Source: Pyrinomonadaceae bacterium (lineage in GTDB: Bacteria > Acidobacteriota > Blastocatellia > Pyrinomonadales > Pyrinomonadaceae). Taken from it: 64,000 nucleotides of DNA. The notes below the pieces were generated by a model. That model was given only the letters and a program-made list of their open reading frames with translations, was not told where the DNA came from and ran no database searches. A program made the translations under genes and the position numbers. Location of the stretch: contig JAJTWY010000002.1 of the NCBI GenBank assembly GCA_021463165.1, positions 1 to 64,000 on the forward strand. Reading direction: 5' to 3'. Shown here one piece after another: positions 1-64,000 of the stretch. Within the stretch, counting starts at the first letter, position 1, and the number at the start of each line of letters is the position of its first letter.

Positions 1-601
1 GAGAGACCCGTCGACGAATACCTTCGGCGACGGCGATCTCAATGTTGCCGACGTTGCTGTCGCCAGGCTCTATGCCCTCGGGCTGCTGCCTCCGACACCC
101 GCAGCCGGGCCGACCACCTTCGTTGTCAGCTCTGCAGATCCGGTAGATGCTCTCAGATCGGGCGGTCGGGATCGCAGGTCGCTCAGCTTCGGTGAAGCTG
201 AGGCCGGGGCTGACGGGCTGATCCGCGTTCCGGTCGAGATGGTCTCGACGGGCGACGAATCGGGCCTGAGCTTTAGCGTCGATTGGGATCCAACCGTCTT
301 CCGTCTGGTCGAAACACGGGCCGGAAAGGAGGCACCGGAAGGAGCTTATCTGGGCACGAATACGACGAACGTCGAAAAGGGTTCGATCGGCGTGCTGATC
401 GATGCCGTTGGCAGGTACGAGGCGGGCAAGCGTCAGATATTGACGCTTGTCTTCGAACCTGCGGGCGGTGCCCCGACCGGTGACTACCCGATCAGGCTCA
501 CCGACACGGTTGTTCCGAGGTACGTCTCGACACCCATGGGAGCTCCGTTATTCTCGACCTTCGAGGAAGGAAAGCTGAGCATCGGAAGCCGTTACAGATA
601 A
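1..601 (+). CDS. Secreted dockerin-like plus cohesin-like protein, 3' end (partial)
   Basis: The reading frame is open from base 2 of the window, so this is the C-terminal end of a longer protein. The first visible residues (GDGDLNVADVAVARLYALG) look like one dockerin type I / EF-hand-like repeat with Asp/Asn calcium ligands. A Pro/Thr linker follows, then about 130 residues resembling a cohesin fold: an F-x-V-x-W-D-P start, a hydrophobic core strand ending in LTLVFEP, and a closing strand before GKLSIGS. Such domain pairs in non-cellulolytic bacteria usually belong to large extracellular modular proteins. The exact role is unknown because the N-terminus is missing. A strong hairpin terminator follows at 628. 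Confidence 0.6.
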   Translation, partial: RDPSTNTFGDGDLNVADVAVARLYALGLLPPTPAAGPTTFVVSSADPVDALRSGGRDRRSLSFGEAEAGADGLIRVPVEMVSTGDESGLSFSVDWDPTVFRLVETRAGKEAPEGAYLGTNTTNVEKGSIGVLIDAVGRYEAGKRQILTLVFEPAGGAPTGDYPIRLTDTVVPRYVSTPMGAPLFSTFEEGKLSIGSRYR

Positions 602-627
602 CGATCAAAAACGGCGGTTAAACCCAG

Positions 628-668
628 CAGCCCGGTAGATGAATGAACCTCATCTGCCGGGCTGTTTG
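628..668 (+). terminator. Rho-independent terminator
   Basis: Perfect 15-bp inverted repeat (628-642 with 650-664; arm CAGCCCGGTAGATGA), 7-base loop, followed by TTTGT. It lies 27 bases after the stop of the preceding gene. Confidence 0.75.
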
Positions 669-779
669 TATTCTCGGGCAAATGCACACACCCGGCAACG
701 GAGGCTCCCAACCGCCTGCTTAAGATCCGGCGACAGCCTCAAACCATCTATTTGCAATAACCTGCACGACAAAAATTCA

Positions 780-808
780 TTTACAACATTAAGAAACTTG
801 TGTATCAT
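780..808 (+). promoter_or_regulatory. Candidate sigma70-type promoter
   Basis: TTTACA (780-785), 17-base spacer, TATCAT (803-808). It would give a leader of roughly 140 bases before the gene at 954. The rest of the 602-953 gap holds the terminator at 628 and nothing else I recognise. Confidence 0.4.
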
Positions 809-953
809 CGCGATTAGTCGGGGTTTTCCGATAATTATTGCAACGCGCCTGGTCAGGCTTTCATCAACAAACCGGTAAGAACCGCGACCTTGTTCTTCGA
901 CAAGCGGCGCGGGTTCGCCTGGTTTCTTTCAAGTCCAGATCTCGGAGGAATAT

Positions 954-1685
954 ATGATCTACAGGTCCATCACACGCGGCATCGCCGCTTTCGGATTGAT
1001 CCTCGCCGTTTCGCTGTTGACATTTGCCGACACCGTCCGTCTTAAGAATGGCAGCATTATCAAAGGGAAGATCGTCAAATTCGGTGGCGGCAAATTTACG
1101 GTCGCGATGGGCGAAGGAGCGAGGCGAAGGGAGATGGCCTTCACCGCCGCGGAGGTCGAATCGATCCAGTTTGACACGAATCCGGCACCGACCCTCTCGA
1201 ATCGAAACGCATCATATGAGCAGCCGAAACCCGAGGTGATCCCGGCAAAGATCATTAAGGCGGATGACGAGGCCACGCGGCGATCAACTCGCACCGAGCC
1301 AATGAAGGCCATCGAATGGAAGGTCAAGGTATTGGCCGATAATACGGCGAACGGCTGGACGAATTCCGGTTGGGTCGTGCGCAAAGGCCAAAGGATCAGG
1401 ATCAGCGGCGACGGGAAAGTAAATCTTGGCCGCGGCAACTCTTCGCCGAGCTCTGGATTGCCGAACCTCGATGATCCGCAGAAACTCCTGAAAAACGTCG
1501 CAACCGGCGCCCTGATCGCCGTGATCGGCGACGACAATAATGATTTTATCTATGTCGGTTCTGAGCGTGAGTTCGTCGCCACCCGCGACGGAGCCCTTTT
1601 TCTCGGCATAAACGAAGGCTACCTTGAGGATAATTCCGGCTCGTTCAGCGTAAAGATCGAGATCCTCCCGGACGACGCGGAATAA
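954..1685 (+). CDS. Secreted protein with LecA/PA-IL-like C-terminal domain
   Basis: 243 residues. Residues 1-25 form a Sec signal peptide ending LLTFA|DT. Residues 26-70 (DTVRLKNGSIIKGKIVKF onward) resemble the short beta-rich 'gene product with xGxxxxG' segment common in acidobacterial secreted proteins. Residues about 118-240 resemble the PA-IL-like galactose-binding fold: W-x-NSGWVVRKGQ-x-IRISGDG, then GALIAVIGDD, a VG strand, and LFLGINEGYLEDNSGSF, where the Asn/Asp-rich loop matches the calcium/sugar site of that fold. Sugar binding is inferred from this resemblance only. The start is supported by GGAGG 8 bases upstream. The gene stands alone between terminators. Confidence 0.6.
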   Translation: MIYRSITRGIAAFGLILAVSLLTFADTVRLKNGSIIKGKIVKFGGGKFTVAMGEGARRREMAFTAAEVESIQFDTNPAPTLSNRNASYEQPKPEVIPAKIIKADDEATRRSTRTEPMKAIEWKVKVLADNTANGWTNSGWVVRKGQRIRISGDGKVNLGRGNSSPSSGLPNLDDPQKLLKNVATGALIAVIGDDNNDFIYVGSEREFVATRDGALFLGINEGYLEDNSGSFSVKIEILPDDAE

Positions 1686-1752
1686 CACTAACAGAAACCG
1701 CGAAAACGCATGAAATGACACGAGGCGGGCGACTGTTTCGTGTCATTCAATG

Positions 1753-1773
1753 AGCCTCCTCGGAGGCTTTTTT
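1753..1773 (+). terminator. Rho-independent terminator
   Basis: AGCCTCC-TC-GGAGGCT followed by TTTTT, 67 bases after the stop of the gene ending at 1685. The T-run is on the plus strand. Confidence 0.7.
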
Positions 1774-1817
1774 AACGATGGATGACAACGCAGCAACTTC
1801 CTGACGAAGGGAGTCTT

Positions 1818-2453
1818 TCACGCGTATTTCCGATTTTCTTCGGGGTAGAGCTGTTCCAGCTTCTGTTCGAGGCGAATTGATCCGAGTTCCCCCTCGAAGG
1901 GCTTTAGGATCGATTCGTCGCCATCGATCAACCAGCGGTTCTGGCTATCCTGATCGGCAAGGATAACGGGCATTCGGTCGTGAATCGCCGACATGAACCG
2001 GTTGGGGTCGGTCGTGAACACGGTAAATGAATAGCGGGTATCATTCCCCTCGAACCAGCGGCTCCACAGGCCCGGCAGGCCAAAGGCGTCCTGGTCTTTT
2101 ACGAAGATCTCCGTCGGCGGCTGCCCTTTCACGGGCCATTCGTAGAAAGAATTGACCGGCAGAATGCAGCGTTGGCCTTTGCCGAGCAAGTCTTTCCAGA
2201 GCCTCTTCTCGTGCATCGAGTCAACGCGGGCATTGAACATCGGGAATTTTGCTTCGAACCCGCGAGCACCGTCCCGCTGGCACCACCATCGCGCCGACAG
2301 AGTTTTTATCAGGCTGTCGCTGCGGCGCGCGACTATCCATGCCGGCTCGGTCGGCCGCAGATTGTGCCGAGGCTCGAAGTGCTCCGGATAGAGCCAATGA
2401 GCGATCAGCTCACCGAACTTCTCCGTCCTTGCCTGTGTGACTCTTCCGCACAT
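1818..2453 (-). CDS. yedK: SOS response-associated peptidase (SRAP / HMCES family)
   Basis: 211 residues, full length for the SRAP family, which crosslinks to abasic sites in single-stranded DNA through the N-terminal cysteine exposed after Met removal. Expected active-site residues are present: Cys2 in MCGRVTQ, Asn74 in MFNARVDS, Glu105 in SFYEWP and His158 in IHDRMPVIL. It starts only 11 bases after the stop of the large surface protein on the same strand and may be read from the same transcript, although no functional link is expected. The assignment is firm. Confidence 0.93.
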   Translation of the reverse strand: MCGRVTQARTEKFGELIAHWLYPEHFEPRHNLRPTEPAWIVARRSDSLIKTLSARWWCQRDGARGFEAKFPMFNARVDSMHEKRLWKDLLGKGQRCILPVNSFYEWPVKGQPPTEIFVKDQDAFGLPGLWSRWFEGNDTRYSFTVFTTDPNRFMSAIHDRMPVILADQDSQNRWLIDGDESILKPFEGELGSIRLEQKLEQLYPEENRKYA

Positions 2454-2464
2454 ATTCGCTTACG

Positions 2465-5400
2465 TCATTCCAATCCGGTGAAATTGAGATCGGAAACATT
2501 TCCGCTAAAAGTCATCGTCCGCGGGGCAAAACGATAGCGCTTCGAGCTGACGCTGATAACATACTGAACACCGGTCGGCACATTCGTGAAATTGAAGACG
2601 CCGAACGAACTCGTAGTCGCCGTCCGTCTGGCGCCCTGCGGATCGGTCATCACGACCAGAGCATTACGCAGATTGATCCCCGTCGGCGTCACGACCCGGC
2701 CTCCGACAGTCACGTTCGTTTGAGCCTGACATGCGGTCGATAAGACGACGTCATCAATTAGCCAATCGTCGCTCCCTGCCGTACCTGCCGGACGCGAATA
2801 GTTGAAACTCAACTGTCTCGCCGCACCGTTCGCAAACGCTGTAAGATCCACCGTACGCTGTGTGTATGCAGCCTCGGCCGCCGCTGGTTCATTGACGGTC
2901 TGAACGACCGTGCCGTCAACGGTTATCGTTAGCACCGTGCTCGCCGGAGCGGTGGCACCGGCAACTCGAAGGTAATAGGTAAGCGTCGCCGTAGATCCGG
3001 CCGGAATGGTGATCGTCTGCCGAACGGTTCCCTGCTCGGCATTTGTGCCCGAGCCGACACCGTCGAACCAAACGAAGCCGCCGCCGGTTCTCGCCGGCAA
3101 GATCCCGCCGCAACTCGCCTGGCTGCAAAGAGACGTACCAAAGGCGGTCGAGGTCGAACTCCAGTTCGGGTTGGTCCCGGTAGCCGTTGTCGCCTCGAAA
3201 CCTCCGTCGACGACGATATTCGCATTCGGTGTACACGCGGGCACTGGTGTAGGCGATGGTGTCGGCGTAGGCGTCGGGGTCGGGGTCGGTGTTGGCGTTG
3301 GTGTTGGTGTTGGTGTCGGCGTAGGAGTTGGAGTTGGGCCTCCTCCTGCCTGCAATTCGTAGGCACCTCGTCCGTATGTCGCGATCTGAATGAGACCGCT
3401 TGCCTGAGACGTGAATTCCATTATCGGAACAGGGGGCAGACCGTTATTGAAGACCGACCAACTTGCGCCGCCGTCTGTTGATCTGAAGACTCCGACATCG
3501 GTTCCGGCGTAGAGTGTCGTTGGTACCGATCGGTCGATCAGAAGAGCGTTGGTTGGAATGTTCGGCAAGTCGTTGCTTATGTCTGTCCAGTTCGCACCGG
3601 AATCCGTCGAGCGGAAAACATGCCCGCTTCCGTAGCCCGACACGGTTAGATACACAATGGCCGGGTTGGTCGGGCTGACCGCGATACTTCGTATCGAACG
3701 ATCCGGCAGTCCAGCCGTGATATCAGTCCAATTTACCCCACCATTCGTACTGACCATCGCTCGTCCCTGGGTAGATCCGGTGTAGATCACGTTTAGATCG
3801 CTCTTGGCGATGGCGATCGCGCTCAAGACGTCGTCGCCGCCCTTCGTCTGATCGAACATACCGCCCGGCGCCGTCCACGTCGGTGGGGTCCCACCATCGA
3901 GATTCCTGCTTAGGTCATCGCAATCGGTACAGATAAACAACCGCCATGACCCTGAATAGATCCGGGGATCTACGCCGTTGCTGACGATCGGCGGATAAAA
4001 TCCGATCCGGGCTCCGTCGTCCTGCTCACCAAACACCTCGGTGGTCGCGATAGTAGCCGACGTTCCTGTGCCGTTGTTCGTGACTCGTCCGATGTTGCCG
4101 TTAGTGTAGCTCGGAAACACCATGGTCGGATTCACCGGGTTGACTACGGACTTGCCGCCGTCGCCGCCGACGAATTCAGTCCAGCCGTTGCCCGGGGCGA
4201 CCCGGCGTTGAGTACCATTGTCCTGAGCGCCGCCGTAGCTCCGTGTCGGATCGGTCGGATGCACGCTGATGCCGATAAACTGCGTGAGCGACAGCGTTTG
4301 GTTCAGCGACGTAAAGGTCGTGCCGCTGTTTGTTGTCTTAAAGATACCGCCGTCATTGCCGGCATAAAACGTCGTCGATGATCCGGGCTCGAACGCAAAG
4401 GCCTGCTGGTCGGTGTGCATCTTCTGCAATTGCTCGGTAAATGTGCCCGGATCGTAAGGCGGCGCAAACGAGTTGTTCAGGTTGGTAAATGTCACGCCGC
4501 CGTCGGTGCTTCGGAAGATATCGCGGGCACCTATATAGATCGTGTTGGGATCGGTCGGACTCGCCGCGAGATAGGTGTTGTAACCGAACTGGCCCGGATC
4601 GAGAATATTATTCGATATAGCACCGCGATCGCTGAACGTCGCACCAGCATCGTTACTTACCTCGACCCTTAATTCCTTCGGCGGGCCGTCAGTCCCGAAA
4701 TATACATATACTCGGTCCGGGGCCGCGGGAGTGACGGCGACGCGAATATCCCTGGTCGCAGTCACGCTATCTGTGTAAGGTGAGGCAAGTACGTTGGTCC
4801 AGGTCTGGCCCCCGTTCGTCGATCGGAAGAGTCCGCGGGGCGCGGCGGCGCTGGTTCCATACTGAAGAGCTGCATAAATGATCTGCGGATTCGTCGGGTG
4901 GATCGCGAGATCGCTGGCCAGCCCCTCGATCGTTGGACTCCAACTCACACCACCGTTCGTTGAGACAAGGATGCCGCCGAGGCTAGTCGGCCCGCCTGTC
5001 GCATTCAGAAGACTGTGCAATGCGAGATAGACTCGGTTTGGATCGGTGGGATCGACGAGTATTCGGGTTGCCTGCACCGTCGTGGGGAACGGATCGTTGA
5101 CCCTCGTCCAGGTCGCACCCGCGTCATTCGACCTCAAAACGCCTGTTCCCCAATAGCCGTTGTCGTTGTCGCCGAGGCCGGCATAAACAATGTTTGGATC
5201 GCTCGGGGCAAAAGCAATTGTCCCAACGGCGAGATCGACCAGTGAATCGGAGACGGGAACGAATGTCGTGCCGCCGTTCGTCGAGCGCCAAATGCCGCCG
5301 GTAGCTCCCGCGACAAGTATCAGCTGAGTATTCGCCGGCGACACAGCGATCGCATTGATCCGCCCCGAAACCGCGCCGCCGGGACCGTTTCCGGCTGTCG

Positions 5401-6013
5401 GTGCCGGTCCGATAGCGGCCCAGGTCGCCGCCGCACCGTCGGGCTTGGAAAGCTCACCACGATCGAGTACTTCCTGCCAGGCTTTGCGGCGGGCATTCTC
5501 GGGCAGCTCATTGAAAGGGTACATGCGCTGCGAGAGAAACCAATCGGATCGCCCGTTCGGGTTTTCTTCCTCAGGAGCCTTGCGTGCAAAGGGCCTCCTC
5601 AAAAGGTCAGTGTCGGCATTGGACCTATATTTCTCATCAACCAGGATGATCGGATCGTTCGAAGGCTGAGTCGCTGAAAGAAGGGTGTCGCTAACCGACT
5701 GAGGTTTCGAAGGAATGGAATCGGGAAGGAACTTCCGCCGGGCTGCAGCTCGACGAGTCCGGGTAGAGCGTCTGCCGCGGTCGATCTCAGTTTTCCCGAC
5801 CGCATTTACATCCGGTTCATCTGACTCGACCATCGGAGGGGACGGGAAGCCGCTTTCCGGTTGTCCATTCGACATCGCTCGCGGCGCCTCGTAACCCTCA
5901 TCACCATTATCTTTGCCCAAAAAAAATGCATTACGGACCGACGTTATGCTCAAGGCCAGTGAAATGCCGATAGCCAGTGTCAAAAGCGCTCCGATAGCCA
6001 GACGATGCCTCAT
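2465..6013 (-). CDS. Large secreted BNR-repeat (sortilin/Ycf48-like) protein with Thr-Pro linker and shared C-terminal domain
   Basis: 1182 residues. An N-terminal hydrophobic segment (about 7-25) is a signal peptide or anchor. Residues about 200-900 carry ten or so Asp-box repeats of the form S-T-N-G-G-x-x-W/F (for example STNGGVSW, STDGGASW), which build beta-propellers of the sialidase/sortilin type; no sialidase catalytic set is visible. A Thr-Pro linker (encoded at 3246-3337) precedes a jelly-roll-like domain (VDGGFEA ... DDWLIDDVVL) with carbohydrate-binding-module character. The last ~85 residues are a carboxypeptidase-regulatory-like beta sandwich ending in GLE, almost the same as in the next two upstream proteins. 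Probably an extracellular adhesive or scaffold protein; the ligand is unknown. AGGAG lies 14 bases before the start. Confidence 0.8.
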   Translation of the reverse strand: MRHRLAIGALLTLAIGISLALSITSVRNAFFLGKDNGDEGYEAPRAMSNGQPESGFPSPPMVESDEPDVNAVGKTEIDRGRRSTRTRRAAARRKFLPDSIPSKPQSVSDTLLSATQPSNDPIILVDEKYRSNADTDLLRRPFARKAPEEENPNGRSDWFLSQRMYPFNELPENARRKAWQEVLDRGELSKPDGAAATWAAIGPAPTAGNGPGGAVSGRINAIAVSPANTQLILVAGATGGIWRSTNGGTTFVPVSDSLVDLAVGTIAFAPSDPNIVYAGLGDNDNGYWGTGVLRSNDAGATWTRVNDPFPTTVQATRILVDPTDPNRVYLALHSLLNATGGPTSLGGILVSTNGGVSWSPTIEGLASDLAIHPTNPQIIYAALQYGTSAAAPRGLFRSTNGGQTWTNVLASPYTDSVTATRDIRVAVTPAAPDRVYVYFGTDGPPKELRVEVSNDAGATFSDRGAISNNILDPGQFGYNTYLAASPTDPNTIYIGARDIFRSTDGGVTFTNLNNSFAPPYDPGTFTEQLQKMHTDQQAFAFEPGSSTTFYAGNDGGIFKTTNSGTTFTSLNQTLSLTQFIGISVHPTDPTRSYGGAQDNGTQRRVAPGNGWTEFVGGDGGKSVVNPVNPTMVFPSYTNGNIGRVTNNGTGTSATIATTEVFGEQDDGARIGFYPPIVSNGVDPRIYSGSWRLFICTDCDDLSRNLDGGTPPTWTAPGGMFDQTKGGDDVLSAIAIAKSDLNVIYTGSTQGRAMVSTNGGVNWTDITAGLPDRSIRSIAVSPTNPAIVYLTVSGYGSGHVFRSTDSGANWTDISNDLPNIPTNALLIDRSVPTTLYAGTDVGVFRSTDGGASWSVFNNGLPPVPIMEFTSQASGLIQIATYGRGAYELQAGGGPTPTPTPTPTPTPTPTPTPTPTPTPTPSPTPVPACTPNANIVVDGGFEATTATGTNPNWSSTSTAFGTSLCSQASCGGILPARTGGGFVWFDGVGSGTNAEQGTVRQTITIPAGSTATLTYYLRVAGATAPASTVLTITVDGTVVQTVNEPAAAEAAYTQRTVDLTAFANGAARQLSFNYSRPAGTAGSDDWLIDDVVLSTACQAQTNVTVGGRVVTPTGINLRNALVVMTDPQGARRTATTSSFGVFNFTNVPTGVQYVISVSSKRYRFAPRTMTFSGNVSDLNFTGLE
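3246..3337. repeat. Thr-Pro codon repeat (hexamer-like VNTR)
   Basis: Degenerate 6-base repeats of GTN-GGN (plus strand) encode about 14 Thr-Pro units in the minus-strand protein. Similar to the longer tract at 10105-10262. Confidence 0.8.
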
Positions 6014-6125
6014 ATTTTCTGTTTCGTACTCCTTATTTTTGGTCAGAGATCCCAGGTGCGTCGGAGATATCTGTACAGACAGCGATGCGAATCACAGATC
6101 GACAAACCTTTCCGATGAATCGGGC

Positions 6126-6153
6126 TGTATAATACACCCTGTCGCTGAATAAA
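6126..6153 (-). promoter_or_regulatory. Candidate promoter for the 1182-aa surface protein
   Basis: On the minus strand TTTATT (6153-6148), 16-base spacer, TATACA (6131-6126), about 110 bases before the start at 6013. It lies in the only gap of appreciable size (199 bases) within the surface-protein gene run. Confidence 0.35.
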
Positions 6154-6212
6154 CGAAGTGAAATGCGGCTAAAGCGGAATTTTATGACTTCTTCTGAAGC
6201 CCGGTTATAAGC

Positions 6213-8687
6213 TCATTCGAGCCCGGCAAAGTCGAGACCGCTCACGGCCGATGTAACGACCACGGTTCGCGGTGCAAAGCGATAGCGTTTCGAGCTGACC
6301 GAAACGATGTATTCGACTCCGGTTTGAACGCCGTTAAAGGTAAAGATCCCAAAGGAACTCGTCGTCGCCGTCCGTCTGAGACCTTGCGGGTCGGTCAGTA
6401 TCACGGTCGCGTTGCGCAAATTCAGTCCGGTTGGCGTCGTCACGCGGCCGCTGACAGTTACAGGAGGCGGCGGAGCCGTTTGTGCCTCGAAAGCGCCGAT
6501 GTCGGAACCGTCGCCATTCTGTGCATTTGGAAAACCAAGATCAATAGGCCGCGCAAATCCCGATCCTCGCTGGTCGGTCGCGGAGCCAGAGCTGTTTCCG
6601 GCATCAAGTGCCGAACTTATTGAGAGCAATGCGTGTGTTCGCGTCGGCCCGCCATTGTCGCCGAGCGGAGCAAGGCCGGCTTCCGCGTTCACCTTATCGG
6701 TCGCTTGCGTCAAAAAGCCGCCGCCCTCGTCGTTGGTTAGATTGAATCCCTCTGAGGTGATGGTGGCAGCCGCCCCGTTCGAGACAACCGTCCGCAGATT
6801 TGGCCCGGTGTTGTTGGCGGCTATTGTGTTTCTGAGCGTTATCACCGCGTTCGCCGATTCGGAATTTCGGCCAATGGCGACGAGCCCGCCTCCCGCATTT
6901 ACCGCCGCCGTATTTGCTGCAACCGTAGAATTGACGAGTCGAACGGTTCTCGTGCCGCTCGTCGCATCCAGCGTCAAAGCTCCGGTCGCCGTACCCGTTC
7001 CGCCCGCGGAATTCCCGCTTATCGTGACCTCGGTGAGCGATGCATTCGTATTGCGGATGAACAAGCCGCCGCCCTGCAGCGACGCCGAGTTCGTATCGAT
7101 CGTGGATCGCAGGATCGTGACCGAAGGAATGGCTGAGACCGAAATGCCGCCGCCGTTCGCGGCACTGTTCGCACGCAGGGTTGATGCAGTGATGGTGAGA
7201 GGAGCACCGGTGACATGGATCCCGCCGCCAAAACCGCCAACGGCCGAAACGTGATTCCCCTGAAGGATCGTGTCCGAGATCGACAGCGGGCCCGTTCCGG
7301 CAGAAATGCCGCCGCCGTTTCCCTGCGGATGCGTGGTTTGATTCAGCGTGATCACCGAGTTCGATACGGTCAACGGGCCTAGATCGCTCAAGATCGCTCC
7401 GCCGATGCGGTTCGCGGTATTTCCCGTTATCGTGCAGCCGATGACCGTGAGTGCCCCTTCGAAACTGTCGATACCGCCTCCGCCGCCGAAGCTGCCCCCG
7501 GGCGACACATTCCCCGCTATCGTTGAATTGGCGACAGTGAGGTTGACGAAATTGCTCTCGATCCCGCCGCCAAAATCGTCATCAGGCGCTCGGCCATTGG
7601 TTATCGCGAGACCCGAGATGGTGATATTTATTAACGGTGACGAGCCGCCAAGATTGAAGATGCGGCTCGCATTATTGCCCGAGACGGTGAGCAGGTTCTG
7701 GCCGGGGCCGGTTATGGTCACCGACCGAACAACGCGGAGTTCCCCGCTCGTGAGCGTGATGGTCTGAGGCGTGTTGAACAGCGGGCCGAACGAGATGCTG
7801 CCGCCGGACGCAACCTCTGCGATCGCCTGACGAAGACTTCCCGGCCCGTCGTCATTCGTACTGGTAACAACGGCCGAATTTGACGTTGGTGTCGGCGAAG
7901 GCGTCGGAGTCTGGCCCGAATTGACGGCATAGGACGGCCCGGTCGTGAAGTTGCCGTTGCCTGGCCCGACACCGCCTAGCGGAACATTGAGGCTGTCGAT
8001 GATCGTATCGTTATCGATCACATCCAGACGCAATGTCCCGTCGCCCGTGCCCGTGTTCACTGTCACCGAATACATCGCTCCGCCGCCGGAAACGCTGACC
8101 ACGGACGCACCCGTAAGCCCGTTCGCCGTGACCGCAAAGTCTGCCGCATCCACCTGTGTAACGCCCGTGCTGAAATTGACCAAAAAGCCGACATTGGTAT
8201 TATTCATCGCCGGGTTCGGGCTGGTTCGCTGGATGAGATCGACGCGGGGGTTGGTCGGTTCGAGGGTGACGGAATACGTCCCGCTCTGGCCCGGAGCCGC
8301 CGAACTTGCGACTATCGTGTACGTGCCGCTCGTAGGGATCATGAAAGCCGCTATTCTACGAATACCGCTTCCTGCCGTAACACCGGTCGCCAGCACCGTT
8401 CCGCCGGGATAACTTCCCTGGACGAGCCGGACATCCGCAGCAAACGCTTCTGATCCCATCAGAATATTGACCTGTTCACCTGCCGTCCCATCGAACGTGT
8501 AACCGTCGTAGAGCGCGGTGTTCGCATCGATGCAGTCGCCGCTTTCGAGTGCACCGATCACCGTCTGGCCGATCGTGAGCGGGATCGGAGCACAAACCGA
8601 AGGCGAGTCGCCGCGCTCCGAGATCTGCGTCCAAACGGCCGCCGCCAGAAGAATAAACAAGAGGCACGTAAAGATGGATCTTGGCAT
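6213..8687 (-). CDS. Secreted parallel beta-helix protein (choice-of-anchor Q type) with shared C-terminal domain
   Basis: 824 residues. Signal peptide at 1-20. Residues about 30-150 resemble a PPC-like beta sandwich (YDGYTFDGTAGEQV ... SGTYTIVAS). An Ig-like segment follows, then a short Thr-Pro-Ser linker near 260. Residues about 275-700 form a right-handed parallel beta-helix with repeated N-S-T-I-x-x-N-x-A-x-x-G-G-G coils, starting with the GPGSLRQAI signature and closing with the choice-of-anchor Q end (LGDNGGPTRTHALL ... DQRGSGFARP ... [12 protein letters not shown]). The C-terminal ~80 residues match the modules of its two neighbours and end in GLE. No lyase catalytic residues are identifiable, so a structural surface role is more likely than an enzyme. 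It starts 69 bases after the 1751-residue protein. Confidence 0.8.
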   Translation of the reverse strand: MPRSIFTCLLFILLAAAVWTQISERGDSPSVCAPIPLTIGQTVIGALESGDCIDANTALYDGYTFDGTAGEQVNILMGSEAFAADVRLVQGSYPGGTVLATGVTAGSGIRRIAAFMIPTSGTYTIVASSAAPGQSGTYSVTLEPTNPRVDLIQRTSPNPAMNNTNVGFLVNFSTGVTQVDAADFAVTANGLTGASVVSVSGGGAMYSVTVNTGTGDGTLRLDVIDNDTIIDSLNVPLGGVGPGNGNFTTGPSYAVNSGQTPTPSPTPTSNSAVVTSTNDDGPGSLRQAIAEVASGGSISFGPLFNTPQTITLTSGELRVVRSVTITGPGQNLLTVSGNNASRIFNLGGSSPLINITISGLAITNGRAPDDDFGGGIESNFVNLTVANSTIAGNVSPGGSFGGGGGIDSFEGALTVIGCTITGNTANRIGGAILSDLGPLTVSNSVITLNQTTHPQGNGGGISAGTGPLSISDTILQGNHVSAVGGFGGGIHVTGAPLTITASTLRANSAANGGGISVSAIPSVTILRSTIDTNSASLQGGGLFIRNTNASLTEVTISGNSAGGTGTATGALTLDATSGTRTVRLVNSTVAANTAAVNAGGGLVAIGRNSESANAVITLRNTIAANNTGPNLRTVVSNGAAATITSEGFNLTNDEGGGFLTQATDKVNAEAGLAPLGDNGGPTRTHALLSISSALDAGNSSGSATDQRGSGFARPIDLGFPNAQNGDGSDIGAFEAQTAPPPPVTVSGRVTTPTGLNLRNATVILTDPQGLRRTATTSSFGIFTFNGVQTGVEYIVSVSSKRYRFAPRTVVVTSAVSGLDFAGLE

Positions 8688-8756
8688 TTACGGGTTACCA
8701 GGTCGTGTATTGGTAAGGAAATTATACACAAGCGGCAACCGGCTCGCGCCTTTTAT

Positions 8757-11700
8757 CTATTCCAGCCCGCGAAGTTCGAGGTTCGCGACATTTCCGTTCA
8801 GCAGGACGTTTTGCGGAGCAAATCTATACCGCTTCGACGAGACCGTCAGCAAGTAAGTCTGGCCGGTAGGCAGATTCGTAAAGAGATATTCGCCGAAGCT
8901 GCTCGTCGTCGCAACCCGTACAACCCCCTGTGGATCAAGAAGATTTACGCGAATGCCGCCAAGCACCGAACCGCTCGGACGAAGCACTCGGCCGCCGATC
9001 GAAGCCGTCGCAGGCGGCGGCTCAGATTGCAGCTCAAGAGCCCCGATATCGGCAGCGTCACCTCCTGAGGCATTTGGAGCAAGGAGATCGACGACACGCA
9101 GGAATCCCGGGCCGCGCTGATCGTTGATCGACCCCGAACTGTTGCCCGCGTCGATCGCCGGGCTGCCGAAGAGCAAGGCATGCGTCGGTGTCGTTCCGCC
9201 GTTGTTTGCTAGAGGAGCGAGCAAGGCGTTCATATTGACCCGATCGGTTGCCTGATTTAGAAACTCGTTGGTCGGATCATCTGTCAGGTTATAGCCCGAC
9301 GAAGTGATCGTTGCCTGACCGCCGCCTGCAGACGATCGCAAATTTGGCAAGCTATTGCCTGCGACGATAGTGTTACGCAGCGTTGTCGTCGCCACAGTTC
9401 CGGCGCCTTGCGCGAAATTGAGAACGGCGCCGCCACTGCTGCCAGGGTCCGTATTATTGGTAACGGTGCAATTGGTGAGCTGCACGGTCGCGGTGCCGTT
9501 AAAGGCAAAGTTGAAGATGCCCGCTCCATTTCCACCTGATTGATTTCCTGAGATCGTACTATTCGTCAAAATGGCAACACCCGGACTTATATTGCGAAGC
9601 CCGGCACCGCCGCCTGATTCGTTTACGCTATCGCGGATCGTACTGCCCGTAACCGTAAGCGTACCGCTATTCTGGATCCCGCCACCGATGCCGCGGTTGC
9701 CGACAAGGACAGAGTTCGCAATGGTCAATGCGCCGGCATTCCGTACTCCGCCGCCCTCGCCTGTGAACGCATCGCCATTCGCGATGGTCATTCCGCTTAG
9801 AACAGCCGTCACTCCGGAATTGATCGAGAATATTCGAAAACGAACGTCTGGATTGCTGCCATCGCGCCGCACGGTCAGAAGATTAGCTCCCGGGCCAGTG
9901 ATCGTCACGGCCTTTGTTATCTCCAGCTGCCCACTCGTCAGCGTGATCGTCTGCGGAGCGTCCAGTCTTTCCGGATCGGTCGGGTCCGGCACGGCGAACA
10001 GCGGCGAGAACGTGATCGTTCCGCCCGCTGCGACATCTGCGATCGCCTGCCGTAAGCTGCCGGTTCCGCTATCGTTAGTATTTGTCACGACAACATTGCC
10101 CGGCGGAGTCGGTGTAGGCGTCGGCGTCGGAGTTGGAGTCGGCGTCGGAGTTGGCGTCGGCGTCGGTGTTGGAGTCGGCGTCGGCGTCGGTGTTGGCGTC
10201 GGCGTCGGAGTTGGCGTCGGAGTTGGCGTCGGAGTTGGCGTCGGAGTTGGCGTCGGAGTTGGAACCGGTGGTTCGTTTTGTTCCTCGTACGCACCGATGT
10301 CGCTGCCGTCGCCTCCGGCGGCGTTTGATATCGCCACCAGATCACGCGGACGCTGCTGGCCCCGCTGATCGGTCGTCACGCCCGAACCGGAATTATTGCC
10401 CTTATCGATCGCCGGACTGCCCGCGAGCAAAGTTTGAGTCTGAGTTTGGCCGCCGTTGTTTGCGAGCGGGCCGAGTAGCGGCGTAGCAACAATATCCGTT
10501 GACGCAGGCGAGAACACGCCGTTGAAGTTGTTGCTCAGATTGAAGCCCTGTGTCGCGATCGTTGGAGTTCCGCCCGCCTCGATCGTGACCGCAAGATTGT
10601 CGGGCGTGTTGCCGGCGACGATCGTGTTGCGAAGCGTTGTTAACGGTGCAGAGAAGTCCTGCGACCTCGTCATAACACCGCCCGTCGGACCCGAATTGGC
10701 GGTAATGGTGCTGTTGACGATATTCAGTCCACCGCCGCCGAAATGGAGGATGCCGCCGGCACCCCAGAGTGGCGCTGGCGAGGCGCTACCGGTAGCCGTG
10801 TTGCCGCTGATGGTGGTGTTTACGATCCGCACAATGCGGCCAGGGGCCCCCGAATAGAATATCGCACCCGATGAGACACCCGTATTGCCGCTAAAAGTGC
10901 AATTGGTGATGGTCGCGTTCCGTCCTAAAAAGATCCCGCCGGCCACGCCCTGATTGCCAATAATACTGACATTCGTTAGAGTTAGGTCGCTTACGGTGGT
11001 TAGTGGGCCGTCACCAAAGTTAGGACCCCGAGCACCCGTGAGCGTTAGTCCGCTGATCGCGATCCCATCGGTGCCGCCTAAATCGGTGAAGATTGCAGCA
11101 GCCGAACCACTCGGATTCGCCCGGACGGTGAGCAGGTTCGCACCCGGCCCGTTGATCGTGACTCCGTCAGAGATTAGGAACCCGCCACTCAGGGTGATAG
11201 TGCCGGTGAGCCCCGGCTGGAAATTGATCGTGTCCATCGTGATCCTGTTCGCGTTCGTGTCCAGTATCGCCTGACGAAGACTGCCGGGGCCCGAGTCATT
11301 TAGGTTTGTCACGGTCCGCGTTATCGGTGTGATATTGTTCACCCAGGTATCCGACGCGTCGGTTGCGAGCAGGTTCCCGGCAGCGTCGCGGATGCCCGAA
11401 GTGGCGGCAACCAGCGTCACGGTATAGGTGCCCGGCCGTTCCGTTCGATCGTCGTCGGCATTTACTGTGTACGTGATGTTATCGGTGGTTGTGACGTTTC
11501 CAATAACACCGCTAGCGGTGCCACCATCGCGTGACAGACGAAGATCTCCGGCACCGAATCCACTAACGGGTTCACTGAACACAACCACAAAGTCAGTGGT
11601 TATGGTACGCGGGTCGGGCGAAACGTCGATGATATCGGCGGTTGGAGGGGTAATGTCGATGGTTACGGTAAACGTCCCGATCGTCCCCACCGCGACGAAG

Positions 11701-14012
11701 TTGCCTGATGTGTCGGCGACCTGATTCGCCTGCATGACGATGTTGTAGATTCCGACATCCGAGGCATCCCAGGTGCCGCCCGGCGGCGTGAAGTTGTAGG
11801 TTGCGATTCGCGGTGTTCCGTTCCCGGGGTTATCGACGCTGACAAAAGCCGGCGTCGCGCTAAATCCTCCCGGGCCGGTGACTATGATATCGCCGGTATT
11901 AATTGTGCTGACGTTGATGGCGACGTTGTCGTTGTATTGAACCGTCGCGGTGTGGGTCGTCGCTCCCGTCGTCGTCACATTTGGAGCCGTAGCAGGTGTT
12001 GCGGTTGGAGCGATCGTGTCGGGAATAGTCACCGTGAACGTCCCGATCGTACCGGCTGCGACGAAGTTCCCCGCCGTGTCCGCCACCTGATTCGCCTGCA
12101 TGACGATATTGTACGTGCCGTTGTCGCCGAAATCCCAGGTGCCTCCCGGCGGCTGGAACGGGTAATTCGCCGTCCTGGGCGATCCGTTACCGCCAGGCGT
12201 AACGTTCTGAAAATCCGTCGCAACGTTGAAGCCATTGGGCCCCGTGATCCTGATATCGCCAAGCCCGACCGTGCTGGCATTTATCGCGGTATTGTCGGCA
12301 TATGTTACCGTCGCCGTGTGCGAGTTACCTCCGGCCGTTGTTACATTGGGTGCGGTTCCGGCCGCCGTCGGGACGGTCGAATCGTTCAGGGTCAACGTGA
12401 GCGAGTAGCTGCCAAAATCTTCAGCATTTAACGTGCGCGCCAGGATCGTAAAGGTCCCGGTCGTTCCGAGCGTAAGAAAACCCGAACCGGCCGGAATGCG
12501 AGAATCAAGGCTGCCAGTTCCATCATCGTCATTGGCCACAAAAGTACCGCCGGGAAAACTTCCTGAATAGAGTTCAAGAAATGAATCGTTCTCTGTCGAA
12601 GTTAGTGTGATGACGACCTGCTGACCGGTCGTTCCGCTGAAGGTATAGGCGTCGTATTGCGGTGCAGATACCGGGAGATAGCAGTCACCGACCGCGATCG
12701 AACCGTTAATAGTTTGGCCGAAGGCTATGGGCGTTGCGGATGCGGCGCAGGCGGGCAGTGTCTGGGCTTCGACCGCACCAATATCCGTCTCGTCACCGCC
12801 GGACGTCGGCACGGGCGAGATGCTGGTCGTCCTGGGTTGTCCTCTTTGATCCGTCGACACGCCCGAGCCCGCGTTACTTCCCTTGTCTATCGCCGGCGAT
12901 CCATTGAGCAGGGCGTGCGTCTGCGTCGTTCCCCCATTGTTACCGAGCGGCCCAATGAAAGGATTTTGTGGCGTCGAGGTCCCGCTCTGGTCGGACGTCC
13001 CGCCAAACGTAACCGCTCCGCGATTGCCGATGAGGTTAAACCCGTTGGAGACGAACGACCCCGATCCCTCGGTCCTTGTGTCGGGGATCGTCGTGTTCGA
13101 TTGATTGGCGGCGACGATGCTGTTCTTGATCGTTACCGTCGTGTTCTCGGCCTTGACGCCGCCTGCTCCGCCGGTCACGTTCGACTGATTGTTCGTTATA
13201 GTCGAATTCACTATCAAAACCGTCCCGCCGAACGAAAAAATGCCGCCGCCGGTATTTACAGCCGTCGCCGTATTTCCGCTGATCGTCGACGACCGCACCG
13301 TCAGAGTTCCGAGATTGTCGATCCCGCCGCCCGACTGGTTGACCTGGGTCGTATTTCCCGAGATAGTGCTTCGATCCAGCGTCAAGGTCCCGATATTCTC
13401 GATCCCGCCGCCGAAACCGGTCGATGTGTTGCCCGAAATTGTGCAGTTCGTGATCGTCAGCGTTCCCGCGTTCAAGATCCCGCCGCCGTCGCCCGACACG
13501 TTGCCGTTCGCGATCGTTACACCAGAGATGGACGAAGTTTGGCCGCCCGCAAATTCGAGCACACGGTAATCGCCACCCGTATTTCGCCTGATCGTCAGCG
13601 AGTTCGCTCCCGGCCCGGTCATCGTCACCGGACCCGAAATGGCCGGCAAAGCTCCGGCAAGATTGACCGTTCCGGTCACCGTAATGTTTATCGTGTCGGC
13701 ACCGCCCGCCACATTCGCATCTATGATGGCCTGACGAAGCGAACCTGCACCGGCATCGCTCGTATTTGAGACGGTAAACGTCGCTTCGGGACGGTTCTCT
13801 TCGATCTCTTCATCAGGAGGCGTCGATTCGGGGCGTGGAAGTCCAATTCGGTGGTTCTGTCCCGAAAAACCGAGATCAAGGGCCGAAACGATCACTTCGC
13901 TCCACACGGTGATACCTGTCCCAATTCCAACGAGTGTCAATATGACAATTGCTATGCGAACCTTTTCCGTAAAAAGCGTCGATATCGGTCCGCCCACTCG
14001 ATTTTTTGACAT
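8757..14012 (-). CDS. Giant secreted multi-beta-helix surface protein with long Thr-Pro linker and shared C-terminal domain
   Basis: 1751 residues. A membrane-spanning or signal segment lies near 17-40. The chain has three beta-helix modules, each opening with a GSLRQAI signature and ending with a choice-of-anchor Q closure ([12 protein letters not shown] ... SPAIDKG ... DQRGQ ... DIGAVE). Between modules one and two lie a PPC-like domain ([14 protein letters not shown]) and two tandem repeats of about 110 residues beginning at T-A-P-N-V-T-T, plus a further Ig-like domain ([20 protein letters not shown]). A tract of about 26 Thr-Pro units separates module two from module three. The C-terminal 80 residues are the common GLE-ending module. 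The start is backed by GGGAGAAG upstream. First gene of the minus-strand surface locus; probable adhesin or sheath protein. Confidence 0.82.
10105..10262. repeat. Long Thr-Pro codon repeat (VNTR)
   Basis: About 158 bases of six-base GTN-GGN units (plus strand), with higher-order 12- and 18-base copies, encode about 26 Thr-Pro units of the 1751-residue protein. The tract keeps frame with any whole-unit change, so linker length can vary without breaking the protein. Confidence 0.85.
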
Positions 14013-14263
14013 ATTCTTCTCCCGATCCCTGGCTCGATCCTGCAGTTTCGCTAGTTAGGACGATCATTCGAAAAGCGTAGAAGGGCAATCTTTTCGAAAC
14101 GTGTTTGTTTAGGTTCGGAGCATTATCGCACAGATCGCCTGTTTTCATACAAATAAATGTGCGAACAGACAGTTAGCGGTCTCCGGGGCGTCGGGGCGAT
14201 CTGTTGCTTTTGACCAACCAAAAGCGGACAATCGGTATCTAACATCGTAGGCAAAAAAAGAAT

Positions 14264-15526
14264 ATGAATACCCGTACTTCTCGCAGTCCGCTCATTGTCC
14301 TGCTTTTGGTCGCAACGATCCTGGCATCGCCTGCGTCGTGGGTCGCGCAATCGAAGCCGCAGAAGGGCACACCACCGACCGAGAGCGGCAAGAAGAACCA
14401 GCGGCCAACTCCGATGAGCGAGGAAGAGAAGAAGAAGCTCGAAGAGGAGAAAAAGCGTCTCGAAGAAGAAAAGAACGCCGTTATCGACCCTGATGTGGAG
14501 AAGGTCGAATCGAACATCGTTCTGATCGATGCGGTCGTGCTGAACAAGAAGACGGGACAGATAATTGGCGGGCTGAAGAAGGGGAATTTTGCGATCTTTG
14601 AGAACGGCGTCAAGCAGGATCTGACGAGTTTCGCGACGCCGGAGTCGCCGATCACGGTCTCGCTCGTTGTTGAATTCAGCAAGTGGACCGAGGTCTTCGG
14701 TTCCGCCCAGGGCGGCTATTTCGAGCCCGGGACGAGCGAGGTCATAAAGCCGGTCGCCTACTTCCTCTCGCGATTTATCAAGCCGCCGAACGATTACGCC
14801 TCGGTCATCGCGTTCGATATACGTCCGACACCGATCACCGACTTTACGAACGACCCGGCACGGCTTAACCAAACCGTGGACATCCTTGTCCGCAACCGTC
14901 CCGCGTTTCGCGAAACGAACCTGTTCGATGCGCTAAAATTCGCCCTCGTTGGCGGCATGGGCGATTCGGTCATACTCGAGAACTCTGAAAAGGAAAAGGC
15001 GATGTACGGTGGGATGGTCGATGTGAAATCAAAGCGCCGCGCCATCATCCTCGTTGCCTCGGGTATCGATACATTCAGCAAGATCAACTACGACCAGGCC
15101 CGACGCGTGATCCAGGAAGCCGGCGTGCCGATCTACATCATCAGCACCGGCAACCTCTTCTACAAACGCTATGAGCCCTACATGGCGGCGACCGATGGAT
15201 TGATCGGCCAGCCGGGCCGCCTTACGTTCCTTCAGGCGCAGAATACGATGAACACCTTCGCCAAAGAATCGGGCGGAGTGCATTTCCCGATGACCTTCGA
15301 AGGCGAGATCCCCGGATATCTTAATTCGATCAACGCCCTTCTCCGCAGCCAGTACTCGCTCGCCTACGACCTGCCTGAAAAACACGAGCCGGGCAAAAAA
15401 TATAAGATCGAGGTCAAGGTCGATGTCGATGGCGACGGAACCTTCGATGATAAGAACTTCGTCGTCCAGCACCGGCCCTTCTACTCGACGCCTAAACCGG
15501 ACGATAAGGACAACAAAAAGAAATAG
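14264..15526 (+). CDS. Secreted VWFA-related domain protein (acidobacterial type)
   Basis: 420 residues. Signal peptide at 1-28 (ending ASWVAQ). Residues 50-72 are a very charged Glu/Lys helix (SEEEKKKLEEEKKRLEEEK). Residues about 80-400 match the VWFA-related proteins typical of Acidobacteria: an N-terminal strand pair (VLIDAVVLNKKTGQIIGGLKKGNFAIFENG), then a Rossmann-like VWA fold. At the position of the metal-binding D-x-S-x-S of VWA domains the sequence has E137-F-S139-K-W141, so metal-dependent ligand binding is doubtful. The partner is unknown. Transcribed away from the surface-protein locus across a 251-base divergent gap. Confidence 0.75.
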   Translation: MNTRTSRSPLIVLLLVATILASPASWVAQSKPQKGTPPTESGKKNQRPTPMSEEEKKKLEEEKKRLEEEKNAVIDPDVEKVESNIVLIDAVVLNKKTGQIIGGLKKGNFAIFENGVKQDLTSFATPESPITVSLVVEFSKWTEVFGSAQGGYFEPGTSEVIKPVAYFLSRFIKPPNDYASVIAFDIRPTPITDFTNDPARLNQTVDILVRNRPAFRETNLFDALKFALVGGMGDSVILENSEKEKAMYGGMVDVKSKRRAIILVASGIDTFSKINYDQARRVIQEAGVPIYIISTGNLFYKRYEPYMAATDGLIGQPGRLTFLQAQNTMNTFAKESGGVHFPMTFEGEIPGYLNSINALLRSQYSLAYDLPEKHEPGKKYKIEVKVDVDGDGTFDDKNFVVQHRPFYSTPKPDDKDNKKK

Positions 15527-15627
15527 CTGAGGGATCGCAGATCGAATAGGTCCGCAATATTGCGTGACTGAGTTGGCTGACCAGCTCCGTGGCGACTCGG
15601 TGTGTGCTAAACTATCAGATTGCGCTT

Positions 15628-17514
15628 ATGTCAAAACGTATCGTTGAAAGCTACCGCAAGAAGCTCGTTGCCGAGGAAGGCTATATTGTCCCTCAGCGCG
15701 GCGGGCTTCGCATAGCGCTTTGCTATCCGAATACCCATTCGATCGGGATGGCAAACCTCGGGATGCATACGATGTACGAGCTGTTCAACTCGATCCCCGG
15801 CGTTAGCTGCGAACGTGTTTTCTTACCGGACCGTCAGGATCTCATCGAATACGAAAAGAGCGGAACGCCGCTCCTCTCGCTCGAAACTCAGTCGCGGGTG
15901 AAGGGCTTTGACGTGATCGCTTTCTCGATATCGTTCGAGACCGACTATCTGAACATGGCGAAAATGCTCCAACTCGCCGACATCCCTGTTTGGTCGGCTG
16001 AGCGGGATGAGCATCATCCGCTTGTGATAATGGGCGGCGCGGCTTCGTTCCTGAATCCGGAACCGATCGCGGATTTCACGAACGTGATCGCCGTCGGCGA
16101 AGGCGAGATCCTCGCTTATCAGTTGATCGACGCAATACTCGAAAATGAGTCGAAGGGCGAGATCCTGCTCGAACTCGCAAGGATCGGCCGCGGATTCTAC
16201 GTGCCATCGCTCTACGACGTGATCTATAACGACGACGGGACCGTTTTCGATTATTTGCCAAAGCAGATCGGGGTCCCCAAACGCGTGGGACGTGCTCTCG
16301 CGGCAGTAAATCCTAAGGAAGGAACTCTGCGGCGAGCGTTACGACGTGGAGAGACCGAACTCGCCGAATTTCTTGTAAATCAAGACACATTCTGCCCGTC
16401 AACCTCGGTCTGGTCGCCGGAGGCCGAGATGGGCGAGCGCTTGTTGGTCGAGATCTCGCGTGGCTGCTCGCAGGGATGCCGCTTTTGCTGGGCCGGATAC
16501 AACTACTATCCGCCCCGTGTCGTCCCTGCGAAAGACATTCTCGAAAAGGCTCGTGAGTGGCGTTCCAAAACCAACAAGATCGGCCTCGTCTCGACCGCGG
16601 TTTGCGACCATCCCGAGATCTCGACGATCTTGCGCGAACTGCGGGCGATGGATTACCGTATTTCGGTCTCCAGCCTGCGGCTCGACCAGATCTCCGACGA
16701 ATTGCTCGATGCTCTCGTCGAATCGCGCGATCAGCAGATAGCCGTTGCGCCGGAAACAGGTTCGGACCGCCTGCGCCGCGTGATCAACAAGAATCTGACC
16801 AACGACGAGATCGTCGATATTTGCGGTGCTGTTTTCGATCGAGGGATGTTGACCGTCAAGCTCTATATGATGGTTGGCCTGCCGACCGAGACCGAAGAAG
16901 ACCTCGACGAGATATTCGTGCTCGTCGAGCGTGTCAAGGATAGGATGCTCGAGGCCGGCAAGAGATTTGGGCGGGCCGGCAAGATCATTACGTCGCTGAA
17001 CGGATTTGTACCGAAGCCGAACACTCCGCTTCAATGGGATGCCATCCTCGACGAACGAGACCTAAAACGCCGGATCAAATATGTCTGCAAAGGCCTGAGC
17101 CGGATCCCGAACGTCGAGGTCCGCTTTATGTCGGCCAAGATCGCCCACGAACAGGCCCTGTATTCTTCGGGCGACCGCACCGTGGCCAGGGTGATAGACG
17201 CCGCAGCCCGTCATGGCGACCTCAACCGAGCCCTGCGCGAAACGGGTGTCGATGCCGCTTTTCATACGTCGCGTGACCGCTCGTATGACGAGTTCCTTCC
17301 GTGGTCGATCGTCGACAGCGGCCTTTCGTTCGAGTTCTTGAAGACAGAACACGAAAAAGCCCGAGAATCCCTCTCGAGCCTTCCGTGCCCTGCGGTTGAA
17401 AAATGCACGACCTGCGGCGTCTGTCCGAGCACGTGGCTCGCCGACGCGCCAGAAAGCCTGATCCAGATCCAACCTCTAAAGGTAAAACAAGCCCTCGCTC
17501 TGGCTACTTGTTAG
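15628..17514 (+). CDS. TIGR03960-type B12-binding-like radical SAM protein
   Basis: 628 residues from the ATG at 15628. An in-frame GTG at 15589 exists, but the family's conserved start begins near MSKRIVES and TAAACT at 15608 looks like a -10 element. Residues 25-170 form a cobalamin-binding-like Rossmann domain. The radical SAM cluster motif is R-G-C280-S-Q-G-C284-R-F-C287, followed by WAGYNYYPPR. A Cys-rich C-terminus (VEKCTTCGVCPSTW) may hold a second metal site. Relatives are often encoded with a TIGR03936 domain or near ribosomal protein L21 genes; neither is seen here. The substrate is unknown. The 3' end overlaps the converging gene by 11 bases. Confidence 0.82.
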   Translation: MSKRIVESYRKKLVAEEGYIVPQRGGLRIALCYPNTHSIGMANLGMHTMYELFNSIPGVSCERVFLPDRQDLIEYEKSGTPLLSLETQSRVKGFDVIAFSISFETDYLNMAKMLQLADIPVWSAERDEHHPLVIMGGAASFLNPEPIADFTNVIAVGEGEILAYQLIDAILENESKGEILLELARIGRGFYVPSLYDVIYNDDGTVFDYLPKQIGVPKRVGRALAAVNPKEGTLRRALRRGETELAEFLVNQDTFCPSTSVWSPEAEMGERLLVEISRGCSQGCRFCWAGYNYYPPRVVPAKDILEKAREWRSKTNKIGLVSTAVCDHPEISTILRELRAMDYRISVSSLRLDQISDELLDALVESRDQQIAVAPETGSDRLRRVINKNLTNDEIVDICGAVFDRGMLTVKLYMMVGLPTETEEDLDEIFVLVERVKDRMLEAGKRFGRAGKIITSLNGFVPKPNTPLQWDAILDERDLKRRIKYVCKGLSRIPNVEVRFMSAKIAHEQALYSSGDRTVARVIDAAARHGDLNRALRETGVDAAFHTSRDRSYDEFLPWSIVDSGLSFEFLKTEHEKARESLSSLPCPAVEKCTTCGVCPSTWLADAPESLIQIQPLKVKQALALATC

Positions 17515-17938
17515 CTTTCGCGTCAGGTTTTGCCTGTTCGACCAGCAGTCCGGTCGGGGTCGCGGTGTGATCGAAAACGTAAACATAGTTGTAGATCCCG
17601 AAGGGCAGCAGCCCGACCTCTTTTGCATACGCAACACGGGCCGTGATCGTGTTCCCAGTCATCTTCACATCCACGATCGCATTTTCGGGCACCTGATTCG
17701 CATTCAGCGACTTCTGGATACGCTCCTTTACGTTATCGACCGGATTTACCTTGCCCGGCATCGCGAGGCCCTGAAGCACCGCCGTCTGCATATCGCTCTT
17801 GACAGCCTCGGCCTCGTACGCGACCGGAACATAGTTGTAGCCCGCGTTCGCGACCAGAAGGATAACGACCAGCGTTATAAAGAACTTGGTTCCCGCACTT
17901 CCGCGCTCGGAAGCTCTCATTCTCTCGATGTTATTCAT
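17504..17938 (-). CDS. Single-pass membrane protein of unknown function
   Basis: 144 residues. A short basic N-terminus (RMRASERGSAG) precedes one membrane segment at about 18-38 (TKFFITLVVILLVANAGYNYVPV), then about 100 residues outside. The N-terminal layout recalls pilin-like or DUF4845-like proteins (basic cap, helix, then soluble domain), but no processing motif can be shown. It is last in the glmM-aroB minus-strand run, 33 bases after aroB, with AGGAG 10 bases before the start. Function unknown. Confidence 0.7.
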   Translation of the reverse strand: MNNIERMRASERGSAGTKFFITLVVILLVANAGYNYVPVAYEAEAVKSDMQTAVLQGLAMPGKVNPVDNVKERIQKSLNANQVPENAIVDVKMTGNTITARVAYAKEVGLLPFGIYNYVYVFDHTATPTGLLVEQAKPDAKANK

Positions 17939-17971
17939 TATTGTTTACTCCTGAAAAGTTAAGGCCGGAAC

Positions 17972-19162
17972 TCAGGCCCATTTTTGCAGAAGCTTTTTGA
18001 GGACTTTTTGCGCGGTCGCGCGAGGGATGTGTTCGTCTGTCACGATCACCGGTTTTCCGATACCTTTGAGCAGGATCATTTGAAGCGAACCGGATAGATG
18101 TTTCTTGTCGAATTTGAAGGCCTCAAAAACTTCGTCTCCGTCGATGTTGGCAAGCGCCGGCAGTGGGCCGACGTTACGCACAACATCGTTCAACAAGTTT
18201 ACATCCTTTTCATCACACAATGCAAGAGATTTTGAAAGCTCGGCGGCAAACAGGATGCCAAGACCGACCGCCTCGCCATGCTTAAAATACCGATAGCTCG
18301 TTACCTTTTCCAGCGCATGGGCGAGCGTGTGGCCAAAATTCAGTATTTTTCGGGACCGCGAACTGATGTTTTTTGATGATTCGCGCTCGTCACCGGTGAC
18401 TATCTTTGCCTTGAAAGCGATGTTCTCGGCAATGAGATCGGAAAGGCCGTTGATCGCAGCTTTTCGAGTCTTCGAGCCGTCAGAAACTTGATCTTTAAGA
18501 TCGGAGATCAAAGATCGGCGATCGACCGACGCGAGAAATTCACCGGTTTGCTTAAGAAGAGAACGGCCCGAGATCGCGCCGTGTTTCACCATCTCACAAA
18601 GCCCGGCGGTTATCTCGCGTTCCGGCAAAGTTGATAGCGTAGAGACATCGACCATCACACCGCTCGGCTGATGAAAGGCCCCGATGAGGTTCTTGCCGAA
18701 CGCAGAATTAACGCCCGTTTTGCCGCCGACCGAAGAATCGACCATCGAGAGCAGGGTCGTCGGGATCTGCAGGAATCTGATGCCGCGAAGGTAGATAGCC
18801 GCCACAAAACCGGCGAGATCGCCGACCACGCCGCCGCCGAGCGCGACAACGGCGTCGGTCCGCGTCAATCTCGCCTCGGCCATGAACTTAAGCGCGGCCT
18901 CGGCGGTCTTCATGCTCTTGAACCGTTCGCCGTCGCTCATCAAGAATGTTTCGACGGTGAATCCCGACTCAGCTAAGCTGCAAACGACCTCTTCGCCATA
19001 CTGTTTGAAGACGGTGGGGTTTGAGACGAGAAGGACGCGGCAATTCCCTTTCAAGCATTTCCTGGCCCAGGAGCCGCAACTCGAAAGCAGCCCGCTGCCA
19101 ACCTCGACCAGATAGGAGTGCGGACGTCCGCCCAGATCTACGTTAACGCTTCTCATTCGCAT
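17972..19162 (-). CDS. aroB: 3-dehydroquinate synthase
   Basis: 396 residues. Converts DAHP to 3-dehydroquinate, step two of the shikimate pathway, in the cytoplasm with NAD and a divalent metal. Diagnostic parts are GGGVVGDLAGFVAA (109-122), DSSVGGKTGVN (142-152), the metal ligand Glu in GLCEMVKHGA, and the His in LNFGHTLAHALEK. It is longer than the usual 350-365 residues because about 25 extra residues sit between the E-M-V-K-H-G and N-F-G-H motifs (DQVSDGSKTRK and ESSKNISSRSRK are the unusual parts). It follows glmM by 19 bases on the same strand. Confidence 0.95.
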   Translation of the reverse strand: MRMRSVNVDLGGRPHSYLVEVGSGLLSSCGSWARKCLKGNCRVLLVSNPTVFKQYGEEVVCSLAESGFTVETFLMSDGERFKSMKTAEAALKFMAEARLTRTDAVVALGGGVVGDLAGFVAAIYLRGIRFLQIPTTLLSMVDSSVGGKTGVNSAFGKNLIGAFHQPSGVMVDVSTLSTLPEREITAGLCEMVKHGAISGRSLLKQTGEFLASVDRRSLISDLKDQVSDGSKTRKAAINGLSDLIAENIAFKAKIVTGDERESSKNISSRSRKILNFGHTLAHALEKVTSYRYFKHGEAVGLGILFAAELSKSLALCDEKDVNLLNDVVRNVGPLPALANIDGDEVFEAFKFDKKHLSGSLQMILLKGIGKPVIVTDEHIPRATAQKVLKKLLQKWA

Positions 19163-19181
19163 CTTCCCGGCATATGCCGCG

Positions 19182-20525
19182 CTAGTTAAGCGAGGCGTCG
19201 ATGACGTCGGCGATACGCCGGGCCTGGGCTTCGATCGATCCCTGATCCTTGCCTTCGATCATCACACGGGCAAGGTTCTCGGTGCCGGAATACCGGAGCA
19301 GAAGACGCCCTTCACCTTCGAGTTCGGCCTCGACCGCTCTCGCGGCATCGGCAATGGCCGGAACCTCACCAAACGGCTGCTTCCTTGCAACTTTAACATT
19401 CAAAAGTGTCTGTGGATACGCGGTAAAGCCCTCCACCGCCCCTGAAAGGGAAACGCCGCGTTCGCTGATCGCCCCGAGCAATAGAAGCGCCGTCATCATC
19501 CCATCGCCCACGAGGCTCCGCTCGGGGAAAATGATGTGGCCCGACTGCTCTCCGCCAATCTCAGACCCCGTTTCGACGAGTTTCTCAAGCACGTACTTGT
19601 CGCCGACGCTCGTCCGCATCAGGTTGATATCATTCGACTTAAAGGCAAGTTCAAGCCCGATGTTGCTCATCACGGTCGCAACGACCGTCGAATTTGCGAG
19701 TTTTCCGCGATCTTTCAGGCAGCGGGCCATTATCCACAACGTGGCATCGCCATCGACGACCTTTCCGGTCTCGTCAACAAAAAGCGCACGGTCCGCATCA
19801 CCATCGAATGCAATTCCGATATCAGCCTTTTCGGCAACGACCCGCTCGCACAGAGCTTCGAGATGCAGCGAGCCGCAGTCCCTGTTGATATTGCGGCCGT
19901 CCGGAGCGTTGTTGATGACAACTACCCCGCCGCCGAATCGGTTGAAAACAGCCGGGACAAATTCTGAGGCGGCTCCGTTAGCGCAATCGATCACCAGGCG
20001 ATAGTGGTTCAGCTTGATCTCGTTCGCAGCCTCGTTCAGATGCGAGGTATAGGCGAGATGAAAGAACGCCTCGTCGTCGGCCGCGGCCTCGGGAATATCG
20101 GTTTTCGAGGGCAAGCGTTCGTCAAAAATATCAGCTTCGATCTGACGTTCGGCCGCCTCGTCCAATTTGGTACCGCTCGGCAGGAAGATCTTTATCCCAT
20201 TGTCCTCGTAGGGGTTATGAGATGCGCTGATAACGATACCGGCATCGAGCCCGAACTCCCTCGTCAGATACGCAACGCCCGGCGTGGTTATCACGCCCGC
20301 CGAACGGCACGTGGCCCCTTCGGCGGCAATACCCGTCCGAAGTGCGGCTTCTATCCGGGAGCCCGATTCGCGCGTATCGCGGCCGCAGACGAATTTGGGA
20401 TCGCGTCCGAGCCTTTGGCGAAACAGCCTGGCCAGCGACGCCCCGATAATACCGACAGTTCTTTCGTCGAGCGGGAACTGCCCCGCATGCCCACGAATGC
20501 CGTCTGTCCCGAAGAGTTGGTCCAT
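19182..20525 (-). CDS. glmM: Phosphoglucosamine mutase
   Basis: 447 residues, normal length. Interconverts glucosamine-6-phosphate and glucosamine-1-phosphate on the way to UDP-GlcNAc for peptidoglycan and lipopolysaccharide. Motifs: FGTDGIRG near the N-terminus, the phosphoserine loop VISASHNPYEDNG (Ser102), the metal loop FDGDADRALF, the sugar loop GGEQSGH, and the phosphate site RYSGTENLARVM near the C-terminus. The S-G-T-E-N form with short length separates it from phosphomannomutase. First gene of a likely glmM-aroB-membrane protein operon. Confidence 0.95.
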   Translation of the reverse strand: MDQLFGTDGIRGHAGQFPLDERTVGIIGASLARLFRQRLGRDPKFVCGRDTRESGSRIEAALRTGIAAEGATCRSAGVITTPGVAYLTREFGLDAGIVISASHNPYEDNGIKIFLPSGTKLDEAAERQIEADIFDERLPSKTDIPEAAADDEAFFHLAYTSHLNEAANEIKLNHYRLVIDCANGAASEFVPAVFNRFGGGVVVINNAPDGRNINRDCGSLHLEALCERVVAEKADIGIAFDGDADRALFVDETGKVVDGDATLWIMARCLKDRGKLANSTVVATVMSNIGLELAFKSNDINLMRTSVGDKYVLEKLVETGSEIGGEQSGHIIFPERSLVGDGMMTALLLLGAISERGVSLSGAVEGFTAYPQTLLNVKVARKQPFGEVPAIADAARAVEAELEGEGRLLLRYSGTENLARVMIEGKDQGSIEAQARRIADVIDASLN

Positions 20526-20643
20526 AAGAGATCGCAGCCACAGGCGGCTGTAAACGAATAGTTATACCCTATGAGTTGATCGCAAACAACCACTAGAAAG
20601 CCATAAGCGATCTTTGTGCTCCCAATAACTTTTTCGGAAACTA

Positions 20644-20678
20644 TTGACAACTGCTTAAGGTTTAAGCGAATCTTATAC
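20644..20678 (+). promoter_or_regulatory. Candidate promoter region with inverted repeat
   Basis: TTGACA (20644-20649) and TTATAC (20673-20678) are 23 bases apart, too far for an unaided sigma70 promoter. Between them lies a perfect inverted repeat GCTTAA-GGT-TTAAGC (20653-20667). This may be an activator or repressor site for the gene at 20743; inference only. Confidence 0.3.
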
Positions 20679-20742
20679 GTGTATTAGCCCCGGTAGCTTC
20701 TGAAACTGCTCCTTTCCGTAAGCACCTGTCCGTAGATCAGAT

Positions 20743-21990
20743 ATGAACAAACGCGTATTATTCGGCATCGCAATCACGGCCGTCTCGGTAGTTCATGGAA
20801 CGGCCCAGTCAAACACAGGCCAGCCTCAGGTACGTTCTGATCGTGTCATCGTGACAAGTACGCTGCCCACACCGCAGCCGGCCCCAACACCGGCACCGGT
20901 TCCTCGTGTAGCGCCGACACCGATCGTCGTCGGGCAGGGCGGCCCAAATATGGCAAGCAACCTTAGCCACAATGGGCCAAGCTTCTCGCAGATCAAGTCA
21001 CGATTGGCTGAGGCCAAGCGCTATCTGCAGACACGTCCGCTGACGACGGCATCGGCTGAGCCAGCCGCTTTTCTAACGCTCATCCGGGTTGCTTTTTACG
21101 ACGACCGTGAGCGAAGGATGGATTCCGTCGTGATGGCAAAGGAACAGTTCCTCGCGACCGGGTCGCAGGTGATGCTGATCTCAGCCGCCGGCAAACAGGT
21201 CTTTAGCCGGATCATACGGGGGAATGGTGTCAACACCCCTGTTGTCATCACCGATACGAATGGACACGATTATCTGCCGCTGGTCGTCCAATACCCGCGC
21301 GAGAAGCGCGGCCTCTATCAGGAAATGGCCTACTATACATCGACGCATCCGTGGCTCGTCACGCCCGAGGTCGTAAACGCAGGGCGTTTCTACGTGCGAA
21401 ATGTGGTCGATATTGCCCGCGATCAGCTGCGAAGCAAAGGCTATTTCATACAGCCGAAGGTCGCCGATTTCGCCGAACGGCTGTCAACCGTCGAACACGT
21501 TGACCATTTTCGTTTCCGAACCGAACTTCACGCTAACATCTTTAACGACATTTTCACGTTATACGCATTGAACGAGGGCCAAACCTACCGGTATTCGGTC
21601 AGTTCGGCCGGGGCCGGCGGTATGGTGCAGATGATCGCCCCGACCTACCGAATGGTCCGGTCGCGTTTTCCGAACGCGGCGCTGATGCCGGACTTTGTCG
21701 AAGGAATGCGAAACCACGTCAATGCTGTGCAGGCAATGCTCCTTTACATGCAGATGACCTGGAATGACCTGGCGGGAAGTCCGACGGTTGCGAACGCACT
21801 CCAGACAGGCATCGCCACCGAAGAACACCTGATGGCCGCGGGATACAACTCAAATCCGGCAAAACTCCCCGGCTACATCAACCGCGGGGGCGAGAACTGG
21901 CGCGACCTGATCCCACGCGAAACGAAGATCTACCTGCAGATCTGGGATTCGCTCGAACGCGCAGTTCCGATGGCCCCGCGAAAGCAGTAG
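20743..21990 (+). CDS. Secreted lytic transglycosylase-like (SLT domain) protein
   Basis: 415 residues. Signal peptide at 1-21 (ending GTAQ). A Pro/Thr/Ala-rich linker spans 38-65. The middle (about 85-235) is of unknown fold. Residues about 262-400 resemble the lysozyme-like SLT fold: catalytic Glu278 in ALNEGQTYRYSVSSAGAGGM, the VQMIAPTY that follows it as in GLMQLMPxT, then GYNSNPAKLPGYI and IPRETKIYLQ, matching the A-Y-N-x-G and E-T-x-x-Y-V motifs. It likely cuts peptidoglycan in the periplasm. The Glu spacing and the G-M-V-Q variant are slightly off the classical consensus. Confidence 0.75.
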   Translation: MNKRVLFGIAITAVSVVHGTAQSNTGQPQVRSDRVIVTSTLPTPQPAPTPAPVPRVAPTPIVVGQGGPNMASNLSHNGPSFSQIKSRLAEAKRYLQTRPLTTASAEPAAFLTLIRVAFYDDRERRMDSVVMAKEQFLATGSQVMLISAAGKQVFSRIIRGNGVNTPVVITDTNGHDYLPLVVQYPREKRGLYQEMAYYTSTHPWLVTPEVVNAGRFYVRNVVDIARDQLRSKGYFIQPKVADFAERLSTVEHVDHFRFRTELHANIFNDIFTLYALNEGQTYRYSVSSAGAGGMVQMIAPTYRMVRSRFPNAALMPDFVEGMRNHVNAVQAMLLYMQMTWNDLAGSPTVANALQTGIATEEHLMAAGYNSNPAKLPGYINRGGENWRDLIPRETKIYLQIWDSLERAVPMAPRKQ

Positions 21991-22048
21991 AGCGATCTCT
22001 GACAAAATTATTACATTTCTAAACCTTATCTTCTGATAAGATGGCGTT

Positions 22049-22717
22049 GTGACTCCGAAGATCAGAGCACAATTCGAGCTTCTCCCGATCGAGGAGGTCG
22101 CGAATACGATCACGCACGGTCTGGGTTTGATCCTGAGCATTATCGGGTTCGCCATCCTGTTGGCGTTTTCCGGGTTTAGCCGCGACGGTTGGTCTCTGGC
22201 CAGTACCATCGTTTACGGCAGCTCGCTGGTGGTGCTCTATGCGGCCTCGACGTTCTATCACGGCTCGACCTCACCGCGGATAAAGAAAAATCTGCAGATA
22301 GTCGATCATTGCTGCATCTATCTGCTTATCGCCGGGACCTATACGCCATTCAGTGTTGTGGTGGCGGGCCAAACGGGAAGCAATGCGTTGCTTATCGGGG
22401 TCTGGTCGTTCGCCATTGTCGGAATTCTGTTGAAGCTGATATTCGGGGCACGATTCCCTGCGGTCTCTGTGATCTCTTATGTGCTGATGGGCTGGCTTGG
22501 CATCTTTGCCATCAAACCGCTGATGGACGGACTAGGAATGGTGCCCGTCGTCCTCGCGGTCGCGGGCGGCGTGGCATATACGCTGGGAGTGATCTTCTTC
22601 CCTTGGAGATCGATCAAGCACCATCACGCGATCTTCCATGTATTCGTGCTCGCAGGCAGCATCATCCACTATGCCGCGATCCTCTTCTACGTTGTTCCTC
22701 AAACCGTGAATTTATAG
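22049..22717 (+). CDS. Hemolysin III / PAQR family membrane protein
   Basis: 222 residues with seven predicted membrane segments. The family's metal-binding residues are visible: ASTFYHGS (His in TM2 region) and the C-terminal HHAIFHVFVLAGSIIHYAAI with paired histidines. Bacterial members (YqfA/TrhA) act in membrane lipid and fluidity homeostasis; true haemolysis is not implied. The start is GTG; the nearby ATG at 22041 is in another frame and stops at once. The 3' end overlaps the converging response regulator by 19 bases. Confidence 0.85.
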   Translation: MTPKIRAQFELLPIEEVANTITHGLGLILSIIGFAILLAFSGFSRDGWSLASTIVYGSSLVVLYAASTFYHGSTSPRIKKNLQIVDHCCIYLLIAGTYTPFSVVVAGQTGSNALLIGVWSFAIVGILLKLIFGARFPAVSVISYVLMGWLGIFAIKPLMDGLGMVPVVLAVAGGVAYTLGVIFFPWRSIKHHHAIFHVFVLAGSIIHYAAILFYVVPQTVNL

Positions 22718-23382
22718 CCGAGGCCGTGAACGGTCTGAATGTACTGCGGATGTCGGGGATTTTCTTCAAGTTTCTGCCGCAGCCAGGCGACGTGCACATC
22801 GACGGTTCGCGTCGTCGGGGTGGAATCATAACCCCAAACGGCATCCAATAGATCGTCGCGCGAATGGACCGTGCCGCGATTCTCGATAAAGAACTGCAGC
22901 AGGCGAAACTCCATCGCGGAGAGATCGACCCGCTGATCGCTTTTCGTCACCTCGGCGCGGCGAAGATCGACACCGACGTCGCCAAATCGAAAGGCGCCGT
23001 TCGCCGGAGCCTCGCTCGATTGGGGCGACCGGCGCAACAGTGCCTCGATCCGCGCAAGCAATTCCATCACCTCAAAAGGCTTCGTTAGGTAGTCGTCCGC
23101 TCCGAGTTTGAGTCCGAGGACCTTGTCGATGGTCTCTCCCTTCGCGGTGAGCATCAGGATCGGGGTCTGAATTCCCTTCTGCCTAAGGTCGCGGGCAATA
23201 TCGAAACCGTTCTTTTTCGGCAGCATTACGTCAAGCAGGATCAGATCGAACTCGCCCGAGGCCGCAAGGTCAAATCCCGTCTGCCCGTCCGAAGCGCTCG
23301 TGACCTCAAAGCCCTCGCTCGTGAGACGATCGGTCAATGTCAGGATCAGGCCTTTTTCGTCTTCGACCAGAAGGATTCGCAT
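22699..23382 (-). CDS. OmpR/PhoB-family response regulator
   Basis: 227 residues. Receiver domain 1-115 with acidic pocket E7-D8, phospho-acceptor Asp51 (LLDVMLPKKNGF), Thr79 and Lys101 (YLTKPF). A winged-helix DNA-binding domain spans about 130-227, with the usual RGTVHSRDDLLDAVWGYDS ... TRTVDVHVAWLRQKLE and a C-terminal GLGYKFTV. It lies 38 bases downstream of its sensor kinase on the same strand and completes a two-component pair. Regulated genes are not known. Confidence 0.92.
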   Translation of the reverse strand: MRILLVEDEKGLILTLTDRLTSEGFEVTSASDGQTGFDLAASGEFDLILLDVMLPKKNGFDIARDLRQKGIQTPILMLTAKGETIDKVLGLKLGADDYLTKPFEVMELLARIEALLRRSPQSSEAPANGAFRFGDVGVDLRRAEVTKSDQRVDLSAMEFRLLQFFIENRGTVHSRDDLLDAVWGYDSTPTTRTVDVHVAWLRQKLEENPRHPQYIQTVHGLGYKFTV

Positions 23383-23420
23383 AAAATCGCAACAAAAAAC
23401 TAACAGCCTCAGCGGTGAGG

Positions 23421-25247
23421 CTATCCCTGCGGGATCTCGATAGTGAATTTACTCCCGACCCCCATCTCGCTTTCCGCCTTCACGGTCCCGCCGTGGGCGG
23501 CGACGATCTGCTTTACGAGCGAGAGGCCAAGGCCGTTACCGTGTATCTGGGCATCCACTACTTCTTTCGAGCGAAAGAACGGCTCGAATATCTGTCGGAG
23601 ATCGCCCTTGCTGATCCCGATCCCGCGATCCTCGACCGCGATCTTCACGCGACCGTCGCCGTTCGAGGCAGAAACCCGTATCCAAGGGTTCCCGTTACTG
23701 TATTTGACCGAATTCGCGATCAAATTCTGTATCGCCTGGCCAAGCGCGGCCTTGTCGGCATTCACGTGAGGCAGACCATCTGAAATATCGGTCTCAAGCT
23801 CAAATCCCCGCTCCTCGATCAGCGAACGGCACTCGAGAAGGGCCGAATCGACTATCTCGTTCACGGCCGCATCTGCAAAATTGAATTTTCGCCGTCCGGA
23901 ATTCGCACCGGCAAATTCAAGTATCTGCTCGACCATCGCCGAAAGCTTACGGCCTTCGCCCTTGATCAGTTCTCCGTAACGCGAGACCTGTTCCTCGGCC
24001 TTGGCGACGCCATCCGAGAGATTCTCACCGGCCGAATAGATGACGGCGAGCGGGGTGCGGAATTCATGTGAGACGCTCGAAACAAAATCGATCTGTCGCT
24101 GCGCGGTCAGTTTTGCCCGTCGGGTTGACCAGATTATCGCGAAGATCGCCGTGGCAAGTAGAAACAGCAGACCAAACCCAAGGGCAAGATTCCGCCTGAG
24201 ATTCGATGCGAGAAAAGCATCGAGCGAACCCGCCGAATGCTGCACCTGCAGCGTCCATATCCCTGAAAGCTCTTCGCCACGTGTCGTCGCTGTGAACATC
24301 GCGGTTCGCGGAGCCCCTTCTGTCCTTAGCGTTATCTCGACCTTGTCGCCTCCGCCGGCTTTTCCGACCGTGTTGAAGGCGCGCGTTTCGAGCCTGGAAT
24401 TGATCAGAACGTCGGCCTGCTTCTCGCCGCTGCCCTTTTCCTGACGGTCGAGTGTTGACATCAGCTCGCGGTTGCCGAAGAACATAAAGTTTTTCGGCGA
24501 AACGTCGAGGAGTTTGGCCGCGGCATCCGGGCCACCGCCGGTGAGCGAAGCAAAGACGGGCGATCCGCTTCCGTCAACTACGGCGGCCTTATACTCGCCG
24601 TCGCCAAAATACTTGCCGGCAAACTCAGGAAGCACCTTGCCGGTCACAACAGCCTCGTCGAGCAAGATCAGGAGGTAGCCGGCGATCTTCGGCGAAACCC
24701 GCATCCGCTCAGTTTCGTCAGCGCTGCCGGACAGACGCCGAACCATTATCTTACCGGCATTCAGATCAGCTTCGTGCACCGGCTGTGCCAGCAGGAGCGG
24801 CCTCTCGTGGACCGGTTTGAATGTCTTATCGGTCACGAATTGCTGACGGATCGCAGCAACATCCGCCGGGAGCGATGCGGCAACGAACGCTCGCGAGTCG
24901 CGATCATAGCGGAGATCGGTCTCGGTCTTGGTACCGGAAAAATAGATCTCTTTGACAAGCTCGGGATACCTCGCCTTTTCCAGCCAGAAATCGAACCGCT
25001 CGTTGAATGGCCCCCAATCATTCTTTTCAAAACTTGCCGACGTGGCTTGCAGGTTGAAGTAGATATTCTGGATCTCTTTATTGAAATCCTCGGCAAAACG
25101 CTCCGCCTGATCGTGGACAGCCTTTCGGGCCTTTTCGCCCTCGGCCTCGTTTATCTTGGTCATCCATTGGTACTGCATGACGGCGAGGACCGCGAGCACG
25201 ACCATCAGACCTCCGCCAAGCAATATTGTTGACCACGAACGTTTCAT
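23421..25247 (-). CDS. Membrane sensor histidine kinase
   Basis: 608 residues. TM1 at about 7-25, a large periplasmic sensor region (26-360) without a family I recognise, and TM2 at about 362-383. HisKA follows with phospho-acceptor His394 in SSVSHEFRTPLAVI, then a HATPase domain with N-box (QAIQNLIANSVKYS), G1 (VEDRGIGIS), F-box (IFEPFFRS) and G2 (GNGLGLSLVK). A HAMP domain is not evident. Presumed to phosphorylate the adjacent OmpR-type regulator. Its start faces the unknown secreted protein at 25459 across a 211-base divergent gap that carries CTTAAC direct repeats. Confidence 0.9.
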   Translation of the reverse strand: MKRSWSTILLGGGLMVVLAVLAVMQYQWMTKINEAEGEKARKAVHDQAERFAEDFNKEIQNIYFNLQATSASFEKNDWGPFNERFDFWLEKARYPELVKEIYFSGTKTETDLRYDRDSRAFVAASLPADVAAIRQQFVTDKTFKPVHERPLLLAQPVHEADLNAGKIMVRRLSGSADETERMRVSPKIAGYLLILLDEAVVTGKVLPEFAGKYFGDGEYKAAVVDGSGSPVFASLTGGGPDAAAKLLDVSPKNFMFFGNRELMSTLDRQEKGSGEKQADVLINSRLETRAFNTVGKAGGGDKVEITLRTEGAPRTAMFTATTRGEELSGIWTLQVQHSAGSLDAFLASNLRRNLALGFGLLFLLATAIFAIIWSTRRAKLTAQRQIDFVSSVSHEFRTPLAVIYSAGENLSDGVAKAEEQVSRYGELIKGEGRKLSAMVEQILEFAGANSGRRKFNFADAAVNEIVDSALLECRSLIEERGFELETDISDGLPHVNADKAALGQAIQNLIANSVKYSNGNPWIRVSASNGDGRVKIAVEDRGIGISKGDLRQIFEPFFRSKEVVDAQIHGNGLGLSLVKQIVAAHGGTVKAESEMGVGSKFTIEIPQG

Positions 25248-25308
25248 CTTTTTTGATTTTCTATCGAGAATCGCCGCCTGTCTATGGTTTTTCGGTATAT
25301 TTTACATT

Positions 25309-25336
25309 CTTAACAATTTCTTTGCGTCGTCTTAAC
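25309..25336. promoter_or_regulatory. CTTAAC direct repeats (candidate response-regulator site)
   Basis: CTTAAC at 25309-25314 and again at 25331-25336, exactly 22 bases apart, i.e. two helical turns. OmpR-family regulators often bind tandem direct repeats of 11-bp period. The site lies between the divergent kinase and secreted-protein genes. Inference. Confidence 0.35.
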
Positions 25337-25458
25337 CACCTGCGAAAAGGGAGCGTCTAGTATTTGATCTGACGAACGGGAAAAGAGCCGGTTTGCAACA
25401 GCAGCGGATCATTTTCCCGATCCGAAAAAAAATCAAAAAGATCTCTTGGAGGCAATTT

Positions 25459-26766
25459 ATGAAAAAGTTCTTTCTTTCAATCTTCGCCGTTTCGCTCTTC
25501 TTCCTCGGACTCGGCGCATTGGTAAACCAATCAGGAGCTAAGTCAAGATCCGACGAACGTGCGCTTGAACTCATTCGCAAGGCCCGCATCGCCATCGGTG
25601 GCGAAGCGGCGATCAACAGCGTACAGAGTATGAGGATAGTCGGCCGTACGACAAAGACCATCACGGTCGATGGCGTCGCCCGCAGCGAAAGCGGCGAGAC
25701 CGAGATCGCGATGCAGCTTCCCGATAAAATGATGAGGTCGGTCAAGCTCGGTGATGACGTCGGCAGCGGCGAGGCCCACCGTGTGATGACGCGGCAGTTC
25801 GACGTGATAACCTCCGGATCCGCCGGGGATAAAATGAAGATCGAGCTGAAGGCAGATGGCAACGGCCCAATTCTCGAACGCAAGATCGTGGTCCGCAAGG
25901 ACGACGGATCGGTGATCGAACTCACGGGCGACGACGCCGCTCAATGGATAGCCACGCATCCGGTTCCGGAAGGTGCAAAAACGGTTACTGTGATCAAAAA
26001 AGGCGACGGAACCGAGGATCACGAAGTGATCGTGGGCAGGGCCGAAGGCGGCAACGCAACCTTTACCACGAAGGACGGAAACACGGTCGTTCTCAGGGAA
26101 AGGACGCATAAGGTAACGACCGACGGCCCCGGCGACCAGGAGATCGTAGTCCTGCGAAAGGCCGATGGAGGCGAATCTACCTTCACGACCAAAGATGGGG
26201 ACGTGATCAAAATGAAGACGCACGACGGCGCGTTCCGCGCGGCCGAAGGCGGTATCATGGCCACAGGCGTAAGGTCGAACGAGATCCTTCGCACAACGCT
26301 CAGCCTCTTTCTTTCGGCCCCGCAGGGAATGGATGTGACCTATACTTTCGCCGGTGAATCGACCGTTGACGGCACTGCCTGCAACGTCGTGAAGGCCGAG
26401 TTTGGCGGAAGCGCCTACAAGCTGTTCCTCGATCGGTCGTCAAATCTTCCGGTCGCCATCTCTTATCGCGGAATGCCGATGCCGCAGGTTCTCAAGTTGG
26501 ACAAGGCACCGGCAGGAGACGGCAAGCAGGATGTCGTTATCGCACGCACGCTCAGCGGTGCCAAGGAACTCGCCGACATCCAGATCAAATTCTCCGATTT
26601 CCGCAACACCGGCGGCGTCCTGCTTCCCTATCGCTGGGCCCAGACGAGCGATGGCAAAAGTGATGAGGTTCTCGATGTGACGAGCTATGAGCTCAATCCC
26701 GCAAATATCGCTGAGAAATTTCAGAATCAGAACGTGATGTTCAGGACCGCTAAGCCCGGTAAGTAG
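25459..26766 (+). CDS. Secreted protein of unknown function with internal beta repeats
   Basis: 435 residues from the ATG at 25459, chosen because GGAGG lies 6 bases upstream and a clean signal peptide (MKKFFLSIFAVSLFFLGLGAL) follows; the open frame extends 22 codons further up. Residues about 30-110 resemble the start of outer-membrane lipoprotein-carrier-like proteins (RKARIAIGGEAAINSVQSM). The middle has at least two copies of a repeat: ATFTTKDGNTVVLRERTHK and STFTTKDGDVIKMKTHDG, each preceded by EVIV or EIVV. The C-terminal 150 residues resemble a LolA-like half-barrel (DVVIARTLSGAKELADIQIKF). Divergent from the sensor kinase and possibly its target. Confidence 0.65.
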   Translation: MKKFFLSIFAVSLFFLGLGALVNQSGAKSRSDERALELIRKARIAIGGEAAINSVQSMRIVGRTTKTITVDGVARSESGETEIAMQLPDKMMRSVKLGDDVGSGEAHRVMTRQFDVITSGSAGDKMKIELKADGNGPILERKIVVRKDDGSVIELTGDDAAQWIATHPVPEGAKTVTVIKKGDGTEDHEVIVGRAEGGNATFTTKDGNTVVLRERTHKVTTDGPGDQEIVVLRKADGGESTFTTKDGDVIKMKTHDGAFRAAEGGIMATGVRSNEILRTTLSLFLSAPQGMDVTYTFAGESTVDGTACNVVKAEFGGSAYKLFLDRSSNLPVAISYRGMPMPQVLKLDKAPAGDGKQDVVIARTLSGAKELADIQIKFSDFRNTGGVLLPYRWAQTSDGKSDEVLDVTSYELNPANIAEKFQNQNVMFRTAKPGK

Positions 26767-26791
26767 GCCGGCACGTCCGACAAAGGAACAC

Positions 26792-26836
26792 AAAAAGGCA
26801 CAAGAGAACGCAATGGCTTAACTCTGTGCCTTTTTT
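26792..26836. terminator. Bidirectional-type terminator
   Basis: AAAAAGGCACA (26792-26802) pairs with TGTGCCTTTTT (26825-26835). T-runs appear on both strands, so it can serve the plus-strand gene ending at 26766 and the converging reductase, whose last codons lie inside the hairpin region. Confidence 0.65.
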
Positions 26837-27837
26837 GTTTCCATCGTGCGACGCATAATGGCCGCGACAACGGCTCGGCCGCCATCGATCGCACCCTTGA
26901 TGTGTCGCTGGTTCGTGAAATGCCCCGCGACATAAACACCCGGGATATTCGTTTCGAAGGTCTCAGGATCGTAAACCGGGACCTCGCCGTATTTTCCCTG
27001 CTCGGTCGCCACGCCCAGTTCTTTCATCATCGTCAGATCGGCGTCCGCCCCTATCAGAACAAAAACAACATCGTTCTCGAGTGTCACCCTCTCGCCGTTC
27101 TCATTCTCAAGCTCGACCCCGCCGTCGCGTATCTCGATAACCTTGCCTAGGAAGAAAAGGTTAAGGCAGTGCTGGTTCAGTTCCTGTTCGAGCGGCTGTT
27201 TGACCCAATATTTTATGCAGCCCTGTTTGGGATCGTTATTTTCCCAATCTTCGCGAAAGATCGCGAGCGTCGTGTCCGCACCTTCCTGCGCCAGAAACAA
27301 GGCTGCTTCGCCCGCCGAATTCCCGCCTCCGACGATCAACGCCTTCTTCTTCACCCACGGATATGTCTCGCGGAAATGATCATAAACGTGCGGAAGGTCT
27401 TCGCCGGGGACGTTCAGCCGACGCGGGTGGTCCATCGCCCCGATCGCGAAGAGAACCCTGCTAGTGCGGTAACTGCCTTTATCCGTCGTAACAAGAAACC
27501 CGGGATCCCCGCTCTGAGCTCGTGCCGGCTCGTCCGCTGCCTCGATGCTGACCACGGTCTCCTCGGTCCTGACGTTCAGCTCATTATCCAGGACGAACCG
27601 CACATAATAGGACAACAGCTCTTCTCGCGTCGGCTTTTCTCTAGCCGGTCTCAGGTCCCCTTCGCGAAATTCAAGCTCGTTGGTTGTCGAGAAAACCGTC
27701 AGCCCGACCGGGTAGTTGTAGATCGTGTTCCCGATCAGTCCCTTCTCAAGCACAAGATAGACAAGCCCGGCTTGTCGCGCTTCGTTGGCGGCAGAGATGC
27801 CGGCAGGGCCGGCACCGATGATGATCAGATCGTACAT
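26818..27837 (-). CDS. ypdA: YpdA-like FAD/NAD(P)-dependent disulfide reductase
   Basis: 339 residues, thioredoxin-reductase-like. The FAD site is GAGPAGISAANEA near the N-terminus, the NADPH site is VGGGNSAGEAALFLA, and the second FAD motif is PGVYVAGHFTNQRHIKGAIDGGR. There is no CxxC redox pair between the domains, which is a feature of the YpdA family proposed as bacillithiol-disulfide reductases, rather than of TrxB. The symbol follows that family; the bacillithiol role here is inferred. It is divergent from gpmA, with a perfect palindrome just upstream of its start. Confidence 0.85.
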   Translation of the reverse strand: MYDLIIIGAGPAGISAANEARQAGLVYLVLEKGLIGNTIYNYPVGLTVFSTTNELEFREGDLRPAREKPTREELLSYYVRFVLDNELNVRTEETVVSIEAADEPARAQSGDPGFLVTTDKGSYRTSRVLFAIGAMDHPRRLNVPGEDLPHVYDHFRETYPWVKKKALIVGGGNSAGEAALFLAQEGADTTLAIFREDWENNDPKQGCIKYWVKQPLEQELNQHCLNLFFLGKVIEIRDGGVELENENGERVTLENDVVFVLIGADADLTMMKELGVATEQGKYGEVPVYDPETFETNIPGVYVAGHFTNQRHIKGAIDGGRAVVAAIMRRTMETKKAQS

Positions 27838-27843
27838 GCATAG

Positions 27844-27861
27844 GAATTTTAGCTAAAATTC
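27844..27861. promoter_or_regulatory. Perfect 18-bp palindrome, candidate operator
   Basis: GAATTTTAGCTAAAATTC is fully symmetric. It begins 6 bases before the ypdA-like start and lies 67 bases before the gpmA start. Each half contains TAAAAT, which could also act as a -10 box on either strand. Confidence 0.45.
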
Positions 27862-27928
27862 TCAAATTTTTCCCGACACATCCGATACAGACTTGAAACT
27901 CAGGTGCGGAAGCCAGAAACTGGTGTTT

Positions 27929-28696
27929 ATGCACAAATTAGTTCTGATACGCCACGGCGAGAGCCAGTGGAACAAGGAAAATCGCTTTACGGGCTGGAAG
28001 GACGTCGATCTGTCAGAAAAAGGGGTCGAGGAGGCCCACTCAGCCGGCAGATTGCTGAAAGCCGAAGGATTTACCTTCGACGAGGCCTATACGTCGGTAC
28101 TCAAGCGCGCGATCCGTACACTCTGGATAATCCTCGGTGAAATGGATCTGATGTGGATCCCGGTCACGAAATCATGGCTGCTCAACGAACGTCATTACGG
28201 CGCCCTCCAGGGCCTCAACAAGGCCGAGACCGCCGCAAAATATGGTGACGAACAGGTTCTGATCTGGCGGCGAAGCTACGATGTGCCGCCGGGCGTGCTC
28301 GACGAAAAGGATGAGCGATACCTCGGGAATGATCCGCGATATGCGGGCATCCCAAAGGGAGATTTCCCGGGAACGGAATGCTTGAAAGATACGGTCGCTC
28401 GCGTTGTCCCCTACTGGGAGACCGAGATCGGGCCAAAAATAAGGGCCGGCAAGCGCCTCATCGTCGCGGCCCACGGCAACAGCCTCCGCGCCCTCGTAAA
28501 ACACCTCGACGGGATCGCTGACTCGGATATCGTCAACCTCAACATCCCTACCGGGGTCCCACTCGTTTACGAGCTCGATGGTAATCTGAAACCTCTAAAA
28601 AGCTACTATCTCGGCGACGCCGACGCGATCAAGGCCGCGCAGGAAGCGGTCGCAAATCAGGGCAAGTCAGGACCATCCGCGTCGGTGAGCGGTTGA
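27929..28696 (+). CDS. gpmA: 2,3-bisphosphoglycerate-dependent phosphoglycerate mutase
   Basis: 255 residues, starting at the ATG before [14 protein letters not shown]; an upstream in-frame TTG at 27893 adds 12 unlikely residues. Interconverts 3- and 2-phosphoglycerate in glycolysis through a phosphohistidine. Catalytic parts: R-H9-G-E-S-x-W-N near the N-terminus, the family signature [17 protein letters not shown], Glu in [13 protein letters not shown], and the second histidine in [15 protein letters not shown]. The length fits the dPGM type. Confidence 0.95.
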
Positions 28697-28712
28697 ACCC
28701 AAGTTCCGGTCG

Positions 28713-29672
28713 ATGATTTCCGGCCGTCCCGAGATTATGTGGCAAAAAGCACTTTTTTTTCTGGTCATCCTATTCATTCTCTCGCCATGGGGTTCGCCGG
28801 TGTATGCACTGGCATTGGGGCTTGTGATGGCCCTTGCCGTCGGTAATCCGTTTCCATCGCTAACGGGTAAACCGGCCAAGTATTTGCTGCAGATCTCGGT
28901 GGCAATGCTCGGGTTTGGCATCGACCTCAGCTCGGTTTACCGGGCCGGAAAAGACGGTATCGGCCTCATTCTTTTTGTAGTCTCGACCGCACTGATCCTG
29001 GGCTATCTGCTTGGCAAGCTGCTGGGTGTTTTTCCGCGCGTGAGGACACTGGTCTCATCGGGAACGGCGATATGCGGCGGCAGTGCTATCGCGGCGATCG
29101 GGCCGTCGATAAAGGCCGAGAACGACGAGATGACCGTTTCACTCGGCACCATTTTTGTCCTGAACGCTATCGCTCTGTTCGCATTTCCATTGATCGGCAC
29201 CGCTTTGGGCCTTTCGCAGCAGCAGTTCGGCGTCTGGGCGGGCGTTGCGATCCAGGATACAAGCAGCGTCGTCGGAGCCTCGTCCGCCTTTGGCAGCGAA
29301 TCGCTGGCGATCGCAACCACCGTAAAACTCGCCCGAACGCTCTTCATCATTCCGCTTGCTCTTGGCCTCGCCTTTCTGCATCGGGACGAAGGCGGCAAGT
29401 CAAAAGTGACTCTGCCGTGGTTCATCTTCGTCTTTCTCGGAGCGGCCGCGATCCGAACCTACAGCGCGTCGATCGTTCTGCCGAGCATTCTCGATTCGCT
29501 TGTAAATCTGGCAAAGGCCGGACTCGCCGTGACGCTCTTCCTCATCGGCCTGAGCCTCACGCGCGAAACCCTCAGGAACGTCGGCTGGCGGCCATTTGCT
29601 CTCGGAGCTGTCCTCTGGATCGTGATCTCCACGGCGACTCTCATCGCGGTGATCAAGCTGCTGGGTTCTTGA
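28713..29672 (+). CDS. YeiH-family (Cons_hypoth698) putative sulfate exporter-like membrane protein
   Basis: 319 residues with about ten hydrophobic segments. Family motifs are AMLGFGIDLSSV, SSGTAICGGSAIAAIGPSIKA (broken-helix Gly/Ser-rich segment) and GVAIQDTSSVVGASSAFG. Relatives are inner-membrane proteins of the BART superfamily, annotated as putative sulfate exporters; the substrate is not proven. A second in-frame ATG at 28737 (MWQKALF) is an equally possible start. It follows gpmA by 16 bases and may be co-transcribed. Confidence 0.8.
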   Translation: MISGRPEIMWQKALFFLVILFILSPWGSPVYALALGLVMALAVGNPFPSLTGKPAKYLLQISVAMLGFGIDLSSVYRAGKDGIGLILFVVSTALILGYLLGKLLGVFPRVRTLVSSGTAICGGSAIAAIGPSIKAENDEMTVSLGTIFVLNAIALFAFPLIGTALGLSQQQFGVWAGVAIQDTSSVVGASSAFGSESLAIATTVKLARTLFIIPLALGLAFLHRDEGGKSKVTLPWFIFVFLGAAAIRTYSASIVLPSILDSLVNLAKAGLAVTLFLIGLSLTRETLRNVGWRPFALGAVLWIVISTATLIAVIKLLGS

Positions 29673-29720
29673 TTTTCCCACACAACCGTGCTATAAATGA
29701 TACATCATGCTTCGCATGAG

Positions 29721-29754
29721 TCGCCGCTCTGTTGTCTGAGCGGCGATGCTATTT
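29721..29754 (+). terminator. Candidate terminator after the YeiH-type gene
   Basis: TCGCCGCTC (29721-29729) pairs with GAGCGGCGA (29738-29746) over an 8-base loop, followed by TGCTATTTT. The T-run is weak. Confidence 0.45.
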
Positions 29755-29824
29755 TGTGGTGAAAAAGTTTTCGGAAAGTCGGTAAGACAGGGCACAGAAT
29801 TGGTGTTAAATGAGGGAAACACAG

Positions 29825-29893
29825 ATAGTTACGCGTCCCATCTACGGCGTGGGACACTTGTGGGACATGCGGGACAGGATCGGTGACGCGCGG
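29825..29893 (+). repeat. Dispersed intergenic repeat, copy 1
   Basis: About 70 bases with three GTGGGACA-like blocks and a closing GGTGACGCG. The reverse complement of 46903-46981 shares the same order of blocks: ATAGTT start, GGTGGGACAC, a second GGGACA, a third GGGACA, then GGTGACGCG. It lies in the 340-base gap before uvrA; the rest of that gap holds the hairpin at 29721 and no gene. Confidence 0.55.
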
Positions 29894-30012
29894 CCCGGGC
29901 TGCGAACGCGGTCCCGCCCGGAACGGCCGCCGGCCGGAGATCACGGTGAGACTTCCACCGAGGGGATTTGATAAGATACTTGTTTCGACTATTGACGGAA
30001 TTTCAGACTGTA

Positions 30013-32937
30013 ATGGCTATTAAGCAGATAGCGGTACGCGGGGCTCGGCAGCACAACCTGAAAAATATCGATGTGGATATCCCGCGCGATAAGTTTGTGG
30101 TCATCACGGGGCTGTCGGGTTCCGGCAAATCGTCGCTCGCATTCGACACGATCTATGCCGAGGGGCAGCGCCGTTATGTCGAATCTCTGTCCGCTTATGC
30201 CCGCCAATTCCTCGATCAGCTTGAAAAACCGGATGTTGATTCGGTCGAAGGGCTGAGCCCGGCGATCTCGATAGAGCAGAAGACCGTTTCGCGTTCCCCG
30301 CGTTCCACCGTCGGAACGGTGACCGAGATCTACGATTTCATGCGTTTGCTCTTCTCGTCGATCGGCGTTTCTCACTGCCCGGAATGCGATGCGCCGATAA
30401 CGCGGCAGTCGGTCGATCAGATCATCGCCGGTGTCAGCGAACTCCCCGAGGGCGAACGGGTGATGATCCTGGCACCGATCGTTCGAGGCAGAAAAGGCGA
30501 GTTCAAGAAAGAATTCGAAAAGTTCCACAAAGACGGGTTTGTACGGGCACGGGTGGACGGCGAGATACGGCTGCTCGACGAAGAGATAGTCCTCGATAAA
30601 CGCAAAAATCACAGCATCGAGATCGTGGTTGACCGTCTGCTGCTCAAAAATGGTGTTCGCGAACGGCTTGCGGAATCCGTGCGTACGGCCCTGAAACTTA
30701 CGGACGGAGCGGTCCTGATCTCGATCGTAGATGGTGAAGAAAAGCTCTTCTCCGAGAAGATGGCGTGCGTCAACTGTGGGATCAATATCGCACCGCTGGA
30801 ACCGCGTTCGTTCTCGTTCAACTCGGCTTTCGGCGCCTGCAAACGCTGCCAGGGCATCGGTACCGTTATGGAGATCGATGCCGCAAAGATCGTTCCGGAC
30901 GAGACACAGCCGGCCGGAAAGATCGAGTTTCTGAACGGCGCGGACAAGGCCGGCGCCGGGTATTTGAGATCGGCATTGCTTGCCATCATCGAGAAATTTA
31001 CTGATGGTGATCCGCTCGAACTGCCGAAGCTGACAGGCCGGGGAGCCGTGACGAAGGCGCCGCGGCGAGGTAAGAAGCGGCGTTCGAAGGATTCGCCCGG
31101 CGGCCACGCATACGAGGATCTTCTCGAAACAAGATTTTCCGAGCTTCCCGACCAGATCCGCAGTGCATTCTTTAACGGTACGAAGCGGCGGCTGACCTTT
31201 CGGCACGGCGACTACAAATTCGAGCGCGATTGGCCCGGCGCGATGCGGGCGATGCGGGACCGGGTCGAAAATCCACCGTCGGAGAAGATAAAGACCGAAC
31301 TTGAAGGCCTGATCGCACCGATCCCATGTCCCAAGTGCGAAGGGAACCGGCTCCAGCCGGAAAGTCTCGCTGTCAAAGTGAACGGGCTTGGCGTCGGAGA
31401 GTATTCCTCGATGCCGGTTTCGGAATCGGCAAAGGCCTTCGATTCGATCAAGCTCTCGCCTCGCGAGGAAAAGATCGCCGGCCTTGTGCTCAAGGAGATC
31501 ACCGATCGATTGAAGTTCCTCGACGCGGTCGGGCTCGGCTATATGACGCTAAACCGAGCGTCTTCAACACTTTCCGGAGGCGAAGGCCAACGTATTCGGC
31601 TTGCCGCACAGATCGGGTCGCAGCTTCGCGGCGTCCTCTACGTACTCGACGAGCCATCGATCGGGCTTCATCCACGCGACAACCGGCGCTTGCTCGAAAC
31701 GCTTCACGCCCTGCGCGACCTGGGCAACACGGTGCTCGTGGTCGAGCACGACGAAGAGACGATCGGGCATGCTGACTATGTGGTCGATCTCGGCCCGCTG
31801 GCCGGCACGCATGGCGGCGAGGTCATCGCCGTCGGCACGCCGAAGGAGATCGCAAGCACCGACGGGTCCCTCACCGGTAAATATTTGAGTGGCGAACTTG
31901 CGATCGAGGTTCCGGATGTCAGACGCCTGCCGAACGGCCAGCGACTGAAGGTAAAAGGGGCACGCGGCCACAACCTGAAGAATATCGACGTCGAGTTCCC
32001 GCTCGGGCTTCTGACGGTTGTCACCGGGGTTTCCGGCTCAGGTAAATCGACGCTTGTCGAAGACATTTTATATCCGGCCCTCTATAAGCATGTTTACCGG
32101 TCGACCGTCGGCGGCGAACCGCTCGAACACGATTCGATCGAAGGCCTCGATCTGGTGGACAAGATCATCGAGATCGATCAGAAACCGATCGGCCGGACAC
32201 CGCGCTCGAATCCGGCAACATTCACCGGCCTTTTCTCACCGATACGCGACCTTTACGCGATGCTGCCGGAATCGAGGACCCGTGGCTACAAGGCCGGGCG
32301 GTTCTCATTCAACGTCAAAGGCGGCCGCTGCGAGGGCTGCGAAGGCGACGGGATGAAGCGTATCGAAATGAACTTCCTGCCGGACGTTTATGTCACGTGC
32401 GACCTCTGCCGAGGCAAACGATATAATCGCGAAACCCTGGCCGTAAAATACAAGGGCCTTTCGATCGCTGACTTGCTGGAAACGACCATCGAAGATGCCT
32501 TGCCGCTGCTTGAGAACATACCGGCGATCCGGCAGAAGCTCGAGACCTTGCTCGATGTGGGGCTCGGCTATATTCAGATCGGCCAATCGTCAACTACGCT
32601 CTCAGGCGGCGAGGCCCAGCGCATCAAGCTCGCGAAGGAGCTTTCAAAACGCTCGACCGGAAAGACGATCTATATCCTTGACGAACCGACGACCGGCCTC
32701 CATTTCGCCGATGTTCATAAGTTGCTCGATGTTCTGCAAAAGCTGGTCGATACCGGTAATACGGTCATTGTCATCGAACACAATCTCGACGTGATCAAAT
32801 CCGCCGACCATATCATCGATCTCGGTCCGGAAGGCGGCATAGCCGGCGGCAAGATCGTTGCTGCCGGAACGCCGGAAGAGGTCGCAAAGAATAAGAAGAG
32901 CTACACCGGGCGAGCACTGAAGGAGGTATTGGGTTAG
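30013..32937 (+). CDS. uvrA: Excinuclease ABC subunit A
   Basis: 974 residues from the ATG before [18 protein letters not shown]; a frame extending 15 codons upstream is not used by the family. Damage-recognition ATPase of nucleotide excision repair. First ABC half: Walker [10 protein letters not shown] (33-41), zinc-binding cysteines CVNCG ... CKRCQG, signature [12 protein letters not shown]. Second half: Walker [10 protein letters not shown] (672-680), zinc finger CEGCEGDG ... CDLCRGKRY, signature [12 protein letters not shown], Walker [14 protein letters not shown]. It is slightly long, with a basic insert near 360 ([15 protein letters not shown]). Confidence 0.97.
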
Positions 32938-32960
32938 TGGGCGAAGGGATCATCGGCCGA

Positions 32961-33704
32961 TCATTTGATCGCTTCGATCATTTCCCGAACGGCCTGGTCC
33001 AGCCCTACAAAGACCGAGCGGCTGATGATGTTGTGGCCGATGTTGAATTCTGTTATCTCGGGTATGGCCGCGAGCGCACCGACATTGCGATAGGTCAGGC
33101 CGTGGCCGGCAGCAACGATCAGGCCGAGATCGGCTCCATGTACGGCCGCGGCGCGGATGCGGTCGGTCTCCGCAGAGGCTTTTTGAGCTCCTTCACCATG
33201 AGCCGCTCGAGAGCTTAGCGTGAGCTCGGCATATTCCGCGGTACAGAGCTCAACCTGCTGCGCACCGGCGCTTTTGGCACGCGAGATCTGGTCAAGGTCG
33301 GGGTCGATAAAGATACTGACGAAGATATCCGCTGCCTTCAGTTGCTGAACAGCGTTTTTGACAACTTCAAAATTGCCGATCACGTCGAGCCCGCCTTCGG
33401 TCGTTACTTCGTTCGGGCTTTCGGGGACGAGCGACACGGCATCCGGCTTCGTCCGGACGGCGATCTCGATCATCTCGTCCGTCGCAGCCATTTCGACGTT
33501 GAGGTAGGTCGTGACCACTTCGCGAAGCAGCTCGATATCGCGGTCCTGAATATGGCGCCGATCACCGCGAAGATGGACCGTTATGCCGTCCGCACCGGCT
33601 TGCTCGCAAATGACGGCCGCCGTGATAATGCTCGGTTCGATCGTCTTTCGGGCCTCACGAATGGTGGCCACATGATCGATGTTGACATTGAGTTTCGCGG
33701 TCAT
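32961..33704 (-). CDS. pdxJ: Pyridoxine 5'-phosphate synthase
   Basis: 247 residues, a TIM barrel that condenses 1-deoxy-xylulose-5-phosphate with 3-amino-2-oxopropyl phosphate to form pyridoxine phosphate. Typical segments: [68 protein letters not shown], and [12 protein letters not shown]. Its ATG overlaps the stop of the upstream glycosyltransferase (ATGA), so the two are translationally coupled. It converges with uvrA with a gap of only 23 bases. Confidence 0.96.
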
Positions 33705-34441
33705 TTTGTATCGTAAACTCCTTTCTTGGCATTTCGTCGGATCTGCATCAGTTCGCCGATCATTCTCCGCGTGTCACGGATCGCGCTGACCTTTGAGCCG
33801 GCAACATCGTTCCAACGGACCGGTATCTCGGCAAGCCGCAGATGATGGTAGTTTGCGACGAACAGGAATTCGACGTCGAAACCAAATCTATCGATGGTCA
33901 TCACGTCGAGCAGTGGGCGGAACTTGGCCATATTGAACGCTTTGAATCCGCACTGCGTATCGGAAAACGGCAGTCCGGAGAGCTTGCGAATGATCAGGTT
34001 CACGAGTCGCCCGCCCTGCTCCCGACGCCATGGCTGGTGCGTGCCGATAAGGCTCCGATCAAGGGCCCGCGAGCCGAATGTCACGTCGTATTCGCCGGCG
34101 CGGATCGGGTCGATCAGCTTCGGCATCTCATCGATAGGGGCCGAAAGATCGGCATCAGAAAACAGGGCTATCTCCGCTTCCGACGAGCATAGCCCGGTCT
34201 TGACAGCAAACCCTTTTCCGCGGTTCTGGTCGTAGTGGATTACCTTCGAGCGGATTTCCGGGGCAGAACTCAAGACGCGTTTTGCAAAACCTGCGGTGTC
34301 GTCCTGCGACCCGTCATCGACGACGATGATCTCGGCGTTCAGATCTTGCTCAGAGATGTACGCGATGATCGTCTCCAGCGGCGAGCCGATCCGGTCGCTT
34401 TCGTTGTAGGCTGGAATGACTATCGAGACAGAAGGATTCAT
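33701..34441 (-). CDS. Family 2 glycosyltransferase (dolichyl-phosphate glucosyltransferase-like)
   Basis: 246 residues. GT-A fold with [23 protein letters not shown] and the metal-binding [10 protein letters not shown]; then GSRALDRS and [14 protein letters not shown], as in polyprenyl-phosphate sugar transferases of the DPG synthase group. No C-terminal membrane segments, so a cytosolic or peripheral enzyme making a lipid-linked sugar is likely. Acceptor and sugar are inferred only by family. The 3' end overlaps pdxJ by 4 bases, with no obvious pathway link. Confidence 0.85.
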
Positions 34442-34569
34442 CGAGTAAAAGCATATATCGTAAGGATTTGCAGGAGAAATGTAAAACTACCGCCGACTCA
34501 TTGGGCGGCAAACCCGCGTCGGCAGATATCTCGTCTATGGTATTATGTAGGAGCCGGTATCAGGGCCTT

Positions 34570-36198
34570 ATGGGACGACGATTTACAGTTTTTGCAGTGC
34601 TTTTCATACTTGCCGGGGCATTGGCCGGGGGCTTTCTCGGCCGAATACCCGCCCGAACGTCAGCCGAAGGCGAGGTCACGGCCGAAAAGCTTCTTACCGA
34701 ATACCGCGAGGCGCTTCGCGTCATCGAAGACGGATATTCGGGCAAGGTCGATCTCGAGAAGGTGAATGACAGTTCGATGCAGGGAATGCTGTTCACGCTC
34801 GATCCGCATTCGTCCTTCTTTACCCGCGAAGAGTATCGGAAATTGAATGAGGAACAGGCATCGCAGTTCTATGGGATCGGAGTTTCGATCCTTCGGCATC
34901 GCGACGGCGTTTACATACAATCCGTTATCCCTGACACGCCCGCAGCCAAGGCGGGTCTGAAATATGGCGACCGCATTGTGACCGTCTCGGGCAAAGATGC
35001 TAAGGATTGGTCGAGCGCCGAGGTTTCAAAGAATGTCCGCGGCGAGCGTGGCACTGCTGTTAAGGTGCAGATCGAACGGCTTGGCTCGCAGGCGCCGCTG
35101 GATTTCGAGATCGTCCGGGGAGGTGTCCCGCTTCCCTCGGTGCGAAATACTTTCATGCTTCCGAATTCGGTCGGATACATCGGCCTCACCGGTGGTTTTC
35201 AACAGACCACCTCGGAAGAACTCACGCTTTCCCTGAACGAGCTTAAAAAGCAGGGGATGAAGAGCCTGATCCTGGACCTCCGGGGAAATCCGGGCGGCAT
35301 CCTCGAACAGGCGGTTGCGGTGGTAAGCAAATTTGTTCCCAGCGGCCAGATCGCCGTTACCGTGCGCGGAGCCAGCGGACAGCAGGAAAGAGAATTGAGA
35401 ACGACGGGCGGTACGGTTGAAAATTTCCCCTTGGTCGTGTTGATCAATGGCGGCTCGGCGTCGGCGTCGGAGATAGTCGCCGGGGCCGTTCAGGACTACT
35501 CTCGGGGCCTTGTGGTGGGCAGCGACAGCTTTGGCAAAGGACTGGTACAGAGGATGTTCCGCCTGCCCTACGGGACGGGGCTGACCCTTACGACAGCGAG
35601 GTATTACACGCCGTTTGGCCGTTCCCTGCAGCGGGACTATTCGAGCGGCTCGATCTACGACTATTACACACATGGTGAGGAGCGAACGGATGGGGCAGAG
35701 GTAAAACCGAAGCCGGCCGGCAGCCCGGTTCCGACCGCAAACGGAAGGGTTCTCTATGGCGGCCGGGGTATCGAGCCGGACGTGGTTGTCGAAGGTGCGG
35801 AGTTTTCGCCCTTGAAGGGCCGGATAAATGAGGCGGCATTCTTTTTTGTGAGGCGCTTGGTTGCGGGTCAAATCGAAGGCCTAGAGACCTTCAAGGTCGA
35901 TAAGCAGAACTTTAAGACGACACTTTCGAATGGTGATCTTGCTATAACCGACAAATTATTTGAGTCGTTTCGCGTGTTTGCGGCGGCCGACAAAGCTAAC
36001 GGCGTGACTTCGGATCTCATTTCAAGTCAGTCCGAGTACGCTCGAATGCGGCTGCGTGAAGAATTGGCGACTGCAAACTACTCGACTGAGGCTGGAACGC
36101 AGGTTTTGCTGGAAGCAGACCCGCAGATCCTCAAAGCGGTCGAAGTAATGCCGCAGGCCGTGAATATGGTCGCAGTATTTGCGAACAGCTTTAAGTAG
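34570..36198 (+). CDS. S41-family C-terminal processing protease (CtpA-like)
   Basis: 542 residues from the ATG at 34570, which puts a signal-anchor (FTVFAVLFILAGALAGGFLG) directly at the N-terminus; the open frame runs 34 codons further upstream. A PDZ domain spans about 95-180 (YGIGVSILRHRDGVYIQSVIP ... AGLKYGDRIVTV). The catalytic dyad is Ser298 (NGGSASASEI) and Lys323 (GSDSFGKGLVQ), 25 residues apart as in CtpA/Prc. A periplasmic tail-specific protease. The last ~110 residues after the core are less conserved. A small PKPAGSP linker near residue 410 sits inside the core. Confidence 0.92.
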   Translation: MGRRFTVFAVLFILAGALAGGFLGRIPARTSAEGEVTAEKLLTEYREALRVIEDGYSGKVDLEKVNDSSMQGMLFTLDPHSSFFTREEYRKLNEEQASQFYGIGVSILRHRDGVYIQSVIPDTPAAKAGLKYGDRIVTVSGKDAKDWSSAEVSKNVRGERGTAVKVQIERLGSQAPLDFEIVRGGVPLPSVRNTFMLPNSVGYIGLTGGFQQTTSEELTLSLNELKKQGMKSLILDLRGNPGGILEQAVAVVSKFVPSGQIAVTVRGASGQQERELRTTGGTVENFPLVVLINGGSASASEIVAGAVQDYSRGLVVGSDSFGKGLVQRMFRLPYGTGLTLTTARYYTPFGRSLQRDYSSGSIYDYYTHGEERTDGAEVKPKPAGSPVPTANGRVLYGGRGIEPDVVVEGAEFSPLKGRINEAAFFFVRRLVAGQIEGLETFKVDKQNFKTTLSNGDLAITDKLFESFRVFAAADKANGVTSDLISSQSEYARMRLREELATANYSTEAGTQVLLEADPQILKAVEVMPQAVNMVAVFANSFK

Positions 36199-36316
36199 GT
36201 TACATTTTCGGTACGGTTGAGTTTTGGGCCTGTACCCGGTGCGACGCCGGGACGGTGGATTTTTTTCATTTGCTTACCGTTGGAGTAGAATAATCGCTTC
36301 ACAAGGCCAGTTTTTT

Positions 36317-37468
36317 ATGTACAAGCAGATCGGCATTTTAACAGGCGGCGGAGATGCTCCCGGACTCAACGCCGTCATCCGCGCGGTCGTCAGAACCGCG
36401 ATCGGTGAATTCGGGATGACGTGTATCGGGATCGAGGACAGCTTCGAGGGCATTCTCGGTGATACACACACGGTCAAGCTGACCACCAAAACCGTCAGCG
36501 GCATTCTGCCCCGCGGAGGTACGATACTTGGCACTCGAAATCGCGGGAGCTTTGTAAAGATCGTTAACGGCACCCCGGTTTATCCTGCGATGCCTATCGG
36601 CGAGGCGATCGCCAACCTTGATATTCTCGGCATCGAAGCTCTGATCGTACTCGGTGGTGAAGGTACGCTCGGGATCGCCGAGCAATTCCACAAACGCGGG
36701 TTCCCGGTCATCGGAGTTCCGAAGACGATCGACAATGATCTGGCCGCGACGGAATTCACGTTCGGTTTCATGACCGCGATCGATATCGCGACCGAAGCTC
36801 TCGACCGATTGCATACGACCGCTGCATCGCACGACAGGGTAATGATCCTGGAGGTGATGGGGCGAAATGCCGGCTGGATCGCCCTTCACGCAGGACTCGC
36901 CGGAAGTGCGGATATTATTTTGATCCCTGAGATCCCCTATTCGTTCGATGCGATCGCTCGAAAGGTTCAGGCCCGCGAGAACCTGGGATCGAGATTCACG
37001 AATATCGTCGTTGCGGAAGGCGCGGTCGAACTCGGGAAATCCGAGGTTTACCAGGATACCGGAACGCAGCGGCTCGGCGGTGTTGGCGATTATATCAGGC
37101 GCAGGGTCGAGGAAATGACGGGTAAGGAAGCGCGCACCGTCGTCCTGGGCCATCTGCAGCGGGGAGGCAGCCCGAATGCCTTCGACCGGATGTTAGGTAC
37201 GAACTTCGGCGCCTGCGCGGTTCGTGCGCTGGCCAGCGGAGAAACAGGACGAATGGTGGCCCTGCAGGCAGGCGAAGTCGTCACGGTGCCGCTGGATGAG
37301 GCATGCACAAGTATCAAACGAGTGCCCGTTGACGGACAGCTAGTTCGTACCGCGAGAGACATCGGCATCTCGTTTGCCGCGCCTAAGGAATCAAAACTCG
37401 CTGAGGCCGTCGGCATTGATCCTCGGTTCATCCATTCGACGTCGCCGCCGAACCGTCCAAAGCTCTAA
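36317..37468 (+). CDS. pfkA: 6-phosphofructokinase
   Basis: 383 residues from the ATG before YKQIGILTGGGDAPGLN; the longer frame from 36224 lacks family support. Phosphorylates fructose-6-phosphate. Motifs: GGGDAPGLNAVIR, GGEGTLG (113-119), PKTIDNDL with catalytic TID/D (136-141), EVMGRNAGWIA, and GHLQRGGSPNAFDR. Gly116 at the phosphoryl-donor site predicts ATP use, whereas Lys136 in P-K-T-I-D-N-D is the residue typical of PPi enzymes; this mixed pair is known in group III PFKs. It is probably first in a run ending at 41069, 6 bases before greA. Confidence 0.93.
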   Translation: MYKQIGILTGGGDAPGLNAVIRAVVRTAIGEFGMTCIGIEDSFEGILGDTHTVKLTTKTVSGILPRGGTILGTRNRGSFVKIVNGTPVYPAMPIGEAIANLDILGIEALIVLGGEGTLGIAEQFHKRGFPVIGVPKTIDNDLAATEFTFGFMTAIDIATEALDRLHTTAASHDRVMILEVMGRNAGWIALHAGLAGSADIILIPEIPYSFDAIARKVQARENLGSRFTNIVVAEGAVELGKSEVYQDTGTQRLGGVGDYIRRRVEEMTGKEARTVVLGHLQRGGSPNAFDRMLGTNFGACAVRALASGETGRMVALQAGEVVTVPLDEACTSIKRVPVDGQLVRTARDIGISFAAPKESKLAEAVGIDPRFIHSTSPPNRPKL

Positions 37469-37474
37469 GAAATT

Positions 37475-37945
37475 ATGGAATCAGTAAAGAAGAAGCTTCA
37501 GGATGAACTGGATAAGCTTGAGCAGGAGCTGCACTTCAAGCTCCCCAAGGTCATCCAGCACGCCCGCGAATTCGGCGACCTCAGCGAGAACGCAGAATAC
37601 AAGGCCGCGAAGGAGCGGCAGTCGTTTGTGCAGGCCAGGATCAGCCTTCTCCATCAGCGCATGATGGAGGTAGATTCGATCGATATTTCGAAGATCCCTA
37701 AGGATCGGGTCGCTTACGGTTCTGAGGTCGTTCTCTTCGATCTGGATAAAGAGGAAAAGGTTAGATACCGCCTCGTCACGTCCGAAGAAAGCGAGCCTGA
37801 GAATGGTAAAATATCTACGGTCTCACCCATAGGACAGGCCCTGATGGGGAAACAGGAGGGCGACGAAGTAAAGGTCAAAACACCGACGGGTTGGCGCAAT
37901 TTCGAGATCAGCCGCCTGACGACGATCCACGAACAGGAAGATTAG
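37475..37945 (+). CDS. greA: Transcription elongation factor GreA
   Basis: 156 residues, normal length. The N-terminal coiled coil (1-75) carries the acidic tip motif GDLSENAEYKAAKERQ that reaches into the RNA polymerase secondary channel to stimulate cleavage of backtracked RNA. The C-terminal FKBP-like domain has KVRYRLVTSEES, SPIGQALMGKQEGDEV and VKTPTGWRNFEI. Tightly spaced between pfkA (6 bases) and the phosphatidyltransferase (24 bases). Confidence 0.96.
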   Translation: MESVKKKLQDELDKLEQELHFKLPKVIQHAREFGDLSENAEYKAAKERQSFVQARISLLHQRMMEVDSIDISKIPKDRVAYGSEVVLFDLDKEEKVRYRLVTSEESEPENGKISTVSPIGQALMGKQEGDEVKVKTPTGWRNFEISRLTTIHEQED

Positions 37946-37969
37946 CCATCAAGTGCTGACGGACAACTG

Positions 37970-38617
37970 ATGCTAGGTGCAGGCATAGGACGCGGTGCGA
38001 TGCGGATCATCAATGCGATGGTGCGCGGTTTGGCGTCTGCCGGCATCCCGCCGAATGTGCTCACGACCATAGGCGTCCTGATCAATCTTGCCTGCGGTAT
38101 CCTTTTCGGGTTCGGTGAGTTCTTTTGGGCGGGGATCGTTTTGATCGTGGCGAATTTGTTCGACATGCTGGATGGCAATGTCGCAAGGCTCACCGGCCGC
38201 GTAACCCGCTATGGCGGGTTTCTCGATTCCACGCTCGACCGGCTGTCAGATATGGGCGCGTTCCTCGGGATAATGATCTTCTATTCCCGTATGACGCCCG
38301 AGCATTCGGTGATGAACGTTGCACTCGGCGGTATCGGCATGGTGGCATCGGTTCTGGTCAGCTACACGACCGCCCGAAGCGAAGGGCTCGGCGTCAAAGC
38401 AAATGTGGGCTTTCTGCAGCGGCCGGAGCGCGTTGTTTTGCTTATCATCGGGGCACTATCGACCTGGAGCTGGTCATCATCGCATTTCCTCGCGAACCGA
38501 ATGCCTCAAGTGCTTTGGGTTCTCGCGGTCGGGTCAATGTGGACGCTTATCCAGCGGATGATTTTCATACGGCGTGAACTAATGGCAATGGATCGGAACG
38601 ATCTGGGCGATAAATGA
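37970..38617 (+). CDS. CDP-alcohol phosphatidyltransferase family protein
   Basis: 215 residues with about six membrane segments. The full family signature is present: D65-x2-D68-G69-x2-A72-R73-x8-G82-x3-D86-x3-D90. It transfers a phosphatidyl group from CDP-diacylglycerol to an alcohol; whether glycerol phosphate, inositol phosphate or another is accepted cannot be told from the sequence. Its stop overlaps the next start by 4 bases (ATGA), indicating coupling with the small membrane protein at 38614. Confidence 0.9.
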   Translation: MLGAGIGRGAMRIINAMVRGLASAGIPPNVLTTIGVLINLACGILFGFGEFFWAGIVLIVANLFDMLDGNVARLTGRVTRYGGFLDSTLDRLSDMGAFLGIMIFYSRMTPEHSVMNVALGGIGMVASVLVSYTTARSEGLGVKANVGFLQRPERVVLLIIGALSTWSWSSSHFLANRMPQVLWVLAVGSMWTLIQRMIFIRRELMAMDRNDLGDK

Positions 38618-39042
38618 CTTGGCTGGCGAGCTTTTGGGAATCGATAACGCTTGTAAACGTCCTCATGGGCGTTGGGTTGTTCCTTGGCTCGCTGTTGATC
38701 AGTTTTGCGGCCATCGGTGTCGTCATGGTGAAGGTGCCGCCGCACTACTTCAGCTCGCATCACGATAGGGATTTCCTGCCTGACAGCCCGTGGCTGGTTC
38801 GCTGGGGAGCCGTGATAGCGAAGAATGTTGCCGGTGTTTTCCTTATACTGCTCGGTATTGTATTATCGCTTCCCGGAGTGCCCGGCCAGGGGATCCTCAC
38901 GATCTTGCTTGGCCTGATCTTCCTGGACATTCCCGGGAAACGGCCGCTTGAGGCTAAAATCATCAAACGCCCCGCGGTACTCTCGGCCATAAATAATCTA
39001 CGCGCCAGATATAATAAGCCGCCGCTCGAACTTGACGACTAG
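38614..39042 (+). CDS. Small membrane protein, PGPGW-like
   Basis: 142 residues with three hydrophobic segments: about 10-38, 65-85 and 90-108. The segment LSLPGVPGQGILTILLGLIFLDIPGK resembles the Pro/Gly motif of the PGPGW family of putative transmembrane proteins. A conserved-looking basic/aromatic tail follows (RPAVLSAINNLRARYNKPPLE). Function unknown; its overlap with a phosphatidyltransferase gene suggests a membrane-lipid link. Confidence 0.7.
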   Translation: MTWLASFWESITLVNVLMGVGLFLGSLLISFAAIGVVMVKVPPHYFSSHHDRDFLPDSPWLVRWGAVIAKNVAGVFLILLGIVLSLPGVPGQGILTILLGLIFLDIPGKRPLEAKIIKRPAVLSAINNLRARYNKPPLELDD

Positions 39043-39330
39043 ATGGGACTGATCGACAAACTTCTCGGACGAAAGAAACCGGACCCCGACGCCAGGCGAC
39101 GGTGGCTGATGGCGAACGGCCGAATTACCGACGGCGAGATAATTGACGCTTGGGTCGAGACGAATGGTGACGAGGTCGTTTACTACCGTTACACTCTGAA
39201 TGGAGTCGATTTCGAGTCGTCAGACGTATTGACGGCCGCCCAACGTCAACAGCCGGTCAAGTACGCTCCCGGTGCGAAGGTCGGGGTGAGATACGATCAA
39301 AGGAATCAAGGAAATTCGATAGTCGAATAA
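39043..39330 (+). CDS. DUF3592-like small protein
   Basis: 95 residues. The start ATG directly follows the previous stop codon. The core G-R-I-T-D-G-E-I-I-D-A-W ... VYYRYTLNGVDFESSDV ... YAPGAKVGVRYDQRNQGNSIV matches the beta-rich DUF3592 pattern (Y-x-Y-x-x-x-G, PG-x-x-V-x-V-x-Y-D-x-x-N). No membrane segment, unlike many DUF3592 members. Function unknown. It overlaps accC by one base (TAATG), so the two are coupled. Confidence 0.75.
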   Translation: MGLIDKLLGRKKPDPDARRRWLMANGRITDGEIIDAWVETNGDEVVYYRYTLNGVDFESSDVLTAAQRQQPVKYAPGAKVGVRYDQRNQGNSIVE

Positions 39331-40841
39331 TGTTCAAGAAGATCCTCATTGCCAACCGAGGGGAGATCGCTTGCCGCGTGATCCGCGCGTGTCGCGAGAT
39401 GAAGATCGCCACCGTCGCTGTTTACTCGGACGCCGACCGGGATGCCCTGCATGTAAGGATGGCGGACGAGGCGTTCCATATAGGGCCGCCGCCATCGGCT
39501 GAGAGCTATTTGCGATGGGATAAGATCATCGACGTCGCTCGCACGGCAGTGGCCGAAGCCATCCATCCGGGTTATGGGTTCCTATCAGAGAATGCGGAGT
39601 TTGTCCGGGAAGTTACAAAAGCGGGGATAACCTTTATCGGCCCACCGCCGGAAGCAATGGAAAGCATGGGCGGGAAGATGTCCGCGCGGAAGATCGCCAT
39701 CGCGGCCGGCGTTCCTGTGGTACCCGGCACCACCGATCCCCTAGCGAGTTACGAAGAGGCTCTTGATGTCGCCGCCTCGTTCGGTTATCCGGTCATGCTG
39801 AAGGCGTCGGCCGGTGGCGGCGGCAAGGGAATGCGGCTCGTCAACGATGGATCGGAGCTTCGGTCAGCCCTTGAGAATTCGCAGTCCGAGGCTAGGGCGA
39901 GTTTCGGCGACGATGCGGTCTATATTGAAAAAGCGATCGTTCGTCCGCGTCATATCGAGATCCAGGTCTTCTCGGACAAACACGGAAATCACGTCCACCT
40001 TGGCGAGCGCGAATGCTCGATCCAGCGTCGCCACCAGAAGGTCATCGAGGAAGCTCCGTCGCCGATCGATTCGGCTGAACTTCGTGCTGAGATGGGAGCC
40101 TGTGCGGTCACAGTCGCCAAAGCCGTCGATTATGTAGGCGCCGGAACGGTCGAGTTTTTAGTATCAGACCTTGACCGCTCGTTCTACTTTCTTGAAATGA
40201 ACACGCGGCTTCAGGTGGAGCATCCTGTCACCGAGCTAGTGACCGGGATCGATCTCGTCCGCGAGCAGATACGGGTCGCGTGGGGCGACGAACTGTCGTT
40301 TTCACAGGACGATGTCACGCTGACCGGCCATGCTATTGAGTGCCGCGTTTATGCGGAAGATCCCGATAACAACTTCCTGCCCTCGCCGGGCAAGATCACG
40401 CGGCTGCGGCTTCCTCAGGGGCCCGGTGTTCGCGATGATGGAGGCATTTACGAGGGAGCAGAAGTTTCGATCTTTTACGATCCGATGATCTCCAAATTCG
40501 CGGTCTATGGCAAGGACCGTGCCCAGGCGATCAGCCGAATGCGCCGCGCTTTGATGGAGTATGAGGTCGGCGGGATCAAGACGACGCTTCCGTTCTTCCG
40601 CGAGGTGATGGATGACGCTGAATTTATCGAAGGGCGTCTGGACACCGGTTTTGTCGGCCGTTTCAATGAACGGAGACAAGCCGCCGACGCGGACCAGCCA
40701 ACGCAGGATATGGCCGTTATTGCGGCTTCTCTCGCCTTCGCGGCCCGGCAGCGTGATGCCGCGGCAAAGAATGAAAATAGCTCCCAGCCGAGTCGTTGGG
40801 TGATGTCGGGCCGACACGCCCTTATGTCCGACAGGCTTTGA
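39330..40841 (+). CDS. accC: Acetyl-CoA carboxylase biotin carboxylase subunit
   Basis: 503 residues. ATP-grasp enzyme that carboxylates biotin on AccB for malonyl-CoA synthesis. Motifs: FKKILIANRGEIACRVIRACRE, the Gly-rich ATP loop KASAGGGGKGMR, the GERECSIQRRHQKVIEEAPSP stretch, FLEMNTRLQVEHPVTE, and the C-terminal domain with YDPMISKFAVYGKDRAQAI. About 50 residues longer than E. coli AccC because of a hydrophilic tail (FNERRQAADADQPTQ onward). accB is not in the window and accD is 10 kb away on the other strand. Confidence 0.93.
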   Translation: MFKKILIANRGEIACRVIRACREMKIATVAVYSDADRDALHVRMADEAFHIGPPPSAESYLRWDKIIDVARTAVAEAIHPGYGFLSENAEFVREVTKAGITFIGPPPEAMESMGGKMSARKIAIAAGVPVVPGTTDPLASYEEALDVAASFGYPVMLKASAGGGGKGMRLVNDGSELRSALENSQSEARASFGDDAVYIEKAIVRPRHIEIQVFSDKHGNHVHLGERECSIQRRHQKVIEEAPSPIDSAELRAEMGACAVTVAKAVDYVGAGTVEFLVSDLDRSFYFLEMNTRLQVEHPVTELVTGIDLVREQIRVAWGDELSFSQDDVTLTGHAIECRVYAEDPDNNFLPSPGKITRLRLPQGPGVRDDGGIYEGAEVSIFYDPMISKFAVYGKDRAQAISRMRRALMEYEVGGIKTTLPFFREVMDDAEFIEGRLDTGFVGRFNERRQAADADQPTQDMAVIAASLAFAARQRDAAAKNENSSQPSRWVMSGRHALMSDRL

Positions 40842-40859
40842 TATACTTTGGATTCAAAT

Positions 40860-41069
40860 ATGGAAGAACTCTTGCGAAGTCTTTTAGGAAAGAAGATCGA
40901 CGTCACGTGCGGCACGAATGCGGCCTTTCGGGGTGACGTCATGGACGTAAAGTCGGGTGTCTTATATCTGCGGGACGAGGATGGCGAGGTCGCCTATGTC
41001 TCGATCGACAAGATCGCCGTTATTTACGAATGTAAGGAAAACCATCCGCGTCCCGGGTTCGTTGTCTAG
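40860..41069 (+). CDS. Small Sm-like / MM0924-family-like protein
   Basis: 69 residues from ATG 40860; an in-frame TTG at 40848 adds four residues. The pattern LLGKKIDVTCGTNAAFRGDVMDVKSGVLYLRDEDGEVAYVSIDKIAVIYE is an Sm-type strand layout, as in the uncharacterised MM0924 family; family membership is from memory and not checked. TATACT at 40842, over the accC stop, could be its own -10. It ends the run begun by pfkA. RNA binding is a guess from fold only. Confidence 0.6.
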   Translation: MEELLRSLLGKKIDVTCGTNAAFRGDVMDVKSGVLYLRDEDGEVAYVSIDKIAVIYECKENHPRPGFVV

Positions 41070-41085
41070 CGGGATACTTTGGCCG

Positions 41086-41116
41086 AGAAAAAAGGCAATC
41101 CGCTCCGGACTGCCTT
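41086..41116 (-). terminator. Rho-independent terminator for the NlpC/P60 gene
   Basis: On the minus strand AAGGCA-G-TCCG-GAG-CGGA-T-TGCCTT followed by TTTT, 26 bases past the stop at 41143. Confidence 0.75.
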
Positions 41117-41142
41117 CACTAACCCAAAATGCGTAGTTTGAT

Positions 41143-41841
41143 CTACTGAGCCGGCTCGGCCACCTTCAGCTTCCCGAACCCGACAATACGTTTCTCCCAA
41201 TAGCCCTTGAACGGCGAATAGGTGATCCCCTTGCTCGAAGAGGCGTGATAAAAACCGTTCTCGTCGGCAACGATACCCATGTGGCCAAAGCCGTTGAGAA
41301 AGACCAAGGTACCGAATTTGAAGCGTTCGTCCCCGTAAACCGGCTCTGACATTGCCCACATGCCGCGGGCACTCGTTCGCGTGAATTTCATCCCCGCATC
41401 CCCGAATGCGGCCCAAACGAACGCCGAGCAGTCGTAGGTGTATGGCCCCATCGATCCATATTTGTAGCGAAGCCCGTAACGCGACCTGATCCCCTGATCA
41501 AGCAACGAGCTCGTCATCGAGCCATAACGCGCCTTCCCTGCGGCAACCATCGCAGCAACGCTCATTCTCGTCGCTCCGGCGGCGGCTTTGTTGGTTGGCG
41601 GCTCGTAGGCGGCATCAACCTTGGGCTTTACAACTTCAACGGAATTTGTGAGTGTGGGGCGTGAGGATCCTGTCTTTACGATCTCGGTCGAGCGAGGAGG
41701 TGCGGGAAGGTTAGTAGGCTGGCTCGAACCCGTCGTTCTCACAATGCGGTCGCGCTCCTGCGCAAGTGAATTGCCAGTTCCAACCATGCCAAGTGCGATG
41801 GCACACGCCGAGAGTAAAAGGACCTTTTTAAAATCTGTCAA
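41143..41841 (-). CDS. Secreted NlpC/P60-family cysteine peptidase
   Basis: 232 residues. Signal peptide at 1-28 (ending NSLAQ). Residues 30-85 are a Pro/Ser/Thr-rich linker. The C-terminal NlpC/P60 domain has Cys138 (YTYDCSAFVWAAF), His187 (GFGHMGIV) and His199 (FYHASSSKGI) as catalytic residues. Such enzymes cut peptidoglycan stem peptides. It is preceded by a 476-base gap with no convincing gene, so it likely has its own promoter. Confidence 0.87.
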   Translation of the reverse strand: MTDFKKVLLLSACAIALGMVGTGNSLAQERDRIVRTTGSSQPTNLPAPPRSTEIVKTGSSRPTLTNSVEVVKPKVDAAYEPPTNKAAAGATRMSVAAMVAAGKARYGSMTSSLLDQGIRSRYGLRYKYGSMGPYTYDCSAFVWAAFGDAGMKFTRTSARGMWAMSEPVYGDERFKFGTLVFLNGFGHMGIVADENGFYHASSSKGITYSPFKGYWEKRIVGFGKLKVAEPAQ

Positions 41842-42317
41842 ACCGTATCTCCAATGGAAAATTTTTTGGTGGCGGGAAGATTTGAGGAGACGACGAGAAG
41901 TATCGCCTATCTTAAGAAAACAAGTAACGCCGAAAGGTTTCCTGAAATTTCAGGAGCCCTCGAAACTACATCCTCAAATTTTTAACCCTTATAACCTTGA
42001 AACTAAGCAATGATCATTATGCCCTATGGCAGAAGAGGATGCAAACGGGCTAGTCTTGGGGTTGTTTTATCGGCTTTGTTAGCACTCAGTCGGGGAGGGG
42101 CCCCGCAAGACCTGACCAAGCCACACCCCGTCAAAAACAATTGGCGAGAATCCCCCTGTCTTGGGAATTCCCTCCTTTTCGGCCCTGCCGTCCGTTCCTT
42201 CAGTTGTCCTTGTATGTCAGCGTAGAAGCTTCAATCAGGTCCTGTTTCCAGCAAAAAATAGAAAGGCCCACAAAAAAATGCAGGCCTCCACAAATCTGTC
42301 GAAATTCGCGTCAAAAA
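41842..42317. other. 476-base intergenic region, possibly structured
   Basis: No convincing gene. Open frames here lack start signals and look composition-driven. The stretch about 42064-42140 is GC-rich and can fold back: TTGTTTT near 42063 pairs with AAAACAA near 42135, GGGGCCCC lies at the apex, and GGCTTTG faces CCAAGCC. A small RNA or a leader of the NlpC/P60 gene is possible; I could not match it to 6S, SRP, tmRNA or the c-di-AMP riboswitch. Confidence 0.3.
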
Positions 42318-42674
42318 CTAAGCTGAGAACGACGTTCCGCAGCCGCAGCCGCCGGTCGAGTTCGGGTTGTCAAAAGTGAATCCCGACCCCATCACGTTCG
42401 ACGTATGGTCGATCGTGATCCCGTTCAAGTACTGGGCCGAGAACATATCGACGAACATCTTCACACCGTCCTTATCGAGGACGAAATCGCCCGTTCGCGA
42501 CTCTTCCTCAATATTCAGGCTGTACTGGAAACCCGAACAACCGCCCGGAACAACACGGACTCGAAGGCCCGCCGTTTCCGGCAGATCTTCCTCACCGGCG
42601 ATAAACTTCTTGATCTCGGTGATCGCCGCGTCCGTTACGTTTAATTCAACTGAAGGTGCTGCAACTGCTGCCAT
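42318..42674 (-). CDS. erpA: HesB/IscA-type iron-sulfur cluster insertion protein
   Basis: 118 residues. A-type Fe-S carrier with its three conserved cysteines: Cys46 (VPGGCSGFQY), Cys110 and Cys112 (GGCGCGTSF). The core IDHTSNVMGSGFTFDNPN is typical of the ErpA branch. It passes clusters to apo-enzymes in the cytoplasm. It lies 94 bases downstream of the S9 peptidase, on the same strand as the Mrp ATPase, another Fe-S factor. Confidence 0.88.
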   Translation of the reverse strand: MAAVAAPSVELNVTDAAITEIKKFIAGEEDLPETAGLRVRVVPGGCSGFQYSLNIEEESRTGDFVLDKDGVKMFVDMFSAQYLNGITIDHTSNVMGSGFTFDNPNSTGGCGCGTSFSA

Positions 42675-42768
42675 ATTATCTTCTCCTGACGAAATATGAA
42701 GGCCCTGCCGAAGGCAAATCCTTACTTTAATGTAAATAATACCGCAATATCACCAATATTTCAATAGA

Positions 42769-45717
42769 TCACTGGTCGATACCAGCTCCCCCGACCTTAC
42801 GGCGATATTGCTCCTTCTCCTTTTCACGCTGTAGATAGGGAATTCCTTTCTCCATCCACGCCGGAGCCGTCGCACCTTTCAGGAAGTGGTCAAAGAACTC
42901 CTTCATTCGGCGAGCGTAGTCCTTCTGATTTTGCCTCTTTCGCAGGCCGTGGGGTTCTCCGTTGTAGTTGAAGAAATATACCTCTTTGCCCAGACGCCGA
43001 AGTGAAAGGTAAAACTCGATCCCCTGATACCAAGGCACCGCGTCATCGTTGTCGTTATGGATCATCATCACAGGCGTTTGGACGTTCTTAATGGAAAAGA
43101 GCGGCGAGTTCTCCATGAATTTATCGGTCGCATCCCACGGGGTCGCACCGATCCGGCTCTGCGTCCGTTCGTACTGGAACTGACGCGGCAAGCCGCTGCC
43201 CCAGCGAATACCGTTATATGCGCTGAACATGTTCGCAACCAGTGCCCCAGGCGCGGCGGCCGCGAACTTGTTGGTCCTTGTCAGCATGTACGCGATCTGA
43301 TAACCGCCCCAGCTATGCCCTTGGATGCCGATCGCCTTTTCATCGACAAAGCCCATTTTTACGATCGATTCGACGCCGGGCATTATGCATGACATCGCGC
43401 TCTTGCCCGGATAACCGATCTTGTAAACGATGTCGGGCAGAAATATCACATAGCCATCGCTCGCGTAAACTGCGGGGTTTACATTCTGTCCGGGGCCGGG
43501 ATTTCGAAAGTCGTGGACCGTATCCGATAGCTTTTCGTAAAGGTAAACGACCATCGGATATTTCTTCTTCGGGTCGAAATCGGCCGGTTTGATGAGAACG
43601 CCCTGAAGGGCGACGCCATCCGAACTCTTGTATCGGATCAGCTCAGATGTCCCCCACTTGAACGGTGCCATTTGAGCGCCGCCGTTACTCAGTTTCTTCG
43701 GCGAACTAAAGTCTCCGCCGGATGTCCATATGTCCGGATACTCATCGAACCGCGAAGCAGTGTAGACAAAACGGTCGGCATCTCGCGCCTTGATCGGCGT
43801 CGAAAAATTCCTCGGTTCCATCATTAGCCGCTCGGGTGTACCGTCTAGTTTTACTCGGTAGAAGCCGGACTCTCTTGTCTCTTGGCTTTCGCCCCGAAGC
43901 AGCATCGTCTGCCCGGGCACGACAAACCGTTCGTCCGGATCAGTACGCACGTAGCGCATCTCGGTCTTACTCGGACGTCCGTTCGTGAGCAGCTTTCCGC
44001 CGCTGCCGTCAGCCGCGACCTGCCATATATCGAACCGGTCGTAAATAAGCACCTCTTTATCGTCTTTCGTCCAACCGGCGAGGCCGTATGAAGGCGCCGC
44101 GCTTGGGCTGTCATGATCTTCACGAGCAAATTTCGTTTTCAATTTGGCTGTAAGATTAGTGACCTTACCATCGGCGATGGTTATCGAATTCCAGTCCTTA
44201 CCGTCGAAATATACAGCGTAGCGGGCGTTCGGCGACCAAGACGCGCCCCACTGAGCCCCCTGTCGGATCTGTTTCCGGGTTCCATCGGCCGTGTTGACGA
44301 GATAAGTGTCAGCGAAACCCGGATCATAGTTTCCGCGTATTCGATACGCACGGTCGTCACTGCCTATGGCCCATTTCCCATCAAAGCTCGGATTGAAAGA
44401 TTCCATCGTCGGATCAGCCAATTGAACAAACTTCTTATCCGCGATATGCCAAACGCCGCGATAGGAGCGGTCACGGTCGGCGATCAACCGTACCTTTTGC
44501 TGAGGTTGAACATAATCGTCCTTCCAGTGCCAGAGGTCGAGCACAACACGCTCTTCATCAGGAACAGCATTATTTGGGTCCGGCTCCGGGTCGGGCGGTG
44601 GAGCACTGCTGATAAAGAGGCGGCTGCCGTCGAACGAGAAGGCCAGAGAGCCCTTTTCGCTGACGACATATTCGCTGCGAAAGCCCGCCGTCTTTTCCGA
44701 AACAGCCTCGTCCGCCTTCGCGGCGCCTCTCGCCCAGTGATAGACCTTGAATCTGGGCTGCTTAGCGGCGGCATCGTCCTTGTCGCTGATAAAGGCGAGC
44801 TGCTTCTGTTCCTCATCCCAAGTCAGCTTCGTGTATTTGCCGGGGCCAGCAAGCAATGCAACCGGAGGGTCCGCAAGCTGGGGCGTGACGGCGAACGTTC
44901 CATTCGTTTCTTCCTTTCGCGATGAAACATTGAAAACGAGCGTCTTTGCATCTTTAGCAAAGCTATACTCGAGCACGTCGGCAAAGGTTCTTTCCTTGCC
45001 ATCGCTCAGGCTGCGAAGCACAAGGGTCGTACCGTATTCACGGCGTCTTGCCGGTGTCGGCGAAGGCGACGGACGCGGTGCGGCATTAGAATTTGCGGCG
45101 GCCGTGTTCGCGTTGGCTCCGCCTTCCGGCCTAGGGCGTTCTTCTCTCGCGGCCTCTTTCAGGATCGCGACAAAGCCCGAGCCATCTTCGGGGACCTGAT
45201 ATGATTTCGCTTCTTCGACTCGGGTGACCTTACCGTTGGCCAAGTCCATTATGCCGAGAGCGTTCTTCGGAAACTCCGCCGGTGGTTTCTTATCTTTGCG
45301 TGCCTTCAGGATATCGGCCTTGTTCGGCTCGATATTGAAGAATAGATACTTGCTGTCCGCCGAGAACGTCGGCCGCAAAAGTCTTCCCGTCGCCTGGAAC
45401 GCAGCCGTCGCGACCGGATCAGCCGGGTCGGGCGGCGGCGTCGGCGGCCGATACCCACGGGGCACACGCCATTCGGTATCGGCCGTGGTGCTTTTCACAT
45501 AGAGTTCGCCGTCTCCATCCTGCGGCTGCAGCACATACGCGACAAATTTGCCGTCACGCGAGACCGTCATGCCCTGAATGCTTTTCCAGGAATCGAAATC
45601 GGAAGCGGTGATCGGGCGTTTTGCCGACTGCGCGGGGATCTGCCCGGTCAGCAGACTGAAAAGCAACGCGAGGAATACTAATTTTTGCGGCATTTGCCGA
45701 GTGTGCAAAGAAAACAT
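42769..45717 (-). CDS. Secreted S9-family (prolyl oligopeptidase type) peptidase
   Basis: 982 residues. A signal peptide (about 10-30, ending QIPAQ) follows the first ATG, which has AGGACGG about 12 bases upstream; the second ATG at 45693 lacks such a signal. Residues about 40-690 are a TolB/WD-like beta-propeller. The C-terminal alpha/beta hydrolase has Ser802 (GIQGHSWGGYQIAY), Asp in HNDNDDAVPWYQ and His in NGEPHGLRKRQN. A Pro/Ala/Asn-rich low-complexity segment lies near residue 200-235. Probably a periplasmic or outer oligopeptidase. It sits between mrp and erpA, same strand. Confidence 0.9.
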   Translation of the reverse strand: MFSLHTRQMPQKLVFLALLFSLLTGQIPAQSAKRPITASDFDSWKSIQGMTVSRDGKFVAYVLQPQDGDGELYVKSTTADTEWRVPRGYRPPTPPPDPADPVATAAFQATGRLLRPTFSADSKYLFFNIEPNKADILKARKDKKPPAEFPKNALGIMDLANGKVTRVEEAKSYQVPEDGSGFVAILKEAAREERPRPEGGANANTAAANSNAAPRPSPSPTPARRREYGTTLVLRSLSDGKERTFADVLEYSFAKDAKTLVFNVSSRKEETNGTFAVTPQLADPPVALLAGPGKYTKLTWDEEQKQLAFISDKDDAAAKQPRFKVYHWARGAAKADEAVSEKTAGFRSEYVVSEKGSLAFSFDGSRLFISSAPPPDPEPDPNNAVPDEERVVLDLWHWKDDYVQPQQKVRLIADRDRSYRGVWHIADKKFVQLADPTMESFNPSFDGKWAIGSDDRAYRIRGNYDPGFADTYLVNTADGTRKQIRQGAQWGASWSPNARYAVYFDGKDWNSITIADGKVTNLTAKLKTKFAREDHDSPSAAPSYGLAGWTKDDKEVLIYDRFDIWQVAADGSGGKLLTNGRPSKTEMRYVRTDPDERFVVPGQTMLLRGESQETRESGFYRVKLDGTPERLMMEPRNFSTPIKARDADRFVYTASRFDEYPDIWTSGGDFSSPKKLSNGGAQMAPFKWGTSELIRYKSSDGVALQGVLIKPADFDPKKKYPMVVYLYEKLSDTVHDFRNPGPGQNVNPAVYASDGYVIFLPDIVYKIGYPGKSAMSCIMPGVESIVKMGFVDEKAIGIQGHSWGGYQIAYMLTRTNKFAAAAPGALVANMFSAYNGIRWGSGLPRQFQYERTQSRIGATPWDATDKFMENSPLFSIKNVQTPVMMIHNDNDDAVPWYQGIEFYLSLRRLGKEVYFFNYNGEPHGLRKRQNQKDYARRMKEFFDHFLKGATAPAWMEKGIPYLQREKEKEQYRRKVGGAGIDQ

Positions 45718-45791
45718 AGATACGACCGTCCTAGTTGTTTTTGAACTTAAGAGAATCCGCCATCGTCCCGAAATATAGCTCCCTCAAGGGT

Positions 45792-46871
45792 TTAGGCCCT
45801 AGTAAGGATCACCAGTTCCGGTTTCATCGCCTCGATGGAAACTTGCCGTGCGGCCTCTTCGGCAACCTTGCGGAAAGCAGCGGCCTGAGGTGAATCAGGT
45901 GCCGAAACGACAACGGGCGTGCCTTTGTCGCCGCCCTCGCGAACCTCCATTCCGAGCGGAACTTCGCCGAGGAAGTTGAGGCCGTATTCGTCGCAGAGTT
46001 TTTGTCCGCCGCCTTTGCCGAAGATCTCGTATTTGTTTCCGGTGTCAGGCGCGATGAAATACGACATGTTCTCGATCACGCCGAGAACGGGCACGTTGAC
46101 CTGCTCAAACATTTTTACGGCTCTCCGCACGTCGGAGAGCGAAACTTCCTGCGGCGTCGTGACCAGTATGGCCCCCTGAACGGGCACTAGCTGGGCCAAA
46201 CTAAGCTGTACGTCGCCCGTGCCCGGCGGCATATCGACGACGAGATAGTCAAGCTCGCCCCAGTTCACGTCGGTCAAAAACTGACGCACCACGCCGTGGA
46301 GCATCGGGCCGCGAAGGATCATCGGCTTGTCGGGCGGAACGAGGACCGCCATCGAGATCATCTTGATGCCGTGAGCCTCGATCGGTTTCAACTGGCCTTT
46401 AAAAACCTCGGGCTGGTCGTAGCCGGTGCCGAGCATCAGGGGGACATTTGGGCCGTAAACGTCGGCGTCCATGATGCCGACCTTCGCGCCATTGGCCGCA
46501 AGAGCAACGGCGAGATTGACGGCAACCGTCGATTTGCCGACGCCGCCTTTGCCGCTTGAGACGGCGATGATGTTCTTGACGCCGGGTATCGCGACGTTGT
46601 TCTTGATCCCGCGACCCTGTGGGACCTCGGCATCCATCGTGACATTCACATTCGATACGCCTTCGATCGCCGATACCAGATCGATCGCCTGCTGCTCCAT
46701 CAGCTCCTTGACCGGACAGGCAGGCGTCGTGAGGACGATCCGGAACGCCACATCGCCGCCGCTGATCGCAATATCCCGTACGAAACCAAGCGTGACAATA
46801 TCCTTGCGCAAGTCGGGATCGATGATCTTAGACAGCGCTTCCAAAACTGTTGCTTCTGTAAGATTGCTCAT
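45792..46871 (-). CDS. mrp: Mrp/ApbC-family Fe-S cluster carrier ATPase
   Basis: 359 residues from ATG 46871 (MSNLTEATVLEALSK); the longer frame from 46946 runs into the dispersed repeat and is not used. N-terminal MIP18/DUF59 domain (1-85) with PACPVKEL (Cys52). Deviant Walker A GKGGVGKST (107-115), then GIMDADVYGPNVP, VDMPPGTGD and PQEVSLSDVRRAVKMF. The CxxC that holds the bridging cluster in E. coli ApbC is replaced: ENMSYFIAPDTGNKYEIFG. So cluster binding, if any, must use other residues, as in some other phyla. Confidence 0.9.
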   Translation of the reverse strand: MSNLTEATVLEALSKIIDPDLRKDIVTLGFVRDIAISGGDVAFRIVLTTPACPVKELMEQQAIDLVSAIEGVSNVNVTMDAEVPQGRGIKNNVAIPGVKNIIAVSSGKGGVGKSTVAVNLAVALAANGAKVGIMDADVYGPNVPLMLGTGYDQPEVFKGQLKPIEAHGIKMISMAVLVPPDKPMILRGPMLHGVVRQFLTDVNWGELDYLVVDMPPGTGDVQLSLAQLVPVQGAILVTTPQEVSLSDVRRAVKMFEQVNVPVLGVIENMSYFIAPDTGNKYEIFGKGGGQKLCDEYGLNFLGEVPLGMEVREGGDKGTPVVVSAPDSPQAAAFRKVAEEAARQVSIEAMKPELVILTRA

Positions 46872-46902
46872 TTTTGCTTGATAAGTCGATTGTATCAAAT
46901 GA

Positions 46903-46981
46903 CCCGCGTCACCAGGAATCGTCAGCCTGTGTCCCAAGTGTCCCACCGGTGTCCCACCCGCTCGCTGGTACAGCTAACTAT
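46903..46981 (-). repeat. Dispersed intergenic repeat, copy 2
   Basis: Reverse complement resembles 29825-29893 block by block: ATAGTTA, GGTGGGACAC, GGTGGGACAC, TGGGACACAGG, then GGTGACGCG. It is 10 bases longer between the last two blocks. It lies 31 bases upstream of the mrp start codon. Confidence 0.55.
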
Positions 46982-47000
46982 AAGACACAACATCACTTAC

Positions 47001-47141
47001 GTGCACGAACCGATCGATCTGAAAGCTTTTTTAAAAACAATTGTCAAAGATCTATCCTTGCAGGAAATGCAACATCTTTTCAGCGATAGCACAGTTGATG
47101 GACAAAAGTCAAGATGTATCTTGCTGATGCCGGGGTGGTGA
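47001..47141 (+). CDS. Doubtful small ORF (46 residues)
   Basis: GTG-started frame encoding MHEPIDLKAFLKTIVKDL and a helical continuation to a TGA at 47139. The first 30 residues have protein-like amphipathic composition, but there is no ribosome-binding site and the end runs into the repeat-rich region. It may be a gene remnant. Confidence 0.2.
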   Translation: MHEPIDLKAFLKTIVKDLSLQEMQHLFSDSTVDGQKSRCILLMPGW

Positions 47142-47200
47142 GATGAACTGTCGATCTCCTTCCGCTCCGATCGTGAGTTGGCCAACTCTCGGAAGGATTG

Positions 47201-47220
47201 CCACTAGCTTTAGCTAATGG
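47201..47220. repeat. REP-like palindrome, copy 1
   Basis: CCACTAGCTTTAGCTAATGG, imperfect palindrome; one mismatch from the copy at 47346. Confidence 0.6.
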
Positions 47221-47246
47221 GTCGCTTGAAAGAATTGCCTCTTGCT

Positions 47247-47354
47247 CAGGCTGTGGATAGCTTGAATGAACTGCTACTAACTCAGGCTGTCGATGACCTG
47301 AAAAAATTGCCACTAAATCAGGCTGTCGATGACCTGAAAAAATTGCCACTAGCT
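47247..47354 (+). repeat. Tandem repeat, 36-base unit, three copies
   Basis: Units at 47247-47282, 47283-47318 and 47319-47354, each beginning CAGGCTGT. Copies two and three differ only at their last bases; copy one is more diverged. A partial fourth unit precedes. The period is in frame, giving QAVDDLKKLPL repeats in a short open frame (47217-47411) that lacks a start signal. Confidence 0.7.
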
Positions 47355-47365
47355 TTAGCTAGTGG
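47346..47365. repeat. REP-like palindrome, copy 2
   Basis: CCACTAGCTTTAGCTAGTGG, 9-bp perfect arms around TT; overlaps the end of the tandem array. Confidence 0.65.
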
Positions 47366-47385
47366 ATTGCATTCTGTAAATGATC

Positions 47386-47441
47386 CGGGCTTCAGCCCAA
47401 TGGTGTTATAAGCTGTTGGGCTAAAGCCCGAAGCCTTTTTT
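47386..47441 (+). repeat. Compound inverted repeat, REP/terminator-like
   Basis: Arms 47386-47400 and 47416-47430 pair over 15 bases with one mismatch; each arm is itself palindromic (GGGCTTCAGCCC; GGGCTAAAGCCC). A T-run (47436-47441) follows, so it could also end transcription. Confidence 0.6.
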
Positions 47442-47452
47442 CTTGCCTATTT

Positions 47453-47472
47453 CCACTAGCTAAAGCTAGTGG
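47453..47472. repeat. REP-like palindrome, copy 3 (opposite orientation)
   Basis: CCACTAGCTAAAGCTAGTGG, the reverse complement of copy 2. A degenerate relative (TAGCTAGAGCCAGTGGCAA) follows near 47491. Confidence 0.65.
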
Positions 47473-47628
47473 CAATTCATTCCGAAAACATAGCTAGAGC
47501 CAGTGGCAAGTTCCTAATAGTTGGTGCCAATTCATTCAGAAGACAAGGCTAAAAGCTGGTTTATTGGTTTTTCCGCATGAATGGGCTAAACTTCCGCTAT
47601 TCAATTCTTTAGCTATGTGCTTCCACAG

Positions 47629-48537
47629 ATGGATGAAACACTGAGATCGGGATACGAAAGGATCAGGGACGGCGAGGCGGGCTTTTATCGGCAGCCTCGC
47701 GGGCTGATCGCGGTGTGGGGGAAGGAAGCGGTCCAGTTCCTCGACGGAATGATCACCAACGACATGAAAACGCTCGAGGACGGGTGGCAGATGCTCGCCG
47801 CGTTCCCGAACGCGCAAGGGCGTTTGCTGGCAGTCGTGCGAGTGCTCCGGCAGGGTGACCGATTCCTGCTCGAAACCGAAGAAGCGACACGTGAGAAGCT
47901 CTTTCAGAATCTCTTTCGGTTTACGTTCGCCGGAGATTTTTTCGTCGAAGACCTGTCGGCAGATAATGTTTGCTTTGAGCTGTTCGGGAGTCATGCCGAA
48001 GGAGCGGCAGCGGGTGGTGGCCTGACAATTAGCGACCGGGTAAGTTCCCGCGTATTCGTCCCGCTCGCGGCTGCCGACGGGGTCATTCACAGGCTGACCG
48101 ATAGCGGCGCGGTCGAAATATCGCCGGAACTCTACGAACTCCTGCGCATCGAGAACGGTGTGCCGCTCTACGACGTCGATATGGACGAGGCCACGATCGT
48201 CCCGGAACTCGGTCTCGACGGACTGATCTCTTATAACAAGGGCTGTTATATCGGCCAGGAGATCATTGCCAGGATATATTTTCGGGGACACGTGGCGAAA
48301 CGGCTTACGGGCATTGTGTCGGAACCGGGAGCGGCTGCGAGCGGGTTTTTGCCCGATACGGAGTTGACGGCCGATGACGGGAAAAATGCGGGCCGCGTCA
48401 CCTCAGCCGCCTATTCGCCGAGGCTCGGCAAGCACATTGCTCTCGCCTATGTTCGCTATGACTTCCTGGCTGCCGGAACGATGCTCAATGCCGGCAGATC
48501 TGCAGCGATCGTGATCGATCTGCCGTTTATTAGCTAG
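47629..48537 (+). CDS. ygfZ: YgfZ/GcvT-domain folate-binding protein
   Basis: 302 residues from ATG 47629; GTG at 47617 is an alternative giving four more. It has the diagnostic KGCYIGQEIIARIYFRGHVAKRL of YgfZ-type proteins and GLIAVWGKEAVQFLDGMITNDM near the N-terminus. YgfZ uses tetrahydrofolate to help build or repair certain Fe-S enzymes, including MiaB. It lies near two other Fe-S genes (mrp, erpA) but on the other strand. Only one base separates its stop from the next start. Confidence 0.88.
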   Translation: MDETLRSGYERIRDGEAGFYRQPRGLIAVWGKEAVQFLDGMITNDMKTLEDGWQMLAAFPNAQGRLLAVVRVLRQGDRFLLETEEATREKLFQNLFRFTFAGDFFVEDLSADNVCFELFGSHAEGAAAGGGLTISDRVSSRVFVPLAAADGVIHRLTDSGAVEISPELYELLRIENGVPLYDVDMDEATIVPELGLDGLISYNKGCYIGQEIIARIYFRGHVAKRLTGIVSEPGAAASGFLPDTELTADDGKNAGRVTSAAYSPRLGKHIALAYVRYDFLAAGTMLNAGRSAAIVIDLPFIS

Positions 48538-48538
48538 A

Positions 48539-48820
48539 ATGAACATCGCTCAAATGAATCAAAACGAACTCGACATCGATCTGCCAAACGCCAAGCTCGC
48601 GTACACGATCATTCAAACGCTGCTTGATGGGCACGAGGCCTTGAGCGACTTGCTCGTTGTGATGTCGCACGCCCTCGATGAAGATACGCTGAAGGCTTTG
48701 ACGATGACCGGTGAATGGCAAAAATACCTCGAATCAAAGCGGAATCTCGAGACGGCTCACGCACAGATCGAGAAGCTGACAGAAGCATTAAAGACCCTTG
48801 AGAATAATACGGGCTCCTAG
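48539..48820 (+). CDS. Small helical protein of unknown function
   Basis: 93 residues, no signal peptide or membrane segment. The C-terminal half (YLESKRNLETAHAQIEKLTEALKTLENN) is a predicted coiled coil; the middle has an ALSDLLVVMSHALDEDTLKAL helix pair. Not recognised. It follows ygfZ by one base, so co-translation is likely. Its 3' end overlaps folC (opposite strand) by 4 bases. Confidence 0.65.
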   Translation: MNIAQMNQNELDIDLPNAKLAYTIIQTLLDGHEALSDLLVVMSHALDEDTLKALTMTGEWQKYLESKRNLETAHAQIEKLTEALKTLENNTGS

Positions 48821-50073
48821 CCACCCGCTGGGTTTCCGACGATCTTCTTGACCTCGCCGACCAGGTAAAGCGAACCGGTCACGAGGATCAAGCCTTCAGC
48901 GGGCGTGATCGTATTTGCCAGTTCGACGGCTTCAAGCACGTTTTCGGTCAATGACACCCTCTCCCTCGACACGGACCGTGAAAGGTCGGCCAGCAGTTCG
49001 CCAGCCACAGAAGACCTTTCGTTCGACGGCCGGGTCAGTATCAGCCGCTCAGCAAGAGGTGCGAGCCGGCGAAGTATCGCAGAGATTTCCTTGTCGCGCA
49101 TCGCCCCGAACAGGAGTGTGATCGGGCGGGTCTCATTTTCCTTCAGATACCGAGCCAGTGCTTCCGCTCCACCTATATTGTGGGCCCCGTCAAACAGATA
49201 TCGGCCGCGATATTCGAGCCTTCCGGGATGACGCGCATTCTCGAGGCCGGCGACCACAGCCTGGTCACTAATGTCAAAATGCTCTCGTAGGATATCGGCC
49301 AAGAGAAGCGCGACCTCGGCATTCTCAGTCTGATGCGATCCTCGAAGCCCAAGAGCCGGAAGGCCGAAGCCTTGTCCGAGAAATTCCGTGGTCAGTCTGG
49401 GTTTCACTCCGACCTCTTTGCAGCGGGAAAAGATCGCTTTCATTGCCGGGCGCGTTTGCTGGCAGGCCGCGACCTTTGAACCCGCATGGATGATCGCGGC
49501 TTTCTCAGCGGCGATCTCGTTCAGGGTTTGACCAAGGTACTCTTGATGATCGAGGTCGATCCGAGTGATAGCGGCGATCTCTGCTCCGGCTGCCGTCGTA
49601 GCGTCAAATCGTCCGCCGAGGCCGGTTTCGAGGATCGCAAGCTCCACGCTGCGTTCCGCAAATGCAACCAGCGCCATTGCTGTCACCTGTTCGAAATAGG
49701 TTGGCACGGTCGCGAGCCGGCCCTCGGCGACAAGCCTCTCCAACGTGCCGCGAACCGTCGTTGCGAGGGCCGCAAATTCTTCCTCCGACACATCAACGCC
49801 GTTGATCTTGATGCGTTCGGTGATCGACACGAGATGAGGCGACGTAAAAAGTCCCGTGCGAATTCCCGCTTCGCGACAAATAGAATCGAGAAACGCACAG
49901 ACCGAGCCCTTTCCATTGGTTCCGGCGACCTGGACCTTGAGGTATTTTGTTTGCGGCTCGCCGAGCGCGGCCAGCAGCGTGCGGATGTTCTCGAGCCCGA
50001 GTTTCATCGCCTCGACCTCATTGCCAAGGGATAGAAGATAATGTTCCGCTGCGGCAAAATTCATCCTTAACAA
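48817..50073 (-). CDS. folC: Folylpolyglutamate synthase / dihydrofolate synthase
   Basis: 418 residues. Mur-ligase-like ATPase adding glutamate to (dihydro)folate. P-loop VAGTNGKGSV (about 49-58), TSPHLVSITERIKING, ETGLGGRFDATTA, the second Mg site LDHQEYLGQTLNEIAAEKAAII, and the C-terminal NARHPGRLEYRG ... DGAHNIGGAEAL. A single bifunctional enzyme, as in most bacteria. It starts 24 bases from the divergent TraB/GumN gene. Confidence 0.93.
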   Translation of the reverse strand: MLRMNFAAAEHYLLSLGNEVEAMKLGLENIRTLLAALGEPQTKYLKVQVAGTNGKGSVCAFLDSICREAGIRTGLFTSPHLVSITERIKINGVDVSEEEFAALATTVRGTLERLVAEGRLATVPTYFEQVTAMALVAFAERSVELAILETGLGGRFDATTAAGAEIAAITRIDLDHQEYLGQTLNEIAAEKAAIIHAGSKVAACQQTRPAMKAIFSRCKEVGVKPRLTTEFLGQGFGLPALGLRGSHQTENAEVALLLADILREHFDISDQAVVAGLENARHPGRLEYRGRYLFDGAHNIGGAEALARYLKENETRPITLLFGAMRDKEISAILRRLAPLAERLILTRPSNERSSVAGELLADLSRSVSRERVSLTENVLEAVELANTITPAEGLILVTGSLYLVGEVKKIVGNPAGG

Positions 50074-50097
50074 GACCCACGCGAACCGGCTATTCTA

Positions 50098-50973
50098 ATG
50101 AATATGTACAAGACCCTTTTCTCGCTCCTCACAATCATCGGAACCGCCCTCTCGACTCTCGGCCAGTCAGGCCAGACAGCTATTTTCTACGAGATCACCG
50201 GCAGGCGGCTGACTAAACCATCATATATTCTCGGCACATTTCACGCGATATGTCCGACCGATATGCTGCCGATCGAAAAGCTTACGCCGTTTCTCGACAA
50301 GACGGATCAGATGTTCCTGGAACTCGACATGGACGACCCCGCGGTGATGACGTCGATGGCACGCGGTCTCGCGATGCCGGCTGGCAAAACGCTGAAGGAT
50401 CTTTATACGGACGAGGAATATTCACGGATCGACGCATTGCTACGATCCTCGGTCGGGATACCGGTGGATATGGTCAAGACGATCAGGCCCTCGATGCTCG
50501 CAGTGATGGTGGCGACCAGCACGAAAACGCTCGGGTGCACACCGAAGGCGGTAGACACGGTCGTCATGGAAGCGGCGGTCGCCCGCAAAAAGCCGATATT
50601 GGGGATCGAGACCGTCGAAGCGCAGATGGCCGTGCTCAATAGTCAGCCGATCGAGAAACAGGCCAAGGAATTGCTCAAGATGGCGACCGATCCCACTCGA
50701 TCGATCACAGAGATCAAATCGATAATGGCAGTCTACAAGGCTCAGGATGCCGAGGGGATCTTCAAGGTTACTACCACTCAGATGGCTGAAGAGAAGGCTT
50801 TCCAAACCGTACTGCTCGATAATCGAAACAAGGAATGGATCCCGAAACTCGAATCAGCCATGGCGGCAATGCCGACATTCTTCGCGGTCGGGGCCGGACA
50901 TCTCGGGGGCAAAGCCGGTGTAGTTAACCTGTTAAGACAAAAGGGCTACAAGCTCAAACCGATCCGGCTCTAG
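50098..50973 (+). CDS. TraB/GumN family protein
   Basis: 291 residues with a signal peptide (1-21, ending LGQSG). The family's conserved ends are visible: ILGTFHAI (GTFH 46-49) near the N-terminus, a central EAAVARKKPILGIET, and FAVGAGHLGGKAGVVNLLRQKGYKL at the C-terminus. TraB/GumN proteins are thought to be metalloprotease-like (GxxH ... ExxxxxE ... GxGHL), but activity has rarely been shown. Probably periplasmic. It sits between folC and accD on the opposite strand. Confidence 0.87.
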   Translation: MNMYKTLFSLLTIIGTALSTLGQSGQTAIFYEITGRRLTKPSYILGTFHAICPTDMLPIEKLTPFLDKTDQMFLELDMDDPAVMTSMARGLAMPAGKTLKDLYTDEEYSRIDALLRSSVGIPVDMVKTIRPSMLAVMVATSTKTLGCTPKAVDTVVMEAAVARKKPILGIETVEAQMAVLNSQPIEKQAKELLKMATDPTRSITEIKSIMAVYKAQDAEGIFKVTTTQMAEEKAFQTVLLDNRNKEWIPKLESAMAAMPTFFAVGAGHLGGKAGVVNLLRQKGYKLKPIRL

Positions 50974-51023
50974 CGATCGTCGACCAAAAGGCGTGATCGC
51001 GAAGTACCCTCCCTAACCGATGC

Positions 51024-51896
51024 TTACGGCTCGGCCGGCAGGTTCCGGTTCATCATAAAATCAAGTAAGCGGACTATCGTCTCTTTCATTTCGCGACGGT
51101 CAACGACACGATCGACCATGCCGTGTTCTAACAGGAATTCACTTCGCTGAAAGCCTTTCGGGAGCTTTTGTCGGATGGTTTGTTCGATCACGCGCGGGCC
51201 TGCAAATCCGATCAACGCCTTTGGTTCCGCGAGAATAACGTCACCGAGCATTGCAAAGCTCGCCGTCACGCCGCCGGTCGTCGGGTCGGTCAAAACCGAG
51301 ATGAATGGCAGCCGGGCCTCGTGGAGACGCTGCAATGCCGCCGAGATCTTGCCCATCTGCATCAAGCTGAGCGTGCCTTCCTGCATTCGGGCGCCGCCCG
51401 AAGCCGAAAAGATGATGACCGCGCCGCGTTCCTCGATCGCTCTTTCGATCAGCCGAGTGATCTTCTCTCCCACGGCAGACCCCATCGATCCGCCGATGAA
51501 CGACATATCCATCGCGCCCGCAAAGGTCAGGTGTCCGCCGGTCATCCCCTTGCCTGAGACAATGGCCTCGGGCAGCCCGGACACCTCCTTTGCCTGCTGG
51601 ATACGATCCTTGTAAGGCTTTGAATCAACGAATTCGAGCGGATCGCCCGACGTGACGTCTTCGTCGAGTTTCTCGTAGCGGCCGTCGTCGAAAAGATGCT
51701 TCAGACGGTCAACTGCCGAATATCGGAAATGATACCCGCAATGAGTGCACACCTCGTGCGAATCGCTGAGTTCGCGTTTGTAGAGAGCATTCTCGCATTC
51801 GGGGCATTTTACAAAGATCCCTTCGGTGCGGACGTTTTGGGCTTCGTCGCTCTCCTGTTCTTCGATCTTTGGTTTGTCGCGGCGAAACCAGGACAT
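51024..51896 (-). CDS. accD: Acetyl-CoA carboxylase carboxyltransferase subunit beta
   Basis: 290 residues. With AccA it transfers the carboxyl group from biotin to acetyl-CoA. N-terminal zinc ribbon with Cys31, Cys34, Cys50 and Cys53 (CPEC ... CTHC), then the crotonase-like core: FIGGSMGSAVGEKITR, FSASGGARMQEGTLSLMQM, SVLTDPTTGGVTASFAMLGD, and EPKALIGFAGPRVIEQT. No accA follows; folC is next on this strand but separated by the reversed TraB/GumN gene. Confidence 0.95.
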   Translation of the reverse strand: MSWFRRDKPKIEEQESDEAQNVRTEGIFVKCPECENALYKRELSDSHEVCTHCGYHFRYSAVDRLKHLFDDGRYEKLDEDVTSGDPLEFVDSKPYKDRIQQAKEVSGLPEAIVSGKGMTGGHLTFAGAMDMSFIGGSMGSAVGEKITRLIERAIEERGAVIIFSASGGARMQEGTLSLMQMGKISAALQRLHEARLPFISVLTDPTTGGVTASFAMLGDVILAEPKALIGFAGPRVIEQTIRQKLPKGFQRSEFLLEHGMVDRVVDRREMKETIVRLLDFMMNRNLPAEP

Positions 51897-51972
51897 AAGT
51901 AATAGTCGATGGTCGGTTCTATCGAAAGATAAAGACTAACATACGAGTCTGCATCTTGTCAGAACCGGCGGC

Positions 51973-52746
51973 CTACGAGGGCGGTCCCGACAGGATGTTC
52001 GTCATTTCACGATGTATCAGCCCGTTGCTTACGAGCATCGGCGGCGAATAGATGCTGAACTTCGAGCCATCGTAACCGCTGACCTGCCCGCCAGCCTCCT
52101 CGATAAGCAATATCCCGGCGGCCATGTCCCATGGATTCAGACCTTCTTCCCACATCCCGTCGAAACGGCCGCAGGCAACATAGGCAAGGTCGATGGCGGC
52201 CGAGCCGTCGCGCCGAACACCTCGCGCACCGAGCAGGAACTGGGTTATATGCCGCGCAAAATCGTCGCGTCGCTTGAAATCATACGGGAAACCCGTTACG
52301 AGCAGGGCCTCGCTCAAACTCTCGGTCTTCGAAACGCGGATCGGTTTGTTGTTCAGCGATGCTCCTTTACCGCGTTCGGCCGCAAACATCTCGTTTCGCG
52401 TCGGATCAAAGGTTACGCCGACCGCGAGTTCCCCGTCGTGTTCGAGGGCAAGCGTGACCGCAAAACACGGATAGCCGTGAGCATAGTTGGTCGTGCCGTC
52501 AAGCGGGTCGATGATCCATTTCCACCGGTTCTCACCGCCGATGACCACAGCATTACCCGATTCTTCGGCAAGGATCGAGTGTTTGGGCTGGTGCGACCTG
52601 ATCCGCTCAATGATCAGAGCCTCGCTCGCGAGGTCGGCCTCGGTGACGAGATCGATGTCACCTTTTTTCGAGACCGCCACCCGGCCAAATTTTTCGAGGA
52701 GCAATTGGCCGGCGTCTCTAGCGATGTCGATAGCGAAATTCAGCAT
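51973..52746 (-). CDS. suhB: Inositol monophosphatase family protein
   Basis: 257 residues from ATG 52746 (MLNFAIDIARDAG); the frame extends 29 codons up through a terminator hairpin and is not used. Mg-dependent phosphatase with ILAEESG (Glu61/Glu62), the metal site WIIDPLDGTTNYAHG (80-86) and the C-terminal WDMAAGILLIEEAGGQVS. Likely acts on inositol-1-phosphate or related sugars; SuhB also has a role in rRNA transcription in E. coli, not inferable here. It lies 76 bases before accD on the same strand. Confidence 0.9.
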   Translation of the reverse strand: MLNFAIDIARDAGQLLLEKFGRVAVSKKGDIDLVTEADLASEALIIERIRSHQPKHSILAEESGNAVVIGGENRWKWIIDPLDGTTNYAHGYPCFAVTLALEHDGELAVGVTFDPTRNEMFAAERGKGASLNNKPIRVSKTESLSEALLVTGFPYDFKRRDDFARHITQFLLGARGVRRDGSAAIDLAYVACGRFDGMWEEGLNPWDMAAGILLIEEAGGQVSGYDGSKFSIYSPPMLVSNGLIHREMTNILSGPPS

Positions 52747-52790
52747 AGATAGATTTTCCAACGCGAAGACGCAAAGGAGCAACGTCGCAA

Positions 52791-52825
52791 AGCAAAAAGG
52801 ACACGAGCAGTCGCCCACGTCCTTT
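52791..52825 (-). terminator. Terminator downstream of the Ser/Thr kinase gene
   Basis: On the minus strand AAAGGAC (52825-52819) pairs with GTCCTTT (52802-52796) over a 16-base loop, then TTGCTTT. The stem is short. Confidence 0.5.
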
Positions 52826-52992
52826 CTCTTCAAAATTGCGGCCTCAGACTTGATCGCAACACACGCTTGAAAATTGCTACCGTTGCTCGATTCCTCGCCT
52901 AGCGGAGTTCACAACTAAGCGTTGTGCGGAGCCTGAGACCATATTAAGGATAGCGGATGGCGTAGAATGAATAAAGTCCGTCACCCCATTTT

Positions 52993-55791
52993 CTACGCGG
53001 CCGAAGCCTTGTCGAACTCAGCAAATTCCTTTTTCGCTTGAACAAGTGCGGGCATATCTGCATCCGCGTCCTTCCACAGCTCGAAGAATTTCTCGTATTC
53101 CGCCTTGTCTTTTGTTGCCCGGGCTTTCCCTAGCTGTGCTAAGGGATAGAGCGATGATAGCGGGGCCTCGCCGCGACGGTTCAGTATCTTGTCAAACTCC
53201 CGCACCGCGGGCTTTGAATTGCCGAGTTTTAAATATGCCAGTCCGCGGAGGTACTGCGGATAGAATTCAGCCGCCCTTTCCAGTCGCTCTGCAACTTCCA
53301 GTTCGTCGATCGCCTCTTTTGCTTTTCCGCTCTGGAGCAAAAGGGCGGCGTTTATCGTCGGGATCCAAAGTTGTGTAAGCAAAGTGTCATTCGGACGGTC
53401 GGCAAGCAATTCTCGTGTAAGAGCGTTAACCTCATCGGCATTTCCCGCCGCTGCAAGCGCAAGGGCGACCGAGGCTACGACCTGCTGGCCCTTTTCAAGG
53501 TTGAGGGCCTTATTTGTCTGCGCCTTCAGGACCGTCTTCAACTGCGGATCGCCCGAGGTAGGAAGGCCCGAACCGGAACTCCAAAACACGATCCGGAGGG
53601 CCTGTTCCGATGCGAATTTCGCGGCTACTTCCTTCGTACTTCCGCGTCCCGCAAAATCTATCGACCGCCTCGAGAAATCCTGCGCCGTTCGCCACTTGCC
53701 CTCAAATCCCGCAACGCCGGCCTGCAGGTCCAGTGCGAGATATTCATCATCACGGCCCGCAAACCAGTTGAGATTTTTCGCCATCGCCTCGGTATCGCCC
53801 TCGATGAACGCTACCTTGAAAGGAAACAGGTGAAAGTAGTCACCGTCGAGTTTCCGTTCGAATGCCAGCCGGCATGTCTCCTTTGCATCCTCGTACAGCC
53901 CCAGCGACACCTGCGATTCCAGCAGATTCATGTAGATCGTCGCATAGTTGGGATCGATCCGAATTCCCTCACGGGCATATTCGATAGCTTTCTCCGACTG
54001 GCCGAGACGCTCGCAGGTATCGGAAAGACTGACGTACGAGACGACGAAATTCGGATAGGTTTTTCGCCATAACTGCAGCGTCTCGTTGGCCTTATCCATC
54101 TCGCCGACAACAAAATTGTAGTAATAATAGATGATCCTCAGCCGCTCGGTCTCACTCACCGCTTCGCGCAGTTCATAGGCGCGGGCCGTCATCTCCGAGG
54201 CCGCATTCCACTGGTCTGTGTTGCGGTATACAACGGCCAACTCGGTGTATGCAAGAGCAAATTCCGGATCCACCTCGAGAGCCTTCCGGTAGAAGGGGAT
54301 CGCCTCAAGCTGCTTACCGTTGACCACCTGTTCGCGGCCAAGTACGAAGATCTTTAGCGCCTCGAGTGAGGATGTTGTGATCGATTCACCCGGAACATTG
54401 AATTTCTCAATAGAACTTAAACTTTCGCCGAGCTTCTCGCGAATCCCGGTCGCCGCCCGGCTAAGTGCATTCAGGACCTCTTCACGTGAATTGACCTGCT
54501 CAAATTCGCGCCCCAGACTCCCACCCGTTCTGGCGTTTACCGCTTCGAGTGTCAATACATAGGTCTGGCCAAAACTGGAGATCGATCCGGTGATGAAGGC
54601 CTTCAAGTTCTGCCGCATGCAGATCTCTTCACCGAGCTCCCGCGTGACGCGTTCATCGGACCGCCGTCCCATCAAACGAAGCGTTTGACTCACACGCATG
54701 TCGGGAACGATGTCCAAAAACGGCGATTGAGCGAGTGAAAACGCAAGGGCCATCTTGAGGGTTTGGTCAAAGATGGTTTCGCCCGTGCTATTTTCAAACT
54801 CGGTCAACAGTAGCGAATCCTTCACCCCGCCGGTCGAGCTTGAACCCGAAGTTGTGGAATGTCGCGGGGCGCTGATCGAGCCCGGGTCTGATCTGTTCGG
54901 CACGGCCGTCTGCTCGAGTTTTGCTTCGATCTGCAGCTCGTCACGCAGGTCCTTGAGATCGACCAGCAGGTCCTGTGTTGTCTGATAACGAAGGTCGCGC
55001 TTTTTCCTCAGCGTCTTTTGAACGATCCGCTGGAGTTCCTTGGGGAGGTGCGGGGCGAGCGATGTGATCGGCTGCGGCTCGGTGCTGATGATCGACGAAA
55101 GCAGGTCGGTCATGGTCTCGCCGGCAAAGGGGACCTTTCCGGTCAGCATTTCATAGAGAACGATACCGAAACTGAATACGTCCGAGCGTGCATCGGTATT
55201 CTTACCGCGGGCCTGCTCGGGCGACATATAGGCAACGGTGCCCATGACAACTCCCGGATTGGTCTTGACGAGTTTTTTTGTTTGCTCTTCGCCGTCGGCT
55301 TCATTGATCTCGGTAAGCTTGGCCAACCCGAAATCCAGCACCTTCACATAGCCATCCGACCGGACCATTATATTCTCCGGCTTGATATCTCGATGAACTA
55401 TGCCGGCCTGATGAGCGGCCGAGAGGGCCTCGGCCGTCTGGATCATTATCGATAGCGTCTCATCGAACGAGAGCCTCTTCTTCAGTCGTTCGCGGAGCGT
55501 CTTTCCGTCGATATACTCGGTAGAGATGTAGTGCTTTCCCTCGTATTCCCCGATCTCGTAAACGGTCAGGATGTTTGGATGATTGAGAGCCGAGGCGGCC
55601 TTGGCTTCCTGTATGAACCGGTTCAGAAGATCTTCTTCCCGGCCGAACCTTTCGTGAAGAAACTTGATAGCGACCTTTCGGCCCAGCTTGGTGTCGGCCG
55701 CAAGATAGACATCACCCATTCCTCCCGAACCGATCTTCGATTCGATACGGTAGTGGCCAATCTTGCTGCCGGTCTCCAGATCCGATCCCAT
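52993..55791 (-). CDS. Ser/Thr protein kinase with C-terminal TPR region
   Basis: 932 residues. Hanks-type kinase at about 14-270: glycine loop GSGGMGDVYLA (21-31), Lys43 in AIKF, HRD 133-135 with DIKPEN, DFG 153-155, and GTVAYMSPEQARG in the activation segment. Residues about 330-470 resemble a TolB/CsgG-like alpha/beta domain (DSLLLTEFENSTGETIFDQTL). From about 480 to 910 there are TPR-type helical repeats. No membrane segment is seen, so it is likely cytosolic, with the TPR part choosing partners. Architecture common in Acidobacteria. Targets unknown. Confidence 0.9.
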   Translation of the reverse strand: MGSDLETGSKIGHYRIESKIGSGGMGDVYLAADTKLGRKVAIKFLHERFGREEDLLNRFIQEAKAASALNHPNILTVYEIGEYEGKHYISTEYIDGKTLRERLKKRLSFDETLSIMIQTAEALSAAHQAGIVHRDIKPENIMVRSDGYVKVLDFGLAKLTEINEADGEEQTKKLVKTNPGVVMGTVAYMSPEQARGKNTDARSDVFSFGIVLYEMLTGKVPFAGETMTDLLSSIISTEPQPITSLAPHLPKELQRIVQKTLRKKRDLRYQTTQDLLVDLKDLRDELQIEAKLEQTAVPNRSDPGSISAPRHSTTSGSSSTGGVKDSLLLTEFENSTGETIFDQTLKMALAFSLAQSPFLDIVPDMRVSQTLRLMGRRSDERVTRELGEEICMRQNLKAFITGSISSFGQTYVLTLEAVNARTGGSLGREFEQVNSREEVLNALSRAATGIREKLGESLSSIEKFNVPGESITTSSLEALKIFVLGREQVVNGKQLEAIPFYRKALEVDPEFALAYTELAVVYRNTDQWNAASEMTARAYELREAVSETERLRIIYYYYNFVVGEMDKANETLQLWRKTYPNFVVSYVSLSDTCERLGQSEKAIEYAREGIRIDPNYATIYMNLLESQVSLGLYEDAKETCRLAFERKLDGDYFHLFPFKVAFIEGDTEAMAKNLNWFAGRDDEYLALDLQAGVAGFEGKWRTAQDFSRRSIDFAGRGSTKEVAAKFASEQALRIVFWSSGSGLPTSGDPQLKTVLKAQTNKALNLEKGQQVVASVALALAAAGNADEVNALTRELLADRPNDTLLTQLWIPTINAALLLQSGKAKEAIDELEVAERLERAAEFYPQYLRGLAYLKLGNSKPAVREFDKILNRRGEAPLSSLYPLAQLGKARATKDKAEYEKFFELWKDADADMPALVQAKKEFAEFDKASAA

Positions 55792-55902
55792 CGCTAACTT
55801 AAAGTGAATGAACAGGATAATGAAAAAAAGCGAAAATACAAACCAAAAAAGCGAGGTGGACGCACAAAACTGGTTCGCGTCTCCTCGCTTCAGGTAATTC
55901 GC

Positions 55903-55992
55903 TGGCGGAAAGGGTGGGATTCGAACCCACGGAACCCGTTAAGGCTCACAGCATTTCCAATGCTGCCAATTCAACCACTCTTGCACCTTTCC
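55903..55992 (-). tRNA. tRNA-Ser (anticodon GGA)
   Basis: Minus-strand cloverleaf: acceptor GGAAAGG/CCTTTCC, discriminator G and encoded CCA (55905-55903), T-arm GTGGG-TTCGAAT-CCCAC, anticodon stem CAGCA/TGCTG around TTGGAAA, and a long class II variable arm. The anticodon GGA reads UCC/UCU. Confidence 0.93.
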
Positions 55993-56006
55993 GCGAAAAA
56001 AACTTA

Positions 56007-56861
56007 TCAATTATCGGCCGCATCACCGTCGCTTTCGCCACCGTCGTCTCCGTCTTCATCCGAGTCGGCGTCGGAGTCGGTATCCTCCTGCGATGACCCG
56101 TCGTCCTCGTCCGCATCCTCACTCGCGTGGATCTCACCGTCCGCGGCCTCCGATTCATCATCGCCCGACATCCATGTGTAAACAAATCCGGCAAGCAGGG
56201 CACCAAGGATCGGAGCGATCCAGAAAAGCCAAAGCTGATTGACCGCCCAGCCGTCATAGAAGATCGCAACAAAGATCGCGGGGCCGGTCGAACGCGCCGG
56301 ATTTACGGACGTATTCGTGACCGGGATCGAGATCAGATGGATGAGCGTCAGGCAAAGCCCGATAGCGATGGGCGCAAAACCATTCGGTGCACGTTTATGG
56401 GTCGAGCCGAGAATGACGATCAGGAAGCCGAAAGTAAGCACGACCTCGGCCACGAAGCAGGCAAAAACCTCATACTGGCCCGGTGATCGCGTGCCAAAAC
56501 CGTTCGAGGCGAAGCCGCCGGCCATCGAAAACCCAGCCTTTCCGCTAGCGATAAGATACAGGAGCCCCGATCCCGCGAGAGCCCCGAGTACCTGAGCGGC
56601 GATGTAAGGCAGAATGTCCTTCGGGTCGAACCGCTTGCCCGCCCACAGGCCCAGCGTAACCGCCGGGTTGAAGTGGCCGCCCGAAATGTGGCCGACCGCG
56701 TAGGCCATGGTCAAGACCGTAAGGCCGAAGGCAAGCGCAACTCCCGCAAAGCCGATACCCAGATTGGGAAACGCAGCCGCAAGCACGGCGCTTCCGCAAC
56801 CCCCGAAAACGAGCCAAAGCGTTCCAATAAACTCTGCCGACAACCTTTTTGCTAATGGCAT
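56007..56861 (-). CDS. aqpZ: Aquaporin Z-like water channel with acidic tail
   Basis: 284 residues from ATG 56861, chosen for GGAGG 10 bases upstream; the longer frame from 56933 lacks support. Six membrane segments with two NPA boxes (HFNPAVTLG at 65-67; SVNPARSTG at 187-189). [16 protein letters not shown] matches E. coli AqpZ with the selectivity-filter His175, Thr and Arg190, so water rather than glycerol is expected. Unusually, residues 232-284 are a hydrophilic tail made mostly of Asp, Glu, Ser and Gly, absent from typical AqpZ. The gene lies between two tRNA-Ser genes on the same strand. Confidence 0.92.
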
Positions 56862-57020
56862 AAGGTAGATCCTCCAGAACCGTTGAATTAGTTGATACGG
56901 CGTGATAATAACCGATAAATTCTCAAAGAACAAAACAGTTGGCGGCCGGCTCGCAACGGTAGGCCGCGATCGCCGCCCCTACTGTCGCCCGCCCACGACC
57001 AACTGCCTACTCGATCCAGA

Positions 57021-57110
<90 letters not shown>

Positions 57111-57178
57111 GCGCGAACTTTAGATTGTAAATGTTCGCCCGCGAATTTAGCAAGCCTGACAGGCCCCGACAGCCGCCG

Positions 57179-57640
57179 TCAACGACGCGCCTTAAAGAAC
57201 TCCTGCATCAGTGAACGGCATTTGTCCTCCAGCACACCTGACGTGATCTCCATCCGGTGGTTCAATTCCGGACTATCGCAAATGCGAAAGCGTGTTTCGG
57301 CGGCTCCGAAGCGTTCGTCAGCGGCCCCGTAAACGAGACGGGCGACCCGTGCATGAATGAGCGCCCCGGCACACATAGCACAGGGTTCTATCGTCGAATA
57401 CATCGTGGTCCCCGCAAGACGGTAGTTCCCGACACGGATAGCAGCCGTCCTCAGTGCGAGGATCTCGGCGTGGGCGGTCGGATCGATGTTCTTGATCGTC
57501 CGATTCGATGTCGCCGCAAGGATCTTACCGTCGCTTCCGACGAGCACCGCGCCGACCGGCACCTCGCCCAGTCTTTCGGCTTCACGCGCGACGTGTATCG
57601 CCCGCCACATCCAGTTTTCGTCCTGCTCAGTCCCAGCCAT
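57179..57640 (-). CDS. tadA: tRNA-specific adenosine-34 deaminase
   Basis: 153 residues, normal length. Zinc deaminase with His57-Ala-Glu59 (TAHAEILAL) and Cys87-x2-Cys90 (EPCAMCAGAL). The GAVLVGSDGKILAATSNR start and C-terminal helix (LEDKCRSLMQEFFKARR) match TadA, which turns adenosine to inosine at the wobble position of tRNA-Arg(ACG). It lies just past tRNA-Ser(CGA), same strand. Confidence 0.94.
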   Translation of the reverse strand: MAGTEQDENWMWRAIHVAREAERLGEVPVGAVLVGSDGKILAATSNRTIKNIDPTAHAEILALRTAAIRVGNYRLAGTTMYSTIEPCAMCAGALIHARVARLVYGAADERFGAAETRFRICDSPELNHRMEITSGVLEDKCRSLMQEFFKARR

Positions 57641-57784
57641 TTTTATGAGTTTACTAGCCTTTCGAAAAACTGCGAAGACTGCATCGGCCAGGGAAACCCG
57701 CGAAATCTTGCATACATCCGGAAAATGTTAAACAATATCGGCTTGGGCTATCTTTCCCCCGCAAGTGCGTGCCGCGAATAAACT

Positions 57785-58717
57785 ATGAACGATGAGGTTC
57801 GGACAGGGACCCAATCTGCGGACGATATTCATATAACGAATGTTCCGCCGTCTTTCCGCGCCTTCGCCGAGGAGGTTCACAAGCGCTCGCAGAAGCCAAA
57901 ACCAACACCCGCCACGATACCGCAAAAGCTGTTGCCTGCGGAATTCAACATGTCGATGGCACATTTCTATCGCGGCGAGGTCCAGCGGTCGAATGTGTGG
58001 CGCAGCCGGCTGGACGCGACGACGAATTGGGCCGTGATCACCGCCGGCGCGACGCTTTCGTTCGTATTCAGTTCGCCCGATAATCCGCATTTTGCCATCC
58101 CGATCAATACGCTTCTGGTCTCTATCTTTCTCTTTATGGAGGCTCGGCGTTATCGCTATTACGAGGTATGGGCAAATCGCGTCCGGGTGCTGGAGACGGG
58201 CTATTACGCTCCGATGCTGTCGCATCGAACGATACCGCCCGACAAGGAATGGGCCGAACACATCGCGGCCGATCTCATTTCGCCGCATTTTACGATCAGC
58301 GTTTGGGAAGCGGTCGGCCGACGCCTGCGGTCGAATTACCTCTGGATCTTTGTGCTCCTGTCACTCTCCTGGACCCTGAAGGTGTATATCCACCCGTCGC
58401 CGATCCCGCTCTCATCGGACGCCGATTACCGTATGTTCTGGGATGTTTTCCTCCAGCGGGCAACGGTCGGCCTCGCACCCGGCTGGTTAGTGGTCGCCTG
58501 TGGCATCTTCTTTAACGTCCTGATCTTTTTTGTGGCATTCAGCACGCTGAAGTTGAAGAACGCGTCGAGCGAGGTCCTGCCGCTCGAAAGCCTTGAATGG
58601 CACCCGCTGAAACAGGTCTCTGACTGGGCTGAAAGCAGCCTTAAGAGAAGAAACACCATCCGACGATCCAAAAAGGCCCGGCAGCGAATGCGTTCGGTCC
58701 ACAAAACGGATGCGTAA
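57785..58717 (+). CDS. DUF2270 membrane protein
   Basis: 310 residues with about four hydrophobic segments (near 80-98, 105-120, 182-200 and 234-256). The start MAHFYRGEVQRSNVWRSRLDATTNWAV is the DUF2270 hallmark, and a second conserved block is MEARRYRYYEVWANRVRVLETGYY. Cytosolic ends are basic (RRNTIRRSKKARQRMR). Function unknown in the whole family. It stands alone between tadA (divergent) and the zinc-ribbon gene. Confidence 0.85.
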   Translation: MNDEVRTGTQSADDIHITNVPPSFRAFAEEVHKRSQKPKPTPATIPQKLLPAEFNMSMAHFYRGEVQRSNVWRSRLDATTNWAVITAGATLSFVFSSPDNPHFAIPINTLLVSIFLFMEARRYRYYEVWANRVRVLETGYYAPMLSHRTIPPDKEWAEHIAADLISPHFTISVWEAVGRRLRSNYLWIFVLLSLSWTLKVYIHPSPIPLSSDADYRMFWDVFLQRATVGLAPGWLVVACGIFFNVLIFFVAFSTLKLKNASSEVLPLESLEWHPLKQVSDWAESSLKRRNTIRRSKKARQRMRSVHKTDA

Positions 58718-58800
58718 GCTGGGCGGAAGTATCACAGCGAGATACAGGTTCGGCAGCTGTGGTTTTGCCTTTTTACTTTTTCCTTTTTACCCTTGTATCT

Positions 58801-59088
58801 ATGCCAATTGACTTAGAAGACAGAGGCTCGGCCCTCGAAAACGAATATTTTCACCGTAAAGAAAAGGAATTGATCGCCAAGATGAAGGCGAAGATCGAGG
58901 GCGAGGACGCAAAGAGCCTCGAAATATCGTGCCCAAAATGCGACGGAACGCTGATCGAGACCGATTTTGAAAAGATCAAGATCGATGTTTGCAGCAAGTG
59001 CTCCGGCGTTTGGCTCGATGCCGGCGAGCTAACGCTGATCGCCGACAAGGACGAAGAAAAAGGCTGGTTCGGTAAGCTATTTGGCTGA
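58801..59088 (+). CDS. Small zinc-ribbon (zf-TFIIB-like) protein
   Basis: 95 residues from ATG 58801; the upstream in-frame extension is a pyrimidine-rich non-coding tract. The N-terminal half is a charged helix (FHRKEKELIAKMKAKIE). The C-terminal half is a zinc ribbon: ISCPKCDGTLIE ... IDVCSKCSGVWLDAGEL, with the C-x2-C ... C-x2-C-x-G-V/I-W-L-D-x-G-E-L signature of the family. Function unknown; proposed roles involve protein or nucleic acid binding. Confidence 0.83.
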   Translation: MPIDLEDRGSALENEYFHRKEKELIAKMKAKIEGEDAKSLEISCPKCDGTLIETDFEKIKIDVCSKCSGVWLDAGELTLIADKDEEKGWFGKLFG

Positions 59089-59183
59089 TCCCGGTCGGCC
59101 TGTTTTTGACGCTGTGACCGCAGCGAAACCTTTGACAGAAGCGGGGCTCGACTCTTTCGATCTCGACGCCCGATCCAGTGCAT

Positions 59184-60116
59184 ATGAAGATCAATCGTAA
59201 GCTATTCGTCGCAGTCGTCTCCCTAGCTCTATGTTTGGCAGCGTGGTCATCCGCCGCCTTCGCCCAGCCGGCTGCGGCGCCTTCTCCGAAATCGCTCGCA
59301 CCAAATGTTCGCGAATCAAAGCTCGCAAGCAAGCTGATGGCCCGCGAGATGAGCTATCGGGTGGTGCTTCCTGCCGGTTACGCTGATGCAAAGGCGGCTT
59401 CGACGCGATTTTCCACGCTGTATCTGCTCCATGGGTTGACCGGCAACTTCGCGAACTGGACGGATAAAACCAAGGTCGCCGAATACGCCCTGAAACATAA
59501 CTTCATTGTTATAACGCCGGATGGCGGCAACGGCTGGTATAGCGACAGCGTTACCGTGCCAAATGACAAATACGAGAGCTACATCGTCAAGGAACTGATC
59601 CCCGAGATCGACAAGAACTATCGCACACTGGCCGACCGTGATCACAGGGTCATCGCGGGGCTGTCGATGGGCGGTTACGGCGGCTTGAAGTTCGGGTTGA
59701 AGTATCCCGAGTTGTTTTACCTTGCGGGCAGCTTTAGCGGCGCGATCGGGGCCGCGGAATTCACCGAAAAGACCGCCGGGGCGATAGGCAAAAGCCTTGA
59801 TGCGATATACGGAGCCGAAGGCAGTGAGGGTCGGGCGGCGAATGACGTTTTTAAGCTCGTCCGAGATCTGACGCCTGAAAAACTGAAGGCCATCCCGTTT
59901 CTCTACGTTTCGTGCGGCAACGAAGATTTCCTGATCAATAACAATCGTGATTTTATGAAACTGCTCGTCGAGAAGAAGGTTCCACACGAATATCGCCAGC
60001 ATCCGGGTGTTCACGATTGGGTGTTCTGGGACGATCAGATCAGGGAGTTCTTATCTGTCGCCGCGAGGCGCCAGAAGGCGAGTACCGGAAGCTCGAGCAG
60101 CCCGGCTCAGGAGTAG
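59184..60116 (+). CDS. Secreted esterase (PF00756-type, esterase D / antigen 85-like)
   Basis: 310 residues from ATG 59184; a GTG two codons upstream is an alternative. Signal peptide at 1-28 (ending AFAQ). Alpha/beta hydrolase with LYLLHGLTGNFANW, nucleophile Ser161 in IAGLSMGGYGGLKF, an acid in CGNEDFLINNN, and His in GVHDWVFWDDQ near residue 280. It hydrolyses esters outside the cytoplasm; feruloyl or other acyl substrates cannot be told apart. The downstream gene starts 3 bases past its stop. Confidence 0.87.
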   Translation: MKINRKLFVAVVSLALCLAAWSSAAFAQPAAAPSPKSLAPNVRESKLASKLMAREMSYRVVLPAGYADAKAASTRFSTLYLLHGLTGNFANWTDKTKVAEYALKHNFIVITPDGGNGWYSDSVTVPNDKYESYIVKELIPEIDKNYRTLADRDHRVIAGLSMGGYGGLKFGLKYPELFYLAGSFSGAIGAAEFTEKTAGAIGKSLDAIYGAEGSEGRAANDVFKLVRDLTPEKLKAIPFLYVSCGNEDFLINNNRDFMKLLVEKKVPHEYRQHPGVHDWVFWDDQIREFLSVAARRQKASTGSSSSPAQE

Positions 60117-60118
60117 CC

Positions 60119-60580
60119 ATGCTAAAGAAGATCATTATTTCGCTTGTCGTTATCGTGGCGGCGTCTGCCGTTGGCACCAGCGCCCAGGATCGGACGAAGG
60201 TCAACGACGCGAAGGCCGCAAAAATGCTGCTCGGCAGACACAAACTTTCGCTTCAATGGATAAGCTGGGACTATTTCGGGACCGCGACGGTGACGAATAA
60301 GGACGGCGTTTACTATCTCAAAGGCGAGCAAAAGGGCCGCGGTTCGAACCGCAGCGACTTTGTTCGTGTCGATGGCGTCGTTACGCAGATCGATGCCAAA
60401 CAGTTCACTTTCGACGGGACCGTCGTGACTCAAGTCAGCCATAACAACGGCGGCCAGCCGTGCGAACGAAAGGGCATCCTTAATTTCCGCATCACGGGCA
60501 CTCGTAAATACTGGCGTATGCAGCAGATCGACAGCCCTTGCGAGGCTATCGCGGATTACGTGGATATTTTCTTCCGTTGA
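60119..60580 (+). CDS. Small secreted protein of unknown function
   Basis: 153 residues from ATG 60119 with AGGAG 6 bases upstream overlapping the previous gene's end. Signal peptide at 1-22 (ending GTSAQ). The rest is beta-rich: LSLQWISWDYFGTATVTNKDG, VDGVVTQIDAKQFTFDGTVVTQV, and a paired-cysteine end (GGQPCERKGILNF ... IDSPCEAIADYVDIFF) that may form a disulfide. Not recognised. Translationally linked to the esterase, so it may act with it. Confidence 0.7.
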   Translation: MLKKIIISLVVIVAASAVGTSAQDRTKVNDAKAAKMLLGRHKLSLQWISWDYFGTATVTNKDGVYYLKGEQKGRGSNRSDFVRVDGVVTQIDAKQFTFDGTVVTQVSHNNGGQPCERKGILNFRITGTRKYWRMQQIDSPCEAIADYVDIFFR

Positions 60581-60722
60581 GGCACGACTTTCCTTCCTTC
60601 ACGACAAAAAGCCGGTAGGCCACGGCCTAAACTTCACCATCGGTTCCCCGACGCTACCGTTCCGGCCGGTTCTCGATGTAATATCTAACACACCAAGATC
60701 TTATTTACTGGGAGAATCATAA

Positions 60723-63700
60723 ATGCCGAGACCGGTCCGTTCGTACTTGTTTGCGATTGTCGCAATTCTGTCATTTGGAGCGTCAGTTTACGCGCAGAAC
60801 ACGCCGACGCTTTTTCGCCAACCGGCTATCAGCAGAACCGAAATAGCGTTTTCGTATGCTGGCGACCTGTGGGTAGTTCCTCGTTCGGGCGGTGAGGCCC
60901 GACGGCTGACAACCGGTGTCGGTATCGAGACCAACCCGTATTTCTCACCCGACGGAGCCTGGATCGCATTTACCGGCGAATACGACGGGAATGTTGACGT
61001 CTTTGTAATGCCCTCGACCGGCGGTGTTCCTAGAAGGCTGACATATCACCCGGCTGCCGATCTCGTATCGGGGTGGACGCCTGACGGCAAAAGTATTATG
61101 TTCGCGTCGAATCGCAGCAGCGGTTCGAATTTCCAGAGGCTTTTCACGCTGCCCGTTGATGGTTCAGGCCTTCCGAATGAGATCCCCCTTCCGATGGCTA
61201 TCCGCGGATGGCTTTCGCCCGACGGACAGTCGGTGGCGTACGAACCGCTGTCGCAGTGGCAGGCCGATTGGAAGCGCTACAAAGGCGGCCAAACGCAGCC
61301 GATCTGGATAGCAAGACTCTCGGATTCCTCGATCGAAAAACTCCCGCGTCAGAATTCGAACGATAAATGTCCGATGTGGGTAGGCGACAAGGTCTATTTT
61401 CTCTCCGATCGCAACAGCCCGAACGGAGTGGTTTCCCTTTTCGTTTACGACACCAAAACGAAGAAGGTCGATCAGATCATCGACAACAAAGGCCTCGATA
61501 TCAAATACGCCTCGGCAGGCGGCGGGGCGATCGTTTATGAGCAGTTCGGCACCATATTCACGCTCGAGGAAGGCTCGAGAACCCCCAAAAAGGTCGATAT
61601 TCGAGTTTCCGGTGACTTTCCCGGCGTCCGTCCGCGATACGAACGTGTCGCCACGCGCATCGCAAGCGCAGCGGTCTCACCGACCGGCGTCCGTGCCCTT
61701 TTTGAAGCTCGCGGCGAGATCATATCGGTCCCGGCGGACAAGGGCGATGCCCGCAACCTGACAAATACGACCGGCGTGATGGAACGCGACCCCGCCTGGT
61801 CGCCGGACGGCAAGTGGATCGCCTATTTCTCAGATGAATCCGGCGAATATATGCTCCATCTTCGGGATCAGACGGGAATGGGCGAAGTGAAAAAATTCGC
61901 TCTCGGCGAGGCCCCCGGTTTCTACTCCAATCCGGTCTGGTCGCCCGACAGCAAAAAGATCGCCTACAATGACCAGCGAGTCAATCTTTGGTACATCGAC
62001 ATTGAGAAGAATACGAATACCAAGGTCGACACGAATCCTTTTGGTACCCAGGACGGAGTGCTCGACCCGTCATGGTCGCCGGACAGCAAATGGCTGACCT
62101 ACGTAAAACAGCTCGACAACCGCCTGCGCGCCGTCTATCTATATTCGCTCGATAACGGCAAGGCGAGTCAGGTGACCGACGGCCTGGGCGATGCCCGCTA
62201 CATTGTCTTCGATAAGGGCGGCAAATACGTCTTCTTTACAGCCAGTACCAATCTCGGGCCGACGATCAGCTTTGCCGACCTGACGGGCATCGCGCATCAA
62301 ACGACTCGAAGTGTTTACGCGATCGTGCTGAGGAACGACATCCCGTCGCTGCTCGCACCTGAAAGCGATGAAGAAAAAATAGCGGCTGATCCGGCGCCTT
62401 CGCCTTCACCCGGAGCATCGCCAACGGCCTCGCCGGCGCCGGCTGGCGGGCCGCCTGCGAAGAAAGGCCCCGAACCGGTTCGTATAGATCTCGACGGCAT
62501 TGACCAGCGGGTCGTTGCCATCCCTGCGATCCCGACGCGAAACTTCAACGCGCTCTACGCCGGAAAGGCCGGCACGATCTACATCTCTGAGATCCCGCAA
62601 GCCGCAACGGCGCCGGGCGTCACGATACATAAATACGATATCGACAAGCGTAAATTGGATGAGGTAAAAGCCGGCGTCAATGGTTTCCTCGTTTCGGCGA
62701 ACGGAGAGAAGATGCTTTACCAGCAAGGCCAGGCATGGAATCTCGTCTCGACGACAGTTCCGGCCCGCCCCGGCGAAGGCATCGTCAAAACCGCCGATAT
62801 GGAGGTCTATGTCGATCCTCGCGTCGAATGGAAGCAGATGTTCAACGAGATCTGGCGGGGCGAGCGCGATTTCTTTTACGATCCCGGCACACACGGCCTT
62901 GATATCGAGAAAGCCAAGAAGCTCTATGCTCCCTATCTCGACGTGGTCGCCCATCGGGACGACCTCAACTATCTTTTCCGTGAGATGCTCAATCAGATCA
63001 CCGTCGGCCATATGTACATCGGCGGCGGCGATCAGCCACGGCCAACCTTCGTTCCGGGCGGCCTGCTCGGAGCCGATTACAAGATCGAGAATGGACGCTA
63101 CCGTTTTGCCCGGGTCTATAACGGCGAGAATTGGAACCCACAGCTTCGAGCACCGCTGACCGCGCCCGGCGTAAATGTGAAAGCGGGTGATTACCTGCTC
63201 GCCGTAAGGGGCCGTAACCTGACCTCGGCAGACAATATCTATCACGCGTTTGAAAGCACTTCCGGCAGGCAGATCGTGATCAAGGTCGGGCCAAATCCGG
63301 ACGGCAGCGGTTCTCGCGAGGTGACAGTCGTACCGATCGCAAATGAGAACGGGCTGCGAAATCTGGCATGGATCGAGGACAACCGCCGGGCCGTCGACAA
63401 ACTCAGCGGCGGGCGGCTTGGCTACGTCTATATCCCTAACACCGGCGGCGGCGGCTATACGAGCTTCAACCGCTATTTCTTCGCACAGACAAATAAACAC
63501 GGAGCAGTGATCGACGAGCGTTTTAACGGAGGCGGCTCGCTGGCGGACTATGTGGTCGAATACCTCAGCCGTCAGCAGTTGGCCCGCCTGGCCTTTCGCG
63601 ACGGCAAGGACTGGAACGTCCCGGCCGGTGCGATCTACGGGCCTAAGGCGATGCTGATCAATGAGTTAGCAGGCTCGGGCGGCGACGCGATGCCCTGGTT

Positions 63701-64000
63701 CTTCCGAAAGTTGAAGGTCGGGCCGCTGGTCGGAAAACGCACCTGGGGAGGCCTCATCGCCGCGTTCGGAATTCCACCGCTTATGGACGGCGGCAGCATC
63801 CGCGCGCCGAACGGTGCAGTTTACGGCCTCAACGGCGAATGGGAAGTTGAGAACGTCGGCGTCGCCCCCGATATTGAAGTTGAATTCGACCCTGCGCTCT
63901 GGCGTCAGGGCCGCGACCCGCAGATCGAAAAAGCGGTCGAATGGCTGCTCGCCGAACTGAAGAAGAATCCGCCCAAGGAATTCAAGCGGCCGCCATACCC
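60723..64000 (+). CDS. Tricorn-type protease (partial at window end)
   Basis: 1092 codons to the window edge, with no stop. Signal peptide at 1-25 (ending SVYAQ). A TolB/WD beta-propeller follows (repeats such as FSPDGAWIAFTGEYDG, WSPDGKWIAYFSDES, WSPDSKWLTYVK) to about 550, then a Pro/Ala/Ser-rich linker near 555-585, a PDZ domain, and the S41 core. Catalytic residues matching tricorn are His763 (ITVGHMYIGG) and Ser985 (LAGSGGDAMPW), with the Glu in NGEWEVENVGVAPDIEVEF. The end (KEFKRPPYP) is near the usual C-terminus, so only a few residues are missing. An exported homologue of archaeal tricorn. Start preceded by GGGAG 8 bases upstream. Confidence 0.9.
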   Translation, partial: MPRPVRSYLFAIVAILSFGASVYAQNTPTLFRQPAISRTEIAFSYAGDLWVVPRSGGEARRLTTGVGIETNPYFSPDGAWIAFTGEYDGNVDVFVMPSTGGVPRRLTYHPAADLVSGWTPDGKSIMFASNRSSGSNFQRLFTLPVDGSGLPNEIPLPMAIRGWLSPDGQSVAYEPLSQWQADWKRYKGGQTQPIWIARLSDSSIEKLPRQNSNDKCPMWVGDKVYFLSDRNSPNGVVSLFVYDTKTKKVDQIIDNKGLDIKYASAGGGAIVYEQFGTIFTLEEGSRTPKKVDIRVSGDFPGVRPRYERVATRIASAAVSPTGVRALFEARGEIISVPADKGDARNLTNTTGVMERDPAWSPDGKWIAYFSDESGEYMLHLRDQTGMGEVKKFALGEAPGFYSNPVWSPDSKKIAYNDQRVNLWYIDIEKNTNTKVDTNPFGTQDGVLDPSWSPDSKWLTYVKQLDNRLRAVYLYSLDNGKASQVTDGLGDARYIVFDKGGKYVFFTASTNLGPTISFADLTGIAHQTTRSVYAIVLRNDIPSLLAPESDEEKIAADPAPSPSPGASPTASPAPAGGPPAKKGPEPVRIDLDGIDQRVVAIPAIPTRNFNALYAGKAGTIYISEIPQAATAPGVTIHKYDIDKRKLDEVKAGVNGFLVSANGEKMLYQQGQAWNLVSTTVPARPGEGIVKTADMEVYVDPRVEWKQMFNEIWRGERDFFYDPGTHGLDIEKAKKLYAPYLDVVAHRDDLNYLFREMLNQITVGHMYIGGGDQPRPTFVPGGLLGADYKIENGRYRFARVYNGENWNPQLRAPLTAPGVNVKAGDYLLAVRGRNLTSADNIYHAFESTSGRQIVIKVGPNPDGSGSREVTVVPIANENGLRNLAWIEDNRRAVDKLSGGRLGYVYIPNTGGGGYTSFNRYFFAQTNKHGAVIDERFNGGGSLADYVVEYLSRQQLARLAFRDGKDWNVPAGAIYGPKAMLINELAGSGGDAMPWFFRKLKVGPLVGKRTWGGLIAAFGIPPLMDGGSIRAPNGAVYGLNGEWEVENVGVAPDIEVEFDPALWRQGRDPQIEKAVEWLLAELKKNPPKEFKRPPY

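What the first reader, a model, noticed from the sequence alone, without database searches (positions are those of the whole stretch)
2465..14012. Three adjacent giant surface proteins share one C-terminal module ending in GLE
The 1751-, 824- and 1182-residue proteins differ in their main architecture (multi-helix, single helix, BNR propeller), yet all end with a near-identical ~80-residue beta-sandwich containing [23 protein letters not shown] and a terminal GLE. Sharing the extreme C-terminus across unlike proteins is the pattern of sorting or anchoring domains such as the T9SS CTD. It may be a secretion or surface-attachment signal for this lineage, or simply repeated use of a carboxypeptidase-regulatory fold.
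Basis: partly seen in the sequence, partly recalled or inferred. Interest (0 to 1): 0.62.

Follow-up and report, generated by a model that had tools for sequence, protein, structure and literature searches.

The report
Swappable C-terminal tag on secreted proteins
The three big surface proteins end in the same small folded domain, and the same domain closes about 34 otherwise unrelated exported proteins in this acidobacterium; relatives carry a different end-domain on the same proteins, so it looks like an undescribed address tag for secretion or surface attachment.

Summary
All three proteins end in the same ~80-residue module. A profile built from the three finds 34 copies in this genome, all at the extreme C-terminus, one per protein. 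Passengers include a GH10 xylanase, M36, S8 and M12B peptidases, di-haem peroxidases, propellers and beta-helices. Ordinary domains of the same fold in this genome (13 of 13 checked) are instead N-terminal. Across seven related genomes 60 of 60 sampled copies are C-terminal.

Modules on unrelated passengers of one genome resemble each other more than modules on homologous passengers of a relative. In four passenger families the module is replaced, at its boundary, by a ~280-residue FG-GAP propeller that is also strictly C-terminal. Sister lineages without the module instead carry a C-terminal DUF4214 domain.

The predicted fold is transthyretin/CarboxypepD_reg-like. No T9SS C-terminal-domain model matches, and no SprA or PorV was detected (weak controls). 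There is no transmembrane segment, so it is not a sortase-type tag. The terminal GLE is a dialect of two species, not the general signal.

Most likely this is a lineage-specific C-terminal sorting or surface-attachment domain acting after Sec export, with an unknown receptor.

The parts
2465..6013 (-). Protein 1 (1182 aa): N-terminal signal, BNR/sortilin-type propeller, TPTPTP linker, C-terminal module
2468..2731 (-). C-terminal module of protein 1 (last 88 residues, ends GLE)
6213..8687 (-). Protein 2 (824 aa): signal peptide, choice-of-anchor Q domain, C-terminal module
6216..6479 (-). C-terminal module of protein 2 (structure predicted: 7 strands, pLDDT 93.8)
6480..6677 (-). choice-of-anchor Q domain (NF041518) directly abutting the module in protein 2
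   Evidence: residues 671-736
8757..14012 (-). Protein 3 (1751 aa): N-terminal hydrophobic signal, Beta_helix regions, three choice-of-anchor Q domains, TPTPTP linker, C-terminal module
8760..9023 (-). C-terminal module of protein 3 (most divergent of the three, ends GLE)
10281..10481 (-). best-scoring choice-of-anchor Q domain in protein 3 (residues 1178-1244)

Best explanation
The shared C-terminus is a dedicated, folded C-terminal targeting domain of one clade of Pyrinomonadaceae-type Acidobacteriota. Proposed steps: (1) the passenger is exported by Sec with an N-terminal signal peptide (supported by sequence); (2) the ~85-residue transthyretin/CarboxypepD_reg-like domain folds at the C-terminus as an independent unit, in several proteins behind a Pro/Thr linker (supported by the model and the sequence); (3) a receptor in the outer envelope, shared by all these proteins and changing from species to species, recognises its conserved loops ([17 protein letters not shown]) and the C-terminal strand (inferred from concerted evolution and conservation); (4) the passenger is thereby passed to, and kept on, the cell surface (inferred). 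Lineages can exchange this tag for other C-terminal domains on the same passenger (shown for an FG-GAP propeller; suggested for DUF4214). It works like a T9SS CTD without evidence of being one.
For: 34/34 strong copies in the genome are C-terminal, single-copy and end 0-3 residues after the last model column. 13/13 ordinary CarboxypepD_reg copies checked in the same genome are N-terminal. Passengers are unrelated extracellular enzymes and binding proteins, with an N-terminal signal in 29 of 30 genes whose start could be examined, after resolving one late start and two frameshifts. 60/60 modules sampled from 7 genomes (own genus and three other genera) are C-terminal. Modules on unrelated passengers: 49.8% identity within a genome against 42.0% between genomes; in 12/12 cross-dialect passenger-homolog pairs most own-genome modules on unrelated passengers are closer than the homolog's module. 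Tag swap at the domain boundary in four passenger families. Near-complete mutual exclusion with DUF4214 across 28 genomes, with DUF4214 extreme C-terminal in 12 of 20 sampled. No TM segment.
Against: No receptor, translocon or protease was found, so steps 3-4 are inference. Structurally unlike domains filling the C-terminal slot could also be binding domains rather than a translocation signal. The terminal residues vary outside two species. The module/DUF4214 exclusion reduces to about one event on the RpoB tree. Concerted evolution could come from gene conversion alone. Samples in relatives were the best profile hits, not random.
Confidence: 0.6

Rival explanations
1. The module is an autonomous extracellular binding domain (for the organism's own exopolysaccharide, S-layer or a shared substrate) that holds diverse enzymes on the cell or matrix after they leave by a general route such as a T2SS-like system; no dedicated sorting machine reads it.
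For: Same fold class as many adhesive/CnaB and CarboxypepD_reg domains; weak sub-threshold similarity of 21 of 34 modules to part of the Kustd1514 S-layer glycoprotein model; interchange with an FG-GAP propeller, a fold often used for binding; a secretin followed by pseudopilin-like genes and a pilMNOPQ-type operon are present in the genome.
Against: Binding domains usually also occur at N-terminal or internal positions; here 94 of 94 are terminal. Species-wide concerted change fits a single shared receptor, although a shared glycan would do as well.
Confidence: 0.25
2. It is a divergent member of the T9SS C-terminal domain family, read by an undetected T9SS.
For: Same logic: folded C-terminal beta-sandwich on Sec-exported, varied secreted proteins; T9SS CTDs also show conserved C-terminal and beta3-beta4 loop motifs and species incompatibility (PMC11285876).
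Against: No T9SS CTD model hits (nothing over the curated cut-off in 12 genomes); no SprA or PorV in 10 genomes (the SprA control rang nowhere and the PorV control only below cut-off). Best structural matches are transthyretin/CarboxypepD_reg/CnaB folds. T9SS genes are reported absent outside FCB phyla (PMC11285876).
Confidence: 0.04
3. A structurally useful cap or a freely shuffling domain spread over gene ends by recombination, with no role in localisation.
For: Within-genome homogenisation and domain swaps at boundaries could arise from recombination; the fold is a common add-on domain.
Against: Restriction to exported proteins, strict terminal position, one copy per protein, conserved surface-loop motifs and replacement by other strictly terminal domains are not expected of a neutral shuffler or a fold-specific cap.
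Confidence: 0.11

Closest known systems
T9SS C-terminal domains (Por_Secre_tail PF18962/TIGR04183, type B TIGR04131)
   Same: Folded ~75-85 residue beta-sandwich at the extreme C-terminus of many unrelated Sec-exported proteins; conserved C-terminal region and beta3-beta4 loop; species-specific dialects (T9SS facts from PMC11285876).
   Different: Transthyretin/CarboxypepD_reg-like rather than the described Ig-like fold; no T9SS CTD model matches; no T9SS translocon gene detected; phylum outside the reported T9SS range.
CarboxypepD_reg (PF13620)
   Same: Same fold; 23 of 32 scanned proteins reach the Pfam cut-off.
   Different: Ordinary members checked in this genome are N-terminal, mostly in proteins that look like TonB-type receptors; the module is a distinct terminal subfamily with [14 protein letters not shown] and C-terminal DFxGLE signatures.
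Choice-of-anchor domains (NCBIfam choice_anch_Q)
   Same: Proteins 2 and 3 carry choice_anch_Q; by NCBI's naming logic (own knowledge) such domains occur beside varying C-terminal sorting signals, which is the pattern seen here.
   Different: choice_anch_Q is the neighbour, not the tag; the tag itself has no NCBIfam model above cut-off.
PEP-CTERM, GlyGly-CTERM, MYXO-CTERM, LPXTG sorting tags
   Same: C-terminal tag shared by dozens of unrelated exported proteins in one genome.
   Different: Those are short motif + TM helix + basic tail, processed by a sortase-type enzyme (MYXO-CTERM: PMC11980579); the module is a soluble domain without TM helix or basic tail.

Membership tests
T9SS C-terminal domain | Extreme C-terminal position on varied Sec-exported proteins | tested here: met
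   34/34 own genome, 60/60 relatives; diverse passengers (24-26); N-terminal signals (22, 38, 72)
T9SS C-terminal domain | Match to T9SS CTD sequence models | tested here: not met
   No T9SS CTD model among NCBIfam hits of 34 modules; PF18962 nothing over cut-off in 12 genomes
T9SS C-terminal domain | Genome encodes the T9SS translocon (SprA) and shuttle (PorV) | tested here: inconclusive
   0 of 10 genomes for TIGR04189 and NF033709; SprA rang in no control genome, PorV only below cut-off in one
T9SS C-terminal domain | Ig-like 3+4 beta-sandwich | tested here: inconclusive
   7-stranded model, pLDDT 93.8; best matches are transthyretin/CarboxypepD_reg/CnaB folds; a CTD not being listed does not exclude similarity
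T9SS C-terminal domain | Signal required for outer-membrane translocation, cleavage by PorU | not testable with these tools
   needs experiment
CarboxypepD_reg (PF13620) | Score at or above Pfam gathering cut-off 32.3 bits | tested here: met
   23 of 32 proteins scanned at or above cut-off; the others 29-31.9 bits or no hit
CarboxypepD_reg (PF13620) | Transthyretin-like beta-sandwich fold | tested here: met
   human CPD TTR-like domain 5aq0 Z 11.1, rmsd 1.6 over 77 residues; duck CPD 1qmu Z 11.5, rmsd 2.5 over 81 residues
Sortase/exosortase/rhombosortase/MYXO-CTERM tags | C-terminal TM helix followed by basic residues | tested here: not met
   maximum 19-residue hydropathy in 34 modules 1.30, median 0.86; sequences end GLE/GLQ without basic tail
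Type I secretion substrates | C-terminal signal without N-terminal Sec signal | tested here: not met
   N-terminal hydrophobic signals on nearly all complete proteins

The most novel reading that the evidence does not exclude
The clade has an undescribed outer-envelope sorting or export system, outside the known numbered secretion systems, that accepts at least two structurally unrelated C-terminal tags (the transthyretin-like module and a ~280-residue FG-GAP propeller), with DUF4214 serving the same role in sister lineages.
Probability: 0.3. Interest if true: 0.92.

Novelty: new variant of a known kind. Interest (0 to 1): 0.72.

Why it matters
Nothing was found in the held literature on how Acidobacteriota of this family route or attach their extracellular enzymes. 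A tag on dozens of proteins per genome gives an instant list of candidate surface or exported proteins in an environmentally widespread group, and a handle (sequence dialect, swap partners) for finding the machine. The boundary-exact swaps between unrelated C-terminal domains are natural domain-exchange experiments and suggest a general C-terminal slot that current annotation ('carboxypeptidase regulatory-like domain-containing protein') hides.

Tried and rejected
T9SS membership: tested with SprA, PorV, Por_Secre_tail and NCBIfam, none supportive. The structural list did not show a T9SS CTD, but that is no exclusion. Sortase-type tag: no TM helix. Adjacency of a secretin to module genes in G000 and G157 looked like a lead, but it is a pilMNOPQ-type operon whose neighbour in G105 carries the other tag, so it is probably only synteny. 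Secretin presence does not discriminate module-rich from module-poor genomes (28/28). The first RpoB tree was wrong for G343 and G323 because an antisense frame was taken; redone with homology-chosen frames. Loci from the genome search were not oriented and first gave nonsense tails; redone. The 34-row alignment had no stretch usable for the contig scan; a 9-row subset was used instead. DUF4214 as a pure C-terminal tag: 7 of 20 sampled copies sit inside YD/Rhs-type proteins and one runs off a contig end, so only a subset is tag-like. The genome was not available as a file, so no gene-by-gene phylogenetic profile for a receptor was possible.
Full report
OBSERVATION. Their last ~88 residues share 39 invariant columns, among them [14 protein letters not shown] and the final GLE. 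Pfam sees a borderline CarboxypepD_reg domain in two of them and a weak SdrD_B match in the third; NCBIfam finds choice-of-anchor Q domains in proteins 2 and 3.

GENOME-WIDE. The window is part of a 3.66 Mb, 80-contig, 97.5% complete genome. A profile from the three modules finds 34 copies at E <= 2e-18, followed by a gap to 2e-7. I read each one: 34 of 34 are the last domain of their protein, one per protein, ending 0-3 residues after the final model column; endings are GLE 24, GLQ 4, GQE 3, and GFE, GQQ and PQE once each. As an internal control I fetched 13 of the weaker hits, which are ordinary CarboxypepD_reg domains: all 13 lie near the N-terminus (residues 28-127), mostly of 770-1330 residue proteins whose endings look like TonB-type receptors. 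So the genome has two separate populations of this fold, one N-terminal and one strictly C-terminal.

PASSENGERS. By Pfam the passengers are unrelated and extracellular in type: GH10 xylanase with CBM4_9, M36 fungalysin, S8 subtilase, M12B reprolysin, two di-haem cytochrome c peroxidases, a glucose/sorbosone dehydrogenase, laminin-G/PD40, FG-GAP, BNR and DUF5122 propellers, cohesin domains, a SpoIID protein, Calx-beta, DUF11 and beta-helices. Twenty-six of 30 ORFs not cut at the 5' end by a contig edge showed an N-terminal hydrophobic segment at once. Of the other four, L032 starts at a later methionine with a clear signal, and L033 and L054 are frameshifted genes whose upstream pieces begin with signal-like N-termini. 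L039 appears truncated or frameshifted and was not resolved.

TAXONOMY. In 297 genomes drawn from the phylum, strong copies occur in all 13 genomes of the own genus and in some other genera of the family. Of three single hits read from genomes with one match, two are not C-terminal (L075, L076) and one is (L074, by its rank G026, another family). In 80 genomes of the family, many-copy genomes (7 to 66 hits) are confined to about a dozen genera. Named relatives include Acidobacteria bacterium Ga0077534, whose contig lengths equal those of our G157 and which I take (own knowledge) to be the OLB17 genome of Pyrinomonadaceae.

POSITION IN RELATIVES. Sixty modules read from seven genomes (own genus and three other genera) are all C-terminal, with 0-14 residues following. 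Their final residues vary by genome, so GLE is a local dialect of G000 and G157. The common core is SGRV, RNA, TxSFGxYxF, SKRYxF and DF near the end.

CONCERTED EVOLUTION. Modules on passengers without similarity to each other average 49.8% identity within a genome and 42.0% between genomes. In 12 of 12 passenger-homolog pairs that cross the GLE/non-GLE boundary, most modules on unrelated passengers in the GLE-side genome are closer than the homolog's own module; in 11 of the 12 this holds for all but at most one of them, and the least clear pair has 28 of 33. Within the GLE dialect, orthologs mostly keep more similar modules (57-85%), as vertical descent predicts. This pattern fits adaptation to a shared partner; gene conversion is not excluded.

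TAG SWAPS. Searching for the tail of a BNR protein of G105 revealed a second C-terminal domain: a ~280-residue FG-GAP propeller, typically ending VPNxFV[RPK], terminal in all 20 proteins read. It has 67, 25, 25 and 118 matches (about two per protein) in G105, G141, G283 and G343, but one each in G000 and G157 and none in four DUF4214-type genomes. Four passenger families carry the module in G000/G157 and the propeller in a relative: a BNR propeller protein (68-73% identity), the reprolysin (66%), the di-haem peroxidase (55-59%) and a protein beside the pilMNOPQ-type operon (44%, syntenic). In each the alignment ends close to the module start (six residues before to twelve after, where the local alignment runs on). 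The same protein thus takes either tag.

DUF4214. Of 14 module-rich genomes 13 have no DUF4214 hit and one has a single hit, while 14 module-poor genomes of the same family have 4-71. In the module-poor genomes 12 of 20 sampled DUF4214 copies are at the extreme C-terminus; seven are inside YD/Rhs-type proteins and one runs off a contig. The closest homolog of the window's BNR protein in module-poor G312 (54% identity) continues into CarboxypepD_reg-, BACON-, Calx-beta- and DUF4214-like sequence, named by eye. An RpoB tree places the module-rich genomes as one clade (SH-aLRT 100) among DUF4214 lineages, so this exclusion is probably one replacement event, not many.

STRUCTURE. AlphaFold2 on an alignment of window and contig-derived modules gives seven strands at mean pLDDT 93.8. 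Matches are transthyretin-like domains of metallocarboxypeptidases, CnaB-type pilin domains, and the N-terminal extension of a SusC transporter. Many of the strongly conserved residues lie in the beta3-beta4 loop (TTSSFG), the beta5-beta6 loop (SKRYRFAP) and the C-terminal strand. T9SS CTDs have functional motifs in their beta3-beta4 loop and C-terminus (PMC11285876). I treat this as suggestive only, because ordinary PF13620 domains also conserve part of the beta3-beta4 region.

MECHANISM. Shown: terminal position, exported and unrelated passengers, genome-level dialects, and boundary-exact replacement by another terminal domain; predicted: an autonomous fold. Inferred: a shared envelope receptor, and a role in crossing or staying on the outer membrane. 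Candidate exit routes exist (two secretins, one followed by pseudopilin-like genes, one in a pil-type operon), but none is tied to the tag. T9SS was not detected, with the caveat that the SprA control rang nowhere.

NOVELTY. Literature searches found no description of such a tag in Acidobacteriota (the held library lacks most subscription journals). C-terminal sorting domains are a known kind; this one has a different fold class, no matching sorting-domain model and no known machine, so I call it a new variant. The reading that it marks an unknown secretion or sorting system is not excluded.

Noticed in passing
L273-L292 (G105, G141, G283, G343); tail of G105:C17:74441-74752: A second strictly C-terminal domain: ~280-aa FG-GAP propeller typically ending VPNxFV[RPK], dozens of copies per genome, nearly absent from the window's genome; swaps with the module on the same passengers.
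   Followed up: partly
L219-L238, L217 (module-poor genomes of the same family): DUF4214 (PF13946) is extreme C-terminal on many secreted proteins of sister lineages and essentially absent from module-rich genomes; another set of copies sits in YD/Rhs-type proteins.
   Followed up: partly
window 2-601; L049:2-838; L057; L058: Contig starts lie in repeated passenger segments: the cohesin-like fragment at the window's first base has the same start as contig C4, and contigs C21 and C23 both begin in a near-identical segment before a module. Such genes break the assembly, so 34 may be an undercount.
   Followed up: no
L272:2160-4761 and L272:11955-14546: Two module genes (DUF5650 repeat protein, beta-helix-type protein) are split by frameshifts: MAG errors or pseudogenes.
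   Followed up: no
window 14264-15526 (+): VWA domain protein of the Acidobacteria-specific TIGR03436 family, next to and divergent from the three-gene cluster.
   Followed up: no
G000:C8 (L209:9337-14409), G157:C16, G105:C12: pilMNOPQ-type operon ends next to a small exported protein whose tag differs by species (module in G000/G157, FG-GAP propeller in G105).
   Followed up: partly
G000:C56 (L269:7502-11188): Secretin of ~876 aa followed by two proteins with pseudopilin-like N-termini: a T2SS-like locus, possible exit route for the passengers.
   Followed up: no
34 modules (alignment A2): 21 of 34 modules show weak, sub-cut-off similarity (best 9e-7) to part of the Kustd1514 anammox S-layer glycoprotein model NF052345.
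   Followed up: no
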